Source: Mesorhizobium sp. NZP2077 (GTDB lineage: Bacteria > Pseudomonadota > Alphaproteobacteria > Rhizobiales > Rhizobiaceae). Taken from it: a stretch of DNA of 64,000 bases. Made by a program: the position numbers and the translations under genes. This document shows positions 1 to 64,000 of the stretch, one piece after another. The notes under the pieces were generated by a model. That model saw only the letters and a program-made list of their open reading frames with translations, did not search any database and was not told where the DNA came from. Location of the stretch: positions 1,680,001-1,744,000 of the forward strand of contig NZ_CP051293.1 of NCBI RefSeq assembly GCF_013170805.1, given 5' to 3'. Within the stretch, counting starts at the first letter, position 1; the number at the start of each line of letters is the position of its first letter.

Positions 1-2498
<2,498 letters not shown>

Positions 2499-2771
2499 TT
2501 CTCATTCCTTATGCCCATCTGACAAAGTCAGATGGTCTGTTCTCACTCACGCTTGTTCCGCCCTGCGGGCGGCGCTACGTGGGTGCGGCGCATCAGCGCC
2601 GACGGTCGGTCGACCTTGCGAAGCTTCGCTTCGAAAGGCGCCAAGACTAGAAGAACTGTAAAGGCACATATAAGACCAGCGAACAGCCCCGAGAGGCCCC
2701 GACAGATCTGCTGCCGACGTCTCTCTATGCTCCTTCGCTCAAAAAGCTTCTCGAACAACGTGCGTTTTGCC

Positions 2772-2889
2772 GACCTGGTGGTTATGGCGGAGCGGCTGCA
2801 CCCGATCCCATTCCGAACTCGGCCGTGAAACGCTCCAGCGCTGATGGTACTTCGTCTCAAGACGCGGGAGAGTAGGTCGCTGCCAGGTC
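2772..2889 (+). rRNA. rrf: 5S ribosomal RNA
   Basis: About 118 nt starting GACCTGG and ending CCAGGTC, so the terminal helix closes. It contains the conserved block CCGATCCCATTCCGAACTCGG and the GGGAGAGTAGGTC segment typical of alphaproteobacterial 5S RNA. It lies about 270 nt after the 23S gene, in normal rrn order. The 23S-5S spacer shows no other gene. Confidence 0.96.
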
Positions 2890-2972
2890 TGCTAAATGCA
2901 CGTTGAACTCACATCCAAGCGGATGTTGAGTGAAATCTTCTCTCTACGAACAAGGCCCGCCAACGGGACCAC

Positions 2973-2998
2973 GGGCCGCGTAAGCGGCCCTTTCATTT
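2973..2998 (+). terminator. Hairpin with T-rich tail after 5S
   Basis: Perfect 7-bp stem GGGCCGC/GCGGCCC with a GTAA loop, followed by TTTCATTT. It sits between the 5S gene and tRNA-fMet, so it is probably a partial terminator or processing site and leaves some read-through into the tRNA. Confidence 0.65.
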
Positions 2999-3063
2999 GG
3001 TGGACCATCTATCTATCCGTAGGTCATCCTATTTGTAGGTCATGGCTTACGTCCAAAGGTTGA

Positions 3064-3140
<77 letters not shown>

Positions 3141-3147
3141 AATCAAA

Positions 3148-3190
3148 AACGGCCCGCATGGCTTCCAGCCTGCGGGCCGTTCGCGTTTTT
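3148..3190 (+). terminator. Rho-independent terminator of the rrn operon
   Basis: An 11-bp stem (AACGGCCCGCA with TGCGGGCCGTT, 12-nt loop), then CGCGTTTTT. It directly follows tRNA-fMet and ends 31 bp before the IS66 left end, so the insertion lies just outside the rRNA transcription unit. Confidence 0.85.
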
Positions 3191-3297
3191 GGCTCAATTG
3201 AAGCGCGATGATGAAAGGAAGGTAAGCGCTGTCCCGTTGGCACCTTTCGCGCGTTGTCGTGAGCGACGATGCTCGGAGCCTTTGAGGGCTTCGACAC

Positions 3298-3744
3298 ATG
3301 ACGATTTCAGAGCTTACGCTTAAGTCCAGGGACGAGGAGCCGGTTCGACGGCTTGAGATATTCACGGGTTCTGGACGGCGGCGCGAATGGTTGCCGGAGG
3401 AGAAGGCGCGGATCGTGGCGGAAAGCTACGATGCTGGCGAGACCGTGAGCGCGGTGGCTCGGCGACATGCATTGTCCCCGCAGCAGCTGTTCGCCTGGCG
3501 CCGGTCCGCGCGGGTGCCGTTGGCGAATGCGCCAGCACCGGAGCCGTTGTTTGTTCCAGCGGTGGTCGCGGCACAGGAGCCCGAACCGGCGGGGAAGCGC
3601 GCGAGATCGACACGGAAGCGGAAGGCCGCGCGAGAAGGCGGCGTGATAGAGCTGGAGATTGACGGCGTCGCCATGCGGGTCGGTCGTGGCGCCGACGCCA
3701 GGACGGTGGCGGCGGTGATCCGTGCGCTGAAGGCGCCGTCGTGA
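3298..3744 (+). CDS. tnpA: IS66 family accessory protein TnpA (outer element)
   Basis: 148 aa. The N-terminal half carries an IS3/IS66-type helix-turn-helix (about residues 28-60, with EEKARIVAES and AVARRHALSPQQLFAWRR). The middle is a basic, proline/alanine-rich linker, and the C-terminus IELEIDGVAMRVG is typical of IS66 TnpA. The stop codon overlaps the GTG start of tnpB (GTGA), the usual coupling in IS66 operons. This reading frame appears intact, although the rest of the outer element is broken. Confidence 0.88.
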   Translation: MTISELTLKSRDEEPVRRLEIFTGSGRRREWLPEEKARIVAESYDAGETVSAVARRHALSPQQLFAWRRSARVPLANAPAPEPLFVPAVVAAQEPEPAGKRARSTRKRKAAREGGVIELEIDGVAMRVGRGADARTVAAVIRALKAPS

Positions 3745-3768
3745 TCGGGCCGACGGGTGTGGTCAAGG
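3741..3768 (+). pseudogene. tnpB: tnpB of the outer IS66, 5' fragment
   Basis: Starts at GTG 3741, overlapping the tnpA stop, and encodes V-I-G-P-T-G-V-V-K before the inner element interrupts it at 3769. Joining base 3768 to 6619 (dropping the inner element and one copy of the 8-bp duplication) restores an open frame of 119 codons including the stop. The junction then reads V-K-V-M-V-A-T-K-P-V-D-F-R-K-G, a standard IS66 TnpB N-terminus. Confidence 0.9.
3761..3768 (+). repeat. Target-site duplication, left copy
   Basis: GGTCAAGG, identical to 6611-6618. Eight bases is the target duplication length known for the IS66 family. It lies within outer tnpB. Confidence 0.93.
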
Positions 3769-3790
3769 GTACCCGTCCGGTGAAGACCGC
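3769..3790 (+). repeat. Left terminal inverted repeat of inner IS66
   Basis: 22 bp beginning GTACCCGTCCGG. It pairs with the complement of 6589-6610 at 18 of 22 positions. Confidence 0.85.
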
Positions 3791-3838
3791 AGACGTGCGT
3801 ATCCGGCGGCTTGAGCACCTGAGCACCGTGGTGCTGGG

Positions 3839-4072
3839 TCAAGCTTTCGATGGGGAGACGCGATGATATTCTTCGAGGAGGAGTTTGACTTCCTCGATGC
3901 CTTCATCGGTGAAGGCCAAGATCCCGTCGTCATCGTTGGCGCCGTACACCCAGATGACGCCGTCCTCGGGCTCGAGACCGAGGGTCAGGTCCTGGATGAG
4001 CGCTTCGCTGACTCCGAGGTCCCTGGCGACACGTTCGACGGTGTAGACGTGATGCACCTTATTGCGCTGCAT
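3839..4072 (-). CDS. Small acidic passenger protein of inner IS66
   Basis: 77 aa from ATG 4072, which begins two bases after the tnpC stop codon, so translation is probably coupled. A longer form from 4123 (94 aa) would overlap the tnpC end. The N-terminal half (VERVARDLGVSEALIQDL) resembles a short helix-turn-helix such as those of MerR/CbpM-type proteins. The C-terminal half is strongly acidic (EGIEEVKLLLEEY). I do not recognise a named family. Its position inside the IS ends makes it part of the element rather than a host gene. Confidence 0.7.
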   Translation of the reverse strand: MQRNKVHHVYTVERVARDLGVSEALIQDLTLGLEPEDGVIWVYGANDDDGILAFTDEGIEEVKLLLEEYHRVSPSKA

Positions 4073-4074
4073 GA

Positions 4075-5751
4075 TCAGGCCGCCGCTGGTTGGGTCCGCA
4101 ATTTTGCAGATCTCCAATTCCATGGCAGCAAATCATCGATCCGCTGGGCTGGGTGGGCTGCGATGCGCGCCAGGATATCGGCGAGCCAGGCCTGAGGGTC
4201 GACGTCATTCAACTTGGCGCTGACGATCAGGCTGTAGAGAACGGCAGCGCGCTGTCCGCCGCGATCGGAACCGCAGAACAGCCAGGACTTTCTGCCGAGA
4301 GCGATGCCGCGCAGGGCTCGCTCGGCTGCATTGTTGGATAGGCAAATCCGCCCATCGTCGAGGAACCGGGTGAAGGACGACCAGCGACGCAGCATGTAGT
4401 TGAAGGCCTTGGTCAGATCGTGTCCGCGCGAGAGCTTGTCGCGCGTCTCGATCATCCAGCGCTCGAGCTCGGTGACCAGCGGCGCGCTCCGCTCTTTGCG
4501 CACGGCGTGGCGTTGGCCTGGCGACAGGCCGTTGATCGCGCGCTCGATATCGAACAGGGCATCGATGCGCTTCACGGCTTCAACCGCTAGCGGATAGACC
4601 AGGTTGGGCTTCTCGCCGTGCGCCTTCTTGCGCGCCGCCGCTTCGATATCGGCCAGCTCGAACACTTTGCGCCGGCTGTGGGCCCAGCAGCTGGCTTCCA
4701 GAATAGGCGCCGGCTGACGGCCCGTCGCATAGAGATCACCATAACCGCCATAGGCGTCGGCCTGCAGAATGCCGCTCCAGCCGGCGAGATGCGCCTCGGG
4801 ATGTTCGCCTCGGCGATCGCGGGAATAGTAGAACACCACCGCCGGCGGATCGGCGCCGCCGAACGGCCGGTCATCGCGCACATAGGTCCATAATCGGCCG
4901 GTATCGGTCTTGCCCTTGGCCAGGACCGGCACCGTCGTGTCGTCGCCGTGCAGACGTGAAGCGGCCAGCACATGGGCTTCGAGCCGCTTGAACAGCGGCA
5001 TCAGCACCGCGGCGCCGGCGCCGACCTGGTCGGCGAGCGTCGACAGGCTGAGCGGCACGCCTTCGCGGGCATAGCGTTCAGCCTGGCGGTTGAGCGGCTG
5101 ATGCTGGCCGAACTTCTCGAACAGGATCATCGCCAGCAGGCCGGGGCCAGCCCAGCCGCGCGGGGTGGCGTGGAACGGCGCCGGTGCCTGGCTGATCGCC
5201 TCACAGTCGCGGCAGGTGAACTTCTCCCGCACGTGTTGGATCACCTTCCATTGCCGCGGCACCACCTCCAGCGTCTCGGTGATATCCTCACCCAGCCTGC
5301 GCAGCCGATGACCGCCGCAGCAGTGGCAAGCGGTCGGCGCCGGCTCAACCACGCGTTCGCGCGGCAGATGCTCTGGAAATGGCTGGCGCGCCGGTCGTTT
5401 GCGCACATAAGGTGCCACCTCAGTGGTCCGGGCCGCCGCCTGTTCGGCGGCGATCTCGTCTTCCGTCGCCGTGCTCTCGAGTTCCTCGAAGGTGAGCTCC
5501 ATCTGGTCGTGCAGGCGGGCTGAGCGTTCAGAACTCTGACCATGCAGCGCCCGCTGCAACTTGCGGATCGTCAGACCCTGATGTGCGATCAGCGCCGCAT
5601 CATCCGATGCCTTGGCCCTGGCGACCGCCAGTTCGGCCTCGATCAGCGTAGCGCGCGCGGTCTCGTCTTCGGCTCTGGCCAGCGCCGCGGTCAGCGCTGC
5701 TCTCAGCGCACCGATATCGTCCGGAACAGCATCCAGGGCGGTGGCAACCAT
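4075..5751 (-). CDS. tnpC: IS66 family transposase TnpC (inner element)
   Basis: 558 aa, full length. N-terminal coiled-coil/leucine-rich segment (about 10-110), a C2C2 zinc-finger region (CHCCGG and CRDC, about 140-185), then the DDE transposase core. Candidate catalytic residues are Asp in HGDDTT, Asp in LQADAYGGY and Glu in NNAAERALRG. The C-terminal IS66 tail (RIAAHPAQRIDDLLPW) is present. No stops or shifts are visible, so the element may still move. Confidence 0.92.
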   Translation of the reverse strand: MVATALDAVPDDIGALRAALTAALARAEDETARATLIEAELAVARAKASDDAALIAHQGLTIRKLQRALHGQSSERSARLHDQMELTFEELESTATEDEIAAEQAAARTTEVAPYVRKRPARQPFPEHLPRERVVEPAPTACHCCGGHRLRRLGEDITETLEVVPRQWKVIQHVREKFTCRDCEAISQAPAPFHATPRGWAGPGLLAMILFEKFGQHQPLNRQAERYAREGVPLSLSTLADQVGAGAAVLMPLFKRLEAHVLAASRLHGDDTTVPVLAKGKTDTGRLWTYVRDDRPFGGADPPAVVFYYSRDRRGEHPEAHLAGWSGILQADAYGGYGDLYATGRQPAPILEASCWAHSRRKVFELADIEAAARKKAHGEKPNLVYPLAVEAVKRIDALFDIERAINGLSPGQRHAVRKERSAPLVTELERWMIETRDKLSRGHDLTKAFNYMLRRWSSFTRFLDDGRICLSNNAAERALRGIALGRKSWLFCGSDRGGQRAAVLYSLIVSAKLNDVDPQAWLADILARIAAHPAQRIDDLLPWNWRSAKLRTQPAAA

Positions 5752-5817
5752 GTCCTGGAGTGAATCATAAAACGCGTCCGCTGACTCGCGGAAAATGGCG
5801 CAAACTCAAAGAAAAAC

Positions 5818-6165
5818 TCAGCCCGCGCGCTGGGGGCGGAACGTGTGGCGCGGGTTGCGCCAATCGATCCCGTCGAGCATGTAGGCGAGCTGCGCCGGTG
5901 ATATGGAAACCGTGCCGTCCGCCGGCGACGGCCATAGGAACCGGCCCTTTTCGAGCCGTTTTGCATACAGCGACATGCCGAGCCCATCATGCCAGATAAT
6001 CTTGATCAGATTGCCGCTGCGGCCTCGGAAGACATAAAGATCCCCGGCATGCGGATCCCGGCCCAACGTCTCCTGGACCTGCAGAGCGAGGCCTTGCATT
6101 CCGCGACGCATATCGGTCCGGCCGACCGCCAACCAGATCCGCACCTGGCTCGGAACCGGGATCAT
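5818..6165 (-). CDS. tnpB: IS66 family protein TnpB (inner element)
   Basis: 115 aa, the usual IS66 TnpB (Orf2) size. Shows RTDMRRGMQGLALQV, DLYVFRGRSGNLIKIIWHDG and the FLWPSP motif. Its role in IS66 transposition is required but not biochemically defined. It overlaps the tnpA stop by four bases (ATGA) and lies 66 bp before tnpC. Confidence 0.92.
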   Translation of the reverse strand: MIPVPSQVRIWLAVGRTDMRRGMQGLALQVQETLGRDPHAGDLYVFRGRSGNLIKIIWHDGLGMSLYAKRLEKGRFLWPSPADGTVSISPAQLAYMLDGIDWRNPRHTFRPQRAG

Positions 6166-6515
6166 GAAACGCCCAGCGCCTTCACCATCGCCGCCGCGAG
6201 TGTCGGCGGTGTGGTCAGCGGAATCCGCAGCCGCACCTTGCCGGCGATCTCCAGCTCGATCACCGCTGGGGCCGCCGCCGGCACCGAAGCGGCGACAGGC
6301 TCATCGGGAACCACGACAACTTCCGCAAAGCCTGTCTCGCGGGCTCTCAGCGTTCGGCGCCACTTATAGATCAGGCTGGTCGCGACATCGTACTGACGCG
6401 CTACCGCTGCCACCGTGGCCCCGGGCGCGAATGCCGCGGCCAGTATCCGGAACTGATCCTCTTCACGCCAACGACGACGACGCTCCGGTCCGGTCAATAA
6501 CGTCACATGGCTCAT
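6162..6515 (-). CDS. tnpA: IS66 family accessory protein TnpA (inner element)
   Basis: 117 aa with an N-terminal helix-turn-helix (about residues 14-55; FRILAAAFAPG and VARQYDVATSLIYKWRR), a short linker and the conserved VIELEIAGKVRLRIP tail. First gene of the inner operon, read inward from the right inverted repeat. It is clearly different in sequence from the outer tnpA, so the two elements are different IS66 types rather than copies. Confidence 0.9.
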   Translation of the reverse strand: MSHVTLLTGPERRRRWREEDQFRILAAAFAPGATVAAVARQYDVATSLIYKWRRTLRARETGFAEVVVVPDEPVAASVPAAAPAVIELEIAGKVRLRIPLTTPPTLAAAMVKALGVS

Positions 6516-6588
6516 GCTGTGCTGCTAACTTCGCTCGTAAGGACGACCTTAAGAGCGCAGCCTCGCTACCGTGCCATGCTCGCGCAAG

Positions 6589-6610
6589 GCGGCCTTCGCC
6601 GGAGGCGTAC
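6589..6610 (-). repeat. Right terminal inverted repeat of inner IS66
   Basis: The complement reads GTACGCCTCCGGCGAAGG and onward, partner of 3769-3790. The IS ends at base 6610. Confidence 0.85.
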
Positions 6611-6947
6611 GGTCAAGGTGATGGTCGCGACGAAGCCGGTGGACTTCCGCAAGGGGGCCGAGGGCCTGGCGGCGCTGGTGCGCGAGACGATGGGCGCCGA
6701 TCCGTTCTCTGGCGCGGTCTACGTCTTCAGGGCCAAGCGCGCTGACCGGGTCAAGCTGGTGTACTTCGACGGCACCGGCGTGTGCCTGCTGGCGAAGCGT
6801 CTGGAGGACGGGAAGTTCTGCTGGCCTGCCATCACCGATGGCGTGGTGAGGTTGTCGGCGGCGCAATTGCAGGCGCTCCTGGAAGGGTTGGATTGGCGGC
6901 GCGTGCATGACACCCGCGAGACGCGCGCGCCGGTCGCGGCAAGTTGA
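6611..6947 (+). pseudogene. tnpB: tnpB of the outer IS66, 3' fragment (with right target duplication)
   Basis: Begins with the second copy of GGTCAAGG (6611-6618) and continues as the rest of TnpB: VMVATKPVDFRKGAEGL, AVYVFRAKRADRVKLVYFDG and the FCWPAITDG motif, ending at TGA 6947. An artificial longer frame starting at 6507 joins inner-IS terminal sequence to this fragment; it has no ribosome site and is not a gene. Tail and motifs are intact, so the single insertion is the only lesion seen. Confidence 0.9.
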
Positions 6948-7005
6948 TTCTATGGGAGGCTAGAGGCGCTGGCAAAGCATTGGAATGCATGATTGAATCG
7001 GCCTT

Positions 7006-8534
7006 GTGAGCAACCCGGCCGAGCCTCAGACCAACGATCCGATCGCGCTTCAGGCGATGCTCGCGGCGGAGCGCGCCGAGAACGAGCGGCTGCGCCAGAT
7101 CATCAAGGAACTGCAGCGCCACCGCTTCGGCCGCAGGGCAGAGAGCCTGCCGGTCGACCAGCTGCTGCTGGGCCTGGAAGAGGCCGAGCAGATCGAGGCT
7201 GAAGGCTTCGCCGCGGAGGACACCGCCGATACTGCCAAGCGCGAGGCTCGCGCCAGGAAGCGCCGCGCCAACCGTGGATCACTGCCCGCGCATCTGCCGC
7301 GTATCGAGCAGATCATCGACATTCCCGACAAGATCTGCCCGTGCTGCAAGGGAATGCTGCATGTCATGGGCGAGGATCGCTCCGAGCGCCTCGACATCGT
7401 GCCGGCCCAATTCCGCGTCATCGTCACGCGCCGACCGAAATACGCCTGCCGGAGCTGCGAGGAGGTCGTGGTGCAGGCACCGGCTCCGCCACGGCTTGTC
7501 GAGGGCGGCATCCCGACTGAGGCGACCGTCGCCCATGTGCTGGTCTCCAAGTACGCCGACCATCTTCCCCTGTATCGCCAGGCGCAAATCTACGCCCGCC
7601 AAGGCGTGAACCTGGATCGCTCGACGCTTGCCGATTGGGTCGGCAAGGCGGCTTTCCTGCTCCGCCCCATCCACGAGCGGCTGTTTGAGCGGCTGAAGGC
7701 GTCCGGGAAGCTCTTCGCCGACGAGACCACGGCGCCGGTGCTCGATCCCGGGCGCGGCCGCACCAAGACGGGCCAGCTGTTCGCTTATGCTCGCGACGAT
7801 CGCCCCTGGGGCGGGATCGCTCCACCTGGCGTCGCCTATCTCTGGCACCCGACCGCAAGGCCGAGCAGCCACTGCGGCATCTGCGCGACTTCGTCGGAAT
7901 CCTCCAAGTCGACGGCTACGCCGGATACCGGGCGCTGGCCGAGCGTAATGCCGTCAGTCTGGCCTTCTGCTGGGCCCATGTCCGTCGCCGCTTCTACGAA
8001 CTGGCCCAGTCCGGGCCCGCGCCGATCGCCACGGAGGCGCTCCAGCGCATCGCCGAGCTCTACAAGATCGAGAGCGAGATACGAGGCCGCTCGCCCGAAG
8101 AGCGGCGCACCGCGCGCCAGGAGAGAAGCCGACCCATCATCGACGCCCTCGAGCCGTGGCTGCGCGGGAAACTCGCGCTGGTCAGCCAGAAGAGCAAGCT
8201 CGCCGAAGCAATCCGCTACCCGCTCTCGCGCTGGGCCGGACTTGGTCGCTTCCTCGACGACGGCCGCGTCGAGATCGACTCCAACGTCGTCGAACGCTCG
8301 ATCAGGCCAATCGCCCTCAATCGAAAGAATGCGCTCTTCGCCGGTTCCGACGGCGGTGGCGAGCACTGGGCGACCATCGCCTCGCTCATAGAAACCGCGA
8401 AGCTCAACGGCGTCGACCCGTACGCTTACCTCGCTGACGTCATCGCCCGCATCGTTGCCGGCCATCCACAAAGCCAGCTCGACGACCTGCTGCCCTGGGC
8501 CTACACCCCTGCGCCACTCAAGGCCGTGGCCTAA
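7006..8534 (+). pseudogene. tnpC: IS66 transposase TnpC (outer element), frameshifted
   Basis: GTG start at 7006. The first ~280 codons encode a normal TnpC N-terminus: zinc-finger pairs (CPCCKG, CRSC) and the first catalytic region LFADETTAPVLDPGRGRTKTGQL. At about 7838-7848 one base is missing. The TnpC reading continues in the next frame as DRKAEQPLRHLRDFVGI, LQVDGYAGY, CWAHVRRRFYEL, SNVVERSIRP and LLPWAYTPAP to TAA 8534. Both halves are otherwise well conserved, so the shift is recent or a sequencing error. In the called sequence the protein is broken. Confidence 0.88.
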
Positions 8535-8600
8535 AAACAGCGGTTACGGTGGTAATGCCTCTGCGTAAGTTGTCGCTCACATTCTGCATACCATGTTGCG

Positions 8601-9514
8601 CTACCCTTTGGTGACGCCGCGCGCCCGCTTTCTCTCGGCAGCCGCGAGCAATTCAACGAAGGTGCGCACCTTGGCGGGCCGGAAGCGGGCCGGCGGAAAG
8701 ACTGGATACCGCCTGTGGGTAGGGTCCACTCGGCGAATATCCGCACTAGCCGACCCCCGACGATATCCTCATAGACTGCATAGTCGGGAAATATGCCCAG
8801 ACCGATACCTGCAAGCACGCAAGCATAGGCCGCCGGGCTTTTGTCGCAGACAACGACGGGATTGAGTTCGGTCAGAACGGTCTCGCCATCCCTGGAAAAG
8901 AGCCATTGGCCGACGCCGCGCAACTGGGCATTGCCAACCTAGGCCAGCGATCGTGCCTGGTTCGGGTTCGTATCCGCGGGCAGGCTTGCGGCGAAGGCCG
9001 GGCTGGCAACGACGACCTGCCGAATCGTGCCCAGGCGCCGCGCCTGGTTGGAGGAATCGGTGAGCCAGCCGACGCGAATGCCGAGATCGATCTGCTCGTC
9101 GACCAGATTGCTCACCGCGTCGTCGAAGATCGCTTCGACGCGCATCTGCGGATAGGCTTTCAGATACGCCGCCACGATCGGCGCCACCATCCTGGTGCCA
9201 TAGTCGAGCGGCGCGGTTAGTCTAAGCGTTCCGCTCGGCTCGACCGCGGTGTGCGAAATCTCACCGTAAGCGGACTCCGCCTCGCGCAGGATGATCACCG
9301 CCCTGTCATAGAAGAGCCGGCCCTCTTCCGTCGGTGCGACGCGCCGGGTCGTGCGCTGCAGCAGCGTTGCACCCAGTTCCTCTTCGAGCCTGCCGATCTG
9401 ATGACTGACCACGGCCTTGGCGACGCCAAGCCGATCCGCCGCAGCGGTGAAAGAGCCTGTCTCCATCACCGTGGTGAAGTAGACGAGCCGGTTGAGGTTC
9501 AGAAGGTCGGCCAA
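8601..9514 (-). pseudogene. LysR-family transcriptional regulator, decayed
   Basis: Starts at 9514 with a normal LysR winged helix (residues 5-65: FTTVMETGSFTAAADRLGVAKAVVSHQIGRLEEELG) and the beginning of the substrate-binding domain. An in-frame TAG at 8939-8941 interrupts it where TGG would fit. The frame continues (VGQWLFSRDGE, CVLAGIGLGIFPDYAVYEDI) until about 8697, where one base is missing. The normal C-terminus (FPPARFRPAKVRTFVELL) follows in another frame, ending at 8601. Two independent lesions make loss of function likely. It lies 54 bp from the outer IS66 end and faces the DsbA-like gene it probably once controlled. Confidence 0.85.
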
Positions 9515-9533
9515 GCTGGTTGCTTTTGTCTGA

Positions 9534-9543
9534 TCTGATCAGA
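9534..9543. promoter_or_regulatory. Palindrome between the LysR pseudogene and the DsbA-like gene
   Basis: TCTGATCAGA, a perfect 10-bp palindrome within TGATCTGATCAGACA, in the 122-bp divergent promoter region. The position fits a LysR binding site controlling both directions. Binding is inferred only. Confidence 0.35.
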
Positions 9544-9636
9544 CAGTTTGTATTATTGCGCACAATTTATCGCAAGACCTCTGTCTGCCACATATGACCA
9601 AGGCATTTTGGCGGGCAGCGATATCCCACACCGAGG

Positions 9637-10287
9637 ATGGCAGCGATCGTGAGCAATTCAGACGTGACGTACCTTTTCGATCCGCTCTGCGGTTGGTGCT
9701 ATGGCGCCACGCCGATGCTGGACAGGCTGTCGGCCAGTGGCATGCGCGTCGAGCTACTGCCGACCGGCCTCTTCTCCGGTGCCGGTGCACGGCCGATGGA
9801 TGAGGGTTTTGCCGCCCATGCCTGGGCGAACGACCAGCGTATCGAGCGTCTGACCGGACAGAAGTTCACACAGGCCTATCAGCACAATGTCCTCAATATT
9901 CGCGGCACCTTGCTGGACTCGCATGCCGCGACCCTCGGCATCAGCGCCGCCGGGCTGGAGGATCCCAGCCGCCGGCTCACCGCGCTTAAGGCGATCCAGT
10001 GTGCGCGCTATGTCGACGGCCGGGATATCGTGACTGTCGAAGGCGTGGCTGGTGTGCTTGCCGACGCCGGCATGGCGGATGCCGCGGCAATGCTGAAGAA
10101 GCCGCCCGAAACCTTGCTGACGGCGCACCGCGAACGGGTTGGCCGTGGCGGCGCGCTGTTCCAGCGCCTGCATGCCAATGGCCTGCCTTCCCTCGCAGTC
10201 ATCCGCAACGATGCGCCGCGGCTGATCGGTTCGAACGCGCTGTTCGGCAGCTTCGACAATCTCGTCGCCCATATCGCGGCGGCGTGA
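9637..10287 (+). CDS. DsbA family (FrnE-like) thiol oxidoreductase
   Basis: 216 aa. The redox motif Cys-Gly-Trp-Cys is at residues 18-21 directly after strand YLFDPLC, followed by the helical insertion of DsbA/FrnE-like proteins. No signal peptide, so probably cytoplasmic, unlike DsbA itself. The start may instead be GTG 9649; a GAGG lies at 9632-9635, better spaced for the GTG. Followed after 37 bp by an NAD(P)-binding protein, probably as a two-gene operon. The divergent LysR regulator is decayed, so expression here may no longer be controlled normally. Substrate unknown. Confidence 0.8.
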   Translation: MAAIVSNSDVTYLFDPLCGWCYGATPMLDRLSASGMRVELLPTGLFSGAGARPMDEGFAAHAWANDQRIERLTGQKFTQAYQHNVLNIRGTLLDSHAATLGISAAGLEDPSRRLTALKAIQCARYVDGRDIVTVEGVAGVLADAGMADAAAMLKKPPETLLTAHRERVGRGGALFQRLHANGLPSLAVIRNDAPRLIGSNALFGSFDNLVAHIAAA

Positions 10288-10324
10288 TCCCCAACTCACC
10301 TCCAACAAAGGACTGGAAAAAGAC

Positions 10325-10936
10325 ATGGCAAAAGTCGCTCTCATCGGCGCATCAGGCGCTGTCGGTTCGCGCCTGCTCAAGGAACTTTCCGACCGTGGCC
10401 ATACGGTCACCGGTATCGCCCGCAGCCCGGAAAAGATTGCCGCGCTGCCTGGTGTGACGGCCAGGAAGGGCGATGTCTTCGACCGGCAAGGCCTCACCGA
10501 CCTGATCCGCGGCCATGATGTGGTGATCAGCGCCGTGCACTTTCTGGATAGCGACCCGGACACGCTGATCGCCGCCGTGCGTGCTTCCGGCGTCAAGCGC
10601 TACCTCATTGTCGGCGGCGCCGGCAGCCTTGAAGTCGCGCCCGGCAAAAGGCTGGTCGATACCCCCGAATTCCCGGCGATCTACAAGGCCGAGGCACAGA
10701 AGGGCGCCGACTTCCTCGACAATTTGAAGACGGTGGGCGACCTCGATTGGACCTTCCTGTCGCCCTCCGCCATGTTCGTCCCGGGCGAGCGCACCGGTAA
10801 ATACCGCCTCGGCAAGGACGCGCTTCTGGCCTCGGACAAGGGCAGCAGCATCTCGTTCGAGGACTATGCCATCGTCATGGTCGACGAGATCGAGAAGCCG
10901 GCCCACATCAGGCAGCGTTTTACTGTCGGCTATTGA
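10325..10936 (+). CDS. NAD(P)H-binding oxidoreductase (NmrA/YwnB-like atypical SDR)
   Basis: 203 aa. N-terminal Rossmann motif GASGAVGSRL (residues 8-17), then KGDVFD and VISAVHF strands and the VKRYLIVGGAGSL core typical of atypical short-chain dehydrogenases. The C-terminus (FEDYAIVMVDEIEKPAHIRQRFTVGY) is that of the YwnB/SDR_a5 group. Probably reduces a small carbonyl or quinone, or senses NAD(P)H; the substrate is unknown. Second gene of a pair with the DsbA-like protein. It converges on the next minus-strand gene, the two stop codons abutting. Confidence 0.8.
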   Translation: MAKVALIGASGAVGSRLLKELSDRGHTVTGIARSPEKIAALPGVTARKGDVFDRQGLTDLIRGHDVVISAVHFLDSDPDTLIAAVRASGVKRYLIVGGAGSLEVAPGKRLVDTPEFPAIYKAEAQKGADFLDNLKTVGDLDWTFLSPSAMFVPGERTGKYRLGKDALLASDKGSSISFEDYAIVMVDEIEKPAHIRQRFTVGY

Positions 10937-11740
10937 TCAAACGGCGGCGGCCATGTCTCGATCGAGGCCGGCCGACGCCAGCCGCATCAGCGCTTCGCGG
11001 ACGCTGACACGCCGATAGGTTTCGGTGACGAGGCCGTCCTGTCTCAGGTCCTGGCGGCGGCGTTCGACGAAGGCGCGTTCCTCGGCGGTCAAATCGTGCT
11101 CACGCTTTCGAAGCCACTCCTGGTAGGACGAATCGAGTTCCTTGACCGGCTTGGCCGCGGTCGAAACCGAAACCGGCCGGCTGTCGCTGTAGCGCGGCCG
11201 CAGGGCGCTGTTGGGATTGTATTCGGTTCGCTTGTCGTTGCCTGAAATGACGAGGTCGGGATCCGAAACCCGGCTCGACGGATCGTAGACGAAGGCCGAG
11301 ACGATGCGGTCGAGCGCCGCATCGACCTCCTTTGGCCGGTGCACCACCTCGCGCGGCGCACGATCGGGAACAGCCAGCCTCGTGATGCCGCGATCATTGA
11401 TGGCATCGAGCACCTCGCGATGTTCGCGCGAGGTGATGACCTCGCGCCGGGCCGGCCAGAAATCATAGGGCGCATGCGCGCCATAGCCCTTGCCGATGTG
11501 GAAGGCATAGATCTCCGGATAGACGGTGAGTTCCGTGCGGCGGCTCGGCTTGATGTCGTAGAACGACGTGATGGCGATCTGCAGCAGATGGGTGGCGCCG
11601 ATGCCGCCCAGTGCATCGTCGATCACCAGGCCGAAGCGATCATGCGGGTTCCAGTCCGGCAAGGCCTGCGCGATCGAGGCGGGCTTGCCGTCGATCTCGA
11701 CGTCGAACATATCAGCCTTCAACAATGTCACGACATGCAT
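10937..11740 (-). CDS. Protein of unknown function
   Basis: 267 aa. I do not recognise the family. No signal peptide or membrane segment is visible. The N-terminal half is a compact mixed sequence (VEIDGKPASIAQALPDWNP, GLVIDDALGGIGATHLLQ, VYPEIYAFHIGKGYG); the C-terminal half is charged and probably partly disordered, with several RR/KR pairs (ERAFVERRRQDLRQDG). It has normal codon use, lies opposite a divergent DeoR regulator 179 bp away and has no partner in its own direction. Confidence 0.65.
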   Translation of the reverse strand: MHVVTLLKADMFDVEIDGKPASIAQALPDWNPHDRFGLVIDDALGGIGATHLLQIAITSFYDIKPSRRTELTVYPEIYAFHIGKGYGAHAPYDFWPARREVITSREHREVLDAINDRGITRLAVPDRAPREVVHRPKEVDAALDRIVSAFVYDPSSRVSDPDLVISGNDKRTEYNPNSALRPRYSDSRPVSVSTAAKPVKELDSSYQEWLRKREHDLTAEERAFVERRRQDLRQDGLVTETYRRVSVREALMRLASAGLDRDMAAAV

Positions 11741-11919
11741 TGCGGTCTCCGTCGTCTTCCGCCGATTCGTCAGACTGTCATCAAATCAGCAGCGCCTGCG
11801 CTTGTCAGTCGGCATCCGGTTTAACCGTTCGGGACGAGGCAGATCAGTTGGGCCTCGCGAGCCTCCTTCCCCATCTGCGTCGGCATGGTTAATAGTGTCG
11901 ACTTCGCGGAGAATCGATC

Positions 11920-12702
11920 ATGGAGCACAGCCGGCTATCGAAGAAGGAGCGCCATGCGCTTATCCTGTCGGAAGTGCGCCGCTCGGCCTCGATCCGTATC
12001 TCCAGGCTCGCTTTGCGGCTGGGTGTTGCCGGCGAAACGATCCGCCGCGATCTGATCGAGCTTGGCGATGCAGGACTGCTCAACCGCACTTATGGTGGCG
12101 CGACGATCTCGCTGGTGACATCCGAACCGGTGATCGCCGAGCGCAGCCAGACCATGATCGAGGAGCGTGCCCGGATCGGGCATGGTGCGGCCGGACTGGT
12201 CGAGAAAGGCCAGATCGTGATGATCGATGGCGGCTCGACCACCTACGAGGTGGCGCGCAGTCTCTCGCAGCTGAAACGCGAGTTGACCATCATCACCAAT
12301 TCCATCGGCGTGGCCTCGGTGACTGGGGCCAATCCGACCTTCCGGGTTATCCTGTGCCCCGGAACCTATGACAGCCGCGAAGCCAGCGTGGTCGGTGAGG
12401 ATACGGTGGAATTCGTCAAGCGCTACAATGCCGATATTGCCATCATCGGCGCCTCGAGCCTGTCGGTGGACGGCCCCAGCGACATGATCTCGGGGGCGGC
12501 GGCGGTCAAGCGGGCGATGATCGCGCGCGCGTTGTCGACAGCGCTTGTGGTGACCAACGACAAGTTCGGCCGCAACAGCCTGGAACGCGTCTGCGGGCTC
12601 GGCGAGCTTTCCGACATCGTCACCGATCGTGAGCCGCAACCGGCGCTGCGCGCCGTCATTGAAGCGGCTGGAACGGAACTCCATGTCTTCAACGGCGTCT
12701 GA
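11920..12702 (+). CDS. DeoR family transcriptional regulator
   Basis: 260 aa. N-terminal DeoR helix-turn-helix (about residues 10-60: RISRLALRLGVAGETIRRDLIEL followed by GLLNRTYGGA). The C-terminal DeoRC sugar-phosphate-sensing domain has MIDGGSTTYEVAR, LTIITNSI and VVTNDKFGR. Members usually repress carbohydrate operons and are released by a phosphorylated sugar. The neighbours are an unknown divergent gene and, convergently, the PotABCD-like operon, so the target is not clear from context. Confidence 0.88.
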   Translation: MEHSRLSKKERHALILSEVRRSASIRISRLALRLGVAGETIRRDLIELGDAGLLNRTYGGATISLVTSEPVIAERSQTMIEERARIGHGAAGLVEKGQIVMIDGGSTTYEVARSLSQLKRELTIITNSIGVASVTGANPTFRVILCPGTYDSREASVVGEDTVEFVKRYNADIAIIGASSLSVDGPSDMISGAAAVKRAMIARALSTALVVTNDKFGRNSLERVCGLGELSDIVTDREPQPALRAVIEAAGTELHVFNGV

Positions 12703-12765
12703 GCGACCGCTTCGAGAGGCGACCGGTCAGTCGAAGTCCGATCCCAGCAGGAAGACTCGCGGCCA

Positions 12766-13842
12766 TCAGGCCGGGAACAGGAACGCCGAAGCGGGATCGA
12801 AAAAGATACGCTGACCTGATGCGATGGTGCTATCCGCCCCCTCTGCGTCAGAGGTTGGCCTGATGTCGATCTCATCGCCACCGGCCGTGCGCGCCACGAT
12901 GCGCCGGCGGTCACCGAAGAAGGCGGTGTCGATGATCTCGACGGCGAGTGCCGCGCTTGTCGGCCCGGGTGTGAGGCGGAAGGCTTCCGGGCGCACCATC
13001 AGCCGGACCTTCTGGCCTTGGCCGAAGGACGTTGTCGTCTTGACGCCGGTCACGATCGAGCCGTCAGTCAGGCGGATCGTCGATGTCTCACCCGCGGTAT
13101 GCAAATGCTCGGCCGGCAGGAAATTCGAGTTGCCGATGAAGCCGGCGACGAACTCGCTCGCCGGCCTGAGGTAAAGATCCTCACCGGTGCCGATCTGTTC
13201 GATGCGGCCTTCCCTGAACAGGGCGATGCGATCCGAAAGATGCAGCGCCTCCTCCTGGTCATGCGTGACATAGAGGATGGTGACACCGGTCTCGCGGTGG
13301 ATGCGGCGGATCTCGGTCTGGATTTCCTGGCGCAGCTTCTTGTCGAGTGCCGACAGCGGCTCGTCCATCAAGAGGATCGGCGGGTCGTAGGCGAGCGCGC
13401 GGGCAAGCGCCACGCGCTGTTGCTGCCCGCCAGACAGCGCGCCCGGATGGCGATCGGCGAAATTTTCGAGGCGCACCAGCGCCAGCATGTCGGCGACCTT
13501 GCGCTTGATCTCGCCATCGGGCCGGCGGCGCACGCGCAGCGGAAAGGCGACATTCTCGGCGACGCTCAGATGCGGGAACAGCGTGTAGCGCTGGAAAACC
13601 ATGCCGATGTTGCGCTTGTGCGACGGCACCGAAAGCAGCGACCTGTCCTCCAGGAGCACATCGCCTGAGCTCGGATCCTGGAAACCGGCAATGGCGTAGA
13701 GCGTGGTCGACTTGCCGGAGCCCGACGGGCCGAGGAACGTCAGGAACTCACCCTTGGGCACATCGATGGTGACGTTGTGGACGGCGACGAAGGCGCCGAA
13801 CGTCTTTCTTACCGCGCGTATGGACAGGAACGGTCGTGTCAT
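12766..13842 (-). CDS. ABC transporter ATP-binding protein (PotA-like)
   Basis: 358 aa. Walker A GPSGSGKST at residues 38-46, Q-loop VFQRYTLFPH, signature LSGGQQQR, Walker B ILLMDEP, H-loop VTHDQEE and a C-terminal TOBE region. All catalytic motifs are intact. The ATG at 13842 overlaps the stop of the upstream permease by four bases, which rules out a longer upstream extension. Energises import together with the two permeases and binding protein upstream; last gene of the eight-gene operon. Spermidine/putrescine-type by family, true substrate unknown. Confidence 0.9.
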   Translation of the reverse strand: MTRPFLSIRAVRKTFGAFVAVHNVTIDVPKGEFLTFLGPSGSGKSTTLYAIAGFQDPSSGDVLLEDRSLLSVPSHKRNIGMVFQRYTLFPHLSVAENVAFPLRVRRRPDGEIKRKVADMLALVRLENFADRHPGALSGGQQQRVALARALAYDPPILLMDEPLSALDKKLRQEIQTEIRRIHRETGVTILYVTHDQEEALHLSDRIALFREGRIEQIGTGEDLYLRPASEFVAGFIGNSNFLPAEHLHTAGETSTIRLTDGSIVTGVKTTTSFGQGQKVRLMVRPEAFRLTPGPTSAALAVEIIDTAFFGDRRRIVARTAGGDEIDIRPTSDAEGADSTIASGQRIFFDPASAFLFPA

Positions 13843-14639
13843 CGGGACAATTTTCTGCGAAGGAGTGCGGTCACGATCATCAGGCACAAGGTCAGGCCGA
13901 CAAGCAGGCTGGAGGCGGCGGCGACGACTGGGCTGAGGTCGGCGCGCAGGCTGCCCCAGATCTTCACCGGCAAGGTCTGCAAGGTCGGGCTCGCCATGAA
14001 GATCGCCACCACGACCTCGTCCCATGAAGCCAGAAAGGAGAAGATCGCCGCCGAGAAGATGCCGATCCTGATCGACGGCAAGGTGATCCTCAGCCGTGCC
14101 TGCAGCGGGCTGGCGCCGCAGACGATGGCCGCGTCCTCGATGGATTTGTCGAAACCCTCGAGCGCCGCGGTGATCGGGATGATCGCGAAAGGCAGCGCCA
14201 GGATGGTATGCGCGATGACGAAGCCGACCGTGGTGCCGGCGAGGCCAATGCGCAGGAAGAAGGCGTAGATGGCGATGGCGAACACTACGACTGGCAGCAC
14301 CATCGGCGTCAATAGCAGTCCGCGCAGAACCTGGCGTCCGCGAAACTCGCCCCTGACCAGGCTGAAGGAGGCGAACAGACCGATAATGACGGCGAGGATT
14401 GCGGCCATGGCGGCAATCCTGGCGCTGGTCAGCGCTGCATCGATCCAGCTCGGGTCGGCCAGCAGCTGCTGGTACCATTTCAGCGTCCAGCCGGGCGGCG
14501 GGAAGGCCAGCCAGCGCGACGAGCCGAATGACAGGAGCACGATGAAGACCACCGGCAGCAACAGGAAAGCCGCGACTGCCGCTGTGAAGCCGACAAGCGC
14601 CACGCGCAGCCATCCGAGCCTGTCGTAGTCGAGCAGCAT
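13839..14639 (-). CDS. ABC transporter permease (PotC-like)
   Basis: 266 aa with about six membrane segments. The binding-protein-dependent permease loop is recognisable at ALEGFDKSIEDAAIVCGASPLQA (the EAA-type motif that contacts the ATPase). The start at ATG 14639 is one base after the upstream permease stop. Forms the inner-membrane channel with the next permease. The operon also contains monooxygenase and aldehyde dehydrogenase genes, so the transported compound is probably their substrate or precursor. Confidence 0.88.
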   Translation of the reverse strand: MLLDYDRLGWLRVALVGFTAAVAAFLLLPVVFIVLLSFGSSRWLAFPPPGWTLKWYQQLLADPSWIDAALTSARIAAMAAILAVIIGLFASFSLVRGEFRGRQVLRGLLLTPMVLPVVVFAIAIYAFFLRIGLAGTTVGFVIAHTILALPFAIIPITAALEGFDKSIEDAAIVCGASPLQARLRITLPSIRIGIFSAAIFSFLASWDEVVVAIFMASPTLQTLPVKIWGSLRADLSPVVAAASSLLVGLTLCLMIVTALLRRKLSR

Positions 14640-14640
14640 G

Positions 14641-15501
14641 TCAGAGCCCTCCGCCGGCGCGCCTGGCGCCGACCAGGCGAAGCTGGATCGCGTAGAGCGC
14701 CATGGTGACGACGAGCAGGACGAAGGCGGCCGCACTGCCGAGTCCCCAGTTGAGCAGCGACTGCACCGTCTGGGCGATCATCTCGGCCAGCATCATGTTC
14801 GATGTGCCGCCGAGCAGCGCAGGCGTGACGAAGTAGCCAAGCGACATGACGAAGACCATCAGGCCGCCGGCGGCGATGCCGGGAAGCGACAGCGGCAGGA
14901 GGATGCGGCGGAAGGCCTCGAACGGGCTTGCACCGCAAAGGGCGGCCGCGCGCAGCGTCATCGGGTCGATCGCGCGCAGCGTGCCGACCAGTGGCAGGAT
15001 CATGAAGGGCAGCATGATGTAGACCATGCCGATGGTGACGCCGGCCAGATTGTTGATGAGCGGCAGCGGCTCGTGGATGATACCCAGGCCCATCAGTGCC
15101 CTGTTGATCACCCCCGTGCGCTGCAGCAGCACCATCCACGCATAGGTGCGGGTGAGAAGGTTCGTCCACATCGACAGGATGATGATGCCGAAGACGATCG
15201 AGCCGAAGGCGGGCGGCATGATCGCCAGCATCCAGGCGACGGGATAGGCCACCAGGATGGTGACGGCGGTGACGACCGATGCGACCAGGAAGGTGTTGAG
15301 GAACACCCGCACATAGGTGCCGCTGCCGAACAGCGTCGCGTAATTCTGCAAGCCCGGTTCGGGATCGGTGACGCTGCGCAGCAGCAGGGCGACCACCGGC
15401 ACGATGAAGAACAGGCCGACCAGGAGCAGGGCCGGGAAGGCGCTGCCGCTGCCGGCCGGCAGGCCGGCAACCGAGCTGCGTCTAAAGGAACTTCCCTGCA
15501 T
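14641..15501 (-). CDS. ABC transporter permease (PotB-like)
   Basis: 286 aa, about six membrane segments (for example ALLLVGLFFIVPVVALLL), with the EAA loop AAALCGASPFEAFRRILLPL. Start ATG 15501. A strong hairpin separates it from the binding-protein gene. Partner of the following permease; belongs to the PotB/spermidine-type class of two-permease importers. Confidence 0.88.
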   Translation of the reverse strand: MQGSSFRRSSVAGLPAGSGSAFPALLLVGLFFIVPVVALLLRSVTDPEPGLQNYATLFGSGTYVRVFLNTFLVASVVTAVTILVAYPVAWMLAIMPPAFGSIVFGIIILSMWTNLLTRTYAWMVLLQRTGVINRALMGLGIIHEPLPLINNLAGVTIGMVYIMLPFMILPLVGTLRAIDPMTLRAAALCGASPFEAFRRILLPLSLPGIAAGGLMVFVMSLGYFVTPALLGGTSNMMLAEMIAQTVQSLLNWGLGSAAAFVLLVVTMALYAIQLRLVGARRAGGGL

Positions 15502-15520
15502 CGAGCGGTCCTGTCTCGAA

Positions 15521-15545
15521 ACGGGGCGCGCAAGCCGCGCCCCGT
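15521..15545 (-). terminator. Intercistronic hairpin after a binding-protein gene
   Basis: Perfect 10-bp stem ACGGGGCGCG/CGCGCCCCGT with a five-base loop, without a U tract, in the 59-bp gap between binding protein and first permease. More likely an RNA-stabilising or processing hairpin that raises binding-protein expression than a full terminator. Confidence 0.75.
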
Positions 15546-15560
15546 CGGTCTGCAACGGTG

Positions 15561-16565
15561 TTACTTGGTCTGCCAGGCATACCAGCGCGTGGCGATCTCG
15601 TCGCGATGCTCGGCCCAGTAGTTCATGTCGAGGTTGATCTGGCCCTCGACATGGGCATCTGGCAGGGCCTTGACGGCATCGGCCGGCATCTCCGCCTTGG
15701 CCTTGGTATTGATCGGCGCATAGCCGCTTGCCTCGGCGAATTTCGCCTGGCCGGTTGGGCTGGTGGCGGCAGCGAGGAACTTCATCGCGCTGTCCTTGTT
15801 CTTGGCGCCCTTCGGCACGATGAGCACGTCGGCTGCGGTGAGGTTCTGGTTCCAGGCGACGCCGACATCGGTGCCATCCTGCTGGAGGGCGAAGACGCGA
15901 CCGTTCCACAGCTGGCCGAAGGCGGCCTCGCCGGAGGCGATCAACTGCTGCGACTCGGCACCGCCGCCCCACCAGACGATATCGGATTTGATGGTGTCGA
16001 GTTTCTTGAAGGCACGGTCGAGATCGAGCGGATAGAGCTTGTCCGCCGGCACGCCGTCGGCCAGCAGCGCGATTTCGATGACGCCCGGCGCCGACCATTT
16101 GTAGAAGGTCCGCTTGCCGGGAAACTTCTGGGTGTCGAACATGTCGGCCCAGCCGGTCGGTTCGCCAGTGACTGTGCCCTTGTTCCAGGCGAGCACGAAG
16201 GAATAGTAGAAGCTGCCGACAGCATGCTCATTGCTGAAGCGCGGGTCGAGATCGGCCTTGGGCACAACCGCATAGTCGATCGGCTCCAGCAGCCCGTCCT
16301 TGGCGGCCTTTATGGCGAAATCCATCTCCACGTCAACGACATCCCAGGTGACATTGCCGGCATCGACCATGGCCTTGAGCTTGCCGTAGTCGGTCGGTCC
16401 GTCCTGCAGCACCTTGATGCCGGAGCTGGCTTCGAAGGGGGCCGCCCAGGATTTGGTCTGTGCCTCCTGCGTGGTGCCGCCCCAACTGGTGAACGCCATC
16501 TCGTCGGCCTTGGCGGCGGTTGCGGCTAGCAGTCCGGCCAGCAGGCCGGTCAAAATCAGTTTCAT
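15561..16565 (-). CDS. Extracellular solute-binding protein, family 1 (PotD-like)
   Basis: 334 aa with a Sec signal peptide (KLILTGLLAGLLAATAAKA, cleavage after about residue 20). The mature part begins DEMAFTSWGG and has the WDVVDVEM and AFGQLWNGR segments of PotD-type periplasmic proteins. AGAGGAG lies upstream of the ATG. Captures the substrate for the PotABC-like importer encoded downstream. Family members bind polyamines, but also other small cations and organic acids, so the ligand stays open. Confidence 0.88.
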   Translation of the reverse strand: MKLILTGLLAGLLAATAAKADEMAFTSWGGTTQEAQTKSWAAPFEASSGIKVLQDGPTDYGKLKAMVDAGNVTWDVVDVEMDFAIKAAKDGLLEPIDYAVVPKADLDPRFSNEHAVGSFYYSFVLAWNKGTVTGEPTGWADMFDTQKFPGKRTFYKWSAPGVIEIALLADGVPADKLYPLDLDRAFKKLDTIKSDIVWWGGGAESQQLIASGEAAFGQLWNGRVFALQQDGTDVGVAWNQNLTAADVLIVPKGAKNKDSAMKFLAAATSPTGQAKFAEASGYAPINTKAKAEMPADAVKALPDAHVEGQINLDMNYWAEHRDEIATRWYAWQTK

Positions 16566-16624
16566 GTCATTCTCCTCTGTTGGTCTGTTCTTGTTTTTCT
16601 CCGTGCACCTGCGTCCTGCGGTTC

Positions 16625-18094
16625 TCAGCGCATGACGAAGGGATCGGGGATCGGCTCGTCCGAGGTGTTGATCCAGACGGATTTCGAGCGCGTATAGTCT
16701 CTGATGGCATCGAGCCCGCCTTCGCGGCCGAGGCCCGACAGGCCGTAGCCGCCGAAGGGAACGAGCGGCGATACGGCGCGATAGGTGTTGACCCAGACGA
16801 CGCCGGCATGGATGTCGCGCGCCATGCGGTGCGCCTTGCCAAGATTGCTGGTGAACACGCCGGAAGCCAGGCCGAAGGGCGTGTCGTTGGCGAGCGCCAG
16901 CGCCTGCGCCTCGGTGTCGAAGGCGAGCACGCTGAGCACCGGACCGAACAATTCCTCGCGTACGCAGAGCAGGTCGCTGCCGCCGGCGTCGATGATGGTC
17001 GGTGCGTAGTAGAAGCCGTCACCGGCTGGCCGTGTTCCGCCAGTGATGAGCGTGCCGCCCCGGGCGAGGCTTTCCGCGACAACCTTCTCGATCCAGTCGC
17101 GCTGGCGCAGCGTGGCGAGCGGACCCATTTCGGTCGCCGGATCCTGGGGATCGCCGATGCGGATAGCCTCGGCCTTGCTCTTCAGGCGGGCGAGGAATTC
17201 ATCCTTCACCGAACGCTCGACCAGCAGCCGCGAGCCGGCGACGCAGCTCTGGCCGGTCGCGGCGAAAATACCGGCGACGACCGCGTTGGCAGCGCTGTCG
17301 AGGTCGGCGTCGGCAAAGACGACGACCGGGCTTTTGCCGCCGAGTTCCAGCGTGGTGTAGGCAAGGTTCTCCGCCGTGTTCCTGACGATGGCGCGCGCCG
17401 TCGATGGGCCGCCTGTGAAGGCGACGCGCGAAACCAGCGTATGGCTGGTCAGGCGCCGGCCGCACTCATGGCCGAAGCCGGTGAGGATGTTGACGACGCC
17501 TGGGGGAAAGCCAGCCTCATGAACCAGTTCGGCAAAGGCGAGCAGCGGCGCCGGGCCGTCCTCTGAGGCCTTGAGCACGATGGTGCAGCCGGCGGCAAGC
17601 GCCGGGCCGAGCTTGACGGCCGAGAGGAAGAGCTGCGAATTCCAAGGCACCACCGCGGCTACGACGCCGATCGGTTCGCGGCGGATGGTGACGTCGAGAT
17701 CCGGCTTGTCGATCGGCACGTGCGCGCCTTCGTGCTTGTCGGCAAGCCCGCCATAATAGCGATAGTAGTCGCCGACATAGGCGATCTGGGCGCGGGTCTC
17801 GCGGATGATCTTGCCGGTGTCGCGTGTCTCGAGCTCGGCCAGGCGTGCGGCATTGGCGGCGACGAGGTCGCCGAGCTTGACCAGCAGCTTTCCGCGCGCC
17901 GTCGCGGTCATCCTTCGCCATGGGCCGGAACGCAGAGCGCGGTGCGCCGCCTCGACGGCGTGGTCGACATCGGTCTCGCTTGCCGCCGGCATCTTCGCCC
18001 AGGCCGCGCCGGTCGACGGGTCGACACTGTCGAACGTGGCGGATGGCTCGTCGAAGCGGCCGTCGATGAAGTTCCTAAAAAAAGCGTCGGTCAT
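16625..18094 (-). CDS. Aldehyde dehydrogenase, NAD(P)-dependent
   Basis: 489 aa, normal family length. Catalytic set present: Asn152 in PWNSQ, Glu250 in ELGGKSP, Cys284 in GQSCVAGSR. The cofactor region ILTGFGHECG and the C-terminal bridging segment EGGLDAIRDYTRSKSVW are present. Oxidises an aldehyde to the acid. It lies 10 bp after the LLM monooxygenase and 59 bp before the binding protein, so it probably handles an aldehyde formed by the monooxygenase/hydrolase step in the same pathway. Confidence 0.93.
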   Translation of the reverse strand: MTDAFFRNFIDGRFDEPSATFDSVDPSTGAAWAKMPAASETDVDHAVEAAHRALRSGPWRRMTATARGKLLVKLGDLVAANAARLAELETRDTGKIIRETRAQIAYVGDYYRYYGGLADKHEGAHVPIDKPDLDVTIRREPIGVVAAVVPWNSQLFLSAVKLGPALAAGCTIVLKASEDGPAPLLAFAELVHEAGFPPGVVNILTGFGHECGRRLTSHTLVSRVAFTGGPSTARAIVRNTAENLAYTTLELGGKSPVVVFADADLDSAANAVVAGIFAATGQSCVAGSRLLVERSVKDEFLARLKSKAEAIRIGDPQDPATEMGPLATLRQRDWIEKVVAESLARGGTLITGGTRPAGDGFYYAPTIIDAGGSDLLCVREELFGPVLSVLAFDTEAQALALANDTPFGLASGVFTSNLGKAHRMARDIHAGVVWVNTYRAVSPLVPFGGYGLSGLGREGGLDAIRDYTRSKSVWINTSDEPIPDPFVMR

Positions 18095-18104
18095 GGGCTC
18101 GCGA

Positions 18105-19142
18105 TCAGAGGAAGGCCGGCATCACCCGGTCGATGAATAGTTGCAGCGATTTTTTCTTGCGCTCGTGCGAAAGCCCGCTGTCGATCCAGATCGAATACTG
18201 GTCGTAGCCGAGCGCCTCATAGGCCTTCAGCCGGGCGATGACCTCATCGGCCTCGCCGATCACCAGGTTCTGTCGGATCTTGTCGGGCGCGTATTGCGGC
18301 ATGGCCGCGATCTCGTCCGGCGTCAGCGGTTCCAATATGCCTTGATGCACCGGCTTTTTGTTCTGGAACCAGGCGCCGAACTGGCAGTAGAAAGTCGACA
18401 GTTCCTGCGTGAGGCGATCGGCGTCGGCCGCGTCTTCGGCAACGAAGGTGTGCATCAAAAGCATGATTTCCGGCCGTTCGATCTCAGGATGCGCGGCGCA
18501 GGCGGTGTTGAAGCGCTGCATCAGGCTCGTCACCTCGTCATCGCCTGATGCCAGCGGCGTCACCTGGACCTTGCAGCCATTGGCGACGGCGAAATCGTGC
18601 GAGTTCGGGTCGCGAGCCGCCACCCAGATCGGCGGGTAGGGTTTCTGCACCGGCTTGGGCGAGGAAGTAGTGGTAGGAAATTGCCAGAACTCGCCGGAGA
18701 GTTCGAAGTCGCCGTCCCAGAGGCCGCGGATCGCCGGTATGATCTCGCGCATGCGCTGGCCAGCCCCCCAGGCGTCGAGGCCGGGAAAGATGCGCTGATA
18801 CTCATATGTGTAGGCGCCGCGCGCGATGCCGATGTCGAGCCGGCCGCCGCTGATGACGTCGGCCATCGCCGCTTCGCCGGCAAGCTTGATCGGATGCCAG
18901 AAGGGCGCGATCAGGGTTCCGGTGCCGAGGCGGATGCGGGTGCTTTTGGCGGCGAGATAAGCGATGTTGATGAAAGGGTTGGGCGAGATGGTGAATTCCA
19001 TGCCGTGATGCTCGCCGATCCAGGCGGTCTCAAACCCTGCCTGTTCGGCCATGAGGACCAGTTCCTCGAGCTCGGTCACAAGCTCGGAATGCGGCTTGGT
19101 CAAGTCCGAGCGTTCCATGTGCACGAAGAGCGAGAATTTCAT
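18105..19142 (-). CDS. LLM class flavin-dependent monooxygenase
   Basis: 345 aa bacterial-luciferase-like TIM barrel. Typical features: AWIGEHHGMEF near residue 41, RIRLGTGTLIAPFWHP, GRLDIGIARG and PIWVAARDPNSHDFA. Such enzymes use reduced FMN from a separate reductase to oxidise a substrate. A flavin reductase domain is encoded immediately upstream in a gene overlapping by four bases, so the two make a two-component system. RutA (pyrimidine ring opening) is one relative with similar partners; the substrate here is not known. Confidence 0.9.
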   Translation of the reverse strand: MKFSLFVHMERSDLTKPHSELVTELEELVLMAEQAGFETAWIGEHHGMEFTISPNPFINIAYLAAKSTRIRLGTGTLIAPFWHPIKLAGEAAMADVISGGRLDIGIARGAYTYEYQRIFPGLDAWGAGQRMREIIPAIRGLWDGDFELSGEFWQFPTTTSSPKPVQKPYPPIWVAARDPNSHDFAVANGCKVQVTPLASGDDEVTSLMQRFNTACAAHPEIERPEIMLLMHTFVAEDAADADRLTQELSTFYCQFGAWFQNKKPVHQGILEPLTPDEIAAMPQYAPDKIRQNLVIGEADEVIARLKAYEALGYDQYSIWIDSGLSHERKKKSLQLFIDRVMPAFL

Positions 19143-20938
19143 CCGTGGTCACCTGTATTGACGGTGGAAGCGCTGGGTCTGGCGAGCGGCCGGACCTCGC
19201 CTTCGACATCGTTGCCGACATAGACGCCGAATGCATCCACCGAGCATTCCCTGACATAGCGCTCGAGCATCGAGCGGATCGCCGGATCGGCGATCTTCAA
19301 TCCTTCGATCGCGTCGATCTCGATGAGCCGGATGCCGCGATCGCTGGAAGCGGGCACATCGAATGTGCCGCGATAGCAGACATGCGTGCGCGAAACAGGT
19401 CCTGCGTCGTCCCAGACGGCGAACAGGAAGCCGAGCTGAGCCTCGATGGCCTTCTTCGCAAGCAGTCCTCGCAGACTATTGCCATCGCCTGCCGAGCCCA
19501 ACCCTCGGCCGCGCGGCAGTTCGAAACCGTCCGCCGTTTCCAGGAACAGGATCCGGCCGCCATTTTCGAGGATGGCGCCGACATCGGTGCCGGGCTGGGT
19601 GGCGGCCAGCGCATCCTGGCTGAGGCCGGGTGCGACATAGGCGCCGCGGCAATAGCCGAGCGGCTGCGCGGAGTTGTGCTCGAAATCGCGGACGCGGCCG
19701 ATGAGGATCGAATGATCGCCGGCCTCGACCAGCCGCTCCATGTCGCAGTCGAAGGACGCGACGGAGCCGTCCAGCACGGGGCTGCCGGTCTGGCCGGGGT
19801 GCCAGGTTACCGAGGCGAATTTGTCGGCCGCTTTCGAGGCGAAGACGCCGGACGCTGCCTTTTGACCCTCGTTGAGGACGTTGATGGCGAAGCTCTTCGA
19901 GGTCGCGAAGACGGGATGGCCTGATGCCTTGTGGGCGATGCAGACCAGCACCAGTGGCGGATCGAGCGACACAGAGGTGAAGGAATTGGCGGTGAAGCCG
20001 CGCGGCTCGCCTTCGGGTCCGATCGTCGTGACGATAGTAACGCCGGTGAGGAAGGAGCCAAGCGCACGGCGGAACTCGCCGCTGTCGAACCCGGGATTCG
20101 TCTTCGCAGAGCCGTCTTGTTCGGCCGCTTCGTCCTCTGCGAGGAAGTCAACAATGTGGCGCGTGGTGAGGTCAGGTGCCGCGACCGCCATCATGTGCTT
20201 CTCGCCCGGCAGCACCGTGCAGCGGCCCTGCGGCGCCAGGCGTGCCATCGCGGCCGACATTGCCGGCGAAGAGTTCCTGTCCTCGGAGCCGGTCATGAAC
20301 AGCGCCGGCACGGCCAGCGTCGGCAGGCGGTCGGCATGATCGCCGTCGGCACGAGCGAACAGGCGGTAGGTGCGAGCATAGCCTTCCGGGTCGATCGCGC
20401 TCAGTGCGGATGCTGTCTTCTGGGCAGCCGTTTCCAGCTGGGCCGGCACCGGATCTCCGAACCAGCGGGCGATGGTCTGTGCCGTGCCGGCCGTATCGCT
20501 GCGGCCGTTGAGCGCCACCGCGCGCTGGCGAACGGCTTCGGCCAGTTCAGGTGGACGCCGGAACACGGCATTCAGGGAAACGATGCGGCGGACGCGCTCC
20601 GGCGCGCGCAGCGCGAGTTCCTGGGCAACGAGCGCACCCATCGAGTGGCCGATGACGGATACCTTGTCGAGGCCGAGATGGTCGAGCAGGCGAAGGGCCT
20701 GGTCGGCGTAGTCGGCCAGTTCCGGGTGCTGCGGCGGCAGCGGCGAAAGGCCGTGGCCGAGCATGTCGATGGCGATCACGTCAAAGCCACCGGCCATGCG
20801 CTCGATCTGCGGCTGCCAGATCGCTGCGTTCATGCCGACGCCATGGATGAACAGCACCGGCGTGCCCGATCCAGCGCGGATGAAGCCGGTGCCGTCGGGA
20901 GCGGTGCCCTGTCGAGCCCATGCGGAAGCGTCAGCCAT
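19139..20938 (-). CDS. Fusion protein: alpha/beta hydrolase + flavin reductase + C-terminal domain
   Basis: 599 aa from ATG 20938. Residues about 1-270 are an alpha/beta hydrolase: oxyanion-region HGVGMN, nucleophile GHSMG (Ser99), later acid in GSEDR and histidine in GEKHMM. Residues about 295-450 are a flavin reductase-like FMN-binding domain (FLTGVTIVTTIGPEG, GFTANSFTSVSLDPPLVLVC, GDHSILIGRV). The last ~150 residues (AILENGGRILFLETADGFELPRG and onward) loosely resemble a Nudix-type fold, but I see no Nudix box. It overlaps both neighbours. The fusion would couple reduced flavin supply to hydrolysis of the product. Confidence 0.87.
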   Translation of the reverse strand: MADASAWARQGTAPDGTGFIRAGSGTPVLFIHGVGMNAAIWQPQIERMAGGFDVIAIDMLGHGLSPLPPQHPELADYADQALRLLDHLGLDKVSVIGHSMGALVAQELALRAPERVRRIVSLNAVFRRPPELAEAVRQRAVALNGRSDTAGTAQTIARWFGDPVPAQLETAAQKTASALSAIDPEGYARTYRLFARADGDHADRLPTLAVPALFMTGSEDRNSSPAMSAAMARLAPQGRCTVLPGEKHMMAVAAPDLTTRHIVDFLAEDEAAEQDGSAKTNPGFDSGEFRRALGSFLTGVTIVTTIGPEGEPRGFTANSFTSVSLDPPLVLVCIAHKASGHPVFATSKSFAINVLNEGQKAASGVFASKAADKFASVTWHPGQTGSPVLDGSVASFDCDMERLVEAGDHSILIGRVRDFEHNSAQPLGYCRGAYVAPGLSQDALAATQPGTDVGAILENGGRILFLETADGFELPRGRGLGSAGDGNSLRGLLAKKAIEAQLGFLFAVWDDAGPVSRTHVCYRGTFDVPASSDRGIRLIEIDAIEGLKIADPAIRSMLERYVRECSVDAFGVYVGNDVEGEVRPLARPSASTVNTGDHG

Positions 20939-21518
20939 GCACGTCCCCAAGCTCCTTGAGGTCCTGATAGCGATCGCCGATGCGGTGATGCGGGCGACCG
21001 CCGATCGACGCGCCAAGGGCGACCACCAGTTCGTCCGGCGCCGGCGCATCGCCGATCTGAAAATGCACGGTGAGGTAATGCGAGCGCCGTCCTTCGTCAT
21101 TCTTGTCCATCAGCGGGATCATGATCGGCGTGTTCGGCCCGCCGCGCAGGTTGGTGAAGGCAAGATAGGTCTTGGCGCCGACGGCGCGGCGATAATGATT
21201 GCCGAAATGCAGCGTGTGGATCAGCGCCGAGGCATGCTCGATCTCGCCTGACGTGCCGCAAATCGCCGCCTTGCCATAGCCCTCGATCGCCTCGCCGGAA
21301 CCGGCGATGGCAATGATCTCGCGGGTCAGGATCTCTCCCAGCACCGGCGCGCAGGCGCGGATTTCGGGCGACAGATCGTCGGTGAAGCCGCGACCGGCCC
21401 AGGGATTGGTCAGCACTGCGGCGACGCCGATCAGGCGCAGAGGGCTGGAGGCGACCTTGCCGCCTTCGATCAGCGTGTTCTCGGTATAGGTCACGATCTT
21501 GCGGATGGCAGGCTGCAT
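20931..21518 (-). CDS. AA_synth family protein (formerly DUF1185)
   Basis: 195 aa matching the amino-acid-synthesis family PF06684: N-terminal IRKIVTYTENTLIEGGK, AVLTNPWAGRGFTDDLSP, GYGKAAICGTSGEIEHASA and HLTVH-type C-terminal strands. Structures of the family show a chorismate-mutase-like fold; the reaction is unknown. First gene of the eight-gene operon, overlapping the hydrolase-reductase by eight bases. Its place ahead of a monooxygenase system suggests a catabolic rather than biosynthetic job here. Confidence 0.85.
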   Translation of the reverse strand: MQPAIRKIVTYTENTLIEGGKVASSPLRLIGVAAVLTNPWAGRGFTDDLSPEIRACAPVLGEILTREIIAIAGSGEAIEGYGKAAICGTSGEIEHASALIHTLHFGNHYRRAVGAKTYLAFTNLRGGPNTPIMIPLMDKNDEGRRSHYLTVHFQIGDAPAPDELVVALGASIGGRPHHRIGDRYQDLKELGDVHG

Positions 21519-21570
21519 GAAATCCTCGGGTCGGCGATGCCGCGGGATCGTCTGATCCCTGTATCATCTT

Positions 21571-21582
21571 ATGGTATACCAT
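21571..21582. promoter_or_regulatory. Perfect palindrome, probable GntR operator
   Basis: ATGGTATACCAT, a 12-bp perfect palindrome matching the GntR/FadR-type half-site pattern (TGGT and ACCA). It lies 52 bp upstream of the AA_synth start and 74 bp upstream of the divergent GntR start, so one site could repress both. Confidence 0.65.
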
Positions 21583-21656
21583 GCTATGGAGCGCCAAGTA
21601 CCTTGTCAACCGGGCATGGAATCTGTTTTGTGGCGGTGCAGGAGCCAACACAACAC

Positions 21657-22331
21657 ATGCCAGACGACACGCTTCGCATCGACCGCAGCGCCAAGACCTT
21701 GAGGACGCTGGCGCTGGAACGCATGCGCGACGCGATCATGGATTTCCACTTCCAGCCCGGCGAAAGGCTGGTCGAGCGGCCACTTTGCGACCAGCTTGGC
21801 GTCAGCCGTTCCGTCGTGCGCGAGGTTCTGCGGCAGCTGGAGGCCGAGGGGCTCGTGCAGATGATCCCTGGGCATGGGCCGGCCGTAGCCAGGCCGGACC
21901 TCGGGCGCACCGACGAGATCTATGAGCTCAGGGCGCTGCTCGAAGGCATTGCGGCACGCGCCTGCGCCCTGTCGGCCACCGGCGAGCAACTGGCGACGCT
22001 CGAACGCGCGCTGGCGGATCTGTTCGAGGCATGGGCATCGGGGACGCCGCCGGCGGTGATGCGGGCGACGACGAAATTCTACGAGGCACTGTTCGAGGCC
22101 GCCGACAAGCGCGTCGCCTGGGAAATCGTCAGCGGGCTGAATGTCCGCATCAACCAGCTTCGTTCGATGACCATCGTCTCGACCAACCGGCGCGAAGCGG
22201 CGATCGCCGAGATGAACGAGATCATGGATGCGATCCGCGCACGCAAGCCGGAAGAGGCGGAAGCCGCGGCGCGGCGCCATGTCGAATCCGCCTGGCAGAT
22301 CGCCCGCACGGCGCTGCGACCGCCGGCATGA
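21657..22331 (+). CDS. GntR family regulator (FadR/FCD subfamily)
   Basis: 224 aa from ATG 21657, with GGAG at 21641-21644. N-terminal winged helix (about 15-75: RERLVERPLCDQLGVSRS-type segment and VREVLRQLEAEGLV), then the all-helical FCD effector domain (YELRALLEGIAARACAL, YEALFEAADKR, HVESAWQIAR). FCD regulators usually respond to a carboxylic acid. It diverges from the monooxygenase operon with a perfect palindrome between, and is the evident regulator of that operon. An upstream in-frame ATG at 21537 lies across the operator and is unlikely. Confidence 0.9.
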   Translation: MPDDTLRIDRSAKTLRTLALERMRDAIMDFHFQPGERLVERPLCDQLGVSRSVVREVLRQLEAEGLVQMIPGHGPAVARPDLGRTDEIYELRALLEGIAARACALSATGEQLATLERALADLFEAWASGTPPAVMRATTKFYEALFEAADKRVAWEIVSGLNVRINQLRSMTIVSTNRREAAIAEMNEIMDAIRARKPEEAEAAARRHVESAWQIARTALRPPA

Positions 22332-22337
22332 AGCCGC

Positions 22338-23771
22338 TTATGCACGGTCGGCCATCACCGTTCGCAGCCAGGCTGTGATGGCATCGAAGTCGATCGGCTT
22401 TGTCGTGTCGACGTCGAAGAGCGGTCCGCGCCGCAGCGGCTCGGCGCGCTTGGCGAGCTCGATCAGTTCGGGAATATAGGCAGCACCGGGATGTCCGGCG
22501 GGACGTTGGTCGAGCCTAGCGCCGTAGCGCTCGGCAAGCACTTCGCCGGGCGCGTGGCACCAGATTTCGACGGTCTGCTCGACGCCAGCCTTTCGCAGAT
22601 GATCTTCGAGAACCTCACGCGGCTGGAAGCCAAACCAGGCGTCGACGACCACGGTGGTGCCGGCGGGAGCCTCGCCGACCACTGACCAGATCGCCTGGTA
22701 GCTGGCGCGGCCGAGCGTGCGGTTGAACAGGCGGTCGCCGCCGCCGAGCATTTCGAGGAACGGGTTCTTGATCGTGTCGAGCGCCAGCAACGGCCATCCC
22801 ATGCGGTCGGCGATACCGCGCGAGACGGTGCTCTTGCCGCTGGCGGGAATGCCGTTGACGAGCACCGCGCGACGAGCGCGATTGTACTTGGCCGATGGCT
22901 CCGCCAGCGCCTGCAGACCAGCGCCGATCACGCCGGCGTCGTCACCGAGCTGGGCGGGTTCGACGTGGCATTGATACCAGGGCGCCAGCGCCGGCGCGCG
23001 GGCGAGGGCCGCATGTGCCGCCCGGCCAAGGCCGCCGCCAAGCAGCACCAAATCGGGAGCAAGCACGGCAACGGCGGTGTCGATGGCGGCGCGTAGCGGC
23101 CTCGCCCAGGCGTCCAGTATGCCGCGTGCGTGGAAGTCACCGGCCGCATCGCGGGCAAAGAGCTGATCGACCGAAATGTCGGCGCCGAGCCCGGCGCGGG
23201 CAATGTGGCGGCCGAGCGCCGTGCCCGAACTGGTGGTTTCGACGCAGCCGCGGCGACCGCAGGCGCAAACCTCGCCATTGACGTCGACGGTAATGTGGCC
23301 GAGCTGGCCCGCCGTTGCCGAGCCGCGCGTGATCCGCCGATCTTGAGCGACAGCGCCGCCGATGCCGGTGCCGATGGTGAACATGACGATATTGCCATGG
23401 CCACGCCCGGCGCCGAGCGCCATTTCGGCGGCCAGCGCCATGTTGCAGTCATTGTCGATGACGACGGGTTTGCCTGTCATGTCTTCCAGGCGCTGCCCAA
23501 GCGCAACCGAGGCGAGGTTGACGTAGCCGCCAGACAGGACCGCGCCGCGCCGCGCATCGACGCGGCCGGGAACGCCGACGCCGATGGTCTTCACCTCGGG
23601 CGTGTCGAGAAGGCGCACCATGTCGGCGATGAGGCCGAGCACCAGCTCCGGGTCGGGCGCGCTTTTTTCGGAAACGCGCTTGAGGATTTCGCCGGTCTCG
23701 GAGATGCGGGCGGCACGCAGATTGGTGCCGCCAATATCGATTCCTATGCTGAGAGGCATGGCGTCCTGCAT
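22338..23771 (-). CDS. Fusion: ROK family sugar kinase + P-loop kinase domain
   Basis: 477 aa. Residues 1-290 are a ROK kinase: phosphate motif GIDIGGTN (10-17), catalytic DND (Asp108), zinc signature with His159 and CACGRRGC (169-176). Residues about 300-475 are a second nucleotide-binding domain with Walker A GIPASGKST (307-315) and DTIKNPFLE, like the AAA_33/zeta-toxin-like small-molecule kinases. ROK proteins are usually about 300 aa, so this is a true fusion. Upstream lies a LacD/YihT-like aldolase gene. Two kinase activities on one sugar would fit a bisphosphate made for aldol cleavage. Confidence 0.85.
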   Translation of the reverse strand: MQDAMPLSIGIDIGGTNLRAARISETGEILKRVSEKSAPDPELVLGLIADMVRLLDTPEVKTIGVGVPGRVDARRGAVLSGGYVNLASVALGQRLEDMTGKPVVIDNDCNMALAAEMALGAGRGHGNIVMFTIGTGIGGAVAQDRRITRGSATAGQLGHITVDVNGEVCACGRRGCVETTSSGTALGRHIARAGLGADISVDQLFARDAAGDFHARGILDAWARPLRAAIDTAVAVLAPDLVLLGGGLGRAAHAALARAPALAPWYQCHVEPAQLGDDAGVIGAGLQALAEPSAKYNRARRAVLVNGIPASGKSTVSRGIADRMGWPLLALDTIKNPFLEMLGGGDRLFNRTLGRASYQAIWSVVGEAPAGTTVVVDAWFGFQPREVLEDHLRKAGVEQTVEIWCHAPGEVLAERYGARLDQRPAGHPGAAYIPELIELAKRAEPLRRGPLFDVDTTKPIDFDAITAWLRTVMADRA

Positions 23772-23844
23772 TTGTTTTCACGCAATTCCGGACGCAAAAC
23801 CGCTTCACACTTTGGCTGGAATAGCTCTGATCCAAATTCGACTA

Positions 23845-24753
23845 TCAGGCAGCGGCTTTCTGCCGGTAGTGCCCGATCACGGCCTGGATCTCACGCAATC
23901 GCGGCACCGCAATGGTCTTAAGCCTTTCGCGCTGGATGTCACGGTCGAGCGAGATGCAATCCTTCCACAGCGAGCGGCCGGCGATGACGCCAGAGGCGCC
24001 ATTCTGCATGGCGATCTCGACCTGGCCGAGGAAGGTGGCGTGGTTGACGCCGGCCGAAAGCACCGCCCACGGCACGTCGCCGGCCATTTTGGTGATGTTG
24101 GCGCAGGCTTGCGGCGTTCCGGGGTAGGGGAGCTTCAGCACCTTGGCGCCGCATTCGAGCGAAATCCTGGTGCCTTCTTCGACAAGCCATGGCGTTTTGG
24201 CCGCATAGTCCTCGGGGCTTTCCCCATCGAGCTGATAGGTCAGGAATTCGACGACCAGCAGCAGGTCTTCCTGCCCGAAATCGGCGATGCATTGGCGCAG
24301 GATGGCGATGTTGTGCTCGTTGGCTTCAGGCTTGTCGGCCCTCAGATACACCATGATCTTGCCGCCGGTGCCGCCCAGCGCACGGACGCGGCGCGCGTCG
24401 ATGTCGGGAACCAGGCGTGACAGGCGGTAGCCCTCGGGCGTGACGTCGAAACCCGAAGCGTCGAGGCCGATGAGCAGCGCCGTGTCGCGGTTCAAGACGC
24501 CCTCGTCGACAATGCGCGGCACTGCGCAGAGCGGGTCGAGCAGCACGCAGGACGCGGCACTGGCGAGGTAGCGCGTGATGTCAGCCTTGGTGTCGCCGAG
24601 CATGTCGTTGGTGATCTTGGCCTGTTCGGCCGGGTCCGATGCCAGCAAGGTCCGCATGCCGCCGCGCTGGTCGCAGGCAATAGCCACCATGGCCCCATCC
24701 TTGCCGCATATCTGCTGGTAGCCGCGCAGTTCCGCGGTGGTCATCTTCGTCAT
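23845..24753 (-). CDS. Class I aldolase of the LacD/YihT family
   Basis: 302 aa TIM barrel similar to tagatose 1,6-bisphosphate aldolase and sulfofructose-phosphate aldolase. Features: VAIACDQRGGMRTLL, LLDPLCAVP, IMVYLRAD, VVEFLTY, and the Schiff-base lysine expected at Lys207 in KVLKLPYPG. C-terminal phosphate-site segment GASGVIAGRSLW. Start ATG 24753; Met4 is an alternative. It is transcribed with the ROK kinase fusion downstream and opposite a SorC regulator. It would split a phosphorylated ketose into two C3 units. Confidence 0.88.
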   Translation of the reverse strand: MTKMTTAELRGYQQICGKDGAMVAIACDQRGGMRTLLASDPAEQAKITNDMLGDTKADITRYLASAASCVLLDPLCAVPRIVDEGVLNRDTALLIGLDASGFDVTPEGYRLSRLVPDIDARRVRALGGTGGKIMVYLRADKPEANEHNIAILRQCIADFGQEDLLLVVEFLTYQLDGESPEDYAAKTPWLVEEGTRISLECGAKVLKLPYPGTPQACANITKMAGDVPWAVLSAGVNHATFLGQVEIAMQNGASGVIAGRSLWKDCISLDRDIQRERLKTIAVPRLREIQAVIGHYRQKAAA

Positions 24754-24970
24754 GGTCTCAATCCGATGTTGGCGCTCTCTTGCCGAGGGCGCGGATCCCG
24801 TGGAAACAAGAATATTCGGTTCTGCACGCCTTGCCGGCAGGCAGGGAGATTTTGCCGAGGTGTTGCACCATCCGCCCTCGCGAACAATGCCTCGCCAGCC
24901 TTGCGACCAGGGATCGGCCGCAAGTTGCGAGTTGGCTGGATTTGCGCGATAACTCCCGTCGGCGTATGCG

Positions 24971-24980
24971 TGTGTAACAC
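24971..24980. promoter_or_regulatory. Possible SorC-regulator half-site
   Basis: TGTGTAACAC in the 290-bp gap between the divergent aldolase and SorC genes. Its core TGTAACA is the exact complement of TGTTACA at 26083-26089 in front of the sugar importer. Inference from repetition only. Confidence 0.35.
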
Positions 24981-25043
24981 GTTGCTGAAAGGAATTGCAA
25001 GCTGTCTGTTTCCCCCATCCAGGATGCAGCCGCATCGCGGACG

Positions 25044-25943
25044 ATGCTGCACACGGTTGCCAAGCTGCACTACGTGGAAGAGATGTCGCAGGTCGACATT
25101 GCGCGGCAGCTTGGTGTCTCCACCGCGACGATTTCGCGCCTGCTGCAGCGGGCACGGGCGGAAGGGATTGTGCGGATCGAGGTTCTCGACATGGCGACGC
25201 CGGAGGACATCACCAGGCAACTGATCGGTGGGCTGAAATTGCGGGATGCCGCGGTGGTTGAGACGCCGGCGGCGGGCACGCTGGCGGCGCTCGCGGCACC
25301 GCTTGGCGGTCTGCTCAGGCAGGCGCAATTGATGGCGGGCGCTGTCGTTGCCATCGGCTGGGGACGTGCCGTGCGCGAGGTGATCCGCGCCGGCCTGCCG
25401 CGCATGCCCGGCGTGCTGACCGTGGCTGCCACCGGCGGCATGCAGCAGCAGGCGGCGCATTTTCAGGTCAACGAATTCGTACGGCTTGCCGCCGAGGAGT
25501 TTGGCGGCACGCCGCATTTCATTCACGCGCCCTATCTGCCCTCCACCGAATTGCGCGAGGTCTTCCTGCGCGACACCGCCATCCGCGATGCCGTCGCCTT
25601 GTGGGAGAGGACCGATGTCGCGATTGTCGGTATCGGCCTGCCGCATGCCATCAATGCCCCCGAGGCAAGCGCCGCCACGCCGAGCGAGCAGGCGCTGGTT
25701 CATGCGGCCGGCGACGTGCTTCGCCATTACTTCGATGCCGAGGGCACGCTGATCGCGTGGGAAGGCGAGAGCCGGATGATCGCCATGTCGCCGGCACAGC
25801 TGCGCGCCGTGCCGCTGGTCATCGGCCTTGCCGCGTCGCCGGAAAAGGCGACGGCAATCATTGCCGCCGTTCGCGCCGGGCTCATCAATACGCTGGTGAC
25901 GGATACCAAGACGGCGCAGGCTATCCTCGCGGCGCTCGCGTAA
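25044..25943 (+). CDS. SorC family sugar-responsive regulator
   Basis: 299 aa. N-terminal helix-turn-helix (VAKLHYVEEMSQVDIARQLG, ISRLLQRARAEGIVRIEV) and the large SorC sugar-phosphate-binding domain (AIGWGRAVREVI, VAATGGMQQ, FIHAPYLPS, VGIGLPHAI, VIGLAASPEKATAI). ATG 25044 lacks a clear ribosome site. An in-frame CTG at 25002, with AAAGGA just upstream, would add 14 residues. It separates the kinase/aldolase pair from the importer and probably controls both. Confidence 0.87.
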   Translation: MLHTVAKLHYVEEMSQVDIARQLGVSTATISRLLQRARAEGIVRIEVLDMATPEDITRQLIGGLKLRDAAVVETPAAGTLAALAAPLGGLLRQAQLMAGAVVAIGWGRAVREVIRAGLPRMPGVLTVAATGGMQQQAAHFQVNEFVRLAAEEFGGTPHFIHAPYLPSTELREVFLRDTAIRDAVALWERTDVAIVGIGLPHAINAPEASAATPSEQALVHAAGDVLRHYFDAEGTLIAWEGESRMIAMSPAQLRAVPLVIGLAASPEKATAIIAAVRAGLINTLVTDTKTAQAILAALA

Positions 25944-26061
25944 CATGACGAAACCAGTTGTGCCGCCGCAGGCCCCGGGCGATAGTTGGCCGGGGCTCTG
26001 CGGAGCAGTCGGATGTTGTACGCTGTGAAAGACCCGGCGCTGCCAGCTCGGAAAAACCGAG

Positions 26062-26089
26062 TTGCAATTTATTTCTGCAAAGTGTTACA
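26062..26089. promoter_or_regulatory. Candidate operator in the 391-bp gap before the sugar importer
   Basis: The gap 25944-26334 holds no convincing gene. It contains the inverted repeat TTGCA-N9-TGCAA (26062-26080), followed at once by GTGTTACAA, whose TGTTACA core recurs inverted upstream of the SorC gene. A strong ribosome site GAGGAGGA precedes the binding-protein ATG. SorC binding here is inferred. Confidence 0.4.
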
Positions 26090-26334
26090 AGTTCGAACGC
26101 CCGCCGGCAAGGCGCGGCGTGAGGCACAGTTTGCCGAACCTCGCGGAGGCAGAGGGTCGGGGCTGTGGCCAGGTGCGCCGGTCGGCTGACCGGCTGACAT
26201 ATCGACTGGAGGGCGCTTGGGAGGAGCTGCCCGCGAAAGGCAAACAGGCGTTCCCGGCCGTCGGCATCCGAAGGGATGACGGCCATTCCAATGTCACTTG
26301 CAACGGCAGATCTGCCAATAATGAGGAGGATGTC

Positions 26335-27312
26335 ATGAAGAAGATTGTTGCCGCGCTCGCGGCGCTTGCCGTCAGTGCGACCATGCTGATGGCGCCGGCA
26401 CAGGCGCAGGACAAGAAATACACCATTGCACTCATTCCGGGCCTGACCACCGACGGCTTCTACATCACCATGCGCAAGGGCGCCCAGGCGGCCGCCGACG
26501 CGCTTGGCGTGAACCTGGTTTTCCAGGGCGCGCCGGACTTCAATCCGGTCACCCAGGTGCCGGTACTCGACGCGGTCATCGCCAAGAAGCCCGATGCGAT
26601 CCTGATCGCGCCGACCGACAAGGTCCAGCTGGTCGAGCCGCTGCGCAAGGCCAATGACGCGGGCATTCCGGTCATCACCGTCGATACTTTCATCGGCAGC
26701 GGCGTCTACCAGACGGGCGCCGGCGACGCCGATTTCCCGCTGGCCTACATTGCCTCGGACAATGTGCTCGGCGGCGAGATCGCTGCTCGCGCCCTGGCCA
26801 CCGCCATTGGCGACAAGGGCAAGGTCTATGTGTCGAACGTCAAGCCCGGCATCTCGACCACCGACCAGCGTGAAGAGGGCTTCAAGAAGGAGATGGCCAA
26901 GCATACGGGCATCACCGTTCTGGAGACCCAGTTCAACGACGATGATGCCAACAAGGCGGCCTCGCAGTTGCAGGCGGTGTTTGCGCGCAATCCCGACCTA
27001 GTCGGCGTGTTCGGCGCCAATCTGTTCTCGGCGCTGGGAGCCGCCAACGGCGTCAAGCAGGCCGGGCAGACGGGCACCGTCAAGGTTGTCGCCTTCGATG
27101 CCCCGACCAGCATCGTCGACAACATCAACACCGGCCTGGTCGACGTGGCGATCGCCCAGCATCCCGCCGAGATCGGCTATTACGGTGTTGTCTCGGCCTA
27201 TGCCCACCTGACCGGCCATTCGATCCCGGTCACGATCGGCACCGGCTTCACGATCATGAACAAGTCCAACATCGCGGACCCGAACATCTCGAAGTATCTC
27301 TACTCGGAGTAA
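26335..27312 (+). CDS. Sugar ABC transporter periplasmic binding protein (ribose/FrcB-like)
   Basis: 325 aa. Signal peptide KKIVAALAALAVSATMLMA ending at AQA, then a type I periplasmic-binding fold: YTIALIPGLTTDGFY, AAADALGVNLVFQGAPDF, KKPDAILIAPTD, GIPVITVDTF, LGGEIAARALA, VGVFGANLFSALGAANGVKQAG. Start ATG 26335 chosen from the signal peptide and GAGGAGGA at 26322-26329. First gene of a binding protein-permease-ATPase operon, Frc-like in order. Confidence 0.92.
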   Translation: MKKIVAALAALAVSATMLMAPAQAQDKKYTIALIPGLTTDGFYITMRKGAQAAADALGVNLVFQGAPDFNPVTQVPVLDAVIAKKPDAILIAPTDKVQLVEPLRKANDAGIPVITVDTFIGSGVYQTGAGDADFPLAYIASDNVLGGEIAARALATAIGDKGKVYVSNVKPGISTTDQREEGFKKEMAKHTGITVLETQFNDDDANKAASQLQAVFARNPDLVGVFGANLFSALGAANGVKQAGQTGTVKVVAFDAPTSIVDNINTGLVDVAIAQHPAEIGYYGVVSAYAHLTGHSIPVTIGTGFTIMNKSNIADPNISKYLYSE

Positions 27313-27326
27313 GTCCAGACCAGCTT

Positions 27327-27354
27327 GGCTCCTCCCGGCTCGCCGGGAGGAGCC
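27327..27354 (+). terminator. Intercistronic hairpin after a binding-protein gene
   Basis: Perfect 12-bp stem GGCTCCTCCCGG/CCGGGAGGAGCC closed by the tetraloop CTCG, 15 bases after the binding-protein stop, with no T tract. Fits a hairpin stabilising the upstream message while allowing read-through into the permease. Confidence 0.8.
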
Positions 27355-27414
27355 TGTGCCGGGTCCTCGCCAGAGGCAGGACCTGTTGGAAGGCAGCCGC
27401 GCCGCGGAGTATCC

Positions 27415-28476
27415 ATGACCTCGACATCACCTGCCCAGCCGGCCGACAAGCATGTCGCCCCTCAAGCCGATCACGGCGATCCAGCCAGGAGCCTGGTCGC
27501 ACGCATCGCCGAAGGGCGCGCCTGGCTGTTCCTTGCCGGCCTGATCATCTGTTTCGAGGTCTGGTCGCGGCTCGCTTTCGGCGCGACCTTCATGCTCAAC
27601 CCATTCAACCTGCAGTCCATCGCGATCTTCGCCGTGGCGCCGCTGCTGCTGGCGACCGGACAGACCTTCGTCATTATCTCCGGCGGCATCGACCTGTCGC
27701 TTGGCTTCATCATGGGCCTTGCCGCCGTCATCGCCGCGCATGCCACCAACCTGGCGGGAGCCGCAATTCCCCTGCCGCTGGCCATGCTGGCGGGCATCCT
27801 CGCCTCGGTGATCGTTGCAGGCGTGCCAGGCGTCATCAACGGCCTGCTGATCTCGCGCCTCAGGGTTCCGCCCTTCATCGGCACGCTCGGCATGTTCGGC
27901 GTCGCGCGCGGCGCCGCCTTCCTGCTTGCCGGTGGCACCACCGTGCCGGTGCAGAATTCCTGGTTCGCGCTGCTCGGCAACGGCAAGTTCTATGGCGTGC
28001 CCTATCTGGTGCTGATCACCGCGGTCTTCGTCATCGTGATGCACTATCTGCTCAGCCAGACCCGGTTCGGCCAGCACAATTATGCCATCGGCGCCAATGT
28101 GCAGGCGGCGCGCCGCGCGGGCATCGACATCAGGGGCCATATATTGCGGCTCTATGTGCTGTCGGCGATGTGCGCCGGCCTTGGCGGCGCGCTCTATGCC
28201 GCGCGCTTTACCGCGGGTGCGGCGCAAGCCGGTGAGCCCTTGCTGCTTGACAGTGTCGCGGCCGTGGTCATCGGCGGCGCCAGTCTGTTCGGCGGCTCCG
28301 GTACCATCTTCGGCACGGTCGCCGGCGCGCTGGTGATCGCGGTCATCCAGTACGGGCTGGTCTTCGTCAATGTCGAGCCGTTCTGGCAGTTCATCGCCGT
28401 CGGCGTCGTCATCATCATTTCCGTTCTTATCGACCAGGCGCAGCGCCGGTTCAGTGGAGCCCGTCAGGATGAATAG
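27415..28476 (+). CDS. Sugar ABC transporter permease (RbsC/FrcC-like)
   Basis: 353 aa, eight to ten membrane segments of the BPD_transp_2 class. Markers: GQTFVIISGGIDLSLG, VPGVINGLLISRLRVPPFIGTLG, GASLFGGSGTIFGTVAGALV. The hydrophilic N-terminal ~35 residues are cytoplasmic. Start ATG 27415; its stop codon lies inside the following ATPase gene. Confidence 0.9.
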   Translation: MTSTSPAQPADKHVAPQADHGDPARSLVARIAEGRAWLFLAGLIICFEVWSRLAFGATFMLNPFNLQSIAIFAVAPLLLATGQTFVIISGGIDLSLGFIMGLAAVIAAHATNLAGAAIPLPLAMLAGILASVIVAGVPGVINGLLISRLRVPPFIGTLGMFGVARGAAFLLAGGTTVPVQNSWFALLGNGKFYGVPYLVLITAVFVIVMHYLLSQTRFGQHNYAIGANVQAARRAGIDIRGHILRLYVLSAMCAGLGGALYAARFTAGAAQAGEPLLLDSVAAVVIGGASLFGGSGTIFGTVAGALVIAVIQYGLVFVNVEPFWQFIAVGVVIIISVLIDQAQRRFSGARQDE

Positions 28477-29224
28477 CAGCAATCAGACCACGCCCCTGCT
28501 GGAAGTCCGCAATCTGTCGAAGCACTTCGGTGCCGTGCGTGCGCTGAACGATTTTTCCATGGCCGTGCGGCCGGGCGAAGTGGTGGCGCTGGCCGGTGAC
28601 AACGGCGCCGGCAAGACGACGCTGATCAAGGCGATATCGGGCGTGTTCCAGCCGACGGGCGGCGAAATCCTGCTCCGGGGCCAGCCGGTGACTTTCGCGA
28701 CGCCGCAGGAGGCACGCGAGAAGGGCATCGAGACGATCTACCAGGATCTCGCGCTTGCCGACAATCTGTCGATCGGCGCCAACATCTTCCTTGGCCGCGA
28801 ACCGATGCGCAAGGCGTTCGGCTTCCTGCCGGTGCTCGACCGCAAGGCGATGGCCGAGGCAGCCAAGGCGACGATGGGGCGGCTCGACTTCCATGTCAGC
28901 CGGCTCGAGGCCCCGGTCAGCAATTTCTCCGGCGGCCAGCGCCAGGCGGTCGCCATCGGCCGTGCCGTCTACTGGGATGCGCAGATCCTGATCATGGACG
29001 AGCCGACCGCCGCCCTCGGCGTGCCGGAGCAGCGCAAGGTGATCTCGCTGATCCACCAGCTCAAGGCGCAAGGCCGAGGCGTGATCTTCATCTCGCACAA
29101 TCTGCAGGACATCTTTGCAGTCTCGGACCGTATCGTGGTGCTGCGGCGCGGCGTCCAGGCCGGCGAGCGCAAGATCTCAGAGACCAACCATGACGAGGTC
29201 GTCAAGCTGATGGTCGGCGGCTGA
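28469..29224 (+). CDS. Sugar ABC transporter ATP-binding protein, single domain (FrcA-like)
   Basis: 251 aa with one nucleotide-binding domain: Walker A GDNGAGKTT, Q-loop IYQDLALADN, signature FSGGQRQ, Walker B ILIMDEP, H-loop ISHNLQDI. RbsA/XylG homologues carry two such domains; the single-domain form is that of FrcA, the rhizobial fructose importer ATPase. It overlaps the permease end by eight bases. Fructose itself or a related ketose fits the kinase and aldolase nearby, but this is not proven. Confidence 0.9.
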   Translation: MNSSNQTTPLLEVRNLSKHFGAVRALNDFSMAVRPGEVVALAGDNGAGKTTLIKAISGVFQPTGGEILLRGQPVTFATPQEAREKGIETIYQDLALADNLSIGANIFLGREPMRKAFGFLPVLDRKAMAEAAKATMGRLDFHVSRLEAPVSNFSGGQRQAVAIGRAVYWDAQILIMDEPTAALGVPEQRKVISLIHQLKAQGRGVIFISHNLQDIFAVSDRIVVLRRGVQAGERKISETNHDEVVKLMVGG

Positions 29225-29227
29225 TTT

Positions 29228-29734
29228 CTAAGCTGCCTCCCGATTCGTCAGCGCGATGTGGCAGCAGCCGGAGCCGTGGCCCGGGGTCCAGGTGACGTTG
29301 TCGAAACGCACGCCGGTCGCCTCGAACAGGCCACGGTCGAAGGCGCCGGCAATCCGGCAGAGCGTGGCGAGGCTTTCGTCGCCAACGGCGGCCTCGACCC
29401 AGGCATCCTTCAGCGGGCAGCACTTCACCTTGAAGGCGATGCGGTCATCGCCGCGTTCGACATCGGTCGGATACATCAGGCCGCCGTCCGGGCTGACCGC
29501 CAGGAAGGCCTCGCCGATGGCGCGCGCATCGTTGGCGCCGAAGCTGGAGAAGGCGGCTGCGGCCACTTCCTTGCCGCGCTGCTCGATGGCGCGGATCATG
29601 ATCGCCTCGGCCTTTTCAGCACCCAGCTCTCCGGTCAGTTCGTCGAGGAACAGGCGGTAGAGATCGGCGCGATTGCGGAAGGCGGAATCGAGTTCGCGCG
29701 ACAGTTTTTCGGCTCTGGCTTCGGCGTCGGTCAT
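29228..29734 (-). CDS. ATC hydrolase family protein (L-2-amino-thiazoline-4-carboxylate hydrolase)
   Basis: 168 aa resembling PF14196: two conserved cysteine motifs (KCCPLKDAW and GSGCCHIAL), FDRGLFEATGVRF between them, and an N-terminal helical half. Characterised members open amino-thiazoline-carboxylate on the way to cysteine; many others are untested. It overlaps the upstream ATPase gene by four bases, so it is the last gene of the peptide-type importer operon and may process the imported compound. Cytoplasmic. Confidence 0.75.
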   Translation of the reverse strand: MTDAEARAEKLSRELDSAFRNRADLYRLFLDELTGELGAEKAEAIMIRAIEQRGKEVAAAAFSSFGANDARAIGEAFLAVSPDGGLMYPTDVERGDDRIAFKVKCCPLKDAWVEAAVGDESLATLCRIAGAFDRGLFEATGVRFDNVTWTPGHGSGCCHIALTNREAA

Positions 29735-30516
29735 GATGCATCCTGTGTGGTTCTTTTGAGCTTTGGCGTTGCCGCTACCAACGCCTTGCCGATGGCTGAT
29801 TGCGGTGCGTCGATCACGGCACGGGCATCGCCGCTCTCGGCAATGCGCCCGGCATCGAGAAGGATGGCACGGTGGGCGATGGCACGGACGACGCCGAGAT
29901 CATGGGAAATGAAGAGATAGGCGATCCGTTCCTGCCTCTGCAGGTCGAGCAGCAGGTCGAGGATTTGTCCGCGCACCGAGACGTCGAGCGCCGATACCGC
30001 CTCGTCGAGCACGATCAGCGACGGCTTCGTTGCGATGGCGCGGGCGATGGCCACACGCTGTCGCTGGCCGCCGGAGATTTCGTGGATGTCGCGCGGCGCG
30101 AGATCGGCCGTCAGGCCGACGCGCTCGAGCAAGGCGGCGATGCGGCGCGGGCGCTCGGTGCGGGAGGCGATGCGATGGATGCGCAAGGGATCGTCGAGCA
30201 CGCGCGCCACCGTGGCGCGCGGGTTGAAGGCGGCAAGGGGATCCTGGAACACCATTTGCAGGCGCGCGCGGTGAGCGCGCAAGGCAGCGCCACGCAACGC
30301 CAGGAAATCTTCACCTTCGAAGTCGATGCGGCCAGCGTCCGGCTCGATCAGCCGCAGCACCAGCCGGCCGATCGTCGATTTGCCGCTGCCGGAGGGGCCG
30401 GCCAGCGCTAGTGTTTCACCGGAGTCGATGTGAAAAGAGACATCGTCGACGGCGATGACGGTATTACCGCCGCGACGGTAGCGCTTGGTGAGGTTGGACA
30501 CTGCGAGCAGGCTCAT
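29731..30516 (-). CDS. Oligopeptide/dipeptide ABC transporter ATPase (DppF-like)
   Basis: 261 aa: Walker A GPSGSGKST, Q-loop VFQDPLAAFNP, signature ISGGQRQR, Walker B LIVLDEA (the Pro of DEP is replaced by Ala, common in Opp ATPases), H-loop ISHDLGV. Start ATG 30516, overlapping the upstream ATPase by four bases. Works with the next ATPase as a heterodimer on the DppBC-like permeases. Confidence 0.9.
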   Translation of the reverse strand: MSLLAVSNLTKRYRRGGNTVIAVDDVSFHIDSGETLALAGPSGSGKSTIGRLVLRLIEPDAGRIDFEGEDFLALRGAALRAHRARLQMVFQDPLAAFNPRATVARVLDDPLRIHRIASRTERPRRIAALLERVGLTADLAPRDIHEISGGQRQRVAIARAIATKPSLIVLDEAVSALDVSVRGQILDLLLDLQRQERIAYLFISHDLGVVRAIAHRAILLDAGRIAESGDARAVIDAPQSAIGKALVAATPKLKRTTQDAS

Positions 30517-31310
30517 GCGTGCAACCCGGCCCGGTTCAGCAAGGGTGCGGCGTCGAGGCCGATATGGGCGTCGAGCAGCGCCCGTGTGTAGGGTTGGCTT
30601 GGGGCGCCCACAATATGTGCCGTCTCGCCAAGCTCGATCAATTGGCCGTGGCGGAAGACGGCGATGCGCTCGGCGAGTTCCGCTGCCAGCGCGATATCGT
30701 GGCTGATGAACAGCAGCGTCATGCCATCCTCGGTTACCAGCCGCCGGATCAAGCCGACGATCTCGGCCTGCACGATGGTGTCGAGCGCGCTCGTCGCCTC
30801 GTCGGCGATCAGCAATGTCGGCCCAGCCGCGATTGATGCGGCGATTGCCACCCGTTGCTTCTGGCCGCCGGAGAGCTGATGCGGGAAGGCGCGAAGGGCC
30901 GAGTCGGGATCGGGCAGGCGGACGCGTTCGAGGAGGGTTTTGGCTTTTGCATAGGCCTTCGGCCAGTTGAGGCCGAGATGGGTGCGCGCGACTTCGGCGA
31001 TTTGTTTGCCGATGGTCATGACAGGATCGAGGCTGGCGGAAGGGTCTTGGAAGACGAAGCCGATGTCGCGGCCGCCGAGGGGTGTGCGGCCAAGGCTGGG
31101 CCATTGAATTCTTCCGCCAACTGCCGAAGAAGCCGGCAGCAGCCCTGCGATCGCCAGCGCCAGCGTGCTCTTGCCCGAACCGCTTTCGCCGATGATGGCG
31201 AGACGTTCGCCAGCCTCTATATCGAGACTGATGTTCTTCAACGCCGCCACCTCACCGCCGTCGCGGCGATAGGTCACCGTCAGATCGCGGATCGACGCCA
31301 GCACGGTCAC
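30513..31310 (-). CDS. Oligopeptide/dipeptide ABC transporter ATPase (DppD-like)
   Basis: 265 aa: Walker A GESGSGKST, Q-loop VFQDPSASLDP, signature LSGGQKQR, Walker B LLIADEATSALD, H-loop ISHDIAL. The iron-sulfur-type cysteine cluster of DppD C-termini is not seen, and the C-terminal region is short. Overlaps its neighbours by four bases on both sides. Confidence 0.9.
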   Translation of the reverse strand: MTVLASIRDLTVTYRRDGGEVAALKNISLDIEAGERLAIIGESGSGKSTLALAIAGLLPASSAVGGRIQWPSLGRTPLGGRDIGFVFQDPSASLDPVMTIGKQIAEVARTHLGLNWPKAYAKAKTLLERVRLPDPDSALRAFPHQLSGGQKQRVAIAASIAAGPTLLIADEATSALDTIVQAEIVGLIRRLVTEDGMTLLFISHDIALAAELAERIAVFRHGQLIELGETAHIVGAPSQPYTRALLDAHIGLDAAPLLNRAGLHA

Positions 31311-32137
31311 GACAGGCCTCTTCGAACCGCTGTCGTCTCGACGATGCCTTCTCCGGCGAGATAGACGCCCAGCACCGTCAGCACGAGCGCTATGCCCGGG
31401 ACGATCGACAGGAATGGCGCGGTGCGCAACACAGTGCGGCCTTCGGCAATCATGCCGCCCCAGGTGACCCGGTTGGGGTCACCGAGGCCGAGGAAGGAGA
31501 GGGCCGCCTCGGTGAGGATCGCGGCGGCGACGATCACCGACGACATCGCCAGCACTGGCGGCAAGGCGTTGGGCAGCACCTCGCGAAAGGCGATTTCGAG
31601 CGGATGCATGCCGATGGCGCGGGCGCTTGCGACATAGTCGCGTTCGCGGATGGAGAGGACTTCGGCGCGGGAAATTCGCGCCGGCCCCGTCCAAGTGCCG
31701 AGCGCTATTGCCGCAACGACGATGCCGAGCGACGGTCCGACGACGCTGACGAAGGCCAGTGCCAGCAGGAAGCTCGGCACGGTCTGGAAAGCATCGGTGA
31801 TGCGCATCAGCACCTCGTCGACGAGGCCGGCGGCAAAGCCGGCCAGCGTGCCGACCACAGAGCCGATGGCGAGCGCCGCCGCCGCTGCAGCGAGCCCGAC
31901 GGCAAGCGAGGTGCGGGCGCCGTGGAACAGTTCGGCCAGCACGTTACGGCCCAGCCTGTCGGTGCCGAGCGGCAGCGACCAATCCTGGAACGGTGGTAGC
32001 AGCGCCGGTCCAGCGATGGCTTGGGGATCGCCAGGGAAAAGCAGCGGAGCGATAAGCGCCATCGCAACCAGTGCAGTCAGAAGGATGGCGCCGGCTATTC
32101 CCTCGGGCGTATGCAGAAAACGGCGGAGCGGGGTCAT
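31307..32137 (-). CDS. Peptide-type ABC transporter permease (DppC-like)
   Basis: 276 aa, about six membrane segments. N-terminal cytoplasmic helix and first segment (GAILLTALVAMALIAPLLF), the WSLPLGTDRLGRNVLAELFHGARTSL motif diagnostic of DppC/OppC, and the ABC-contacting loop YVASARAIGMHPLEIAFREVLPN. Partner of the next permease gene. Confidence 0.92.
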   Translation of the reverse strand: MTPLRRFLHTPEGIAGAILLTALVAMALIAPLLFPGDPQAIAGPALLPPFQDWSLPLGTDRLGRNVLAELFHGARTSLAVGLAAAAAALAIGSVVGTLAGFAAGLVDEVLMRITDAFQTVPSFLLALAFVSVVGPSLGIVVAAIALGTWTGPARISRAEVLSIRERDYVASARAIGMHPLEIAFREVLPNALPPVLAMSSVIVAAAILTEAALSFLGLGDPNRVTWGGMIAEGRTVLRTAPFLSIVPGIALVLTVLGVYLAGEGIVETTAVRRGLS

Positions 32138-33120
32138 GCATCGGCCTCGCTGGCGCCAACGCGTGGGTCGAGGAAGGCATAGGCGATGTCGACGAGCAGG
32201 TTGATGACGATGACCAGGAAAGCGCTGACGAGGATGATGCCGAGCAGCAAGGGCGTGTCGCGCGAAGCCACCGCTTCCTGCGCCAGCCGGCCGAGGCCTG
32301 GCACGGAAAAGACACTCTCGATGACGACGCTGCCGCCCAGCATCTGCGCCGATTGCAGACCAAGCATGGTGACCAGTGGCAGCAGCGCGTTGCGGGCGAT
32401 ATGGGCGAGCACGATGCGGCGGCGCGAAAGCCCTCTGGCGCGGGTGGCGAGGACAAAATCCTGCCGCCAGACCTCGGCCATGCCAGCGCGCATCATGCGC
32501 AGGTAGAGCGCCAGATAGATGAAGCCGAGGGCGGACACCGGCAGGACGAGATGGATGGCGATGTCGGCGGCGCGGTCGAGGCCGGTCTTGTCCGAGGCCA
32601 GTGTCTCGATACCGCCGATCGGCAGCCAGCGCAGGTCGACGGCAAAGACGACGATCAGCACCAGGCCGAGCCAGAAACCCGGCACGGCATAAAGCGCCAG
32701 CGAGCCGATCGACAGGAAGCGGTCGCGGAAACTGCCGGGCTTGGCGCCGGCATAGATGCCGAGTGCCGAGCCGAGCCCGAAGGATAGCGCGGTGGCGCTG
32801 ACCATCAGCAGCAGCGTGTTGGGCAGGCGTTCAAGGATCACGTCGCGGATTGGCTTGGAGAAGGTCACCGACTGGCCGAGATCGAGATGCAGCAGCGCCC
32901 AGAGATAGTTGGCCAGCCGCGTCAGTTCCGACTGATCGAGACCCCAGCGATGCCGTAGCAATTCGATCATGCCGGCATCGCCGCCGGTCGAGACGATGTA
33001 GGCATCGACAGCGTCGCCGGGGGCGGCTTCGAGGAGGAGGAAGGTGCCGATGATGACGATCAGCAGCACGAAGACGCTGCCGACGAGACGGCGGCGGAGG
33101 AGGGTGAGGGCGCGGGTCAT
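32134..33120 (-). CDS. Peptide-type ABC transporter permease (DppB-like)
   Basis: 328 aa: N-terminal membrane helix (LVGSVFVLLIVIIGTFLLLEAAPGDAV), LGQSVTFSKPIRDVILERLPNTL, and the loop ATRARGLSRRRIVLAHIARNALLP, all typical of DppB/OppB. ATG 33120 is chosen because upstream in-frame sequence is an intergenic repeat. A hairpin and 136 bp separate it from the binding-protein gene. Confidence 0.92.
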   Translation of the reverse strand: MTRALTLLRRRLVGSVFVLLIVIIGTFLLLEAAPGDAVDAYIVSTGGDAGMIELLRHRWGLDQSELTRLANYLWALLHLDLGQSVTFSKPIRDVILERLPNTLLLMVSATALSFGLGSALGIYAGAKPGSFRDRFLSIGSLALYAVPGFWLGLVLIVVFAVDLRWLPIGGIETLASDKTGLDRAADIAIHLVLPVSALGFIYLALYLRMMRAGMAEVWRQDFVLATRARGLSRRRIVLAHIARNALLPLVTMLGLQSAQMLGGSVVIESVFSVPGLGRLAQEAVASRDTPLLLGIILVSAFLVIVINLLVDIAYAFLDPRVGASEADA

Positions 33121-33169
33121 GGGGGGCGTCGGCGGTGCACGACGACTAAAGGAAACGTCGCGCGTGAGT

Positions 33170-33201
33170 GCCCCCCTCTGTCCTGCCGGACAAAGGGGGG
33201 C
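33170..33201 (-). terminator. Intercistronic hairpin (repeat-type) after a binding-protein gene
   Basis: 14-bp stem with one mismatch: GCCCCCCTCTGTCC pairs with GGACAAAGGGGGGC around a TGCC loop. The sequence resembles a palindromic repeat common in Mesorhizobium-type genomes. It lies between the binding protein and DppB-like genes. Confidence 0.75.
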
Positions 33202-33256
33202 CTCGCAGAACTCGACGCCTACGTTGATTTCGCGAACTTTCATCCGCGCAAATGTG

Positions 33257-34867
33257 TCACGATTCCAGATACGTGTCCGCCCAGTTCGACACCGCCCAGC
33301 GCGGGTTGTTGGCGATGTTTCCCACCGTATCGCGGGCGACGCTGATAAAGCTCCATTCGGCGACATTGATCAGCGGCAGGTCGGCGGCCACTTCCTTCTG
33401 GAACTCCTTGTAGAGGTCGGTGCGGGCTGCCGTGTCGAGCGTTTCCGAGGCCTTGGCGATCAGCGCGTCGAGCGCTTCGTTCTTGTAACCGCCCTGGTTG
33501 GAGAACGGCACGCCGTCGGGAATACCGCTCTGCACCAGGATGGTGGTCGAAATCGCCGGGTCGCCGCGGAACACCGGCGGGCCGACGGCGAGATCGAATG
33601 CGTGGTCGGTGTAGACGGCCTTGATGTGGGCGGCCGAGTCGTTGTTGACCAGTTCTGCGTCGATGCCGATGGCAGCCAGCGCCTGGCGCAGATAATCGCC
33701 GAACTGTTTTGTCTCGTTGAAATAGGGCGCCGGCAGGAGTTTCAGCGTAAAGCGCTTGCCGTCTGGGCCTTTCTTGTAGCCGGCTTCGTCGAGCAGCGCG
33801 TTGGCCTTGGCGACATCGAAGGCATAGGTCGGTACGTCGGCGGTGTAGAACTGTGGGTCGTTCTTCGGCACCGGGCCGGTGGCGGTGGCGGCATAGCCGA
33901 GGAACACCGTCTTGACGACGAAATCCTTGTCGATGGCATGGGCGATCGCCTGGCGCACCTTCACATCGGCCAGTTCCTTGCGGCGATGATTGATCTCGAC
34001 GACGAGCTGATAGGTCAGCCCCTCATAACCCTTGCTGATCACCCTCAGCCCAGGCACCTTGGAGATGCGGTCGAGATCGGCCAGCGGCACGGCGGAGAAG
34101 GCGGCGAGCTGGATTTCTTCCGCTTCCAGCGCGCTCGCGGCCGACGTGCGGTCAGTCAGAACCTGATAGATGATCTCGTCGAGATAGGGCTCGTCCTTGC
34201 CCCAGTAATCGGTGTTCTTCGTCAGCCGGTAATACTGGCCGGCCTTGTACTCGCCGAACTTGAACGGCCCGGTGCCGATGGGGGCGTTGTTGGCCGGGTT
34301 GTCCTCGATCTTGCCGACCTCGTAGACGTGCTTCGGCACGACGCTGCTCAGCGCCGGCAACGAGTTACGGATCAGCTGGAACGGCGTCGGCTTGGCGAAT
34401 TTGAAGACGGCGGTGAGATCGTCAGGGGTGTCGACGCTGGCCAGATCCTTGAACACGGTGCGGCCGAGATTTTGCAGCGGCTTCCAGATCTGCAGCGCCG
34501 AGAAGGCGACGTCGGCCGAGGTGAACGGCTTGCCGTCATGCCATTTGACGCCGTCGCGCAGCTTGAACGTCACGGAGAGCCCGTCGCCGGCACCTTCCCA
34601 GCTCAGCGCCAATCGTGGCGCGAGCCCGTCCTTGCCGTCGAAGGAGGCTTCGGCCAGCGTCTCGACGATCTTGCTGGAGATGAAGAAGACGCCGTTGGAG
34701 GCGACGATCGCCGGGTTGAGGTTGCGTGGTTCGGAATCGGCGGCGAGCACCAGTCGGCCGCCCTTCTTAGGCGTCTGCGCCCAGCCCAATGTCGGCATGG
34801 CGGTGGAGGCCAGCAGCAGCGCCGAGCCGGCAAGTATTTTGCGTCTGGAAATCGTGAAACCTGACAT
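33257..34867 (-). CDS. Peptide-type ABC transporter substrate-binding protein, Tat-exported
   Basis: 536 aa, SBP_bac_5 (DppA/OppA) family. N-terminus SGFTISRRKILAGSALLLA has a twin-arginine motif (SRRKILA), suggesting Tat export, with cleavage near GWAQ. The mature protein shows DGVKWHDGKPFTSADV, GTGPFKFGEY, IAHAIDKDFVV and NALLDEAGYKKGPDGKR. Start ATG 34867. First gene of the six-gene operon. Ligand unknown; this family also takes opines, nickel and sugars, not only peptides. Confidence 0.92.
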   Translation of the reverse strand: MSGFTISRRKILAGSALLLASTAMPTLGWAQTPKKGGRLVLAADSEPRNLNPAIVASNGVFFISSKIVETLAEASFDGKDGLAPRLALSWEGAGDGLSVTFKLRDGVKWHDGKPFTSADVAFSALQIWKPLQNLGRTVFKDLASVDTPDDLTAVFKFAKPTPFQLIRNSLPALSSVVPKHVYEVGKIEDNPANNAPIGTGPFKFGEYKAGQYYRLTKNTDYWGKDEPYLDEIIYQVLTDRTSAASALEAEEIQLAAFSAVPLADLDRISKVPGLRVISKGYEGLTYQLVVEINHRRKELADVKVRQAIAHAIDKDFVVKTVFLGYAATATGPVPKNDPQFYTADVPTYAFDVAKANALLDEAGYKKGPDGKRFTLKLLPAPYFNETKQFGDYLRQALAAIGIDAELVNNDSAAHIKAVYTDHAFDLAVGPPVFRGDPAISTTILVQSGIPDGVPFSNQGGYKNEALDALIAKASETLDTAARTDLYKEFQKEVAADLPLINVAEWSFISVARDTVGNIANNPRWAVSNWADTYLES

Positions 34868-35058
34868 GATCGAACTCCGTCCTCTCCGCGACCCCGATCG
34901 GCGCGACAACACCCCTCGAATGCCGGCACCGGCATTCTTGCGGTGGCGATTATGAGCCTTGCCGAGGGTTTCGCCAGAGACGGAATTGGCGCATCCTTGC
35001 TTGGCTTTGAAATTTTCGTCCGCTGGACCAGCTCAAGAGAACGGGTTCAATTCAATCT

Positions 35059-35075
35059 ATCTGGCAGGACCAGAT
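35059..35075. promoter_or_regulatory. TGGY-N3-ACCA palindrome, first copy (35-kb region)
   Basis: ATCTGGCAGGACCAGAT: 6-bp arms ATCTGG/CCAGAT. In the 368-bp divergent gap (34868-35235) between the Dpp-like operon and the M24 peptidase. Pattern shared with sites near 40.2 and 58.3 kb. Confidence 0.5.
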
Positions 35076-35134
35076 TTGGCGGATGAGTGGCGGATGACGA
35101 CTTGGTGACAGCCCGGCCGCACTGTTCGCGGATT

Positions 35135-35149
35135 TCTGGCTAGACCAGA
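35135..35149. promoter_or_regulatory. TGGY-N3-ACCA palindrome, second copy (35-kb region)
   Basis: TCTGGCTAGACCAGA, 86 bp before the M24 start. The core CTGGCTAGACCA differs by one base from CTGGTTAGACCA at 58204-58215. Confidence 0.5.
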
Positions 35150-35235
35150 GTGGGTAAAATGATGCAGATTTGATCCACGGCCAAGGGATCTGAGCGGAAC
35201 GACCAGTGATCCCAGGCAAATTCAGGGAGAGAGAG

Positions 35236-36426
35236 ATGAACATTGCGCCGGGCAAGAGCACCGTCAGCACTATTCCGTTCGACGAGGCGAGGGTCGACCG
35301 GCTGATGGAGGAGGCCGGCATCGATGTGCTGCTCGCCACCTCCAAGCACAACACGCAATATCTGCTGGGCGGCTACAAATTCATCTTCTTCGCCGCCATG
35401 GATGCGATCGGCCACAGCCGTTACCTGCCGATCGTCGTCTACGAAAAAGGCGGGCCGGACCACGCCGCCTATATCGGCAACCGCATGGAAGGCGGCGAGC
35501 ATCAGAACAACCCGTTCTGGACGCCGACGCTGCACGCCGCCTGCTGGGGCACGCTCGATGCCGCGAACCTTGCTGTCGAGCATCTGCAGAAGACCGGCAA
35601 GGCCGGCGCGCGCATCGGCATCGAACCAGGCTTCCTGCCGTCGGATGCCTACACGCTGATCCGCAAGGCATTGCCGGACGCCAAGCTGATCGATGCAACC
35701 GATATGCTGGAACGCATGCGCGCCATCAAGACCGATGCGGAATTGGAGAAGCTGCGCACGGCCTCCGAACTGATCACCGATTCCATGCTGGCAACCATTG
35801 CCTGGGCGCGCGAAGGCACGACCAAGGCCGAGATGATCGAGCAGATCAGGCGCGAGGAGACCAATCGCGGCGCGCATTTCGAATATTGCCTGCTGACGCT
35901 GGGCTCCAGCCACAACCGCGCCGCTTCACCGCAGGCATGGAAGAAGGGCGAGGTGCTGTCGATCGATTCCGGCGGCAATTACCACGGATACATCGGCGAC
36001 CTCTGCCGGATGGGCATTTTGGGCGAACCGGATGCCGAGCTCGAGGATCTGCTGGCCGAGGTCGAGATCGTGCAGCAGGCGGCGTTCTCAAAGGTGAAAG
36101 CCGGTACGCTGGGCGGAGACATGATTTCGCACGCTGAGGGCGTGTTGAAGAAATCAAAGGTGGCGCCCTATACGGATTTCTTCGCCCACGGCATGGGCCT
36201 GATCACGCATGAGGCGCCGTTCCTGATGACGAACCATCCGGTGACCTATGAAGGCACCTATGCGGCCAAACCGCTGGAAAAGAACATGGTGCTGTCGGTG
36301 GAAACGACGATGCTTCACCCGACGCGAGGCTTCATCAAGCTGGAGGATACGCTGGCGGTGACGGATGCTGGTTATGTGATGTTCGGTGATCGGGGCAGGG
36401 GATGGAACAGGGGTGGTGCTGCCTAG
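35236..36426 (+). CDS. M24 family metallopeptidase (Xaa-Pro peptidase/creatinase-like)
   Basis: 396 aa. N-terminal creatinase-type domain (about 1-150) and C-terminal pita-bread domain with the metal ligands visible: Asp in IDSGG, Asp in YIGDL, His in FFAHGMG, Glu in VETTM and Glu in KLEDT. Start ATG 35236 with AGGGAGAGAG just upstream. It diverges from the peptide-type importer, so it probably cleaves the imported compound. Prolidase or a C-N hydrolase are both possible. The last residues run straight into the homopolymer-rich stretch. Confidence 0.88.
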   Translation: MNIAPGKSTVSTIPFDEARVDRLMEEAGIDVLLATSKHNTQYLLGGYKFIFFAAMDAIGHSRYLPIVVYEKGGPDHAAYIGNRMEGGEHQNNPFWTPTLHAACWGTLDAANLAVEHLQKTGKAGARIGIEPGFLPSDAYTLIRKALPDAKLIDATDMLERMRAIKTDAELEKLRTASELITDSMLATIAWAREGTTKAEMIEQIRREETNRGAHFEYCLLTLGSSHNRAASPQAWKKGEVLSIDSGGNYHGYIGDLCRMGILGEPDAELEDLLAEVEIVQQAAFSKVKAGTLGGDMISHAEGVLKKSKVAPYTDFFAHGMGLITHEAPFLMTNHPVTYEGTYAAKPLEKNMVLSVETTMLHPTRGFIKLEDTLAVTDAGYVMFGDRGRGWNRGGAA

Positions 36427-36445
36427 CCGGTATTGAAGGGTGCTG

Positions 36446-36625
36446 CCCCCCCCCCCCCCGTTGCCGACGAAATTGGGAGGGGGGGTGGGGGGGGAGACCC
36501 CCCACACCCCGGGGGGGGGGGGGGCGGGCCGCCCCCCCGGGGGGCGGGGGGGCCGGCGCGGGCGGGGGGGGCCCGGGGGGGGGGGCGCCCACGGGGTTAT
36601 GGTGGGGGGCGCCCCCCCCCCCGGG
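36446..36625. repeat. Low-complexity C/G homopolymer tract
   Basis: About 180 bp made mostly of C and G runs, starting with a run of 14 C and including G runs of ten or more. Nothing like it occurs elsewhere in the window. It abuts a REP copy and may be a corrupted or low-quality assembly of repeat sequence; otherwise it would be a strong G-quadruplex former. Open frames across it are not genes. Confidence 0.8.
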
Positions 36626-36645
36626 TTGGCCACCCTTTGTGCGCA

Positions 36646-36741
36646 GGGCAATTCGGGGCAATCCGACCTCTCCCCGAGGGGAGAGGAGGGCCGGCACGAA
36701 CCCCTGGAGGGCGGTGGCCGCGAAGCGGTCGGATGAGGGGG
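36646..36741. repeat. RIME/REP-like palindromic intergenic repeat, copy 1
   Basis: Shares about 44 identical bases with 60948-60991, including the palindrome CTCTCCCCGAGGGGAGAG, and ends with the GCGGTGGCCGCGAAGCGGTC segment and GGATGAGGGGG. Lies downstream of the M24 gene and before the cupin stop, in a convergent gap. Confidence 0.75.
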
Positions 36742-36774
36742 CCTCCCCGCAATTGAGGGCATGGGAAGGAGAAG

Positions 36775-37191
36775 TCACTTCCCTGCCGGCAATAACCTGA
36801 AATCCGGCAGCTCCCGCAACCCCAGTTCCGGTCCAGCGGGCGAGTAGACAACAAACAGCTGCATCGGCCCGTCGCCCGTATTCAGCGTCGAATGAAACCG
36901 GCTTTCCGGCACATAGATGGTGCAGCCGGGACCGACCTTCGCCACCACAGGATTGCCTTGCTCGTCCTCGACCATCTGTTCGCCATGGCCCGAGATGACG
37001 AAGATGATTTCCTCCGCACCCGGATGGTTGTGGCGGGTGTGGCCCTTCCCCGAAGGCAGGTCGACAACGCCGCCGGAAAAGCGCGTGGCGCCGTTCACTT
37101 CCGGAGCCACCGTCAGCGACAGCTTGCCCCAGTCGAAGCCGAAGGCGCTAACGTCCTTCGGATAGACGAACACCTTGCTCTTGTCGGTCAT
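36775..37191 (-). CDS. Cupin domain protein
   Basis: 138 aa single cupin. Motif 1 is GKGHTRHNHPGAEEIIFVISG with the His-x-His and Glu metal ligands; motif 2 is CTIYVPESRFHSTLNTG with the last His. Start ATG 37191, four bases after the TIM-barrel gene stop, so it is the third gene of a minus-strand operon. Could be a small metal-dependent isomerase or dioxygenase; function unknown. Confidence 0.85.
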   Translation of the reverse strand: MTDKSKVFVYPKDVSAFGFDWGKLSLTVAPEVNGATRFSGGVVDLPSGKGHTRHNHPGAEEIIFVISGHGEQMVEDEQGNPVVAKVGPGCTIYVPESRFHSTLNTGDGPMQLFVVYSPAGPELGLRELPDFRLLPAGK

Positions 37192-37195
37192 TTGC

Positions 37196-38050
37196 TCATC
37201 CCTTCTTTTTCTTCTGGTCGTGCAGCGTGACGGCCTTGAAATCGGCTGTCTGCCTGGCGATCGCCGCTTCCGCCGGCAGCCGCTCCATGGAGCTCGCGCC
37301 GTAGAAGCCATGCAGGCCCTTGCAGCGGTCGAGGATGTAGCGGGCGTCGTTCGGCATCGAGATCGGGCCGCCATGGCAAAGCAATATGACGTCCTTGCGC
37401 ACCGAGCGGGCGGCATTGGCGACGGCATCGATCTCGACCACGCAGTCGTCGAGCGACTTGGCCGAGGTGGCGCCGATCGAGCCGCCCGTGGTCACGCCCA
37501 TATGGGCGACGACGATGTCGGCGCCAGCTTTTGTCATGGCGCGGGCTTCGTCGGGATTGAAGACATAGGGCGTGGTCAACAGATCGAGCTTGTGCGCCTC
37601 GGCGATCATGTCGACCTCGAGCCCGAAGCCCATGCCGGTTTCTTCGAAACTCTGCCGCATGGTGCCGTCGAACAGGCCGATGGTGGGAAAGTTCTGCACG
37701 CCGGAAAAGCCCATCGTCTTCAGCTCGGCCAGCAGCAGCGGCATGATGACGAAGGGGTCTGTGCCGTTGACGCCGGCCAGCACGGGCGTGTGTCTGACCA
37801 CCGGCAGCACCTCATAGGCCATTTCCTTGACGATCTCGTTGGCATTGCCATAGGCGAGCAGGCCGGCGGCCGAGCCGCGCCCGGCCATGCGATAGCGGCC
37901 GGAATTGTAAATGATGATCAGGTCGATGCCGCCGGCCTCTTCGGCCTTGGCCGACAGGCCGGTGCCGGCGCCACCGCCGACGATCGGCACGCCCTTGTCG
38001 ATCATTCCCCTGAACTTCTTCAGTATGTCCTTGCGCGGTATTGCGGGCAT
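37196..38050 (-). CDS. Phosphoenolpyruvate hydrolase-like TIM-barrel protein
   Basis: 284 aa of the PEP_hydrolase family (PF09370): [38 protein letters not shown] opening, [45 protein letters not shown]. The activity of this family is poorly defined. It lies 11 bp after the Tm-1-like gene; homologues of the two are fused in the plant Tm-1 protein. Confidence 0.87.
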
Positions 38051-38061
38051 GTTTTTGGACC

Positions 38062-39258
38062 TCAGTGTCTGGCGATGTCGAGAAAAGCCGCGACCGCGGC
38101 CCTGGCGAATTTGGGGTCGTTGATGTGCAGCGGCAGGCGGGTGACGCGGCGGTTGGCATTCGGCTTGATGGTATGCTCGATGGCTTCGAATAGGACGGCG
38201 TCAGCCTGCGGATCGAAGAAAGCGCCGCCCTCGACATCGAGTGCCGAGACGCCCTTTTCCGGAATGAGGAAATGCACCGGCCCGTCGCAGAGGGCGAGCC
38301 TGGCACCGATCCATTCGCCGATCGCTCGGCATTCCTGCGCTGTCATGCGCATCAATGTGACGTTGGGATTGTGTTCGTAGAACAGTCTTCCTCGATACTG
38401 TTCCGGAATGGTCGAGGGCGCCCAGAAATTCACCATGTCGAGCGCGCCGACCGACCCGACATAGGGCAGCTTGCTGCGGGCAATCGCGCCGAAGCGATCC
38501 TCCGTTGCCGGCAGCACACCACCGAACAGCAGGTCGCAGACCTCGGTCGTGGTGATATCGATGACGCCGGACAGCAGGCCGCTGTCGGCCAGTTTCTCCA
38601 TGCTGCGGCCGCCAGTGCCGGTGGCGTGGAAGACCATGCAGTCGTAGGTCGAGCGAAGCTGGTCGGCAATGGCGGTCACACAAGGCGTGGTGACGCCGAA
38701 CATGGTCAGCCCGATCGAAGGCTTGCCGTCGGGCGGCGGCGCCGGCCTTGCCGCCATGCCTGCTATCGCCTGGGCGGCATTGTGCAGGACGACACGGGAG
38801 AGACGGTTCAGCCCGGCCATGTCGGTCACCGACGGCATCATGATGATGTCGGAGACGTCGACATAGGGAGCGGTGTCGCCGGAGGCGAGCGTCGAGACCA
38901 TGATTTTGGGCAGGCCGAGCGGCAGCGCGCGCATGCCCGATGTGATGATCGATGTGCCACCGCCGCCGCCAATACCGATCACGCCGGATATGTCGTCGCG
39001 CGACTGGATGAAGCTGGTGAAGGCCACGCCCATGCCAGCCACCGCCGTGCCGCGGTCATCTATGTCGAGCACGCCGCCGGCACCACCTGGATGATGTGCC
39101 GCGACCTCGCGGGCCGGAATATCAACGGGCACGGTGGCGCCGCGCGTTCCGATGTCGACGCGGGCAATCGAATTGCCGGTGGCGGCAATCGCATCGGCTA
39201 GGAAGGCAAGTTCCTCGCCCTTGGTGTCGGCCGTGCCCACCACGTAGATGCGCTTCAT
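38062..39258 (-). CDS. Tm-1-like ATP-binding protein (UPF0261)
   Basis: 398 aa UPF0261 protein: N-terminal [29 protein letters not shown] nucleotide-type loop, [37 protein letters not shown] and [12 protein letters not shown]. Related to the N-terminal domain of tomato Tm-1, which binds ATP and viral replicase. The bacterial role is unknown. First gene of a three-gene operon with the TIM barrel and cupin, opposite a TetR regulator 113 bp away. Confidence 0.9.
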
Positions 39259-39371
39259 CGCGTTTCTCCCGTCATCGGCTGACCGGCGCTGGACCGCCTG
39301 CCGCTCTTTTGCTTGATCCTTCGGCAAGCGAAGGCCATTGCATTTTTTTGAGACGCACGTATCGTATTGAC

Positions 39372-40019
39372 ATGGATGTCTCACGTCAACAAGCCGCCGT
39401 GAACGACGACGCCAAAGAGGCTGCCGAACGCGGTCCCCGTGCCCGCACGAGGCGGCTGATTCTGAAGACGGCAACAAGGCTGATGCAGGCGGGCGTCACG
39501 CCCTCGGTCAGCGAAGTCGCGGAGGCGGCGGAAGTGTCGCGCGCCACCGCCTATCGCTATTTCCCAAGCCAAGCAGCTCTGGTGCAGGCGGTGGTCGATG
39601 AGGGGCTAGGCCCGATACTCGAGTGGCGATCCGATTCGTCCGATGCCGAACGCCGCGTGGCGGAGTTGATAGACAGCGCGATGCCGCGCATCGAGGCCTT
39701 CGAGGCAACGTTCAAGGCAGCGCTGAAATTGTCGCTGGACCAATGGGCGCGCGGGCAGGCAGGCACGCTGGGCGGCGAGCCACCCTTCACCCGTGGCCAT
39801 CGCATGGACCTGCTGGAGGATGCGCTTGCGCCACTGAGGGGCGAGCTGCCGCCGCGCGAATTCGAGCGCCTGGCGCAGGCGCTGTCGCTGATTTTCGGCG
39901 TCGAACTGCTGATTGTGCTGAAGGACATCTGGGGCCTGGACAGCGGCAAGACCCTGGCCGTCGGCCAGTGGGCGGCCGCAGCGCTGGTGCGGCAGGCGCG
40001 ACTCCGGACGCCATCTTGA
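39372..40019 (+). CDS. TetR family transcriptional regulator
   Basis: 215 aa. Helix-turn-helix at about residues 28-70 (ILKTATRLMQAGVTPSVSEVAEAAEVSRATAYRYFPSQAALV), then a helical ligand-binding half. Start ATG 39372. It faces the Tm-1-like operon. An inverted TGAGAC (39349) and GTCTCA (39378) straddle the start and could be an autoregulatory site. Ligand unknown. Confidence 0.87.
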   Translation: MDVSRQQAAVNDDAKEAAERGPRARTRRLILKTATRLMQAGVTPSVSEVAEAAEVSRATAYRYFPSQAALVQAVVDEGLGPILEWRSDSSDAERRVAELIDSAMPRIEAFEATFKAALKLSLDQWARGQAGTLGGEPPFTRGHRMDLLEDALAPLRGELPPREFERLAQALSLIFGVELLIVLKDIWGLDSGKTLAVGQWAAAALVRQARLRTPS

Positions 40020-40160
40020 CCAGGGGTGGTGGCGGCGTGAGTTGGGCATGGAGGAGGGCTGGACGAAGGCGGATGCAGGATATGAGACTTCTCCCGATGC
40101 GGACCGATTGGGGGGTCGTCGAGGGCAATCCGGGGCGGTCGCCGCGGTAGCTCGGAGCGA

Positions 40161-40179
40161 ATCTGGTTCGACCAGATTT
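40161..40179. promoter_or_regulatory. TGGY-N3-ACCA palindrome, first copy (40-kb region)
   Basis: AATCTGGTTCGACCAGATT: perfect 8-bp arms around TCG, the best copy in the window. It lies in the 438-bp gap 40020-40457, which has no convincing gene, 279 bp before the importer start. Confidence 0.65.
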
Positions 40180-40335
40180 GAAGGTCGGCGATTTCAGTAA
40201 TTTTGGGGATTGGCGTTTTGCGAACGGGATGAAGGCGGAGAACTGCCAAAAATGAAGGAAATACGAACATATAGCGGACGTTTTCAGCTTATTTTGGTGA
40301 CGGCGAATTTCAAGAAAGCGCTTGACGGGCATCTT

Positions 40336-40354
40336 AAATTGGTAATACCAGATT
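40336..40354. promoter_or_regulatory. TGGY-N3-ACCA palindrome, second copy (40-kb region)
   Basis: AAATTGGTAATACCAGATT, 104 bp before the ATPase start. Its core TTGGTAATACCAG is identical to 58384-58396. Confidence 0.6.
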
Positions 40355-40457
40355 AGGAAAGAAAAGGCGGATCGGGAATGACAGCCGCGGTCTATTTCGG
40401 CAGGGCGAGGAGGATCATACGGATGGCGCGTGTTCCGTCCGCACGAGGTGGCGCATC

Positions 40458-41570
40458 GTGACGCAGACGTCGCCTCGCGCCAGTGCCGGCAAGGGGATTG
40501 CGCTGCGCCTCGATGGGCTCAGCAAGGCCTATGGATCCGTGCGCGCCATCAACGACCTGAGCTTCGCCGTCGACGAAGGCCGCTTCTTCGTACTCTTCGG
40601 GCCGAGCTCGGTTGGCAAGACGACGACGCTGCGCACTATCGCCGGCCTCGTCCAGGCCGACTCCGGCACGCTTGAGATCGGCGGCCGCGACATGACCCAT
40701 GCGCCGATCGCCGGCCGCGGCATCTCGATGGTCTTCCAGTCTTTCGCGCTTTACCCCCACCTCACGGTCTATGACAATCTCGCCTATCCGCTGCGCGAGG
40801 AGAAAGCCGCGCGCGCCGAGATCGACAAGCGGGTGAAAGAGACCGCCGAGATCCTGAAGCTGACACACCGCCTGAAGGCCAAGCCGGCAACCCTGTCCGG
40901 CGGAGAGCAGCAGCGCGTCGCGCTCGGCCGCTCCCTGATCCGCCGGCCAAAGATTCTTCTCCTCGATGAGCCGCTCACCAATCTCGACGCCAAGCTTCGG
41001 CACGAGACGCGCGCCGAGTTGAAGCGGCTGCACCGCCAGTTCGGCATGACCGTGATCTATGCCACGCCCGACGAGCTCGAGGCTCTCTCAATGGGCGAGG
41101 TGATCGCCGTCATGCGCGATGGCGGCATCGTCCAGATCGGCACGCCGGACGAGCTTTACGAGCAGCCGATCCATACCTATGTCGCCAGCAAGATCGGCTC
41201 GCCGCACATGAATCTGTTCACGGCCTCGGTGCGCGCCGACACCAGGTCTTTCGACACGCCGCTCGGGACTCTGGTTCCGGCGACGGCGCCAAAGACTGCC
41301 GATGCCGGCGAGGCCGCGCTGATCGGCATTCGCCCGAGCGACATTCGGCTCGCCGCCAAGGGCGAAGCCGGGGTTGCCTCGAAGGTGCATCTGGTCGAAC
41401 CGCTCGGCGACATCACGATCGTCTCGGTCGAGGCTGGCGGCGAGATGTTGCGCATGGTGCTGCCGGAAGCGATCGCCGCCAGCATCAGGACCGGCGATTC
41501 GGCATCGATCGCCATCGATAACAGGAAAATCCACGTCTTCCGCGCCGCGAGCGGCCAGGCAATGACCTGA
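40458..41570 (+). CDS. Carbohydrate ABC transporter ATPase 1, lacking the switch histidine
   Basis: 370 aa, MalK/UgpC type with C-terminal TOBE domain. GTG start 40458. Walker A GPSSVGKTT (48-56), Q-loop VFQSFALYP, canonical signature LSGGE (146-150), Walker B LLLDEP (Asp170, Glu171). In the H-loop, where the family has V-T-H-D, this protein reads A-T-P-D, with Pro204 in place of the catalytic switch histidine. First gene of a six-gene operon that also encodes a second ATPase with the opposite defect, so the two probably work as a heterodimer. Confidence 0.88.
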   Translation: MTQTSPRASAGKGIALRLDGLSKAYGSVRAINDLSFAVDEGRFFVLFGPSSVGKTTTLRTIAGLVQADSGTLEIGGRDMTHAPIAGRGISMVFQSFALYPHLTVYDNLAYPLREEKAARAEIDKRVKETAEILKLTHRLKAKPATLSGGEQQRVALGRSLIRRPKILLLDEPLTNLDAKLRHETRAELKRLHRQFGMTVIYATPDELEALSMGEVIAVMRDGGIVQIGTPDELYEQPIHTYVASKIGSPHMNLFTASVRADTRSFDTPLGTLVPATAPKTADAGEAALIGIRPSDIRLAAKGEAGVASKVHLVEPLGDITIVSVEAGGEMLRMVLPEAIAASIRTGDSASIAIDNRKIHVFRAASGQAMT

Positions 41571-41616
41571 CGCGAACGGCGAGAAGCAATCCGGTTAACC
41601 AAGGGAGGAAACGCGA

Positions 41617-43050
41617 ATGACGGCGATGACCAAGATGAAAGGGCTAGCGACAGCCGCAAGCTTCGCTGCTACGCTACTGGTGGGAGGCGTGACCTATGCC
41701 TCTGCCGAAGAAGTGACGTTGACGATGGCGGTGCCGGATTGGCCCCCGACCCGCATTATGAAGAAGTTCTTCGACGAGCAGTACAAGCCCAAGTCTGGCA
41801 ATACCGTGAAGCTCGATGTCGACTTCATTCCGTGGCCGGATTTCTACACCCGCGTCAACGCCTCGTTGACCTCGGGCGAAAAGAAGTACAACTTCATCGT
41901 GTCGGACTCGCAGTGGCTGGGCGCCTTCGTCGAAGGCGGCTACTTCCGCAAGATCAACGATCTCATCGATGCCGACCCGGAACTCAAGGCGACGATGGAG
42001 TCGATGCATCCCGCCGTGCTCAACGCCTACTCGACCTATCCCAACAGCACGCCGAACTACTACGGCTTCCCGCAGTTCCCGGACGTGCTGGTCACCTACG
42101 GCCGCAAGGACGTGCTCTGCAACGACGACGAGCAGGCCGCCTTCAAGGCGAAGTATAATGAGAAGCTGCCCTGCACCGGCGAAGAAATCGACGCCATGGA
42201 CTGGAACACGTTCGAGCATGTTGGCGAATTCTTCCAGCGCAAGAAGGGCGACAAGCTCGCCGGCCAGGTGCTGGATGACGATTTCTACGGCATCGCCTAT
42301 CAGGCAGGCAAAGGCTACGACTTCTCGACGAGCTCGGTCCACACGTTCGTCTGGGAGCATGGCGGCGGCATCTGGGATGAAACCAAGGCCCCGACCGGAC
42401 ATGCCGAAGGCGTCGTAAACTCCCCGAAGTCCATCGAGGGCATGGAGCATTTCCTCAAATTGCTGAAGTTCATGCCGCCGGTGGTCAAGACCGGCACCAT
42501 GGACATCTTCGTCTCGGACCAGTTGTTCCGTGAAGGCAAGGTGGCCATGAACATCGACTGGATCGGTCTCGCCGAAGCCTCGCTGGATCCCAAGACGTCG
42601 AAGGTTGCCGACAAGCTGGTGTTCGGATTGGCGCCAGGCCTGCGCGGCCCCGACGGCAAGGTGAATCGTACGTCACAGATCGGCGGACAGCCTTTCGTTC
42701 TCACCACCTGGACGACGCCTGAGCAAATCAAGGAAGCGGTGGGCTTCGTGAAGTGGTGGCTCTCGCCTGATATCCAGAACCAGTTCGCCGCCGCCGGCGG
42801 CCAGTCCGCGATCAAGTCGGTCTACAGCGATCCGAAGTATGTGACCTATCGTCCGTGGGACCGCGCCTGGGCGAATTCGCTCGACTGGCAGAAGGACATG
42901 TGGCACGTGCCGCAGTTCTTCGAACTGCTCACCCAGCAGCAGGACCAGTACGACCTAGCCATCACTGGCAAGCAGGACGCTAAGACCACCCTGGATAACA
43001 TCGCCAAGTTCCAGGAGGACCTCCTGAAGAACGATGGCCTTATCCAGTAA
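41617..43050 (+). CDS. Carbohydrate ABC transporter substrate-binding protein
   Basis: 477 aa, family 1 extracellular binding protein. Signal peptide around residues 7-30 (GLATAASFAATLLVGGVTYA, cleavage near SAEE), mature start VTLTMAVPDWPPTRIMKKFF. Ligand-site-type segments include NYYGFPQFPDVLVTYG, WEHGGGIWDE and GQPFVLTTWT. GGGAGG precedes ATG 41617. Followed by a strong hairpin and two permeases. Ligand unknown; polyol or glycoside is plausible from the co-regulated enzymes. Confidence 0.9.
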   Translation: MTAMTKMKGLATAASFAATLLVGGVTYASAEEVTLTMAVPDWPPTRIMKKFFDEQYKPKSGNTVKLDVDFIPWPDFYTRVNASLTSGEKKYNFIVSDSQWLGAFVEGGYFRKINDLIDADPELKATMESMHPAVLNAYSTYPNSTPNYYGFPQFPDVLVTYGRKDVLCNDDEQAAFKAKYNEKLPCTGEEIDAMDWNTFEHVGEFFQRKKGDKLAGQVLDDDFYGIAYQAGKGYDFSTSSVHTFVWEHGGGIWDETKAPTGHAEGVVNSPKSIEGMEHFLKLLKFMPPVVKTGTMDIFVSDQLFREGKVAMNIDWIGLAEASLDPKTSKVADKLVFGLAPGLRGPDGKVNRTSQIGGQPFVLTTWTTPEQIKEAVGFVKWWLSPDIQNQFAAAGGQSAIKSVYSDPKYVTYRPWDRAWANSLDWQKDMWHVPQFFELLTQQQDQYDLAITGKQDAKTTLDNIAKFQEDLLKNDGLIQ

Positions 43051-43066
43051 CCTTCCGACATAGCTG

Positions 43067-43093
43067 CGGGGAGCGGGCAAAAGCCGCTCCCCG
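43067..43093 (+). terminator. Intercistronic hairpin after a binding-protein gene
   Basis: Perfect 10-bp stem CGGGGAGCGG/CCGCTCCCCG with a seven-base loop, 17 bases after the binding-protein stop and before the permease start, with no T tract. Confidence 0.8.
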
Positions 43094-43130
43094 TCATTGC
43101 CACGTCAGGCGCTCCATATTTCGGACTCCC

Positions 43131-44192
43131 ATGACCGCTGTTTCAAGCACGCTGCCGACACCACGCCTTACCGCGGTTGTTGCCCACAACTGGAAACTCG
43201 CCATCGCTGTCGCTGTCGTCGTGTCGGCCATATCAATCGCGGGCTTGCCGGCGGCTGTCTCCTTCTGGGTGGTGGGCGCCACGGTGGCGTTGGTCGCGGC
43301 CGCATTTACCGTCAACGCGTATCGCCGCCACTACTTCGGCGCCTTGCTGGTCGCTCCCGCAATCGCCGTTCTGTTTGTGATGAATATCTTCCCCCTGCTG
43401 TGGTCGCTGGGCCTTTCGTTCTTCGCCTACCAGGCAAACCAGCAGACGATCCGCTTCGTCGGACTCGGGAACTACGTCCGGATCCTTACCAACGATCTCG
43501 CTGCTCACGCGACTTGGGGCGCGCTGATCAATACCGCCATGTTCGTCGTGTTCACCGTCTCCGCGCAGATGATCGTCGGCTTTCTGCTGGCCATCCTGTT
43601 CGCCAAGCAATTTCCGCTGCGCAAGTATTTGTTGATCCTGGTGCTGACACCGATGATGCTTTCGGTTGTCGCCTCTGGCGTGTTCTTCACCTACTACTAT
43701 GATCCGACATTCGGGATTCTCAGCTACGTCATCAATTCCATCTCCGGCAACCAGTTCATCCTGATGAGCAACAAAGTCGGTGCCGTGGCGGGAATCGTTT
43801 TCGCCGACGCATGGATGTGGTCGCCCTTCGTCATGCTCCTTGTGCTGGCGGGCCTCGTCTCGGTGCCGAAATACCTTTACGAGGCCGCTGCCATCGACCG
43901 TATTTCCAGCTGGCGGCAATTCTGGATGATCACCTTCCCCTACATCCGCGGCCTCCTGATGTTGGCCCTTCTCTTCCGCACCATCGAGGCATTCAAGCTG
44001 GCGGACCTCGTCATCCTCCTCACCAAGGGCGGCAACGACACACTGACGATCTCCTATCACTTGATCCGCATCGCCAACGAGCAGAACAAGACGAGTGAGG
44101 GCGCGGCGATCTCCTATCTGATGCTGTTCATGGTGATCGTTCTCACCAACCTCTACCTGTACCTCGCAAACCGCCGTACGCAGGGAGCCTAA
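43131..44192 (+). CDS. Carbohydrate ABC transporter permease 1 with extra N-terminal membrane segments
   Basis: 353 aa. The usual MalF-like six-segment core begins at ALLVAPAIAVLFVMNIFPLLWSL. Before it are two additional hydrophobic segments (about residues 20-60: LAIAVAVVVSAISIAGLPAAV and FWVVGATVALVAAAF). EAA-type loop LYEAAAIDRISSWRQFWMITFPYI. ATG 43131. Pairs with permease 2, encoded three bases downstream. Confidence 0.9.
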   Translation: MTAVSSTLPTPRLTAVVAHNWKLAIAVAVVVSAISIAGLPAAVSFWVVGATVALVAAAFTVNAYRRHYFGALLVAPAIAVLFVMNIFPLLWSLGLSFFAYQANQQTIRFVGLGNYVRILTNDLAAHATWGALINTAMFVVFTVSAQMIVGFLLAILFAKQFPLRKYLLILVLTPMMLSVVASGVFFTYYYDPTFGILSYVINSISGNQFILMSNKVGAVAGIVFADAWMWSPFVMLLVLAGLVSVPKYLYEAAAIDRISSWRQFWMITFPYIRGLLMLALLFRTIEAFKLADLVILLTKGGNDTLTISYHLIRIANEQNKTSEGAAISYLMLFMVIVLTNLYLYLANRRTQGA

Positions 44193-44195
44193 CCC

Positions 44196-45134
44196 GTGGC
44201 CGAATCGATATTGGGAAAGCTCGGCTTCCGCCGGGCCAGCGGAGTAGACGAGGCCGGCTGGGGGCGGACGCTCGCCGTGGCCGTCGTCGCCTTTATCTAT
44301 TTTCTGCCGGTGCTGTTCATCATATTCACAGCCTTCAAACCGCAGGGCGACGCGCTCCTGGTGCCTCCGACGCTGTCGCCCACGTCGCTGTTCGGCTTGA
44401 TTCCGGACCATTTTGTGTTCAAGCCCACGCTCGAAAATTTTGGGTCCGTCTTTTCCCGCTCGATGACGCCGGACGGTGCCCCGGAAGCGACAGGATTCGA
44501 CCGTTATTTCTTCAACTCGATCTTCATCGCCTCGGCGTCGGTGCTGCTGGCGCTGGTCATCGGCACCCTGGCGGCCTTCGGCTTCTCGCGCTATCCGCTG
44601 AAAGGCAATGACACCTACCTGTTCATCATCCTGACGACGCGCATGCTGCCGGCGATTGTGGTGATCATTCCGGTGATCCTGATGTTCCGCGTAGTGGGCC
44701 TGTCGGGCTCGTATCTCGGCATCATCATGCTCTACACCGCCTTCAACCTGGCCTTCACCATCTGGATGATGAAGAGCTTCTTCGATGAATTGTCGCCAGA
44801 CGTCGAGGATGCCGCCCGCATCGACGGATCGTCCGGAATGCGGGTGTTCTTCAAGATTTGCCTGCCCCAGGTCATTGCCGGGCTCGCCGCCACGTTCGTG
44901 TTCGGCCTGATCCTCACCTGGAACGAGTTCCTCTTCGCCCTGTTGCTCTCGGGGCCCGACACGAGGACGGTCCCGGTCGCCATGAACCAGGCCGTGTCGT
45001 CGGGTGGACGCGGCACCGACTGGACTTTGCTTGCCGCCATCGAAACCCTGTTCCTCGTCCCAGTCTTCCTGGTCACCTTCTTCTTGCAAAACCATCTGTT
45101 GCGCGGCGTTACCTTCGGCACAGTGAAGCGCTGA
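44196..45134 (+). CDS. Carbohydrate ABC transporter permease 2 (MalG-like)
   Basis: 312 aa, GTG start at 44196 with CAGGGA upstream. Six membrane segments; EAA loop SPDVEDAARIDGSSGMRVFFKICLPQV. C-terminus FLQNHLLRGVTFGTVKR is that of MalG-type permeases. Its stop is one base before the second ATPase start. Confidence 0.9.
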   Translation: MAESILGKLGFRRASGVDEAGWGRTLAVAVVAFIYFLPVLFIIFTAFKPQGDALLVPPTLSPTSLFGLIPDHFVFKPTLENFGSVFSRSMTPDGAPEATGFDRYFFNSIFIASASVLLALVIGTLAAFGFSRYPLKGNDTYLFIILTTRMLPAIVVIIPVILMFRVVGLSGSYLGIIMLYTAFNLAFTIWMMKSFFDELSPDVEDAARIDGSSGMRVFFKICLPQVIAGLAATFVFGLILTWNEFLFALLLSGPDTRTVPVAMNQAVSSGGRGTDWTLLAAIETLFLVPVFLVTFFLQNHLLRGVTFGTVKR

Positions 45135-45135
45135 G

Positions 45136-46224
45136 ATGTCAACCATCGAACTCCGCAAAGTCACCAAGCGCTTCGGCTCCTTCACCGCGGTCAAGGACGT
45201 TGACCTGTCGGTGGCCGCCGGTGAGGTCGTCTGCCTTCTCGGCCCGTCCGGCTGTGGCAAGACAACGACCTTGCGCGTCATCGCCGGGCTGGAAAGCGTC
45301 ACTGACGGCGAGGTCGTCGTCGCCGGCAAGGTGATGAACAACCTGCCGCCCGAAAAGCGCGACATCGCCATGGTGTTCCAGTTCTACGCGCTCTACCCGT
45401 CGGCATCGGTCGCCGAGAACATCGCCTTCCCGCTCTATCATGACGGCATTTCCGGGGCTGAGCGGACTGCCCGCGTCAACCGCGTCGCCGCGATCCTCCA
45501 CTTGGAGCACGTTCTCGACCGACTGCCGAACCAGATATCCGAGGGCGAAAAGCAGCGCGCCGCCATGGCCCGCGCCATCGTCCGCGACCCCAATTGCTTC
45601 CTCTTCGACGAGCCCTTGTCGCGTCTCGATGTCGAACTGCGCCAGACCATGCGTGGCCAGATCAAGGAAGTGCTGCAGGGCCTCTCCAAAGCGACCGTGA
45701 TCGTGACCCATGACCAGCTCGAAGCGCTCACCATGGCCAACCGCATCGCCATCATGAAGGACGGCCTGATCGAGCAAGTCGGCTCACCGCACGAGGTATT
45801 TGCCAAGCCCGCCAATGCTTTCGTGGCGAGCTTCATCGGCACGCCGCAGATGAATCTTCTCGAGGCCGACCTCAAGACCTTCGCCGATGGCACGGCGGAC
45901 ATGACCGTGGCCGGCATTAGTCTGGCGATCCGCACGGACGCGGCGGTCGCGCGACTGCAGCCCGGCAAGGTGACGATCGGTATCCGCCCCCGCGCCTTCA
46001 CCGCGACCGATACGGGGGACCGTGGCACCATCTCCGCCCGGGCCGAGCTCATCGAGCCCATGGGCGCCGAAACCCTTATTCATGCCCGCACGGCGGCAGG
46101 CGCCGACATCCGCGTCGTGGTGACGAGAAGCCAGCGGGTCAAGGTCGGCGAGGCGCTGAATCTACGCCCCGATCCCAGGCAAACCCATGTCTTCGATGGC
46201 GCCGGAAAGGCGGTGCGGTCATGA
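45136..46224 (+). CDS. Carbohydrate ABC transporter ATPase 2, degenerate signature motif
   Basis: 362 aa, MalK/UgpC type. Walker A GPSGCGKTT (36-44), Q-loop VFQFYALYP, Walker B LFDEP (Asp158, Glu159) and switch His192 in VTHDQ are intact. The family signature LSGGQ is replaced by I-S-E-G-E (134-138). ATPase 1 of the operon has a good signature but no switch histidine. In a heterodimer, one composite ATP site would be fully canonical and the other doubly degenerate. C-terminal TOBE domain present. Confidence 0.88.
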   Translation: MSTIELRKVTKRFGSFTAVKDVDLSVAAGEVVCLLGPSGCGKTTTLRVIAGLESVTDGEVVVAGKVMNNLPPEKRDIAMVFQFYALYPSASVAENIAFPLYHDGISGAERTARVNRVAAILHLEHVLDRLPNQISEGEKQRAAMARAIVRDPNCFLFDEPLSRLDVELRQTMRGQIKEVLQGLSKATVIVTHDQLEALTMANRIAIMKDGLIEQVGSPHEVFAKPANAFVASFIGTPQMNLLEADLKTFADGTADMTVAGISLAIRTDAAVARLQPGKVTIGIRPRAFTATDTGDRGTISARAELIEPMGAETLIHARTAAGADIRVVVTRSQRVKVGEALNLRPDPRQTHVFDGAGKAVRS

Positions 46225-46661
46225 GCGACAGTTCTTCCGGCATGAGCCGCGCCGGCGCGTTCTGCCTCGAGGTCTTCATCATTGGCCTCGGCGTCATGGC
46301 GCTGGTGCTGATCTTCCAACCCTTTTCCATCGGCCTGTACGCGGTCGGCAGCGCTCTCGTGGTGCTTGCCGGACTCATCAACAACCTGCTGCCGTTGGCC
46401 CAGCCGGGCGTCAAGGTGCGCAGTGTGGTGACCGCAGCGCTGGTCGTGGCGCTGGTCTTCTGCATTGCGCTGCTGGTTTCGATCACGGCGGCGCATCTCT
46501 ACGGCGTCTTCTTCCTCAATCCACCGGACCCCAACACTCTCGCCGGCAAGGCGCAGCTCGCCACGCCGCCTTTCTACAAGCAGGCTTTCGTGTGGGAAAT
46601 CGCCGCCGCGGCGGTGATTCTCGCGCTGGTCGTCACCGCTCTCAACAAGACAGCGCGATGA
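46221..46661 (+). CDS. Small integral membrane protein of the ABC operon
   Basis: 146 aa with four predicted membrane segments (ending or starting near residues 13-35, 38-58, 68-92 and 122-140). The start overlaps the ATPase stop (ATGA). I do not recognise the family. Such small extra membrane genes occur in some rhizobial polyol importer operons, for example glpU next to glpSTPQV, but this protein is longer. Probably an accessory transporter subunit. Confidence 0.75.
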   Translation: MSDSSSGMSRAGAFCLEVFIIGLGVMALVLIFQPFSIGLYAVGSALVVLAGLINNLLPLAQPGVKVRSVVTAALVVALVFCIALLVSITAAHLYGVFFLNPPDPNTLAGKAQLATPPFYKQAFVWEIAAAAVILALVVTALNKTAR

Positions 46662-46714
46662 TCAGCAGCTGACGCTATCCGGCAGGTCGCGCTCGCGCCG
46701 GTCCGCGACGGTCG

Positions 46715-47530
46715 GTGTGCGTCGCCCTCTCAACTCTCGCGCCGTCATCCGCCGGCTTGACCGGAGGACCCGACGCCGAGATCAAGGATCGTGTCGACCG
46801 CGCCGCCAAAACGCTGCGGATCGAACATCTGCTCGATCGCAAGACCGATCGTCTGTCCGGCGGCGAGATGCAGCGTGTCTCGATCGGCCGCGCCATCGTG
46901 CCCAAGCCGCGCGTGTTCCTGATGGACGAGCCGCTGTCGGCGCTAGACGCCAAGCTGCGCGAGGCGCTGCGCACGGAGCTCAAGAACCTGCAGATACAGC
47001 TCGGCGCCACCTTCCTGTTCGTCACGCACGACCAGATCGAGGCGATGTCGATGGGCGACAAGGTCGGTGTCTTGAACCATGGCCGCATCGTCCAGACCGG
47101 CACGCCGCACGAGATCTACAACAGTCCGCGCGTCGGCTCACCGCCGATGAACCTCATCGACGGCAGACTGGTGAACGGCCGCGCGGTGATGGCGCCGATG
47201 AATTTCGAGCTGCCCTTTTCAGGGGGAGCCAAGACTTTTGGGGCGCTAAAGACGGGTGCGGCGACCGACGGTCGGCCGCTCGTCTTCGGCATCCGTCCGG
47301 AGGATGTCTATCTGGAAAGCGGCGCGCCGGTCGAAGCGCGCGTCCACGATGTCGAGAACCATGGCGTGGAAAAGATCCTGACGCTGCGTGTCGGCGACAC
47401 GATGCTGCGCGCCACGGTGCCGGCCAGGACCGATGTCGCCATCGAGCAGCCGGTGCGCTTTGCCTGGAACCCGGACAAGGTGGTGCTGTTCGACAAGGGC
47501 AGCGGCGTCAGCTTGCGGCAGGCGTCATAA
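46715..47530 (+). pseudogene. Truncated ABC transporter ATPase remnant
   Basis: The recognisable part starts near 46770 in the helical subdomain and contains signature LSGGEMQR, Walker B FLMDEP, H-loop VTHDQIEAM and a TOBE-like C-terminus. The N-terminal ~100 residues with Walker A and Q-loop are absent, and no upstream sequence encodes them. After YNSPR about seven residues normally joining to VGSPPMNLI are also missing. Without a nucleotide-binding loop it cannot act as an ATPase alone. Likely a remnant of a third MalK-like gene left by deletion. Confidence 0.8.
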
Positions 47531-47543
47531 GCCGCACCCTGCC

Positions 47544-47975
47544 TTATTTCGGTAGGTAGGTTTCGTAAGGCGTGTCGTTGATCAACAGGATCACGCACTC
47601 CGTGTCGGACAGGCAAGCGTCGTCATGCATCTCATTGGCCTTCTGGGTCCAGTAGGATCCCGGAGGCAGTTCGACCTTGGTCGATTCGCCACCTGTCATC
47701 TGCCAATGCGCCCACAACCCCTTTATGACCACGGCGCGATAGTCGGCGGTGTGCGCGTGAACCGGTGCGCGCCAGTTGCCGGGAACTTTCAGCAACGTTC
47801 CCGCCGGGCCCTTGGCCCTTTCTCCCCATAGTGGCCCAAGGCGTTGCGGCTGGTCCGGTGCTTCAGCGACGTAAGGAGTCTTGTCAGCCGGCAGATAGCT
47901 GTCCTCGAGAGCAAAGGCGCGAGCGGGAAAGACGCACAGAGTGGCGAGCACTAGAAATCCAGAACGATTGGGCAT
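47544..47975 (-). CDS. Secreted cupin-like protein (DUF4437-like)
   Basis: 143 aa with a signal peptide (GFLVLATLCVFPARAFA). The mature part has a cupin pattern: WGERAKGPAGTLLKVPGNW, VHAHTADYRAVVIKG with His-x-His, and PPGSYWTQKANEMHDD. Probably a periplasmic metal-binding beta-barrel. Convergent with the truncated ATPase and not in an operon. Function unknown. Confidence 0.75.
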   Translation of the reverse strand: MPNRSGFLVLATLCVFPARAFALEDSYLPADKTPYVAEAPDQPQRLGPLWGERAKGPAGTLLKVPGNWRAPVHAHTADYRAVVIKGLWAHWQMTGGESTKVELPPGSYWTQKANEMHDDACLSDTECVILLINDTPYETYLPK

Positions 47976-48089
47976 GGCGGTTCCTCCGCCTGCCAGACTA
48001 TGACGGTACGGTCGGCGTGCAATGACATGCCGTCCAAAAGATTTGGCAATTTCTCCAGTCCGGAGAGGGATTCGTACCGAATCCTCATC

Positions 48090-49061
48090 TCAGGTGTGGG
48101 TGTGGCCGTCACCGGTGTTCCGCAGGTGGCTCGGCGCCACGCCCATCACCCGCTTGAAGGCGCGGCTGAAGGAGGCTTCCGAATCGTAACCTAGTTTCGC
48201 CGCCGCCACTGACACCCTCAAACCGTCGCGGGTAAGCCATTGCCGTGCCTGGTGCATGCGCACGCGCAGCACGTATTTCGCCGGCGTTTCGCCGACGACG
48301 CTGGCAAAGCGTTGGGCGAAGGCGGAGCGCGAAGCGCCCATCATCCTGGCCAGCGCCTCGACCGTCCAGTCGCGGTCGGGCTGCAGATGAATGGCGGCGA
48401 GCACCTTGCCGACATCGGGATTGCGGACGGCGGCAATCCAGCCGGAGGCATCGCCACAGCCTTTCTCCACCCAGGAGCGGATGATGGTGGCGGCGAGCAC
48501 GTCGGCAAGGCGCGCCAGAATGCCGCCGGAGCCGACCCGGTCCATCGTCACTTCGCCGGCCATGGCATCGAGCAAATGCTGGATGCCCGGTGCGTTGGTC
48601 ATCAACTTATGCGCCTGCATCAGACTGGGCATCATGTCGAGCAGGGGGTGCGAGCCGTCGAGGTTGAAATGCATGCTGCCGCAGAACAACAACGTCTTGC
48701 AGCCATCGCAGCCGTTCGAGACGTCGTAGATGTTCTCGCATACCGGTTCGATTGAGTAGCGGCCGATCGGAATGGGCGGCACCCCTGGCGCGCTGGCCAG
48801 AATATGCTCGTCGCCGCGCGGGATCAGCAGCGCGTCGCCAACCGACAGCTCGATCCACTCCTTCGACGGTGAGAACAGCCAGCAGCTTTGTTGCCCGATG
48901 AAATGGAACCGTGCCGCTTTCTGCGCGGGAAAGGAAACGGCCCAGGGCTCGCCAAGCACGCAGCGGCCATAGTCGACGCCGTCGAGGCGCAAGCCGCGCA
49001 GCATGTCGGTCAGCGGGTCACCAGACGCGGGCAAAGCAGCTTTGGACGAATTGTAGTTCAT
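48090..49061 (-). CDS. AraC family transcriptional regulator
   Basis: About 323 aa from ATG 49061; an in-frame start 36 bases upstream (49097) is possible. The N-terminal part is a cupin-type sensing domain (LFSPSKEWIELSVGDALLIPRGDEH); the C-terminal two helix-turn-helices include WTVEALARMMGASRSAFAQRF and VSVAAAKLGYDSEASFSRAFKRVMG. A cysteine cluster (SNGCDGCKTLLFCG) lies in the linker. Diverges from an MFS exporter 183 bp away, its likely target. Confidence 0.88.
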   Translation of the reverse strand: MNYNSSKAALPASGDPLTDMLRGLRLDGVDYGRCVLGEPWAVSFPAQKAARFHFIGQQSCWLFSPSKEWIELSVGDALLIPRGDEHILASAPGVPPIPIGRYSIEPVCENIYDVSNGCDGCKTLLFCGSMHFNLDGSHPLLDMMPSLMQAHKLMTNAPGIQHLLDAMAGEVTMDRVGSGGILARLADVLAATIIRSWVEKGCGDASGWIAAVRNPDVGKVLAAIHLQPDRDWTVEALARMMGASRSAFAQRFASVVGETPAKYVLRVRMHQARQWLTRDGLRVSVAAAKLGYDSEASFSRAFKRVMGVAPSHLRNTGDGHTHT

Positions 49062-49244
49062 TTCGGTGTTTTTAACATGGAAACTCCAGGCTGTCACTCC
49101 CTATGTTGCAGTGCAGCCAAATGTTGCGCCGCAACCAAGCCAAGACCGACCATATAGCCAAGCCGTGAAGGCAAGGCATGGAACGGGTGGAAGCCCCAAT
49201 AGGCCATTGCCTATGCGGCGCCGCAAACAGATCGGAGACTGACC

Positions 49245-50459
49245 ATGGCCGAACCCGCGACTGATGTCATCGACGCCGCACTTCTGAACCCCGCAGACAT
49301 CGATGAACGAACCGAGCCGGCATGGGGTGCCGTTGTATCACTGGCGCTTGGGGTGTTCGGGCTGGTCACGGCCGAATTCCTGCCCGCCAGCCTGCTGACG
49401 CCAATGGCGCGCGATCTTGGGGTGAGTGAAGGCGTTGCCGGACAAGCGGTGACGGCAACCGCCATGGTCGCTGCGATCGCCGCACCGACCATGGCGATCA
49501 TCACCAGGCGCATGGACCGCAGGCTGGTGATGTGGATGCTGACATCGTTCCTCATCCTGTCCAATCTTGTGGCCACCTTTGCCTCGTCGCTGCCCATGCT
49601 TCTGCTGGCCCGCGTCGTGCTCGGCGTGGCGCTGGGCGGCTTCTGGGCGATGTCGGCGGCCATGGCGCTGCGGCTGGTGCCGATGCGGCTGATGCCGCGC
49701 GCCATGTCGATCATCCTGACCGGCGTTTCGCTGGCCACGGTCACCGCCGCCCCTGTCGGCGCCTATGTCGGCGACATCTGGGGCTGGCGCACGGCCTTCA
49801 TGATCGCGACAGTCGTCGCTGCGCTGGCATTGCTGGTGCAGGTAGCGGCCATTCCGAAGCTGCCGCCTGTGGGTGTCGCGAGCTTCCGCACCTTGCTTGA
49901 GGTGCTCGAGCGGCCGTCGATCCGAGTGGCCCTTCTGGTCGTGCTGCTGGTTGCGTCCGGGCACTTTGCCGGCTTCACCTATGTCCGCCCCTTCCTTGAG
50001 AAGGTGCCGGTGCTCGACATCGAGACGATCTCGCTGGTGCTCCTCGCCTACGGCACAGGCGGCTTCCTCGGCAACATCGTCGGCGGCATCCTGGCCGAAC
50101 GCAACCTCAAGGCCGCGGTTGCGCTGGCCCCCCTGCTGATCGCCTTGGCGGCTGCCTCCATGCGGGTCTTCGGCGCCTCGCCGACGGTCGCTGCGGCTGC
50201 CGTTGCCGCCTGGGGCTTTGCCTTCGGCGCGGTGCCGGTCGGGCTGCAGAGCTGGCTGGTGCGGGCGGCGCCCGACCAGGCCGAAAGCGCCGGCGGCTTG
50301 ATGGTAGCGACCTTCCAGGTGGCGATTGCGCTGGGCGCCGTCTTCGGCGGCCTGCTGGTCGATCATGCCGGCGTCGCCAGCGCCTTCGCCTATTGCGGCG
50401 CGGCAACCCTGCTGGCGGCCATCGTGGTGTTCCTGCGCGGCCCGAAGCAGGCCGAGTAG
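49245..50459 (+). CDS. MFS transporter (DHA1, arabinose-efflux/AraJ-like)
   Basis: 404 aa, 12 membrane segments. Motif A-like ITRRMDRR loop between helices 2 and 3, FGLVTAEFLPASLLTPMARDLGVSEG opening and LGVALGGFWAMSAAMALRLVP segment typical of the DHA1 exporter group. The hydrophilic N-terminus (~25 aa) is cytoplasmic. Likely exports a small molecule or drug under control of the divergent AraC regulator. Confidence 0.88.
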   Translation: MAEPATDVIDAALLNPADIDERTEPAWGAVVSLALGVFGLVTAEFLPASLLTPMARDLGVSEGVAGQAVTATAMVAAIAAPTMAIITRRMDRRLVMWMLTSFLILSNLVATFASSLPMLLLARVVLGVALGGFWAMSAAMALRLVPMRLMPRAMSIILTGVSLATVTAAPVGAYVGDIWGWRTAFMIATVVAALALLVQVAAIPKLPPVGVASFRTLLEVLERPSIRVALLVVLLVASGHFAGFTYVRPFLEKVPVLDIETISLVLLAYGTGGFLGNIVGGILAERNLKAAVALAPLLIALAAASMRVFGASPTVAAAAVAAWGFAFGAVPVGLQSWLVRAAPDQAESAGGLMVATFQVAIALGAVFGGLLVDHAGVASAFAYCGAATLLAAIVVFLRGPKQAE

Positions 50460-50474
50460 TCTCCCATCTCTGAC

Positions 50475-51035
50475 TTATCCAGCGATGGCGGCGACGAAGC
50501 GGTTGAGACTGTCCTCGACATAGGCCGTCACATCGATCGTCGGATCGAAGCTCCACCACAAGAGCGAGCCCTGCCAATGTGAGGCCATCAGCAGGCCGAC
50601 GTCCTGTGGCGGGCCGGACATCTCCGCAAAGCAATCCGCAAGGATTTCGGATAGGGATGCCCTCCAGGCCGCCCCCCGCGCCCGGAGCACGGGATCACGC
50701 AGATCCTCGCGCAGGACAAGTAGGCCTTCGGCATAGGATTCGATGCCGCCATAGCCTTGCGATAGCGCGACCAGCAGCTCGATCGCGCCAGCCGGTGTCC
50801 TGGCGATGGTGGCGCCCAGTGTCCTGGTCTTGTCGTCGAGATCATCCCAGGCATGCAGAAGGGTGCGTTGTTTCAACCGCGCCTTGTTTCCAAAACGCTG
50901 CACCAGAGTTGCGCCGGAAAGGCCGCAAGCCTTTGCCAGCCGATCGAAAGTGAGCGCCTCCGGACCATGCCCATGGATCAGCCGAAGCGCTGCCTCCAGC
51001 ACCTGTTCGTCCGACTGGGTTTTTGGCCTTGTCAT
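50475..51035 (-). CDS. TetR family transcriptional regulator
   Basis: 186 aa. Helix-turn-helix at residues about 10-55 (VLEAALRLIHGHGPEALTFDRLAKACGLSGATLVQRFGNKARL), then a helical C-terminal domain (TetR_C-like). Diverges from the SDR gene 97 bp away. The AT-rich stretch between them probably holds both promoters. Confidence 0.87.
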   Translation of the reverse strand: MTRPKTQSDEQVLEAALRLIHGHGPEALTFDRLAKACGLSGATLVQRFGNKARLKQRTLLHAWDDLDDKTRTLGATIARTPAGAIELLVALSQGYGGIESYAEGLLVLREDLRDPVLRARGAAWRASLSEILADCFAEMSGPPQDVGLLMASHWQGSLLWWSFDPTIDVTAYVEDSLNRFVAAIAG

Positions 51036-51132
51036 CTTGACATCTCAATATAACCGAATGATCATTTATATATGACAAGAGCGGCGGAAGCCAGCTCAGT
51101 TTGATTGATCGTGCCGTTTTCGGGAGAGTTCA

Positions 51133-52041
51133 ATGACGTTGCAAGGAAAAGTCGCATTGGTCGCCGGCGCCACGCGTGGCGCCGGGCGCGGTATCGCTGT
51201 CGAGCTAGGAGCTGCCGGCGCCACCGTCTATGTCACCGGGCGCACGACACGCAGCCAAAAATCAGAATATGCCCGACCCGAAACCATTGAGGAAACGGCG
51301 GAACTGGTCTCCGCGAACGGAGGCAAGGGCATTGCCGTACAGGTCGATCATCTGGTTGCCGACGATGTACGAAGTCTGGTCGAACGCATCCGCACTGAAC
51401 AGGGTCAGCTCGACATACTCGTCAACGACATCTGGGGCGGCGAAAAACTGTTCGAATGGGACAAGCCCGTCTGGGAGCACAATCTGGAAAACGGCTTGCG
51501 CATGCTGCGGCTGGCCATCGACACGCATTTGATCACCGCCCATCATGCGCTGCCCCTCATGATCGAGCGGGCGGGCGGGGTGCTGGTCGAAGTCACCGAC
51601 GGCACGGCCGAATACAATGCTGACCACTACCGGCTGTCGCCCTTCTACGACCTGGCCAAGGTTGCGGTGAACCGCATGGCCTGGGCGCACGCCAAGGACC
51701 TTGCGAAACATGGCGCCACGTCAGTCTCGTTGACGCCCGGCTGGCTGCGGTCAGAAATGATGCTGGAGGCCTTTGGGGTGCGTGAGGAGAACTGGCGCGA
51801 TGCAACCGCCACTGTGCCGCATTTCGTCATTTCCGAGACGCCGCGCTTCGTTGGGCGCGCCGTTACCGCCTTGGCGGCGGATCCAAACCGCGCGCGCTGG
51901 AACGGACAGTCGCTATCCAGCGGTGGGTTGGCGCAGGTCTATGGTTTCACCGACCTCGACGGTTCGCGGCCCGATGCCTGGCGCTATGTGCCGGAAGTCC
52001 AGGATGCCGGCAAGCCTGCTGACCCAACGGGTTACCGGTGA
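51133..52041 (+). CDS. Short-chain dehydrogenase/reductase
   Basis: 302 aa. Cofactor motif GATRGAGRGIA (residues 12-22) and TGRTTR suggest NADP. Active-site Tyr and Lys are in YDLAKVAVNR; NDIWGG occupies the usual NAG position. The C-terminal ~50 residues are longer than a minimal SDR. Probably regulated by the divergent TetR. Substrate unknown. Confidence 0.88.
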   Translation: MTLQGKVALVAGATRGAGRGIAVELGAAGATVYVTGRTTRSQKSEYARPETIEETAELVSANGGKGIAVQVDHLVADDVRSLVERIRTEQGQLDILVNDIWGGEKLFEWDKPVWEHNLENGLRMLRLAIDTHLITAHHALPLMIERAGGVLVEVTDGTAEYNADHYRLSPFYDLAKVAVNRMAWAHAKDLAKHGATSVSLTPGWLRSEMMLEAFGVREENWRDATATVPHFVISETPRFVGRAVTALAADPNRARWNGQSLSSGGLAQVYGFTDLDGSRPDAWRYVPEVQDAGKPADPTGYR

Positions 52042-52052
52042 CCTGGAACCGC

Positions 52053-52400
52053 TCAAGCCGAGCGCCCGTCGAAGTCGAAGATCGACAGGGTGGACGGGTC
52101 GAGATCGGCGACGCAGTTGAGGTTGATGTAGGCGTTGCGTTCACCGCCTTCACGGACATCCTCCGCGAAAGGGTGGATGCCGCAAGTGCGGCAGAAGCGG
52201 TGCGCCATCGCGTGATTGCCGAAGGCGTAGGTGCCCAGGTCGTCGCCCCAGGCCAGGACCGTCAGGCTCCCGTGCGGGATGGCACTCAGCAAAGCGCCCT
52301 TGCGCCAACAGATCGAACAGCTGCACCGGATGGCGCCGGTCAGCTCCGCCTTGAATTCGAAGGCGACCTTGCCGCAATGACAGCTGCCTTTGTACAGCAT
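52053..52400 (-). CDS. GFA family zinc protein (glutathione-dependent formaldehyde-activating-like)
   Basis: 115 aa Mss4-like fold. Cysteine pairs for two zinc sites: CHCGKV, CSCSIC and CRTCGIHPF. Most GFA proteins have no tested function; true Gfa condenses formaldehyde with glutathione. Stands alone, convergent with the SDR. Confidence 0.87.
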   Translation of the reverse strand: MLYKGSCHCGKVAFEFKAELTGAIRCSCSICWRKGALLSAIPHGSLTVLAWGDDLGTYAFGNHAMAHRFCRTCGIHPFAEDVREGGERNAYINLNCVADLDPSTLSIFDFDGRSA

Positions 52401-52517
52401 CAGTATCTTCCTATCGCTGGCAGGTGCAAAGGCACGCTGGCCGGGTTATTCCCTTCCGCAGGCCAAATCGGCTGCTTGCCTTAAAGACGTCGCATCCTGG
52501 CGGAGTCCGACATCGAC

Positions 52518-53813
52518 ATGCAATCAATCCGCGATCGTCTCGAAATCATCCTGTCACGTCTTGCCAATCGGGCTGGAGACGAGAAGGTCTTCACGAAGCT
52601 CTATGCCGAGGCAGCGCGAGCCGCGGCCGATGCCAGCGATGCGCGCAAAAAGGCTGGCGTGACGCTCGGACCGCTCGACGGCACCATTGTCTCGATCAAG
52701 GATCTGTTCGATGTCGCCGGCGAGGTGACCACGGCGGGCTCGCTTATGCTTAGGACTGCCTCGCCCGCTGCGCGCGACGCGGCCATCGTCAGCCGGCTGC
52801 GTCAGGCTGGAGCTGTCATCATCGGCAAGACCAACATGACCGAATTCGCCTTCACGGCGATCGGCGACAACATGCATTACGGCACGCCGGGCAATGCCGC
52901 CGATGCCAGCCATATTCCCGGCGGTTCGTCCTCTGGCGCCGGCGTTTCCGTCGGCGAGGGGACGAGCGACATCTCGATCGGCTCCGATACCGGCGGTTCC
53001 ATCCGGATCCCGGCATCGTTGAATGGTGTTGTCGGCTTCAAGCCGACGGCCCGGCGCGTGCCGCTCTCTGGCGCCTTTCCGCTGTCGGGCACGCTGGACT
53101 CGATCGGGCCGCTCGCCCGAACCGTCGCGCAATGTGCCGCTGCCGACGCGGTGATGGCCGGCGAGGTGCCTACAGAGCTGGCGGCCATGCCGCTCGCTGG
53201 GCTTCGCGTCGGTATCCCGCGCGGCGTTCTCTTCAGCGACACGGAAGGCGAAGTTGCTGCGGCTTTCGAGCATTGTCTTGGCAAGATCGAACAGGCCGGC
53301 GCGCGCATTGCCGATCTGGCGATCGATGACATGATCGCGGAGCTGCGCACGGCCACCAAGCGCGGCTCGATCGCCGCGATGGAAGGAGCCGAGATCCACG
53401 CCGACTGGCTGGCGACGGGCGCATCGGTGCCGGTCGACCCGCATGTCAGCGGGCCCTTGTCGCGGGCGGCCATGCTGCCGACGCCGGTCTACATCAGGGC
53501 GTTCCACCGTCGCACTGCTCTGGCAGCAGCCATGGATGAGCGGCTGACATCGGTCGATGTGCTGGCTCTGCCGACCACGCCGGTGACGGCGCCGACCATC
53601 GTTTCCATGAGCGAGGATGACGAATTGCGCGACCACGTCGAAGGCCTGCTGCTGCGCAACACGCAGGTCGCCAACCAGTTCGGCCTCTGCGCGATCTCGT
53701 TGCCAATGCCTGATATGGCCCTGCCGGCCGGACTGATGTTGGTGGCTCGCAACGGCCATGACCGGCATCTGCTGCGGATAGCTACTGAAGTGGAGAGGCT
53801 GCTGCGCGGCTGA
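52518..53813 (+). CDS. Amidase signature family hydrolase
   Basis: 431 aa. The Ser-cisSer-Lys triad is visible: Lys61 in VSIKDLFD, the serine cluster 137-139 in GGSSSGAG, and nucleophile Ser161 in DTGGSIRIP. Slightly short for the family. Hydrolyses an amide; no partner gene indicates the substrate. Other family members make Gln-tRNA or degrade indoleacetamide, urea derivatives or aryl amides. Confidence 0.9.
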   Translation: MQSIRDRLEIILSRLANRAGDEKVFTKLYAEAARAAADASDARKKAGVTLGPLDGTIVSIKDLFDVAGEVTTAGSLMLRTASPAARDAAIVSRLRQAGAVIIGKTNMTEFAFTAIGDNMHYGTPGNAADASHIPGGSSSGAGVSVGEGTSDISIGSDTGGSIRIPASLNGVVGFKPTARRVPLSGAFPLSGTLDSIGPLARTVAQCAAADAVMAGEVPTELAAMPLAGLRVGIPRGVLFSDTEGEVAAAFEHCLGKIEQAGARIADLAIDDMIAELRTATKRGSIAAMEGAEIHADWLATGASVPVDPHVSGPLSRAAMLPTPVYIRAFHRRTALAAAMDERLTSVDVLALPTTPVTAPTIVSMSEDDELRDHVEGLLLRNTQVANQFGLCAISLPMPDMALPAGLMLVARNGHDRHLLRIATEVERLLRG

Positions 53814-53837
53814 TCGGTAGTGAGTGGCCAGGAGTGG

Positions 53838-54224
53838 TCAGGGCGACGAACAGTGCTTGCGTTCGCTGTCCTTGGCGGTGCGCACAATGCGGGTCGCGAC
53901 CAGCCATGGCAGGCTGTAGTCCTTGCCGGTGATGGTCTGGGTGCGGTGTTGGATCGAGCCCCTGACGACGATCTTTCCGCTATAGAGCACGTCGGACTGA
54001 TCGATTATCGCCTTGTCCACCTGCGGCAAGCCGCTGGCATCGATCGACACGCCCTTGATAATCGTGCCGGTGGCAAGATCGAGCGCGCTGTTCGACGGGC
54101 AGGGCGCCTTGAAGCAGCGTAGTCCGTTGTCGCAATAGACATAGCTGCTCTCGGCAGCGAATGCCGGCAAGGTGCAGATGGACGACGCTGCGGCAATCTG
54201 AATTGCAAGGCGAAGACCGGACAT
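53838..54224 (-). CDS. Secreted protein of unknown function
   Basis: 128 aa with a signal peptide (GLRLAIQIAAASSICTLPAFA). The mature part starts ESSYVYCDNGLRCFKAPCPS with three cysteines plus one near the C-terminus, suggesting disulfides in the periplasm. Not a family I can name with confidence. Convergent with the amidase gene. Confidence 0.7.
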   Translation of the reverse strand: MSGLRLAIQIAAASSICTLPAFAAESSYVYCDNGLRCFKAPCPSNSALDLATGTIIKGVSIDASGLPQVDKAIIDQSDVLYSGKIVVRGSIQHRTQTITGKDYSLPWLVATRIVRTAKDSERKHCSSP

Positions 54225-54264
54225 GGCCGCACCGTCGCGGAGAATTGGGGCGAAACCGCGATTG

Positions 54265-55257
54265 CTATATGTCGAGCGGAAACCGCTGCCGGTAATGATC
54301 GATCACTTCCGGATTGCGCAGGTTGACCGGCAGTTTATTGGCCAGCACCAGCAAGGTTTCCCCTGCCGCGCCGACGCCCATGCGCATCATCGATTCCTCG
54401 GTGATCCCCGCCATATGCGGGGTGATGATGACATTGTCGAAGCCGAAATAGGGATGATTTGCCGGCAGCGGCTGCGTCGAGAAAACGTCGAGTGCTGCGC
54501 CGCCGATGCGGCGTTCCCGCAAGGCCTCGATCAGCGCGTCATCGTCGACTACCGGCCCGCGCGACACGTTGATCAGAAGCGCGTTGGGTTTCATGCGGGC
54601 GATGCGCTCGCGGCTGATCAGGCCGCGCGTCTCCGGCGTCAGCGGGCAGCAGAGCACGATGATGTCGCTTTGCTCGACCAGTGCGTCGATCGACAGGAAG
54701 CCGACTTTTTCGGGCGCCGGCTGCATGCTGCGCGTCGTTGCCACCACTCTCAGGTCGAAGCCGTGCGCGGCGATATGGCCGACGGCCTGGCCGACGGCAC
54801 CGAGGCCGACGATGCCGATGGTCTTGCCGGCAAGTTCGATGTTGGAATTGGCGTGCTCGCGGCCGGCGAGCCAGCCCTTGGCGCGCAGGTCGCGGTCGAC
54901 CCTGCGGAATTGCCGCAACAGCGCAAGTGCGGTGAACATGACATGTTCTGCAACCGAGCGCGCATTGACCGCCGGCACGTTGGCCACCAGAACGCCGGCC
55001 GCGGCCGCTGCTTCCATCGGTATCATGTCGAGCCCGGCGCCATGGCGGATAGCTGCCCGCAGCTTCCAGGCCCCCTCGAACAGTGCCGGTGGCAGCGGCG
55101 CGCGCACGATGACGATGTCGGCGTCCTTAACCTCCCTGGTCAAGGTGGCAGGATCGAGCGCCGATGCGATGACCAGTTGACCAGCGCTAGCCAGCCTGGC
55201 CGAAGCGCGGGGATGCAGCGGATGGGTCGACAGGATCTTCGGCACGGTCTGGGCCAC
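54265..55257 (-). CDS. D-isomer specific 2-hydroxyacid dehydrogenase
   Basis: 330 aa from GTG 55257, which begins two bases after the GntR stop; a longer frame inside the GntR gene is discarded. Rossmann motif GLGAVGQAVG, substrate Arg in VSRGPVVDDD and catalytic His in TPHMAGITEE. Interconverts a 2-hydroxyacid and 2-ketoacid with NAD(P)H. Last gene of the minus-strand catabolic operon; it may finish the conversion of the enolase-superfamily product. Confidence 0.9.
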   Translation of the reverse strand: MAQTVPKILSTHPLHPRASARLASAGQLVIASALDPATLTREVKDADIVIVRAPLPPALFEGAWKLRAAIRHGAGLDMIPMEAAAAAGVLVANVPAVNARSVAEHVMFTALALLRQFRRVDRDLRAKGWLAGREHANSNIELAGKTIGIVGLGAVGQAVGHIAAHGFDLRVVATTRSMQPAPEKVGFLSIDALVEQSDIIVLCCPLTPETRGLISRERIARMKPNALLINVSRGPVVDDDALIEALRERRIGGAALDVFSTQPLPANHPYFGFDNVIITPHMAGITEESMMRMGVGAAGETLLVLANKLPVNLRNPEVIDHYRQRFPLDI

Positions 55258-55259
55258 GG

Positions 55260-55979
55260 TCAGGCCTTTTCGAGCGCGGGGCTTGGCGGCGCAGCCGCCT
55301 TGCCGCCTTCGATCAGGCCCTTCCAATAGCTTTCCGCGCCTTGAAGGTGGGCGCTCATCAGCGCCTGGGCGAGATTGCCGTCGCGGCGCAGCAGCGCCTC
55401 GTAGATCTGCACGTGCTCGGCATGCGAACGCACGCTGCGCTCGGGATCGTTGAAGTAGATCGGCAGGCGCTGCTCCCCCATCAGGTAGTAGACGCTGCAG
55501 ATGTTGTGGAAGACGCTGTTCTTGGTGGCGCGCACGATCTCGAGATGAAACTCGCGGTCTTCCTTGGCGAGGCCTTCGCCGGCGGCGATGCGCTCCTCGG
55601 ATGCCTTGAGGATTTCACGCAGCCGTTCGAAATTCTCCTCGGTGGCGCGCGAGCAGGCAAGTTCGGCCGCCTTGATCTCATGGATCTTGCGCAGCTCGAC
55701 CGTTTCATAGATCTGCAAGGGATCAAGCGGCAGGCCGGCGCGCGCGAATAGCGCCAGCGCCTCGACGCTCGCCTGCTTGGTGTCGATGTAGATCCCCGAC
55801 TTGGCCCGGCGTTCGACGATGCGCATGGCTTCCAGAATGGCCAGCGCCTCGCGGATCTGGCCGCGGCTGACGCCGAAATGCTCCGCCAGCTCACGCTCCG
55901 ACGGCGTGCGACCGGTCTCGCTGTCCGAGTGGGAGAACAGGTAGGCGGCGAGTTCGGCGAGGAGGTTCTTTTCTTTCAT
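55260..55979 (-). CDS. GntR family regulator (FCD subfamily)
   Basis: 239 aa from ATG 55979; a TTG at 55985 overlapping the upstream stop would add two residues. N-terminal winged helix (TPSERELAEHFGVSRGQIREALAILEAMRIVERR) and FCD domain (YETVELRKIHEIKAAELACSRA, DREFHLEIVRATKN, HLQGAESYWKG). Probably senses a sugar acid. It sits inside the operon whose promoter region (58099-58499) has two TGGT-N3-ACCA palindromes, the type this subfamily binds, so autoregulation is likely. Confidence 0.9.
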   Translation of the reverse strand: MKEKNLLAELAAYLFSHSDSETGRTPSERELAEHFGVSRGQIREALAILEAMRIVERRAKSGIYIDTKQASVEALALFARAGLPLDPLQIYETVELRKIHEIKAAELACSRATEENFERLREILKASEERIAAGEGLAKEDREFHLEIVRATKNSVFHNICSVYYLMGEQRLPIYFNDPERSVRSHAEHVQIYEALLRRDGNLAQALMSAHLQGAESYWKGLIEGGKAAAPPSPALEKA

Positions 55980-55981
55980 CG

Positions 55982-57151
55982 TCAACTGCGTTGCGCGTGC
56001 GCCTCCAGGAATCGCTCAGAAATGGTGAATCCCAATCCGGGCTTTTCCGGGATCGCTATCATACCGTCCTTTGCTTCGACAGTCTCTTCGACCAGATCGT
56101 GGATCATCGGGTTGGCCCCGAGCGAATATTCGACCGTGAAACTCGACGGCGAGGCGGCGCAGACATGCAGTCCGGCGAAGAAACAGGGGGCGCCCGCCCA
56201 CAAATGCGGGGCAAAGCGCAGATTGAAAGCGCTGGCGATGGTGCCGATCTTCATCGCCTCGCTGATGCCGCCACAGAAGGCAGGATCGGGCTGGAAGATA
56301 TCGGCCGCTTTCAGCACCGCGAGGTCGCGGAAGGCATAGCGCGTTGCCTCGCTTTCGCCGGTGGCGATCGGCACGGCGCCGGAGGCGCGCACTTCGGCCA
56401 TGCCCGGCTTGTCGTCGGCGATCACAGGCTCCTCGAACCAGGCGAGATCGAGGTCGTTGACGAGATGGATGAAGCGCTTGGCTTCGGCAACCGTATAGGT
56501 GCCGTGGGCGTCGACCATCAGCTCGACATCGGGGCCGAGCGCCTGGCGCGCGGCGCGGACACGGGCGGCGGAAATGTGGGCTGCCCCATCCATGGCGCCG
56601 ACCCGCATCTTCAACGCCTTGAAGCCGCCCCTGGCGATGTAGGATTTCAGTTGTTCGCCGATCGCATCGGCGGATGCCCAGCCGCCGGAGGCATAGGCCT
56701 GCATGCGGTCGAGCTTGCGGCCGCCGAGCAGACGCCAGACCGGCACGCCAAGCGATTTCCCCAAAATATCCCAGAGCGCGATGTCGACTGCGCTGATGGC
56801 GGCGATGCTCATGCCGCGCCGCGCCAGTTGCGGCATGGCATGGCCGGCGCGCGCGGCACTGTCGTGGCGCACGCCGTTGTAGAGCATCTCCCAGATGATG
56901 CCGATGTCGGCCGGGTCGCGGCCGATCAGCTGCGGGCCGATCTCGTGGTTGAGCATATGGACGAGCGCGCCGTAGCTGCCGGCACTGCCGGCGGCGTTCT
57001 TGCCTTCGCCCCAGCCGACCAGCCCGTCATCGGTTTCCATGCGCAGGATGGCGGCGTCGAAGGTCGTCACCTGGCCGAAGTCGCTGCGATGTTGCTTCGC
57101 GGCTTCGATCGGGATGCGGACCCACCAGGCTTGGACGGTCTTGATGCGCAT
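55982..57151 (-). CDS. Enolase-superfamily enzyme (mandelate racemase/muconate lactonizing group)
   Basis: 389 aa. Barrel motifs: GGFKALKMRVG (base region), metal ligands Asp in LMVDAHGTY, Glu in LAWFEEP and Glu in IATGES, then FQPDPAFCGG and a C-terminal capping segment. This group includes sugar-acid dehydratases, cycloisomerases and racemases. With a 2-hydroxyacid dehydrogenase and a GntR regulator downstream, dehydration of a sugar acid is the likeliest role. The exact substrate cannot be read from sequence. Confidence 0.9.
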   Translation of the reverse strand: MRIKTVQAWWVRIPIEAAKQHRSDFGQVTTFDAAILRMETDDGLVGWGEGKNAAGSAGSYGALVHMLNHEIGPQLIGRDPADIGIIWEMLYNGVRHDSAARAGHAMPQLARRGMSIAAISAVDIALWDILGKSLGVPVWRLLGGRKLDRMQAYASGGWASADAIGEQLKSYIARGGFKALKMRVGAMDGAAHISAARVRAARQALGPDVELMVDAHGTYTVAEAKRFIHLVNDLDLAWFEEPVIADDKPGMAEVRASGAVPIATGESEATRYAFRDLAVLKAADIFQPDPAFCGGISEAMKIGTIASAFNLRFAPHLWAGAPCFFAGLHVCAASPSSFTVEYSLGANPMIHDLVEETVEAKDGMIAIPEKPGLGFTISERFLEAHAQRS

Positions 57152-57210
57152 GTCTTTCCCCAGCCCTGCCGCCGGTCAAGGCGGAAGGGCAAATTGCCAG
57201 AAGCAGTCGA

Positions 57211-58098
57211 CTACTTGATCAGCGGCAGCAACGTTTCGGCAGTGATGCGCATCTGGTCGGTGTAGAATTTTTCGGTCAGCACGCTGGAGCCGTGATCCTG
57301 GATGAACTTCAGCTGCTCGGGCGAGATATCGACCGGGTGGCGCTCGACCATTTCGGGGTAGGGTGCTGCCGGCGTGCGGTCGACCGGGGCGACGAATTCG
57401 TTAGTCAGCGCGCCGTCGTAGCCGACTTCCTTCAAGGTGGCGACGATTCTGGGCCAGTCGATCTGGCCAAGGCCGGCGGCGAAGCGGTTGTTGTCGGCGA
57501 CATGGAAGTCGAAGAGCCGCTTCCCGACCTGACGGATGGCGTCATGGACGTTAAATTCTTCCATGTGGATGTGGTAGGCGTCGAGGCAGACACCGCATTC
57601 GGGGCTGACGGCGTCGGCCAGCGCCAGCGCCTGGGCGCCGCGATTGAACAGATAGGTCTCGAAGCGGTTGAGCGGCTCGACGGCGATCTTGACGCCGACC
57701 TTCTTGGCATGGGTGAAGCACTCGCGGGTCGCGTCGACCACCCACTTCCATTCCTCTTCCTCGGTACCGTCCGGCACCACCTTGCCGACTGTCGCTGGGA
57801 CGAGCGTGATGATCTCGCCATCAAGTTCGCTGACCATGGTCAGCACGTCCTTGACGTATTGAACCGAGCGCTCGCGCTGGCCCTGGTTTTTTGCGGCAAG
57901 GTTGCGCTCGCCCAGCATCAAGGTCACCGCGCCCCAGCAACGGATGCCATGCTCCTTCAAGAGTGCCCGCGTCTCCTTGGTCTTGTACTGCTCGGGCTCG
58001 CCGGAAATCTCGATCGACTCATAGCCGAACTTCTTGATGCGCTTGAGCGTCGTCTCCAAGGGCTCCGCGCGCATCCAGTTGTGCGTCGAAAGATGCAT
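57211..58098 (-). CDS. Sugar phosphate isomerase/epimerase-like TIM barrel (first)
   Basis: 295 aa AP_endonuc_2 (xylose isomerase-like) barrel. Candidate metal ligands are Glu in AVEPLNRFE, Asp and His in CLDAYHIHMEE, His in DFHVADNNR and Glu in LTNEF. ATG 58098 with GGGAAGGAC upstream. First gene of the minus-strand operon and divergent from two related barrels on the plus strand. Probably a ketose epimerase or hydroxypyruvate-isomerase-like enzyme. Confidence 0.88.
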   Translation of the reverse strand: MHLSTHNWMRAEPLETTLKRIKKFGYESIEISGEPEQYKTKETRALLKEHGIRCWGAVTLMLGERNLAAKNQGQRERSVQYVKDVLTMVSELDGEIITLVPATVGKVVPDGTEEEEWKWVVDATRECFTHAKKVGVKIAVEPLNRFETYLFNRGAQALALADAVSPECGVCLDAYHIHMEEFNVHDAIRQVGKRLFDFHVADNNRFAAGLGQIDWPRIVATLKEVGYDGALTNEFVAPVDRTPAAPYPEMVERHPVDISPEQLKFIQDHGSSVLTEKFYTDQMRITAETLLPLIK

Positions 58099-58201
58099 GG
58101 TCTGTCCTTCCCAAATTCGTCCGTATGGTTTGCCTGCGACATGCATCGCCGAAAGGCGAGGCAAGGGTTCCTCCCCAAGGCATCCCCAGCCTTTTCCTGC
58201 A

Positions 58202-58218
58202 AACTGGTTAGACCAATT
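58202..58218. promoter_or_regulatory. TGGY-N3-ACCA palindrome, first copy (58-kb region)
   Basis: AACTGGTTAGACCAATT, 104 bp upstream of the minus-strand operon start. In the 401-bp divergent gap 58099-58499, which contains no convincing gene. Confidence 0.6.
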
Positions 58219-58381
58219 GGGCCTGAAGCGAGGTCTACAGCAAATTCCAGGGGACGGCAAGAAGCGCGGCAAGGCAACTTTTTATGCGAATTATTTCGTT
58301 GATTATATTGCGATATATGCCGATACTTCGGGCGTTACGAGGGCTTTGCCGGTGCATCGTCAGGCTTGACCAAATTCCCCT

Positions 58382-58399
58382 ATTTGGTAATACCAGAAT
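58382..58399. promoter_or_regulatory. TGGY-N3-ACCA palindrome, second copy (58-kb region)
   Basis: ATTTGGTAATACCAGAAT, 100 bp before the plus-strand operon start. Core identical to the 40339-40351 copy. Confidence 0.6.
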
Positions 58400-58499
58400 G
58401 GCAGTGCCTGCAAAGCGCCCGGTGCGAAAAGAGCAAAATGGCTGGCCCTGCTTCCAATCGGCGCTATGCTTGGTCAAGACACAACGATGGAGGATGCCG

Positions 58500-59555
58500 A
58501 TGCCGACGACAATGAAGGGCCCTGGACTGTTTCTGGCGCAGTTCGCGGGTGACACAGCGCCATTCAATTCGCTGGCCTCGATCACCAAATGGGCCGCCGG
58601 TCTCGGCTACAAGGGCGTGCAGATCCCGACCTGGGATGCGCGCCTGTTCGACCTCAAGAAGGCGGCCTCTTCCAAGACCTATTGCGACGAGGTGAAGGGC
58701 ATCTGTGCCGATGCCGGCGTCGAGATCACCGAATTGTCGACGCATTTGCAGGGGCAGTTGGTGGCGGTGCACCCGGCCTACGACGCGCAGATGGATGGCT
58801 TCGCGCCCGCCTCGGTCCACAACAACCCAAAGGCGCGGCAGAAATGGGCGGTCGAACAGATGAAGTTCGGCGCCAAGGCGTCGCGCAATCTGGGGCTGAA
58901 TGCTTCGGTGTCGTTCACGGGATCGCTGGCTTTCCCTTACCTCTATCCCTTCCCGCAGCGGCCGGCCGGACTGATCGAGGAGGCCTTTGGCGAACTCGGC
59001 AAGCGCTGGAAGCCGATCCTCGATGTCTATGAGGACAATGGCGTCGATGTCGGCTACGAAATTCACCCCTCTGAGGACGTGTTCGACGGCGCCACGTTCG
59101 AAATGTTCCTCGAGGCGGTCGGCGGCCACAAACGCTGCAACATCAATTACGACCCCTCACACTTCCTCTTGCAGCAGCTCGATTATCTCGAATTCATCGA
59201 CATCTATCACGCGCGCATCAAGGCCTTCCACGTCAAGGACGCCGAGTTCAACCCGACCGGGCGGCAAGGCGTCTATTCCGGCTATCAGAGCTGGACCAAC
59301 CGGGCCGGCCGCTTCCGTTCGCTCGGCGACGGGCAGGTGGATTTCGGTGGCATCTTCTCCAAGCTGACGCAGTACAATTACGATTCCTGGGCGGTGCTGG
59401 AATGGGAGTGCTGCCTGAAGCATCCCGAAGACGGCGCGGCCGAAGGGGCGCCTTTCATCCAGCATCACATCATCCGCGTGACGGAAAGGGCATTCGACGA
59501 TTTTGCTAGCGGCACCACGGACAAGAAGCTGCTGCGCGCGATGATGGGTATCTAG
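58500..59555 (+). CDS. Sugar phosphate isomerase/epimerase-like TIM barrel (second)
   Basis: 351 aa. ATG 58500 preferred over ATG 58494 because GGAGG at 58489-58493 is correctly spaced. Metal ligands suggested by GYEIHPSE (Glu), NYDPSHF (Asp, His), FHVKDAE (His) and LEWECC (Glu). Longer than the other two barrels and followed by a Gfo/Idh/MocA dehydrogenase. This pairing is known from 3-keto-glycoside chemistry, where the dehydrogenase oxidises C3 and the barrel eliminates or epimerises. Confidence 0.88.
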   Translation: MPTTMKGPGLFLAQFAGDTAPFNSLASITKWAAGLGYKGVQIPTWDARLFDLKKAASSKTYCDEVKGICADAGVEITELSTHLQGQLVAVHPAYDAQMDGFAPASVHNNPKARQKWAVEQMKFGAKASRNLGLNASVSFTGSLAFPYLYPFPQRPAGLIEEAFGELGKRWKPILDVYEDNGVDVGYEIHPSEDVFDGATFEMFLEAVGGHKRCNINYDPSHFLLQQLDYLEFIDIYHARIKAFHVKDAEFNPTGRQGVYSGYQSWTNRAGRFRSLGDGQVDFGGIFSKLTQYNYDSWAVLEWECCLKHPEDGAAEGAPFIQHHIIRVTERAFDDFASGTTDKKLLRAMMGI

Positions 59556-59563
59556 CGCTGCTT

Positions 59564-59683
59564 TCCCTCCCCCTCGAGGGAGGGTGGCCCGAAGGGCCGG
59601 GTGGGGTCGGTTCAGGCCGAGCTCTGCCTCTACGACCCCACCCGATCCGCTGCGCGGATCGACCTCCCCTCAAGGGGAGGTGA
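59564..59683. repeat. Palindromic intergenic repeat (RIME-like), second type
   Basis: About 120 bp containing CCCTCGAGGGAGGGTGG, GGCCCGAAGGGCC, GTGGGGTCG mirrored by CGACCCCAC, GATCCGCTGCGCGGATC, and CTCCCCTCAAGGGGAG. Multiple nested palindromes, typical of rhizobial mosaic elements. Lies in the gap between the barrel gene and the Gfo/Idh gene. Confidence 0.75.
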
Positions 59684-59704
59684 GCAACAGCCAGGAGAAA
59701 AGAC

Positions 59705-60892
59705 ATGGTCGGCGCATCGAAGTCGGAAACGGGAGGCGGCCCGATCCGCTACGGCATGGTCGGCGGCGGGCAGGGCGCCTTCATCGGCGCGGTGCACCGC
59801 ATTGCGGCGCGCCTGGACAACGATTTCGTGCTGGTCGCCGGCGCGCTGTCGGCAAATCCCGAGCGGGCCAAGGCATCGGCTGCCGAACTCGGGCTTGATC
59901 CGGACCGGAGCTACGCCTCCTATGCCGAGATGGCCAAGGCCGAGGCCAAGCGCCCCGACGGCATCGAGGCGGTGGCGATCGTCACGCCGAACAATGTGCA
60001 TGTGCCGGCGGCGAAGGCCTTCCTCGAGGCCGGCATCCATGTGATCTGCGACAAGCCGCTGGCAACGACGCTGGCGGAGGCGAAGAAGCTCGCCGCTGTG
60101 GTCGAGAAGACCGGCAAGGTGTTCGTGCTCACTCACAACTACACCGCCTATCCGATGGTGCGTCAGGCGCGCGAAATGGTGGCCAAGGGCGTGCTCGGCG
60201 ATATCCGCATCGTGCAGTCCGAATATCCGCAGGACTGGTTGACCGAGGATCTCGCCGCCACCGGCCAGAAGCAGGCCTCGTGGCGTGGCGATCCCAAGCA
60301 GGCGGGTGCGGGCGGCGCGTTGGGCGACATCGGCACGCATGCCTACAATCTCGCCCGCTTCGTCTCGGGGCTGGAGCTCGATTCGCTTTCGGCCGATCTC
60401 GATGCCTTCGTGCGGGGGCGGCTGCTCGACGACAATGTCAACGTCATGCTGCGCTTCAAGCCCACCGGCAAGACGCATCCGGCCAAGGGCATGATCTGGG
60501 CGAGCCAGGTGGCGCCCGGGCACGAGAACGGGCTGAAGCTGCGCATCTATGGCTCGAAGGGCGGGCTGGAATGGGTTCAGGCCGATCCGAACTATCTCTG
60601 GTACACGCCATTCGGTCAGCCCAAGCAATTGATCACCCGCAACGGTGCCGGCGCGCTGCCAGTGGCGGGCCGTGTCAGCCGCGTGCCGTCAGGCCATCCC
60701 GAGGGTTATCTCGAAGGTTTCGCCAACATCTATCAGGAGGCCGCACGCGCCATCCGCGCTGCGCGCAAGAAGGGTGGCAAGCCGGCAAAGGATGTCGTCT
60801 TCCCAACCATCCAGGACGGCGTCGAAGGCATGGCCTTCATCGAGGCCTGCGTGAAGTCATCGAAGAAGAATGGAGCGTGGACGAAGCTCTAG
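59705..60892 (+). CDS. Gfo/Idh/MocA family oxidoreductase
   Basis: 395 aa. N-terminal NAD(P) motif GMVGGGQGAFIGAVH (residues 19-33), VAIVTPNNVHVPAAKA, CDKPLATTLAEAKKLA with the conserved Lys, and the C-terminal substrate domain with AGGALGDIGTHAYNLARF (conserved Asp and His). Oxidises a sugar or cyclitol hydroxyl. Second gene of a plus-strand operon between two xylose-isomerase-like barrels. Confidence 0.92.
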   Translation: MVGASKSETGGGPIRYGMVGGGQGAFIGAVHRIAARLDNDFVLVAGALSANPERAKASAAELGLDPDRSYASYAEMAKAEAKRPDGIEAVAIVTPNNVHVPAAKAFLEAGIHVICDKPLATTLAEAKKLAAVVEKTGKVFVLTHNYTAYPMVRQAREMVAKGVLGDIRIVQSEYPQDWLTEDLAATGQKQASWRGDPKQAGAGGALGDIGTHAYNLARFVSGLELDSLSADLDAFVRGRLLDDNVNVMLRFKPTGKTHPAKGMIWASQVAPGHENGLKLRIYGSKGGLEWVQADPNYLWYTPFGQPKQLITRNGAGALPVAGRVSRVPSGHPEGYLEGFANIYQEAARAIRAARKKGGKPAKDVVFPTIQDGVEGMAFIEACVKSSKKNGAWTKL

Positions 60893-60912
60893 TCGCGCGG
60901 CGGGTAACGAAG

Positions 60913-61056
60913 ACCCCCTCACCCGGATTGCCAGCCGAATTGCGAAGGGGCAATTCGGGGCAATCCGACCTCTCCCCGAGGGGAGAGGAGGCGCCGACGC
61001 TAAACCTCTTCTCCCCTCGGGGAGAAGGTGGCCGCGAAGCGGCCGGATGAGGGGGA
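60913..61056. repeat. RIME/REP-like palindromic intergenic repeat, copy 2
   Basis: CCCCCTCACCCGG at the left and CCGGATGAGGGGG at the right are complementary ends. Internal palindromes are CTCTCCCCGAGGGGAGAG, TCTCCCCTCGGGGAGA and GGCCGCGAAGCGGCC. Bases 60948-60991 match 36646-36689 almost exactly. Confidence 0.8.
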
Positions 61057-61115
61057 GTTTGCGCGGAGTTGGCGGGGACAGCCAAAACGCGGGATCAAAT
61101 GGGGGAGGGACGTCG

Positions 61116-61967
61116 ATGAAAATCGGCATGTGCATGTTATTGTGGACGACAACGGTGTCGAAGAAGCACGAGAAGCTGCTTCGCGACATCAAGGCGACGG
61201 GCTTCGACGGCGTCGAGATACCGATCTTCGCCGGCACGCCCGACGACTACAAAAAACTCGGCGCCCTGCTCGACCGCATCGGCCTGGAGCGGACCGCGGT
61301 CTCGGCGATGGGTGATCCGGCAATGAACCTGATCTCGCCGGATACCGCCACCCGCAAGGCCGGTGTCGAGTACATGAAATGGGCTGTCGATTGCGCCGAT
61401 GCGCTTGGCGCCAGGACGCTGAGCGGGCCGCTGCACTCGACGCTCGGCGCCTTCTCCGGCTCTGGGCCGACACCCGCCGAGAAGAACCGTTCCGTCGCCT
61501 CGCAGCGCACCATCGGCGACCATGCCGGCAAGCGGAACGTCACCATCGGGCTGGAGGCGCTGAACCGCTTCGAATGTTATCTTTTCAACACGATGGCTGA
61601 TCTGTCGGAGCATATCGATGCCATCGGCCGGCCGCACATCAAGGCGATGTACGACACGTTCCACGCCAATATCGAGGAGGCCGACCCGATCGGCGCCTAT
61701 ACGAAGCACCGCAGGAATGTCGTGCACATCCACATATCGGAGAACGACCGTGGCGTGCCTGGGCGCGGCAACATCCCATGGGCGGAGACGTTCGCGGCGA
61801 TCCGCAAGAGCGGCTATGATGACTGGCTGACCATTGAGTCGTTTGGCCGGTCGCTGAAAGATCTGGCGGCGGCGACCAAGGTGTGGCGCGATTTTTCGGA
61901 AACGCCGGAAGCGGTTTATCGGGACGGCTATAGGCATATTAGGAATGGGTGGAAGGCTGCCGCGTAG
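61116..61967 (+). CDS. Sugar phosphate isomerase/epimerase-like TIM barrel (third; ketose 3-epimerase-like)
   Basis: 283 aa. ATG 61116 with GGGAGGGA upstream; a longer frame crosses the REP and is rejected. Ligand segments: GLEALNRFECYLFNT (Glu), MYDTFHANIEE (Asp, His), HIHISENDRGVPGRG (His) and LTIESFG (Glu), close to tagatose/psicose 3-epimerases. Third gene of the plus-strand cluster. Confidence 0.88.
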   Translation: MKIGMCMLLWTTTVSKKHEKLLRDIKATGFDGVEIPIFAGTPDDYKKLGALLDRIGLERTAVSAMGDPAMNLISPDTATRKAGVEYMKWAVDCADALGARTLSGPLHSTLGAFSGSGPTPAEKNRSVASQRTIGDHAGKRNVTIGLEALNRFECYLFNTMADLSEHIDAIGRPHIKAMYDTFHANIEEADPIGAYTKHRRNVVHIHISENDRGVPGRGNIPWAETFAAIRKSGYDDWLTIESFGRSLKDLAAATKVWRDFSETPEAVYRDGYRHIRNGWKAAA

Positions 61968-61974
61968 GCCTTCC

Positions 61975-62037
61975 CTTCGTCATCCTCGGGTCTGCGCCGC
62001 GTCGCTTCGCTCCTTGCTTCGCCCGTGGATGACGAAG
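61975..62037. repeat. REP-type inverted repeat, probable bidirectional terminator
   Basis: Perfect 11-bp arms CTTCGTCATCC and GGATGACGAAG, with further palindromic sequence (GCGTCGCTTCGC) inside. Placed exactly between two convergent genes. Confidence 0.7.
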
Positions 62038-62068
62038 ACGCGAGGGGTGGCCGCTGGCGCTAAGCCGA

Positions 62069-63442
62069 TCACCCCTGCTCGGCCTGGATCCGATTGTAGT
62101 CGTGGATGGTGCGGCTCAGCCGGCGGCGCAGGAAGTGCGAGATGTTGTCGAAGATGAAGACGACGAACAGCGTCAGCAGCACCATGTAGAAGACGTTGGC
62201 CCAGTTGGAATTGGTGCGCATCGCTTCCCACAGCTTCAGGCCGATGCCGCCGGCGCCGACGGCGCCGATGATGGTGGCGCCGCGCGTGTTGGATTCCCAC
62301 TGATAGAGCGTCTGGCTGATGAAGATGGGAATCACTTCCGGCATCACGCCATAGCGCTGCACCAGAAGACCGTTGGCACCGGTCGACTTGATGCCCTCGC
62401 GCGGCTTGTCGTCGATATTCTCGAGACTTTCCGAATAGGTTTTGCCCAACGTGCCTATTTCGGTGAAGAAGATCGCGGCACTGCCGGCCAACGGGCCGGG
62501 GCCGAAGGCGCGGGTGAAGAACAGCGCCCAGATCAGCATGTCGACCGAGCGCATGAAATCGAAAAAGCGCTTGAGCACCTGGCTCAGCAACCCGCTCGGC
62601 GTGATATTGCGGGCGGCGAAGAAGGCCAAGGGGAAGGCGACGATGCCGCCGAGCAGCGTGCCCAGGAATGCCATGACGATGGTCTGCAACAGCTTCGTCC
62701 AGACGTCGCCGTGTTGCCACTGGGCGTTGTTCCAGATGTTGTCGCCGGCCAATGCGAGGTTCGAGGTGCCGGGCTTCAATTCAGGACCGGATACGATCAG
62801 CGAGATCACTTCGCTTGCCGACTTGCCGAAGAAGGGCGAGCGCGTGTCGAAGACGAAATTTGCCCAGCCAAGGAAGCGCTTGCGAACCTTGACGCGGTCG
62901 ACGCTGACCCGCACCTCGCCGGCAAAGCCCATCTTGGCAACCACCTCGTCGTCATGCGCGGTAACCCAGTCGGGCACGGCGCCCGAGACCACGGGCTTGT
63001 CGCTGGTCAGCGACACCGGCACAGTCTGGCCGTTGGCCATGATCGTCGCCTGCGTCTTGTCGAAAGTGACGGATTTCGCCGGCCCGTCGATCAAGACGGT
63101 AAAGGTGCCGTTCGCGTTCTTGATGACCCAGTCCGGATTCGGGTTATCGCCCAGCGCCGAGAAGCGCGGATATTTGGGTGTGATCTCCGGCTGGTCGAGC
63201 CGGAATTCCGGCTGCAGGTCATAGCTGATCCATTGCGACAGGAAGAGCGGCAGGCGCTCCCAGTGCGATTCTCGCAGCACTTGCGGCAGGCTGAAGAACC
63301 ACAGGGCATAGACGAGATAGAGGAAGGTGCCGACGAACAGGAGCAACGGACCAAAGCGCTTGTACAAAGGACGCTGGAAGACGTGCGGGTAGCGGTCCTC
63401 GATCGACTGAATTTCGTCTGATGTCATCGTCGCCATGATCAC
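62069..63442 (-). CDS. phnE: Phosphonate/phosphate-type ABC permease PhnE with a large periplasmic insert
   Basis: 457 aa from GTG 63442 (overlapping the upstream stop as GTGA) or 455 aa from ATG 63436. One membrane helix at about 31-52, then some 200 polar residues, then the PhnE permease core (IVMAFLGTLLGGIVAFPLAFFAARN, GATIIGAVGAGGIGLKLWEAM). Ordinary PhnE is about 270-300 aa, so the insert is notable. Rhizobial PhoT/PhoE phosphate-phosphonate permeases are an alternative name. Pairs with the permease upstream; ATPase and binding protein presumably lie outside the window. Confidence 0.85.
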   Translation of the reverse strand: MIMATMTSDEIQSIEDRYPHVFQRPLYKRFGPLLLFVGTFLYLVYALWFFSLPQVLRESHWERLPLFLSQWISYDLQPEFRLDQPEITPKYPRFSALGDNPNPDWVIKNANGTFTVLIDGPAKSVTFDKTQATIMANGQTVPVSLTSDKPVVSGAVPDWVTAHDDEVVAKMGFAGEVRVSVDRVKVRKRFLGWANFVFDTRSPFFGKSASEVISLIVSGPELKPGTSNLALAGDNIWNNAQWQHGDVWTKLLQTIVMAFLGTLLGGIVAFPLAFFAARNITPSGLLSQVLKRFFDFMRSVDMLIWALFFTRAFGPGPLAGSAAIFFTEIGTLGKTYSESLENIDDKPREGIKSTGANGLLVQRYGVMPEVIPIFISQTLYQWESNTRGATIIGAVGAGGIGLKLWEAMRTNSNWANVFYMVLLTLFVVFIFDNISHFLRRRLSRTIHDYNRIQAEQG

Positions 63443-64000
63443 GCACCCATCAGGAAGGCCTGCTCGCCGACCAGCTTGCGGCGCAGCCAGGCGGAGAACT
63501 GGTCGATGAGGACGATGGTGGTGAACAGCAGCAGCACCAGCGCCAGCGTCTTGGCGCCGAAGCCGCGCGAGATCGAAAGCTTCAGCTCCTCGCCGATGCC
63601 GCCGCCGCCGACCGCGCCGATGATGGTCGAAGCGCGTACGTTGATCTCGACGCGCAGCAGCGTGTAGGACATGAAATTGGGCAGCACCTGCGGCAGGTCG
63701 GCGAAGCGCACTCGCTCGAACCAGTTGGCGCCGACCGCCCTCAGGCCTTCCTCGGCACGCATGTCGATGTTTTCGTTGATCTCGTAGAACAGCTTGCCCA
63801 ACGCACCGATCGAGTGCAGGCCGATGGCGATGATGGCGGCGATGGGGCCGGTCGAGACGATGGCCGCAAACAGACCGGCAATGACGATTTCGGGGAAGGC
63901 GCGCAGCAATTCCATGAAACGCTTGACGATGAGCCGCAGCGCCGGATGCGGCGTCAGATTGCGCGCGGCGATGAAGGAGAAGGGCACCGCGAAGGCAAAG
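63439..64000 (-). CDS. phnE: Phosphonate/phosphate-type ABC permease PhnE, C-terminal part (cut by window)
   Basis: At least 186 aa visible; the frame stays open to the window edge, so the start is outside. PhnE core: AFAVPFSFIAARNL, LLRAFPEIVIAGLFAAIV, GALGKLFYEINENID, RASTIIGAVGGGGIGEELKLSI. Its stop overlaps the start of the next permease. A GTG near 63987 is internal and not the real start. Confidence 0.85.
   Translation of the reverse strand, partial: FAFAVPFSFIAARNLTPHPALRLIVKRFMELLRAFPEIVIAGLFAAIVSTGPIAAIIAIGLHSIGALGKLFYEINENIDMRAEEGLRAVGANWFERVRFADLPQVLPNFMSYTLLRVEINVRASTIIGAVGGGGIGEELKLSISRGFGAKTLALVLLLFTTIVLIDQFSAWLRRKLVGEQAFLMGA

Follow-up and report, generated by a model that had tools for sequence, protein, structure and literature searches.

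The window analyzed here, a stretch of 64,000 nucleotides from Mesorhizobium sp. NZP2077, contains a gene block that most likely encodes a pathway of a known kind for a pyridine compound from plants, for instance trigonelline (N-methylnicotinate), which is common in legumes. We consider it probable that this block is a tgn-type operon with a Gts-type importer, through which trigonelline or a closely related pyridinium carboxylate is taken up and then converted to succinate semialdehyde by oxidative ring opening. An earlier note, made from the DNA letters, had presented the system as a candidate undescribed one and its substrate as not deducible. The core, however, corresponds to the tgn genes in content and order, and the block with its importer is known from pRL10 of R. 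johnstonii 3841. The view on the substrate is too pessimistic, as gene-for-gene relatedness points to the compounds named above.

The eight packed, partly overlapping genes and the divergent FCD-GntR regulator described in that note were all recovered as open reading frames with matching Pfam assignments (Table 1). All eight are intact, lie on the minus strand, and are presumably co-transcribed, in the order AA_synth, hydrolase-flavin reductase fusion, LLM monooxygenase, aldehyde dehydrogenase, and four importer genes. The fusion gene shares 8 bases with AA_synth and 4 with the LLM gene. Gene starts of the regulator, the fusion, and the first permease were refined against an M. ciceri record, and an earlier regulator start at 21537 proved too far upstream. 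Both Pfam domains of the fusion were found in one frame, as claimed, with GHSMG starting at residue 99 in the hydrolase part, and the aldehyde dehydrogenase carries ELGGK and GQSC motifs. The kind of system, a two-component flavin monooxygenase with hydrolase, aldehyde dehydrogenase, and dedicated importer, had been correctly recognized, and it is best interpreted as opening a nitrogen heterocycle oxidatively.

Table 1. Features of the gene block and its regulatory region (window positions)
Feature	Position	Strand	Basis
ABC ATPase, GtsD-like	12766..13842	-	ABC_tran
ABC permease, GtsC-like	13839..14639	-	BPD_transp_1
ABC permease, GtsB-like	14641..15501	-	BPD_transp_1; start from M. ciceri comparison
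Periplasmic binding protein, GtsA/Atu4243-type	15561..16565	-	Pfam SBP_bac_8 6e-43
Aldehyde dehydrogenase, TgnC-like	16625..18094	-	Pfam Aldedh 2.2e-159
LLM flavin monooxygenase, TgnB-like	18105..19142	-	Pfam Bac_luciferase 3.6e-59
Fusion: alpha/beta hydrolase (TgnD-like), flavin reductase (TgnA-like), C-terminal Nudix-fold domain	19139..20938	-	Pfam Abhydrolase_1 2.9e-29, Flavin_Reduct 2.1e-43
AA_synth (PF06684/DUF1185), TgnF-like	20931..21518	-	Pfam AA_synth 3.1e-67
ATGGTATACCAT palindrome, candidate operator	21571..21582		read from the sequence
Sigma-70-like promoter candidate, TTGACA-17-TAGCAT	21581..21609	-	its -10 touches the palindrome
GntR/FCD regulator, GtsR-like	21660..22331	+	Pfam GntR 2.3e-16, FCD 2.5e-26; start from M. 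ciceri comparison

The same core order recurs in an Acinetobacter PK01 plasmid record, which labels reductase, LLM, and aldehyde dehydrogenase as tgnA, tgnB, and tgnC of trigonelline degradation and names tgnC (Z)-2-((N-methylformamido)methylene)-5-hydroxybutyrolactone dehydrogenase. Compared with this record, the window AA_synth protein shows 64% identity, the LLM 62% over 344 aa with the annotated tgnB, and the aldehyde dehydrogenase 65% over 485 aa with the annotated tgnC. The hydrolase part of the fusion matches the PK01 hydrolase, which bears no tgnD label, with 39% over 250 aa, and the reductase part matches tgnA with 37% over 304 aa. The tgnB label on PK01 is apparently an automatic annotation. 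Behind tgnC, the PK01 cluster continues with a permease, a hypothetical gene, and a succinate-semialdehyde dehydrogenase (SSADH) gene. Neither an SSADH nor a NIPSNAP gene was found in the window, where the aldehyde dehydrogenase stands alone; outside the window, the same genome encodes a protein that matches the SSADH of R. johnstonii at 76%, a TgnE-type candidate. The step-by-step tgn chemistry in Acinetobacter reportedly goes back to Perchat et al. in 2018. According to a passage of PMC8269262, ring opening by TgnA/TgnB is the first step of bacterial trigonelline degradation, and an excerpt of PMC7913881 describes TgnF as a DUF1185 homolog in Acinetobacter, boosting TgnE-dependent succinate-semialdehyde oxidation in A. 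baylyi.

In our proposal, the substrate of the GtsABCD-like importer would be a zwitterionic pyridinium carboxylate of small size, with trigonelline as the most likely one. The flavin reductase domain of the fusion would supply FMNH2, with which the TgnB-like LLM may cleave the ring in the presence of O2. The semialdehyde/hydroxylactone product would be oxidized by the TgnC-like aldehyde dehydrogenase, and the TgnD-like hydrolase domain is predicted to split the N-formyl enamide, leading to succinate semialdehyde, the putative substrate of an SSADH encoded elsewhere in the genome. The TgnF-like AA_synth protein might help in these late steps. Repression by the GntR/FCD protein at ATGGTATACCAT would last until substrate or product is present.

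In R. johnstonii 3841, pRL10 carries the same block including the importer, plus NIPSNAP and SSADH genes; we take this block to be the gts operon. The S. meliloti core and importer lie on pSymA, 2.9 kb from nifB, and trigonelline genes of this species were reportedly mapped close to nif. No paper linking the gts operon to trigonelline was found among open-licence PMC articles, which is a weak negative. The link between Gts and tgn is new, the importer so far being known as a GABA transporter.

The genes of the block are strongly co-conserved. Among the best 80 of 582 loci from one scan, all five core enzymes occur together in 74; AA_synth was detected in 76, the hydrolase in 78, the flavin reductase in 76, the aldehyde dehydrogenase in 79, the binding protein in 74, and GntR in 76. 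These 80 loci are not independent, because 57 of them belong to one close group, and loci L016 and L074 run into a contig end. Another locus, L082, has an LLM without the other core genes. The association of these genes is not due to chance. In a hand-picked survey of AA_synth proteins, an LLM was nearby in 7 of 11 TgnF-like loci versus 1 of 29 others; in this family, still named for amino-acid synthesis, one subfamily seems to travel with ring-opening oxygenases.

A single frame encodes hydrolase and reductase in 56 of the 57 closest loci, the last of these (L016) being truncated where its contig stops; among the 23 loci outside this group, the same holds for 4. This fusion is new. Its C-terminus is a Nudix-fold domain, absent from the earlier note, and the domain layout of the reductase, including the tail domain, is the same in PK01. 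The reductase of the S. meliloti pSymA operon matches SMa0793 (PDB 3rh7) at an E value of 1e-212.

Upstream of AA_synth, a GTATAC core was found within 220 bp in 84 of 89 sequences, the window included, compared to 65 of 4,450 random 220-bp pieces from the same loci; S. meliloti is one of the five without it. Both LLM groups discussed below have the operator-like site in common, and three loci combining an LLM with a Gts binding protein and an NCS1-like permease each contain one to three copies of it. The conserved ATGGTATACCAT candidate operator is new. The regulator is 41 to 55% identical to those encoded next to related operons that do not belong to the close group. The promoter candidate is a match not above chance (1 found, 1.0 expected from shuffles).

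Phylogenetically, the window LLM and tgnB fall into one group with 100/100 support against 40 to 42% relatives, and the LLMs of Acinetobacter, Rhizobium, and S. meliloti form a subclade (99/100 support) with the window LLM outside. Because of this position, the exact substrate is only inferred. Also counting against trigonelline are the low identities of hydrolase and reductase to the PK01 proteins, the lack of SSADH and NIPSNAP genes in the window, the missing GTATAC core in S. meliloti, and a binding pocket whose structure was solved with GABA. The same chemistry might act on a neighboring substrate instead of trigonelline, for instance a pyridine carboxylate that is non-methylated or differently placed, or a cyclic mimic of GABA, which we regard as rather unlikely. 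In favor of it, besides the tree, C. arvi holds AA_synth, LLM, and aldehyde dehydrogenase from each of the two groups next to one another, possibly a sign of two substrates. Moreover, sarcosine-oxidase-type genes, plausible for N-methyl disposal, adjoin four clusters nearer tgnB (L003, L004, L081, and L102; at least 71% beside three rhizobial clusters, 35 to 42% beside PK01), and none was found in the window. However, weaker matches of this type (37 to 53%) occur near the locus ends in four loci of the Mesorhizobium type (L020, L035, L039, and L040). Only 4 alignment columns, each at least 90% conserved per group, separate the two LLM groups, while 94 are invariant in both; the binding-protein pocket is identical and the operator-like site the same in both groups, and mixed loci join hydrolase and reductase of the window kind to an LLM of the other kind.

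Among 146 genomes of the genus, 83 contain an LLM match: 80 at 86 to 100% (two with 2 copies), one a partial 95% piece, and two nothing but a 64% copy. The LLM of M. ciceri WSM1271 is 96% identical to that of the window. That the two LLM groups exclude each other was considered as proof of equal function and dropped, because overlap is hardly expected by chance at the frequency seen (the same 21 of 297 genomes, one copy each); that none of the 146 genomes holds both kinds is likewise too weak an argument. An F420-dependent enzyme was rejected as well, since the F420 models among the listed matches do not reach their cut-offs and the operon itself encodes a flavin reductase.

The importer had been called PotABCD-like. 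It is an ABC importer, but this label undersells a Gts/Atu4243 type with a conserved GABA-type pocket. The binding protein matches Atu4243 structures (4eq7/4euo) at an E value of 2.9e-140 (470 bits) and the Pf622 sensors 6dgv/9d57 at about 1e-127, and all eight GABA-contact positions, mapped by hand (W28, T32, F119, Y121, W220, R223, D246, and Y282), are identical in 81 of 81 sequences. GABA is the reported ligand of Atu4243, described as highly GABA specific, and White et al. are said to have suggested in 2009 that the gts enzymes open a larger, GABA-releasing compound. Passages of PMC7449393 name Gts as GABA transporter in R. leguminosarum, A. tumefaciens, and B. abortus, the latter Gts being less than 40% identical. 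The importer might accordingly carry GABA, with the operon serving GABA or a precursor, which we consider improbable. An oxygenase for ring opening is not needed for GABA, and the core corresponds to tgn genes. Other records hold this core beside an NCS1-like permease with no Gts importer in view. The binding protein was found in 9 of 398 genomes, never without an LLM, which lay within 8 kb in all nine. Speaking against the trigonelline reading, in two of the three loci with Gts binding protein, NCS1-like permease, and LLM, the LLM is only 52 to 53% alike, and neither AA_synth nor hydrolase was found in the 18-kb stretch.

An N-methylpyridinium carboxylate would fit the pocket, which presents one Arg, one Asp, one Thr, and five aromatic side chains. 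It is tempting to speculate, though we lean slightly against it, that Gts/Atu4243/Pf622 proteins are natural binders for pyridinium-betaine (trigonelline-type) pathways, GABA then being a mimic or an additional ligand. Pf622-type GABA binders are the scaffold of iGABASnFR sensors, and our reading suggests that this scaffold perhaps has another natural ligand. It would also connect the gts loci of rhizobia with a betaine from plants and supplies a testable substrate for an operon whose importer was described as a GABA transporter.

Among known systems, the Rut pyrimidine pathway has in common the logic of LLM, flavin reductase, and alpha/beta hydrolase noted earlier, and RutA chains match the LLM at an E value of about 1e-5, but membership fails: the RutF and RutD models (NCBI equivalogs) score 104.3 and 86.9 bits, far under cut-offs of 254.75 and 238.5, the tgn genes are closer relatives, and no equivalent of RutB, RutC, or RutE appears among the block's Pfam assignments, an absence noted before. 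The cut-offs refute the block as a new Rut member. SMa0793 likewise joins a flavin reductase to a C-terminal Nudix-fold domain, with no hydrolase fused, unlike the window protein. Atu4243 and Pf622 are close relatives sharing the eight contact positions, whereas the window binding protein sits in a ring-opening operon. With the gts operon of R. leguminosarum 3841, the block shares gene order (GntR, AA_synth, hydrolase, reductase, LLM, aldehyde dehydrogenase, binding protein, two permeases, and ATPase), the adjoining regulator, and a GtsABCD importer downstream of the enzymes, but strain 3841 encodes hydrolase and reductase separately, has additional genes for NIPSNAP and SSADH, and its GntR gene is not divergent. 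From the Acinetobacter tgn cluster, which shares the divergent GntR regulator and core order with TgnB-type LLM, TgnA-type reductase, TgnC-type aldehyde dehydrogenase, TgnD-type hydrolase, and TgnF (DUF1185), the window block differs by its fused hydrolase and reductase, an LLM that does not fall within the subclade containing the Acinetobacter enzyme, an operon without SSADH, and a Gts ABC importer in place of the NCS1-like permease.

The five core enzymes of the block have counterparts on a plasmid of Acinetobacter sp. PK01. There, GntR, AA_synth and an alpha/beta hydrolase gene precede the annotated tgnA, tgnB and tgnC, which are followed by cytosine permease, a hypothetical gene and finally SSADH; identities are 64% (AA_synth), 39% (hydrolase), 37% (reductase), 62% (LLM) and 65% (ALDH). 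Passages of PMC8269262 give ring opening by TgnA/TgnB as the first step of bacterial trigonelline breakdown, and passages of PMC7913881 describe stimulation of TgnE-dependent succinate-semialdehyde oxidation by the homologous (DUF1185-type) TgnF in A. baylyi. Gene order, identities and these passages together assign the window core to the tgn type. In an A. baumannii tgn-type region, an IS982-family transposase lies inside, upstream of the SSADH gene (L094, 15443-16318).

The earlier note proposed a conservation check of the AA_synth/LLM/fusion trio. Among the best 80 of 582 loci from one scan of genome contigs, 57 of these 80 being close relatives, the block genes are co-conserved: 74 loci have all five core enzymes, and the counts for single genes are 76 for AA_synth, 78 for hydrolase, 76 for reductase, 79 for ALDH, 74 for the binding protein and 76 for GntR. 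Beyond the close group, the pattern is kept in Azospirillum, Aquitalea, Pseudogulbenkiania, Ancylobacter, and Rhizobium. Some loci count against strict linkage: the usual reductase is missing next to the LLM gene in those of the Acidocella type and in two from actinobacteria, and at one locus (L082) the LLM gene was present but other block genes were not found. Of the 57 closest loci, 56 encode hydrolase and reductase in a single frame, as do L069, L071, L074, and L083. No Nudix box was seen by eye in the C-terminal domain of the window fusion; PDB 3rh7 has the same layout of reductase and Nudix-fold C-terminal domain. The window gene block is a real, well-built operon, presumably co-transcribed. 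Many other loci have a NIPSNAP-family gene separating the ALDH gene from those of the importer (e.g., L001, 14515-14838); it was detected in none of the 57 Mesorhizobium-type loci (L006-L062).

In an LLM tree of 34 rows picked from the fetched loci, Acinetobacter, Burkholderia, Rhizobium, and S. meliloti form one subclade (99/100), with the window LLM outside. Comparing 14 tgnB-subclade rows with 18 others, including two Acidocella rows nearer the subclade, only four columns (window residues V29, E33, I42, and Q315) separate the groups at 90% conservation, and 94 are invariant across both. Caballeronia arvi has a tgnB-subclade AA_synth-LLM-ALDH set facing a window-type set; in Caballeronia Lep1P3 and Paraburkholderia sprentiae, a full tgn core adjoins hydrolase, reductase, and Gts importer genes of the window type, and the searched stretches showed only one copy each of LLM, AA_synth, and this type of ALDH. 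We read these mixed loci as reflecting shared intermediates; two substrates that enter a common lower pathway would give the same picture. The substrate is probably trigonelline or a close pyridinium carboxylate, and we lean towards trigonelline itself. Sarcosine-oxidase-type genes, possibly a sink for the N-methyl group, adjoin tgn-type operons in four loci (L003, L004, L081, and L102). Related clusters on A. fabrum pAt and Parasedimentitalea plasmids (L099, L100; LLM 40-42%) contain AA_synth, hydrolase, and ALDH in differing orders.

The window binding protein matched Atu4243 at 470 bits, and Pf622-based GABA sensors were also matched. Atu4243 (4euo in a passage of PMC6829864) is called "highly specific" for GABA in passages of PMC3907764, which also describe its gene as repressed by the atu4232 product. 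Passages of PMC12999171 place the GABA site at W9, T13, F100, Y102, W202, R205, D228, and Y264, position 102 being Phe prior to sensor mutation. Transferred by hand on the binding-protein alignment, these correspond to window W28, T32, F119, Y121, W220, R223, D246, and Y282, each position being identical in 81 of 81 collected binding proteins, window included. Among 398 Pseudomonadota genomes, the binding protein occurred in 9, each time within 8 kb of the LLM gene, and LLM in 22 (two only 42-44% alike), 13 of them without this importer protein. Some other records combine the core with an NCS1-like permease and no Gts importer in view, others place core and NCS1-like permease beside a Gts importer, and P. 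sprentiae has core, MFS transporter, and Gts importer. Three further loci from one family (18-kb stretches) combine an LLM (52-55%) with the Gts binding protein, a permease of the NCS1-like kind, and 1-3 operator-like palindrome copies; AA_synth and hydrolase were seen in only one of these stretches. On these patterns, we assign the Gts importer to this pathway; its natural ligand may be trigonelline, GABA, or both.

The GTATAC core of the palindrome at 21571-21582 recurs no more than 220 bp upstream of the AA_synth gene in 84 sequences out of 89, the window being one of them, versus 65 of 4450 random stretches; the five sequences in which it was not found there include S. meliloti. By analogy, the GntR/FCD protein would act as a repressor. 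The genes at 22338-24888 look like a separate sugar-kinase block.

Coordinates of features in and beside the operon
Feature	Window position	Strand	Remark
Fusion C-terminal domain	19142-19624	minus	Nudix fold
Candidate operator palindrome ATGGTATACCAT	21571-21582		read from sequence
ROK-family domain fused to P-loop kinase-like domain	22338-23771	minus	AAA_33/CPT
DeoC/LacD-type aldolase	23845-24888	minus	after ROK/kinase fusion

With a TgnF-centered profile, 11 of 40 hand-picked alphaproteobacterial AA_synth stretches, drawn from 89 listed places, scored >280 bits. LLM lay nearby in 7 of these 11 versus 1 of the remaining 29, and a related hydrolase in 9 versus 2. The link between TgnF and LLM is not exclusive, because the genome that contains the window has another AA_synth gene, of the other kind, next to two distant LLM genes (L091, G000:C1:594000-612500), a different cluster from the window block. 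Duplication of AA_synth along with LLM and ALDH in C. arvi, and its retention in the window with no SSADH nearby, hint at a role earlier than TgnE.

Passages of PMC7268258 give SMa0799-803 the name potABCD2, for putrescine uptake, and count them with the transport genes that are essential for symbiosis. Since they are placed after SMa0793 (3rh7), these genes seem to encode the Gts importer in the S. meliloti pSymA tgn-type operon (L005:15931-19709), and the putrescine label may therefore be wrong. This pSymA block, whose own reductase is 3rh7, matches that of the window and ends 2.9 kb from nifB. S. meliloti trigonelline catabolism genes were reportedly mapped on pSym near nif. The earlier note's view of an undescribed system is not borne out, as the core matches the PK01 tgn genes and core plus importer equal a block that R. 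johnstonii 3841 carries on pRL10. We take that block to be the gts operon, said to have been described by White et al. in 2009, a paper that stands as reference 29 in PMC7449393. The operon connects the literature on gts/GABA import with that on tgn/trigonelline and raises the question of the ligand.
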